The notes under the pieces were generated by a model. It did not search any database. It saw nothing but the letters and a program-made list of their open reading frames with translations, and was not told the DNA's origin. Below, piece by piece: positions 1 through 7,086 of a stretch of DNA of 7,086 bases; within the stretch, counting starts at the first letter, position 1; every line of letters begins with the position of its first letter. Made by a program: the position numbers and the translations under genes. Source of the DNA: Bacillota bacterium (GTDB lineage Bacteria > Bacillota_E > JAJZYS01 > JAILZS01). The stretch lies in assembly GCA_021817625.1 (NCBI GenBank), contig JAKASY010000095.1, forward strand, positions 1 through 7,086, written 5' to 3'.

Positions 1-435
1 GGCAACGTGGTGGAGCCGTTCGGCTGGCAGTACCAGAAGTCGATCGGCCTGTATCGCGACGTGCCCGGATGGGCGCTGGCCGCGACCGAGGGCGAGGGCG
101 TGCGCGCCGTGGTCGGAGGACGCGTGGTGGCAAACTGGGTCGATCCGACGGAGGGCCGCGAGGTTGTCGTGAACAGCCGCAATGGCGACTCCGTGATCTA
201 CGGCGACCTGGCGTCCCCTGGCCCGGCGGTGGGCACGGCGGTTGGCGCGGGCGAGATATTCGCGCACGTCGGCCCGAGCGGAAAGCTCTCGGGCGTCTCG
301 CAGCCGCATCTCTTCCTTGAGGTGACGGTTGGCGGCCAGCCGGTGTCGCCGTCGGTGCTCCTGGGCAACGTGCCCGGCGCCGACACCATGGCGACCGGCC
401 CGTCGCACGCCACGAGCTCGAGCACCAAGGCGTAG
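1..435 (+). CDS. Degenerate LytM/M23 domain protein, probable SpoIIQ (3' part)
   Basis: The open frame enters from the left edge, so the N-terminus (expected membrane anchor) is missing. The visible 144 residues follow the LytM/M23 beta-fold: an entry strand around EGEGVRAVVGGRVV, a central NGDSVIYGDL segment, the GxxxAHVGPSGK turn, and a final PHLFLEV strand before GGQPVSP. In active M23 peptidases the Zn ligands lie in an HxxxD motif and in HLHFE. Here the first motif is not recognisable and the second His is Leu (HLFLE), so it is probably not a peptidase. SpoIIQ-type proteins are LytM-fold partners of SpoIIIAH across the engulfment septum, and in some species lack ligands. Identity as SpoIIQ is inferred mainly from the adjacent spoIIID, since spoIIQ and spoIIID are neighbours in many spore formers. 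The C-terminus ends in a Ser/Thr-rich tail. Another degenerate M23 protein cannot be excluded. Confidence 0.75.
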   Translation, partial: GNVVEPFGWQYQKSIGLYRDVPGWALAATEGEGVRAVVGGRVVANWVDPTEGREVVVNSRNGDSVIYGDLASPGPAVGTAVGAGEIFAHVGPSGKLSGVSQPHLFLEVTVGGQPVSPSVLLGNVPGADTMATGPSHATSSSTKA

Positions 436-482
436 GGCGGGTCGACACCGTTCGCGCTCTCGCGGTCGGTCGCCGTCGCACG

Positions 483-511
483 GCATCGCCGTTCGCGCGA
501 GCGCATACGCT
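483..511 (+). promoter_or_regulatory. Putative sigma-E-type promoter of spoIIID
   Basis: A -10 box CATACGCT at 504-511 differs at one informative position from the sigma-E consensus CATACAnT. A -35-like GCATCGC lies at 483-489 with a 14-nt spacer; it matches only the first half of the kmATATT consensus. The site lies 31 nt upstream of the spoIIID GTG. In Bacillus subtilis spoIIID is sigma-E-dependent. The same -10 octamer recurs in front of the recombinase operon at 2213-2220. Confidence 0.55.
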
Positions 512-549
512 TAGGCAAACTCGGAGGAAGGGGCCGCGAGGGTGAAAGA

Positions 550-597
550 CCACATCTGGAAGCGCGTGTTGGAAGGCGTACGTTCCTCTGCACACGC
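550..597. other. Putative attL of the spoIIID intervening element
   Basis: This is the junction of spoIIID coding DNA (to about 573) and element DNA (from 574). The shared core TGGA is at 570-573. The element-side arm 576-597, read in reverse complement, matches the opposite element arm 2243-2264 at 17 of 22 positions. That defines half of an attP-type site. The spoIIID-side half shows only weak symmetry, as is usual for attB halves of large serine recombinases. Confidence 0.75.
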
Positions 598-615
598 AAC
601 CGGATCCCCGCTTTC

Positions 616-652
616 GGCGCGGGCCGCACAGGGCGGCCCGCGCCCGTCTTTT
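616..652 (+). terminator. Intrinsic terminator inside the left end of the element
   Basis: A perfect 11-bp stem, 616-626 pairing with 634-644, has a 7-nt loop (cacaggg) and is followed by CGTCTTTT. The T-run is on the plus strand, so it should stop transcription coming from the spoIIID promoter. On the minus strand no U-tract follows the stem, so it does not look like the terminator of the recombinase gene, whose stop codon (651-653) lies at its edge. Confidence 0.8.
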
Positions 653-2030
653 AGGGCATAGCGCCGGCGAGCGTCAAAAGTGCCTGCGGGCCAGGCCCCA
701 GGGTCAGGGTGACGCCCAGGGCCGCCAGGACGAAGCGCTTGTCCTCGAGGGACGCCGCCGTGCGTGCCCGAGCTAGGACGGCAGCCACCGCCGAGGTCGC
801 GGCTCCTGCGTCGCTGACCTCCCCCTGAACGTGGGTAGGCTCCAGCGCGGCGGCTGCAGCGAGGGCGGAGAGCTGGCGCTCGAGCGTCGCCTCGTCGATG
901 AGGTCGTTGCGGTACGCGGCGACCAGCCGCTCGCGCTGGCGCTCGCGCCGCGCCTGGGCGTCGTGGATGGCCGGGCCGGCAGGCGCTGGACGTCGGGTCG
1001 CGACCAGGGCGGAGACCTCGCCTGCTCGACCCTCCGCAAGGAGGCTGCGCCGCAGGTGCTGCCACACGGCGGCGTCCAGGGCCTGCGCTGGGTAGTAGGC
1101 CGAGGGGCAGGGCGGGCGCGAGCGCTTGCCCGAGCAGGCGTAGCGATGGCGGTAGCCGCCTCCCATCCGGCGGCCGCACACGCCGCAGGTGAGGCGCCCC
1201 GTCAGCAGGTAGGGACGGCGCGCCGGCCCACGCGGCCGGTTGCGGCGGGCGCGCAGGCGCGCGCCTGCGCGCTCAAAGGCATCGCCCGCGACAAGCTGCG
1301 GCACCTCCACATACCCGGCTCCGCCCATCTGCGGCATGCGGCCCAGGTAGGTGGGGTTTGTCAGGATGCCGTAGACGCTCGTCTGCGACCATGGCCCGCC
1401 GTGCTTGGCGGCCACGCCGACCGCGTTCAGCCGTTCGGCGATGGCGTGGGTGCCGTGCTCCTCGGCCAGGCGAAAGATGTGGGCGACGACGGGCGCCTCG
1501 GCCGCGTCGGCGAGGAACCGGCCCCGGGCCTTGTCGTAGACGTAGCCGTAGATCGTGTGGCCACCGCCCACGGGACGGCCCTCACGGGCCCGCGCGAGCT
1601 TGCCGGCGGTCATGCGCTGGCGGATCTTGTGGGTTTCGAACTCCGCGATCGCGCCGCGCATGGCGAACAGGAGCCGGCCGTCGGCGCTCGCGGTCATGGC
1701 GAAGTTCGTGAACTCCACCTCCGCGCCGCCCCGCCGCATCTCGTCCACGAGCAGGAGGAGGTGGGCGAGGTTGCGCGAGAGGCGATCGGGGTCGTAGCAC
1801 ACGACCAGGGGCATGCGGCCAGCAGCGACGTCGGCCCGCAGGCGGTCCAGGGCGGGGCGCTCGAGTAGGGTGCCGGAGACGCCGGCGTCCACATAGGCGA
1901 CGACCGCCGAGGCGCCCAGGCGGCGGGCGTGGGCTTCACACTCGGCCAGCTGGCCTTCGAGGCTTGTGCCGTGCTCCGCCTGCTCGTCCGTCGAGACCCG
2001 CGCGTAGAGCGCGGCCGCCTTGGCTGTCAA
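651..2030 (-). CDS. Large serine recombinase (SpoIVCA-like) of the intervening element
   Basis: This is a 459-aa site-specific recombinase of the large serine (resolvase/invertase plus Recombinase domain) family. Counting from the TTG at 2030, the N-terminal catalytic domain has YARVSTDEQ with nucleophile Ser13 and Arg11, and YDPDRLSRN with Arg83 and Arg86. The Recombinase domain spans roughly 155-265 (GGPWSQTSVYGILTNPTYLGR region). A zinc ribbon follows with Cys282, Cys285, Cys299 and Cys308, then an Arg/Glu-rich probable coiled coil around 370-420. Motifs and domain order are intact, so it is likely active. The TTG start is chosen because it overlaps the TGA of the upstream 51-aa ORF (TTGA) and sits just before the conserved strand. 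A GTG at 2108 would add 26 Arg/Ala-rich residues with only a weak GGTGGA nearby. The gene is antisense to spoIIID and is the likely enzyme for excision. Confidence 0.95.
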   Translation of the reverse strand: MTAKAAALYARVSTDEQAEHGTSLEGQLAECEAHARRLGASAVVAYVDAGVSGTLLERPALDRLRADVAAGRMPLVVCYDPDRLSRNLAHLLLLVDEMRRGGAEVEFTNFAMTASADGRLLFAMRGAIAEFETHKIRQRMTAGKLARAREGRPVGGGHTIYGYVYDKARGRFLADAAEAPVVAHIFRLAEEHGTHAIAERLNAVGVAAKHGGPWSQTSVYGILTNPTYLGRMPQMGGAGYVEVPQLVAGDAFERAGARLRARRNRPRGPARRPYLLTGRLTCGVCGRRMGGGYRHRYACSGKRSRPPCPSAYYPAQALDAAVWQHLRRSLLAEGRAGEVSALVATRRPAPAGPAIHDAQARRERQRERLVAAYRNDLIDEATLERQLSALAAAAALEPTHVQGEVSDAGAATSAVAAVLARARTAASLEDKRFVLAALGVTLTLGPGPQALLTLAGAMP

Positions 2031-2182
2031 GCGCGCGCGGGCGTCGGCTCGGGCGGCGGGGCTGGCGGCGCATCGACCCCGTCCGGAGCGCCCCGCAGGC
2101 GCAGCCACGCGTCCACCAGACGGGCAAGGGCCTCAAGCCGCTCCTCCGCTCGGGTCGCGTCCACCACCCTTGGCGCCTCCAA
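2027..2182 (-). CDS. 51-aa protein coupled to the recombinase; candidate directionality factor
   Basis: A TTG at 2182 is preceded at 7 nt by a near-perfect ribosome site, GGAGGTGA (2190-2197 in reverse). The ORF encodes 51 residues and its TGA overlaps the TTG of the recombinase gene in a TTGA, a typical sign of translational coupling. The N-terminal half is charged and looks helical (RAEERLEALARLVDAWLRLR); the C-terminal third is rich in Pro and Ala. I recognise no family. By position and size it could be a recombination directionality factor or other partner of the recombinase. SprB, the 58-aa factor that drives SPbeta excision during B. subtilis sporulation, is a functional precedent, not a sequence match. 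The ORF lies wholly inside the element. It could also be only a leader that delivers ribosomes to the recombinase start. Confidence 0.6.
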   Translation of the reverse strand: MEAPRVVDATRAEERLEALARLVDAWLRLRGAPDGVDAPPAPPPEPTPARA

Positions 2183-2212
2183 CCCCGCCTCACCTCCGAA
2201 CTCGTCCGCTTG

Positions 2213-2242
2213 AGCGTATGCCCGGGCCCGACCGGGCAATGC
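2213..2242 (-). promoter_or_regulatory. Putative sigma-E-type promoter of the recombinase operon
   Basis: On the minus strand, GCATTGC (2242-2236) and CATACGCT (2220-2213) are separated by 15 nt. The -10 octamer is identical to the one before spoIIID (504-511) and the -35 differs from it by one base. The start site would fall about 2205, just ahead of the GGAGGTGA ribosome site of the 51-aa ORF. The promoter is inside the element and abuts the attP arm, so it would stay with the circle after excision. Confidence 0.5.
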
Positions 2243-2290
2243 GCGTGCGCAGGCGAACGGCCGCTGGAGATCGGCGACTACATCCTGGTC
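2243..2290. other. Putative attR of the spoIIID intervening element
   Basis: This is the junction of element DNA (to about 2268) and spoIIID coding DNA. The element arm 2243-2264 (begins GCGTGCGCAG) is the partner of the arm at 576-597. The core TGGA is at 2265-2268. The codons just inside the element, read in the spoIIID frame, happen to give ERPLE, similar to the true KRVLE at the other end, so the break is easy to overlook. Confidence 0.75.
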
Positions 2291-2497
2291 AGCCGCGAGA
2301 CGGTACGCGAGGCGGCGCGCCAGTTCGGTGTGTCGAAGAGTACCGTGCACAAGGACCTGACCGAGCGCCTTCCCCGCATCAATCCGCAAATGGCCGCGGA
2401 TGTGAAGCACGTCCTGGACTACAACAAGTCCGAACGGCACATCCGCGGCGGAGAAGCCACACGCAAGAAGTTCCTGGAGCGCGAGCTGCAGCCCTAG
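2269..2497 (+). CDS. spoIIID: spoIIID 3' segment: SpoIIID sporulation regulator, DNA-binding part
   Basis: From IGDYILVSRETV onward the translation follows SpoIIID to the end: the helix-turn-helix VREAARQFGVSKSTVHKDL, then TERLPRIN, and the basic C-terminal region with DYNKSERHIRGGEATRKKF. This part supplies 75 residues; with the 11 from 542-573 the protein is 86 aa, against 93 in B. subtilis. The native start codon, ribosome site and promoter are absent here. The open frame does continue leftward into the element to 1964, but through unrelated, antisense-of-recombinase sequence, and no start with a ribosome site is seen near the junction. The regulator is therefore expected to be made only after excision. 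The coding sequence itself shows no damage, which argues that the split gene is still under selection. Confidence 0.93.
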
Positions 2498-2515
2498 GGC
2501 GCCGCGCGCCGCGCG

Positions 2516-2698
2516 TTACTCGGGACGCCGGACGAGGCTGACCGTGAGCACGGCGGGCACGCCGAGCAGCACGAGCACCCCGTCTAGCGCCCCGAGCGGC
2601 CCGTGCAGCAGCCAGGCCAACGCCATGAGGGCGACGCCGCCCCACAGGAGGTACGGGTCCCCCACGACGAAGTGGTAGAGCCAGAGGACGGCCTTCAT
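2516..2698 (-). CDS. Small two-helix membrane protein
   Basis: A 60-aa ORF. Its ATG (2698-2696) overlaps the TGA of the upstream FTR1-type gene as ATGA, and GGGAGG lies 7 nt before it. It begins MKAVLWLYHFVVGDPYLL and has two hydrophobic stretches, about 17-33 (loosely) and 35-53, with a short loop between them, ending VRRPE. I cannot assign a family. The overlap implies it is made with, and may associate with, the FTR1-type permease. It converges with spoIIID, with only 18 nt between the stops and no clear terminator there. Confidence 0.75.
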   Translation of the reverse strand: MKAVLWLYHFVVGDPYLLWGGVALMALAWLLHGPLGALDGVLVLLGVPAVLTVSLVRRPE

Positions 2699-3462
2699 TG
2701 CACGGCCTCCCGCGCCTGGAGGTTGGCCTCCGGGCGCCGGTGCATGGCGGACACGACAACGACGCTGTAGACGATCAGCGCCGCAAGCAGGACAAGCACG
2801 AACACCTCGCCGCCGGGCCAGCTCACGCCGACGCCCTCCCCGGCCCAGAAGGCGCCGAACGTCGTCAGCATCAAGCCGACCACGAATTTGAGAAGGTTCT
2901 CCGGCACACGGGAGAGCGGGCTGCGCAGCGCCACGCCCGCGGCGCCGACGATCACGAACGCCGCGACGGCGCCGCTGGCCGCAAGGCCGAGCGCGCCACG
3001 CACGTTCGTGCCCGAAGCCACGGCCACGATAATCAGCGCAACCTCGAGCCCCTCGAGCAGCGTGCCGTTGAACGCCGTCGCGAAGCCCTCGGCGTCTAGC
3101 CCAGCACTCGCGCGGCCGCTCTTCGACAGGGCCTCCACCTGGTGGGCATAGATGACGTCCTCGGCGTGCAGCGCCTTGCGCCCGCTCTGGCGCAGGATGG
3201 CCTTCTTGAGCCACTTGAGGCCGAAGAGAAGAAGGAAGAGGCCGACGATGACCCGGAGCACGCCAATGGGCACGAGATGGAGCACCTCGATGCCGAAGAC
3301 GCCGATCACGACGAGAAGAACGGCGATGGCGGCGGTGGCACCGACGAGGGCGCTGCGCCAGCCGCGGCTGACGCCAGCGGCCAGCACGATCGTCAGCGCC
3401 TCCACCATCTCCACCGACGACGCGAGGAACGCGACCAGCACGGTGGGAAGATAGGTCGCCAG
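2695..3462 (-). CDS. FTR1/COG4280-type integral membrane protein, CTG start
   Basis: A 255-aa polytopic membrane protein with about six to seven hydrophobic segments. Two ExxE-type motifs sit in membrane segments: VEMVEA (Glu18, Glu21) near the N-terminus and LEGLE (Glu137, Glu140) in the middle. This resembles the paired REGLE motifs of FTR1 iron permeases and the related COG4280 family. The first motif lacks the Arg, so iron as substrate is uncertain; another metal ion is possible. The start is unusual: AAGGAGG (3476-3470) is 7 nt upstream of a CTG (3462), whereas the first conventional start, GTG at 3441, is 28 nt away and would cut into the first helix. The upstream frame closes with TAA just before the ribosome site. 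It is divergent from metK and coupled to the 60-aa gene. Confidence 0.8.
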   Translation of the reverse strand: MATYLPTVLVAFLASSVEMVEALTIVLAAGVSRGWRSALVGATAAIAVLLVVIGVFGIEVLHLVPIGVLRVIVGLFLLLFGLKWLKKAILRQSGRKALHAEDVIYAHQVEALSKSGRASAGLDAEGFATAFNGTLLEGLEVALIIVAVASGTNVRGALGLAASGAVAAFVIVGAAGVALRSPLSRVPENLLKFVVGLMLTTFGAFWAGEGVGVSWPGGEVFVLVLLAALIVYSVVVVSAMHRRPEANLQAREAVQ

Positions 3463-3503
3463 ATCGCTCCCTCCTTAATACAGCCGGAAGGCAGGGTTCG
3501 CGC

Positions 3504-3523
3504 CCGGCCGTGGGGACGGCCGG
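3504..3523 (-). other. Hairpin in the leader of the FTR1-type gene
   Basis: CCGGCCGT (3504-3511) and ACGGCCGG (3516-3523) form a perfect 8-bp inverted repeat with a GGGG/CCCC loop, about 40 nt upstream of the CTG start. No T-run follows on either strand. Further upstream, CCTATGTTGCCTTAGG (3553-3568) has CCTA/TAGG ends loosely like DtxR/MntR-family operators, which would suit a metal transporter. Both are weak regulatory candidates, and no riboswitch family is recognised. Confidence 0.3.
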
Positions 3524-3614
3524 CGTTGGGTTCGATGCGCTTCCGCTCACGACCTATGTTGCCTTAGGGCGCGGTCGAGGTCCAGCGCGCCCGCCGCAGT
3601 GCCATTCGCCCGCG

Positions 3615-3643
3615 TTGACGGGCAGGGGGGGCGATGATACACT
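3615..3643 (+). promoter_or_regulatory. Sigma-A promoter of metK
   Basis: TTGACG (3615-3620), a 17-nt spacer, then TACACT (3638-3643) with an extended TGn just before it (TGA at 3635-3637). A start near 3650 leaves a leader of about 90 nt. The ATG at 3634 overlaps the -10 region and therefore cannot be the metK start. Confidence 0.65.
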
Positions 3644-3645
3644 CG

Positions 3646-3691
3646 GCCCGATTTCGGGCGGCTCAAGCGCCCTCCGACCTTGGTCGGGAGG
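3646..3691 (+). other. Structured metK leader (two hairpins)
   Basis: GCCCGA/TCGGGC (3646-3651 with 3654-3659) forms a tight hairpin at the predicted transcript start. CCTCCGACC (3671-3679) pairs with 3682-3691 with one bulged G. Neither is followed by a T-run. Many Bacillota control metK by SAM riboswitches, but I do not find the conserved SAM-I core here; any SAM sensing would be by an unrecognised structure. Confidence 0.35.
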
Positions 3692-3741
3692 CATGGCGGC
3701 CGCCCGCGACGCTTTCCGAGGCACGGAAGGAGCGCGGTCTG

Positions 3742-4938
3742 TTGGCGCGACGCCTGTTTACGTCGGAGTCGGTGACCGAGGGTCACCCGGACAAGGTGGC
3801 CGACCAGATATCTGACGCCATCCTTGACGAGATCCTGGCCCTCGACCCGGAGGCGAGCGTGGCGGCGGAGACCCTGGTGACCACGGGCCTCGTCGTCGTC
3901 GCGGGCGAGATATCGACCCAGGTGTACGTGGACGTGCCCCGCGTCGTCCGCTCCACCCTGCGTGAGATCGGCTATACGCGCGCGAAGTTCGGCTTCGACG
4001 CCGACACCTGCGCGGTTCTCACCTCGATCGACGAGCAGTCGGCCGACATCCGGGCCGGTGTCGAGCACCCGCTGGAGGAGCGCCTCGGCGGTTCCATCGA
4101 GGCCGGCGACATCGGCGCCGGCGACCAGGGCATGATGTTCGGCTTCGCCTGCCGCGAGACCGATGTCCTTATGCCGCTCCCGATCTCCCTCGCGCACCAG
4201 CTGGCGCGTCGCCTGGCCGAGGTGCGAAAGAGCGGAGTCGTTCCCTTCATCTGGCCCGACGGCAAGACACAGGTGACCGTGGCGTACGAGGGCAGCGTGC
4301 CGGTCGCCGTCGACACCGTTGTGGTGAGCACGCAGCACATGCCGGACGTGGACCCGGATGAGCTGTCCGAGGCGGTGCGGCGAGAGGTGGTCGAGAGCAT
4401 CGTGCCGCCGGCCCTTCTCGACGGGGCCCGGGTGCTCGTGAACCCGTCGGGGCGCTTCGTCTTGGGCGGCCCGCAGGCGGACACCGGACTCACCGGGCGG
4501 AAGATCATCGTGGACACGTATGGCGGCTACGCCCGCCACGGCGGCGGCGCGTTCTCCGGCAAGGACCCCACCAAGGTCGACCGGTCAGGCGCGTATGCGG
4601 CCCGGTACGTCGCCAAGAACCTTGTCGCGTCGGGACTGTGCGACCGGTGCGAGGTCCAGCTCGCGTACGCGATCGGCGTGGCCGAGCCCGTATCGGTGCG
4701 CGTCGACACGTTCGGCAGTGGCCGCGTGAGCGACGACCGCCTGGTGGAGCTGGTGCGGCGCCACTTCGACCTCCGGCCCGCGGCGATCATCCGCACCCTC
4801 GGCCTCAGGCGTCCGATCTACCGCCGCCTGGCGGCCTACGGGCACTTCGGCCGCGGCGACCTGGAGGCGCCGTGGGAGCGCACCGACATGGCGGACACGC
4901 TGCGCGCCGATGCCGCGGTCGGCAGCATGGGGCGCTAG
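3742..4938 (+). CDS. metK: S-adenosylmethionine synthetase (methionine adenosyltransferase)
   Basis: Makes S-adenosylmethionine from ATP and methionine in the cytoplasm; Mg2+- and K+-dependent. The 398-aa product has full family length. Signature motifs are intact: [13 protein letters not shown] at about 6-18, [16 protein letters not shown] at about 126-141, the glycine-rich [16 protein letters not shown] at about 269-284, and the C-terminal [18 protein letters not shown]. The start is TTG at 3742, because GGAAGGAG (3725-3732) is 9 nt upstream and the conserved ARRLFTSES follows at once. The longer open frame to 3634 runs through the promoter and a structured leader. A potential hairpin (4965-5002), not a canonical terminator, follows the gene. 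Confidence 0.97.
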
Positions 4939-4964
4939 CACGGCGCAGTCCGCTGCCATAGCCT

Positions 4965-5002
4965 GGGGCACCGAAAAAGGGGAGTGAGACCCTTGGTGCC
5001 CC
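4965..5002 (+). other. Hairpin overlapping the start of the next gene
   Basis: GGGGCACC (4965-4972) pairs with GGTGCCCC (4995-5002), and inside it AAGGG (4977-4981) pairs with CCCTT (4990-4994), leaving a GAAA bulge. The structure contains both the ribosome site AAGGGGAG (4977-4984) and the TTG start (4993). If formed it would hide the start of the following gene. There is no long T-run after it, so it is a poor terminator for metK. Confidence 0.5.
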
Positions 5003-5367
5003 TTCTCATGTTCCTCATCGCCTGTCTGGTGCTCTGGATCCTCCTCGGGACGGACTGGCAGCCGCCGCCGGGCGAGCTCGCCCTCGTAGTGCGCGTCCGC
5101 GACAGCGACGCGGTCCTGGAGATGGTGCTGCGCGAGGCGGAGCGCGCTGGAATCTCCCGCCTGACCATCGTGGACGAGGGCTCGAGCGACGGATCGGCGG
5201 GCATCGCCACGCTTTGGGCGCGCGCCCACGCCGGCGTGGAGGTGCACCAACGCCTGGAGTTGGAGGCGCTGGGCGCGAGCGTTCTGGTCCTCGACCTGCG
5301 AGCGCCGCTCGGCGCTCGCTCGGCGGAGCAAACCCTACGCTGGCTCGAGGCGACGGTGCGCTCGTAG
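4993..5367 (+). CDS. Membrane-anchored protein with glycosyltransferase-2-like half-domain
   Basis: A 124-aa product. Residues about 2-17 form a single hydrophobic anchor (PLLMFLIACLVLWILL), followed by a soluble part. ELALVVRVRDSDAVLEMVLREAERAG and LTIVDEGSSDGS resemble the first beta-alpha-beta unit of family 2 glycosyltransferases (VVxVRN... and VVDDGSxD). There is no room for the acceptor half or the later catalytic residues, so it is unlikely to be a transferase. The start TTG at 4993 is 8 nt after AAGGGGAG; GTG at 4984 or 4996 is possible. It sits between metK and hpf on the same strand. The function is not recognised. Confidence 0.7.
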   Translation: MVPLLMFLIACLVLWILLGTDWQPPPGELALVVRVRDSDAVLEMVLREAERAGISRLTIVDEGSSDGSAGIATLWARAHAGVEVHQRLELEALGASVLVLDLRAPLGARSAEQTLRWLEATVRS

Positions 5368-5410
5368 CGGGTGTACCAAAGGAGGATCGGCGCCGCGGCT
5401 CACGAAGGCT

Positions 5411-5447
5411 CCACGTCCACCCACCGATCTGGAGGTGGCAAACGTGG
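5411..5447 (+). other. Hairpin covering the hpf start codon
   Basis: CCACGT (5411-5416) pairs with ACGTGG (5442-5447), and the adjoining CCACC (5417-5421) pairs with GGTGG (5434-5438), leaving a 3-nt bulge and a 12-nt loop. It includes the GTG start (5444) and the 3' edge of the GGAGG ribosome site (5431-5435). This would be a translational control element if it forms in the mRNA. An orphan AAAGGAGG lies upstream, about 5379-5386, with no good start after it. Confidence 0.4.
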
Positions 5448-5974
5448 ACGTTGCGGTACGCGGCCAGAACCTCGAAGTGACGCAAGCGCTCGAGTCCTAC
5501 CTCGGTTCGAAGCTCCGCAAGCTCGACCGCTATCCGGGAACGGGCGCCGCCCAAGCCCGTATGCGCCTGGACGGCGAGGCCCACGTGGTGGAGGTCACGG
5601 TGCCCGTCGACGGGCGCGTGCTCCGGGCGGAGGCGTCGAGTCAGGACATGTATGCGTCGATCGACGCGGTGAGCGACCGTCTGCTGCACCAGATCAAGAA
5701 GTATCGGGACCGCACCGTCGCCCGGGCGCACGCGCCGTCGCCCGCTCCGGCGGCGGCGGACCTGCGCGTGGTGTCGGGCACGCACGGGCTGCCGGACGAG
5801 GTGGTGCGCGTCAAGGAGTTCCCCGCCGAGCCGATCAGCGTGGAGGAGGCGGTGGTGCGCCTCGAGCTCGTCGGCCACGACTTCTACGCGTTCCGTGATG
5901 CCGCGACCGGCAAGGTGTGCGTTCTCTACCGCCGGCGCGGCAAGGGCTACGGCCTCCTGGTGCCTCAGGGCTAG
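5444..5974 (+). CDS. hpf: Long-form ribosome hibernation promoting factor
   Basis: A 176-aa long HPF that binds the 30S decoding centre and dimerises ribosomes to 100S in stationary or stressed cells. The N-terminal S30AE domain (about 1-98) starts MDVAVRGQNLEVTQALESYL and ends near IKKYRDRTVAR. A Pro/Ala/Ser-rich linker is followed by the C-terminal dimerisation domain (about 120-175): VVRVKEFPAEPISVEEAV, then LELVGHDFYAFRD and VLYRRRGKGYGLL. The start is GTG 5444, 8 nt after GGAGG; the in-frame GTG at 5435 overlaps the ribosome site itself. In Bacillota hpf is often under stress or sigma-H control; no promoter is evident just upstream, so it may be read with the preceding gene. Confidence 0.95.
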   Translation: MDVAVRGQNLEVTQALESYLGSKLRKLDRYPGTGAAQARMRLDGEAHVVEVTVPVDGRVLRAEASSQDMYASIDAVSDRLLHQIKKYRDRTVARAHAPSPAPAAADLRVVSGTHGLPDEVVRVKEFPAEPISVEEAVVRLELVGHDFYAFRDAATGKVCVLYRRRGKGYGLLVPQG

Positions 5975-6010
5975 CGCGCGGAAAGTTTGTCACTTCTGGC
6001 GACAGTTGTG

Positions 6011-6039
6011 GCAGGACTAGCGCGCCTACCATCGAACAT
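6011..6039 (+). promoter_or_regulatory. Sigma-H (Spo0H)-type promoter
   Basis: GCAGGACTA (6011-6019), an 11-nt spacer, then ATCGAACAT (6031-6039). Against the sigma-H consensus RnAGGAwWW-N11/12-RnnGAATww it has one mismatch per box. The predicted start is about 6046. It lies 36 nt after the hpf stop and is in the right orientation for the downstream membrane protein gene. Sigma-H directs early sporulation and transition-phase genes. Confidence 0.65.
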
Positions 6040-6045
6040 ACGGAC

Positions 6046-6138
6046 GGGGGAGTGGCTGTAGGCCGCTAACCACGCCCCGCGAGCGTTTATTGCGCGGCGC
6101 GCGAATGCCCGGTTGTCGGGAGCCGGTTCGCGCTTTTT
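6046..6138 (+). ncRNA. Putative sigma-H-dependent small RNA or attenuated leader
   Basis: The interval between the sigma-H-type promoter and the terminator at 6099-6138 would give an RNA of about 93 nt. Its 5' end folds at once: GGGG-A-GTGG (6047-6055) pairs with CCAC-G-CCCC (6070-6078), with one A/G mismatch. No ORF of note lies in it. It matches no RNA family I recognise. Either it is a free small RNA, or it is the attenuator part of a 355-nt leader for the gene at 6401. Confidence 0.4.
6099..6138 (+). terminator. Intrinsic terminator downstream of the sigma-H-type promoter
   Basis: GCGCGAA (6099-6105) pairs with TTCGCGC (6127-6133), and an inner CCCG/CGGG stem (6108-6111 with 6117-6120) extends it. 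TTTTT (6134-6138) follows immediately. Confidence 0.65.
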
Positions 6139-6400
6139 CGCGGGTCGCATCCAGCGTTCGCCGATCCTGGAAGGAATCGGTCGGTGGGTGTCGAACCGTG
6201 TATGTCTCTGTCCCGAGTGCTTGCCTGGTCGTCCTGTGAAGCGGAGCGTAGCGGCAGGCGGAGGCCTGCACCGACGGACAGTGTGGCGTCCAGATGTTCC
6301 GTATGTTTTCCAAGCTTGTCGCCATCTTGGTCGGCAGCGCAAGTTCGGCTCAGGTGGACGAGTAACAGGACGACGGGCGTATGTATTTGGAGGTTGTGGT
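6139..6400 (+). other. Non-coding stretch before the membrane protein gene
   Basis: No convincing ORF on either strand; the long minus-strand open frame that continues into this stretch is a shadow of the gene at 6401. The stretch holds small hairpins: CCGAT/ATCGG (6161-6180), GCAGGC/GCCTGC (6254-6269) and CCAAG/CTTGG near 6310-6330. Base composition is less GC-rich than the genes. No second clear promoter is seen, so the downstream gene may depend on read-through from 6011-6039. No known riboswitch core, including c-di-GMP types, was recognised. Confidence 0.4.
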
Positions 6401-7086
6401 GTGACAGGGTTGGCGGCCTCCGGCGACGCGCGCGTGTTTTCGCGGCAAGCCTGGCTATTTACGGGAATCGTCGGCCTGCTGGCGTCGTGCGTCGGGCTGG
6501 TTGTGGTGGCCCCAGGGCTCGCGGTTCTAGAGGCGCACTGGTTCGGCATCGCCGTACTTTCGGCCATCGGGCTGGTGGCGACCGCGGCGCCGCCTCGGGT
6601 GCCGTGGGCGCGCATTGTCATCGCAGCCGACACCCTGCCGATACTGATCGCCGCCGTGCTGTACGGACCCGGTGCCGCGTTCGTAGTCGGGGTCTTGGGC
6701 ACCATGGTGTTCTCGCAACTGTCTCGCCGTCTGTATCGACCGTTTCTGTTCAATCGTGGCGCGCTTGGCCTCACGGCAGCCCTCTCGGCGATGGTGTTCC
6801 GCTGGGCGTTGCCGGCAGGGGCCGCTCTCGTGTCGCCCAACGGTGCCCTCGCCTTCGTGGCGGCCCTTGTGGCGTTTGGGCTCTTAAACGAGTTGACGGT
6901 CGGTGCGTATGTGGCGATCCTGCACGGGTCGCGCGTCGTGGACGAGGCGCACACGATACTCCAACAGTGGCTGGCACTGGCGGGCGGAGCTCTGATCCTT
7001 GGACCGCTAGTTCTGGCGTGCTATCACTTTTGGGGCAACGAGGGGCTTGTGCTCCTGGTGTTGCCTGTGGTGGGAATCAACGAGAT
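6401..7086 (+). CDS. Polytopic membrane protein, probable sensor domain (5' part)
   Basis: GTG 6401 follows TGGAGG (6388-6393) at 7 nt and opens a frame to the window edge (228 complete codons, no stop). After a short cytoplasmic start (MTGLAASGDARVFSRQ) there are about six hydrophobic segments. They resemble the N-terminal membrane sensor modules (MASE-like) that precede GGDEF or HD-GYP signalling domains: a PxxxxxxxLYGPGAA segment, RPFLFNRGALGLTAALS, and FGLLNELTVGAYVAI. The output domain lies beyond the window, so the enzyme class is unproven. The sigma-H-type promoter upstream suggests expression at the onset of sporulation or in transition phase. Confidence 0.75.
   Translation, partial: MTGLAASGDARVFSRQAWLFTGIVGLLASCVGLVVVAPGLAVLEAHWFGIAVLSAIGLVATAAPPRVPWARIVIAADTLPILIAAVLYGPGAAFVVGVLGTMVFSQLSRRLYRPFLFNRGALGLTAALSAMVFRWALPAGAALVSPNGALAFVAALVAFGLLNELTVGAYVAILHGSRVVDEAHTILQQWLALAGGALILGPLVLACYHFWGNEGLVLLVLPVVGINE

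What the first reader, a model, noticed from the sequence alone, without database searches (positions are those of the whole stretch)
542..2497. spoIIID split by a recombinase-encoding intervening element
The first 11 codons of spoIIID, with their promoter and ribosome site, lie at 542-573. The remaining 75 codons lie at 2269-2497. Removing 574-2268 joins them in frame (KRVLE to IGDYI) and rebuilds a complete 86-aa SpoIIID. A serine recombinase gene lies between. Known sporulation genes split in this way include sigK (skin) and several late genes such as spsM, spoVFB, spoVR and gerE. I know of no description of such a split in spoIIID. It would place a DNA rearrangement early in the mother-cell cascade, at the regulator that in B. 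subtilis promotes sigK expression.
Basis: partly seen in the sequence, partly recalled or inferred. Interest (0 to 1): 0.95.

Follow-up and report, generated by a model that had tools for sequence, protein, structure and literature searches.

The report
Spore regulator gene split by recombinase
In this contig, and judging from one or both halves in 16 related bacterial genomes, the gene for an early spore-formation regulator, SpoIIID, is cut in two by a DNA element carrying its own recombinase, which is predicted to cut the element out so that the gene would work again during spore formation.

Summary
Confirmed. spoIIID is split after codon 10 by a 1,695-bp element (about 574-2268). The joined halves give an 86-aa SpoIIID scoring 141.6 bits against TIGR02844 (cut-off 111.5); the second half alone matches no family. 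The element holds a large serine recombinase (LSR, 651-2030 minus) and a 51-aa ORF overlapping it by 4 bp: a candidate directionality factor.

The same LSR clade occurs in 16 of 154 class genomes, each time beside a spoIIID half broken at the same codon, and in none of the 113 whose SpoIIID match starts at residue 1-3. GA lies at all ends seen; the predicted circle junction is palindromic around it in 8 of 9. Exon 2 shows dN/dS 0.00-0.06. In the window the same promoter-like motif (GCATYGC-N14-CATACGCT) precedes both spoIIID and the recombinase operon. An uninterrupted relative (G069) has the predicted joined sequence. G070 and G072 have broken sigK too; G331 and G343 have spoIIID split at other codons beside other LSRs.

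Excision is untested; mother-cell timing and the small protein's role are inferred. Papers seen describe split sigK, spoVFB, spoVR, spsM, gerE and yabG, not spoIIID.

The parts
483..511 (+). predicted spoIIID promoter: -35 GCATCGC (483-489), 14-bp spacer, -10 CATACGCT (504-511)
   Evidence: sequence; one of three CATANNNT sites in the whole window on both strands
542..573 (+). spoIIID exon 1 (codons 1-10 plus GA of codon 11), followed in the unexcised state by read-through to a stop after 39 aa in all
   Evidence: in 12 sequences the variable sites of the ten codons by codon position are 1, 1, 5, while 30 of the next 30 element bases vary
572..573 (+). left crossover core GA (attL centre)
   Evidence: GA at this place in 12 of 12 exon-1 ends
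574..2268 (.). intervening element, 1,695 bp
616..654 (+). intrinsic-terminator-like hairpin (12 GC pairs, then a T run), which would stop spoIIID transcription inside the element
651..2030 (-). large serine recombinase, 459 aa (Resolvase, Recombinase, zinc-ribbon domains)
   Evidence: phrog_95 integrase 5.7e-87
2027..2182 (-). small ORF, 51 aa, overlapping the LSR start by 4 bp; candidate recombination directionality factor
   Evidence: a small ORF lies just upstream of the LSR in 16 of 16 elements examined (starts chosen by hand); no family match better than E 0.13
2213..2242 (-). predicted promoter of the small ORF-LSR operon: -35 GCATTGC (2236-2242), 14-bp spacer, -10 CATACGCT (2213-2220)
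   Evidence: CATANNNT in 15 of 16 elements against 0.73 expected
2267..2268 (+). right crossover core GA (attR centre); predicted attP formed with 574 onward is palindromic at 17 of 25 positions
   Evidence: GA at 15 of 15 right ends; dyad
2269..2497 (+). spoIIID exon 2 (last base of codon 11 to stop)
   Evidence: window against G050 over 66 codons: 21 synonymous, 1 nonsynonymous difference
1..435 (+). context: C-terminal part of an M23 peptidase, in the place before spoIIID also in relatives

Best explanation
The window's spoIIID is split after codon 10 by a 1,695-bp element encoding a large serine recombinase and, upstream of it, a predicted small protein, and this element is predicted to be excised precisely in the sporulating mother cell, which would rejoin an 86-aa SpoIIID. 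Predicted mechanism: in growing cells the spoIIID promoter yields at most a stub that ends at a terminator inside the element. When the mother-cell sigma factor appears (sigma-E in B. subtilis), the like promoter inside the element would switch on the small ORF and the recombinase. The recombinase, probably with the small protein as directionality factor, would recombine attL and attR at a GA dinucleotide, release a circle and rebuild spoIIID. The forespore chromosome would keep the element, so the split is inherited. Shown here: the split, its recurrence, the att anatomy, selection on the parts, the motifs. Inferred: excision, its timing, the sigma factor, the role of the small protein.
For: Joined protein 141.6 bits to TIGR02844, half alone none. 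LSR clade in 16 of 154 class genomes, each beside a spoIIID half; of the 113 class genomes whose SpoIIID match starts at residue 1-3 none has it. GA at 12 of 12 left and 15 of 15 right ends. attP dyad centred on GA at p<0.05 in 8 of 9 elements, against 1 of 9 for attB. Empty site in G069 encodes KRVLEVSRYISRTK, the predicted join of G072. Exon 2 dN/dS 0.00-0.06 in 12 pairs with finite dS; LSR 0.12-0.19 in five pairs, all of group B. CATANNNT upstream of 15 of 16 element operons (0.73 expected), against 2 of 17 metK upstreams and 63 of 1434 pieces cut from the same loci. Small ORF in 16 of 16. spoIVA match in 16 of 16 split genomes, over its cut-off in 15. Exon 1 supplies residues 1-10 where an intact relative is predicted to have a helix at 3-19. 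Precedents with small RDFs: GirX 42 aa (PMC5595907 passages), CD1234 72 aa under sigma-E and SpoIIID (PMC5025042 passages).
Against: No excision product was seen: no intact protein of the split G003 type among the 120 listed of 8000 scored hits. Exon 1 is also the attB/attL arm, so recombinase binding may constrain it. The motif was chosen after I had looked at the upstream sequences, and the elements are related. Strict CATANNNT lies upstream of spoIIID itself in only 2 of 12 loci, window and G050; the others have CATA with another continuation. It lies upstream of spoIVA in only 1 of 9 loci found. The -35 box differs between groups; sigma-E and sigma-K -10 boxes are alike (recalled). G070 lacks the motif and its dyad has p=0.096. 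In the window and G050 the LSR operon lies in the opposite orientation to the others. The window's own genome is not held. The small ORF product is untested.
Confidence: 0.77

Rival explanations
1. Ordinary mobile element that happens to sit in spoIIID and leaves only rarely and at random; there is no developmental control, and a minority of cells with a healed gene suffices.
For: Elements carry varied cargo (G072 sugar isomerase-like and epimerase genes, G070 MacB-type ABC transporter). Uninterrupted relatives lie near split ones: SpoIVA groups intact G069 with split G072 (87/88) and split G050 with intact G049 and G058 (99/97). Strict CATANNNT is absent before spoIIID in 10 of 12 loci.
Against: Sporulation-type motif in front of the operon in 15 of 16 elements; within group B the MetK and LSR trees divide the hosts into the same halves, which points to long vertical descent; elements of about 2 kb without cargo keep the LSR under purifying selection.
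Confidence: 0.14
2. Truncated SpoIIID: exon 2 is translated alone from a start at or near the element's right end and the ten missing residues are dispensable; exon 1 is a relic kept as recombinase site.
For: In groups B and C many elements have ATG or GTG just before GA, and database entries hold such fragments (P0001, P0094, P0113, P0238).
Against: Window and G050 have CTG there, G002 ACG and G004 GCG, and fragments have unlike N-termini; exon 1 varies mostly at third codon positions (1, 1, 5); the missing residues form about half of predicted helix 1; exon 2 alone reaches no family.
Confidence: 0.05
3. Dead insertion in a lineage that has lost sporulation or no longer needs SpoIIID.
For: No expression data; genomes are fragmentary.
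Against: dN/dS near zero on exon 2 in split lineages, exon frames kept in 17 loci, spoIVA match in 16 of 16, sigK over its cut-off in G003, G004, G050, G053, G073.
Confidence: 0.03

Closest known systems
gin element in gerE of Bacillus cereus ATCC10987 (PMC5595907: abstract, introduction, discussion and passages seen)
   Same: Non-phage element with a serine recombinase and a small directionality protein (GirC, GirX 42 aa) splitting a small mother-cell transcription-factor gene.
   Different: gin is 28.6 kb with three recombinase genes, in a late gene; here 1.7-7.5 kb with one recombinase of a separate clade, in spoIIID, recurring in 17 loci.
skin element in sigK, C. difficile and B. subtilis (PMC5025042: abstract and passages seen)
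   Same: LSR-mediated excision rebuilding a mother-cell regulator; in C. difficile the RDF CD1234 is under sigma-E and SpoIIID.
   Different: Target gene and step: here SpoIIID itself would need rebuilding, so its excision could hardly depend on SpoIIID.
SP-beta in spsM (PMC4191935, passages seen), vfbin in spoVFB and vrin in spoVR (named there), yin in yabG (PMC10747680, passages seen)
   Same: Sporulation gene split by an element with its own recombinase.
   Different: Prophage or prophage-like; other target genes.
Staphylococcal cassette recombinases CcrA/B/C
   Same: CcrB is the best NCBIfam match of the LSR (118.6 bits).
   Different: Far below the cut-off of 900 bits; other target, no resistance cassette.

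Membership tests
sporulation gene-intervening elements | splits a sporulation gene so that removal restores the frame | tested here: met
sporulation gene-intervening elements | encodes a serine recombinase inside the element | tested here: met
sporulation gene-intervening elements | att sites with a short shared core at both ends and a dyad in the element's own site | tested here: met
   GA at 12 of 12 left and 15 of 15 right ends; dyad p<0.05 in 8 of 9
sporulation gene-intervening elements | directionality factor in the element | tested here: inconclusive
   small ORF in 16 of 16, no confident family match, function unknown
sporulation gene-intervening elements | excision specific to sporulation | not testable with these tools
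   no reads or cultures; only promoter-like motifs
prophage(-like) elements | phage structural or replication genes in the element | tested here: not met
   no gene other than LSR and small ORF recognised in the window element; Pfam matches of the G070 and G072 cargo are not phage-like
large serine recombinases | Resolvase, Recombinase and zinc-ribbon domains; conserved serine of the YARVST motif (its catalytic role is recalled) | tested here: met
   (invariant Y35 R37 V38 S39 in 44 sequences)
SpoIIID (TIGR02844) | joined protein above curated cut-off | tested here: met
   141.6 against 111.5 bits

The most novel reading that the evidence does not exclude
spoIIID is a recurrent target of programmed DNA excision: a dedicated two-gene cassette (small protein plus LSR), switched on by the same sigma factor as spoIIID itself, makes one of the first mother-cell transcription factors after sigma-E depend on cutting the chromosome; in G070 and G072 two excisions in series, spoIIID and then sigK, would drive one cell fate; and other lineages (G331, G343) reached the same arrangement independently at the DNA-recognition codons.
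Probability: 0.58. Interest if true: 0.9.

Novelty: new variant of a known kind. Interest (0 to 1): 0.82.

Why it matters
It would move irreversible DNA rearrangement to an early regulator downstream of sigma-E in the mother cell, upstream of sigK and, in C. difficile, of skin excision itself. Seven of the nine elements measured end to end are 1.7-2.2 kb with one recombinase and one small ORF, and the arrangement recurs in 17 loci, which makes the old question of why sporulation genes are split (parasite or timing device) open to comparison. The cassettes are also compact new LSR/att/RDF candidates.

Tried and rejected
Rejected: assembly artefact (17 loci, many assemblies); chance open frame (joined score and recurrence); pseudogene (dN/dS). 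Viral contigs searched with the LSR gave 4 and 44 loci, none with SpoIIID beside it. The genome scan with the LSR alignment kept the best 80 of 503; SpoIIID exon 2 lay beside the LSR in five of them and exon 1 in a sixth. The LSR query in 398 phylum genomes gave 19 hits: G002, G003 and 17 weaker ones (206-239 bits) whose surroundings I did not look at. The search for a reconstituted protein found none among 120 listed. The SpoIVA promoter comparison did not confirm the motif: my motif search found 7, then 9 loci, with related boxes (ATATAGAT type) but strict CATANNNT in 1 of 9. The SpoIVA tree holds 9 rows because the same motif search dropped other loci; the MetK tree has 18 rows of 26 possible. 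Some partial sigK matches are contig ends (G054), so only those checked are used. In the phylum sample 322 of 398 genomes matched SpoIIID; only the better rows were printed, of which G003 and G002 alone started past residue 5; I then examined the 13 weakest; the unprinted middle rows were not checked. On re-checking I lowered the main odds slightly (0.80 to 0.77; novel case 0.60 to 0.58) and raised the first rival (0.12 to 0.14), because strict CATANNNT is missing before spoIIID in 10 of 12 loci, and I withdrew a claim that the LSR and host trees conflict.
Full report
OBSERVATION. The window is a whole 7,086-bp contig (one search lists its LSR on a contig of that length) and no genome is held for it. 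spoIIID begins with GTG at 542 and is open for ten codons plus GA; the rest lies at 2269-2497. The joined 86-aa protein reaches 132.3 bits against Pfam SpoIIID and 141.6 against TIGR02844, cut-off 111.5; exon 2 alone matches nothing at E<=0.001 in either. Unexcised, exon 1 reads to a stop after 39 aa in all, and a 12-pair GC hairpin with a T run at 616-654 lies just past it.

ELEMENT. The LSR has Resolvase, Recombinase and zinc-ribbon domains and matches phage integrase family phrog_95 (5.7e-87). Its start is most likely TTG 2030, since a 51-aa ORF (2027-2182, minus) overlaps it there by 4 bp. All 16 elements whose LSR 5' end is in the assembly have a small ORF (30-65 aa) just upstream, with starts chosen by hand; 8 of 16 overlap the LSR by 4 bp. 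They share a short core (A-L/I/W-x-x-L) and have no confident Pfam or PHROG match among those searched: seven against Pfam, three against PHROGs. In two subgroups of B the variable sites by codon position are 6, 6, 12 and 13, 7, 19. Known directionality factors are of like size: GirX 42 aa (PMC5595907 passages), CD1234 72 aa (PMC5025042 passages). That this is an RDF is an inference.

RECURRENCE. Groups: A, window and G050; B, G001-G006 and G051-G054; C, G068 and G070-G073. A search of 154 genomes of the class of G003 found SpoIIID matches in 129. Two are weak and not SpoIIID-like (G064, G127). Of the other 127, 113 match from residue 1-3 and 14 only from residue 6-9. The window's LSR as query (E<=1e-60) hits 16 of the same 154: those 14 plus G051 and G071, and none of the 113. 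In G051 and G071 exon 1 and the LSR are present and the contig lacks exon 2. Counting the window, 17 loci: both exons in 10 (G002 on two contigs), exon 2 only in 5, exon 1 only in 2. Nine elements could be measured: 1695 (window), 1747, 2069, 2073, 2075, 2101, 2157, 4889 and 7450 bp. The two largest carry cargo: a TIM-barrel sugar isomerase-like gene, an epimerase and an unmatched gene in G072; MacB-type permease, ABC ATPase and HlyD in G070. In group A the small ORF and LSR point against spoIIID, in the others along it.

ATT SITES. GA of codon 11 is present at 12 of 12 left and 15 of 15 right ends. Joining the element's own ends gives a site palindromic around GA: 17 of 25 positions in the window (0 of 2000 shuffles of the arms as good), p<0.05 in 8 of 9 elements, p=0.096 in G070; the host site shows this in 1 of 9. 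A symmetric site around the central dinucleotide is the usual form of an LSR attP (PMC5595907 discussion). In all nine the join continues the SpoIIID frame.

EMPTY SITES. G069, a relative of group C by SpoIVA, has an uninterrupted gene beginning VKDHIWKRVLEVSRYISRTK, identical over these 20 residues to the predicted join of G072. Database proteins P0003 and P0016 are uninterrupted with KRVLEIGDYI and KRAIEVADYI, beside the window's predicted KRVLEIGDYI and group B's KRALEVADYI.

SELECTION. Over 66 codons exon 2 differs between window and G050 by 21 synonymous and 1 nonsynonymous changes. dN/dS in 12 split-split and split-intact pairs with finite dS is 0.00-0.06 (several dS values exceed 1; the G068-G070 pair is saturated); one intact-intact pair gave 0.13. 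The LSR gave 0.12-0.19 in five pairs, all of group B. Exon 1 in 12 sequences varies at 1, 1 and 5 sites of codon positions 1, 2, 3, while all 30 following element bases vary; part of this may be constraint on the recombinase site. AlphaFold on intact P0003 puts residues 3-19 in one helix (mean pLDDT 87 and 96 for residues 1-10 and 11-20), so exon 2 alone would lack about half of it.

PROMOTERS. CATANNNT occurs three times in the window on both strands: 504 (before spoIIID), 2220 minus (before the small ORF-LSR operon) and 4957; the first two share GCAT-C/T-GC at 14 bp spacing and the same octamer CATACGCT. It occurs upstream of 15 of 16 element operons, 0.73 expected from shuffles, in 2 of 17 metK upstreams and in 63 of 1434 pieces cut from the same 16 loci. 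Cautions: I chose motif and region after reading the sequences; the elements are related; strict CATANNNT precedes spoIIID in only 2 of 12 loci, the rest having CATA followed otherwise, and spoIVA in 1 of 9. That the box resembles sigma-E/sigma-K -10 boxes is recalled; SP-beta sprB is reported to use such a promoter (PMC4191935 passage).

HISTORY. In a tree of 61 LSRs that I chose and the loci, all 16 spoIIID LSRs fall on one side of a branch (100/99) against the four sigK LSRs, within a group of 39 rows; the other 23 are database proteins whose place I did not see, four of them at zero distance from one of the 16. A and C join (98/87), B stands apart (100/100). MetK also puts A with C, but weakly (59/83), so the deep history is open. 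Within B the LSR and MetK trees make the same two halves (LSR 100/96 and 100/99; MetK 94/96 and 89/93), which suggests long vertical descent. SpoIVA groups split G050 with intact G049 and G058 (99/97) and intact G069 with split G072 (87/88), so the element comes and goes.

TWO BREAKS IN ONE CASCADE, AND OTHER LINEAGES. sigK is over its cut-off in G003, G004, G050, G053 and G073. In G072 the sigK N-half ends near residue 118 with an LSR after it and a C-half-like piece lies on another contig; in G070 the C-half starts near residue 115 directly after an LSR, and its N-half was not among the listed rows. Both also have split spoIIID. In a sample of 398 genomes of the phylum, 322 matched SpoIIID and the 13 weakest were examined: G331 has exon 1 and exon 2 on one contig 6.7 kb apart, broken at codons 35-38, with AAA/DUF4143, N6-methylase and LSR genes between and mbl next; G343 has the two parts on two contigs with an LSR beside exon 2. 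These two LSRs are 36% identical to each other and that of G343 is 28% identical to the window's. So spoIIID has been hit at another place by other recombinases.

LITERATURE. Searches for spoIIID with intervening element, serine recombinase and excision, interrupted and prophage, split gene, DNA rearrangement, and on rearranged sporulation genes generally, led to papers on split sigK, spoVFB, spoVR, spsM, gerE and yabG (passages). SpoIIID appears as a regulator in the passages seen of PMC5025042, PMC4191935 and PMC6957869; its one mention in PMC5595907 was not among the passages shown; PMC10747680 and PMC8987985 do not name it. Most subscription papers and all bioRxiv preprints are outside that library.

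VERDICT. A real, recurring, selected split of spoIIID with the anatomy of a site-specific excision system; excision, timing and RDF role remain to be shown.

Noticed in passing
L277, L279 (G072, G070); L281-L284 (G058, G069): sigK is broken near residue 114 with LSRs of another clade beside it in these genomes; G070 and G072 have both sigK and spoIIID interrupted.
   Followed up: partly
G007 and G067: sigK matches break near residue 145 instead of 114, and no SpoIIID match was found in these genomes.
   Followed up: no
L314 (G331) 1230-8162; L315 and L316 (G343): spoIIID broken at codons 35-38 beside other LSRs; in G331 the element carries an AAA/DUF4143 gene and an N6 DNA methylase.
   Followed up: partly
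L317 (G171) 2100-2290 and 8040-8320: The 5' part of spoIIID is present twice: a copy that breaks off after STVH, and about 5.9 kb on a near-copy of the upstream region lacking about 27 bp but fused to the rest of the gene; no recombinase was recognised among the ORFs tested between.
   Followed up: no
window 4957-4964 +: The third CATANNNT site of the window lies just ahead of the 127-aa ORF at 4984, which matches no Pfam or NCBIfam family; possibly a sporulation-regulated gene.
   Followed up: no
L178 (G070) 3968-8063 minus; L171 (G072) 885-3834: Cargo genes inside the spoIIID elements: MacB-type ABC transporter set; sugar isomerase-like, epimerase and unmatched genes.
   Followed up: partly
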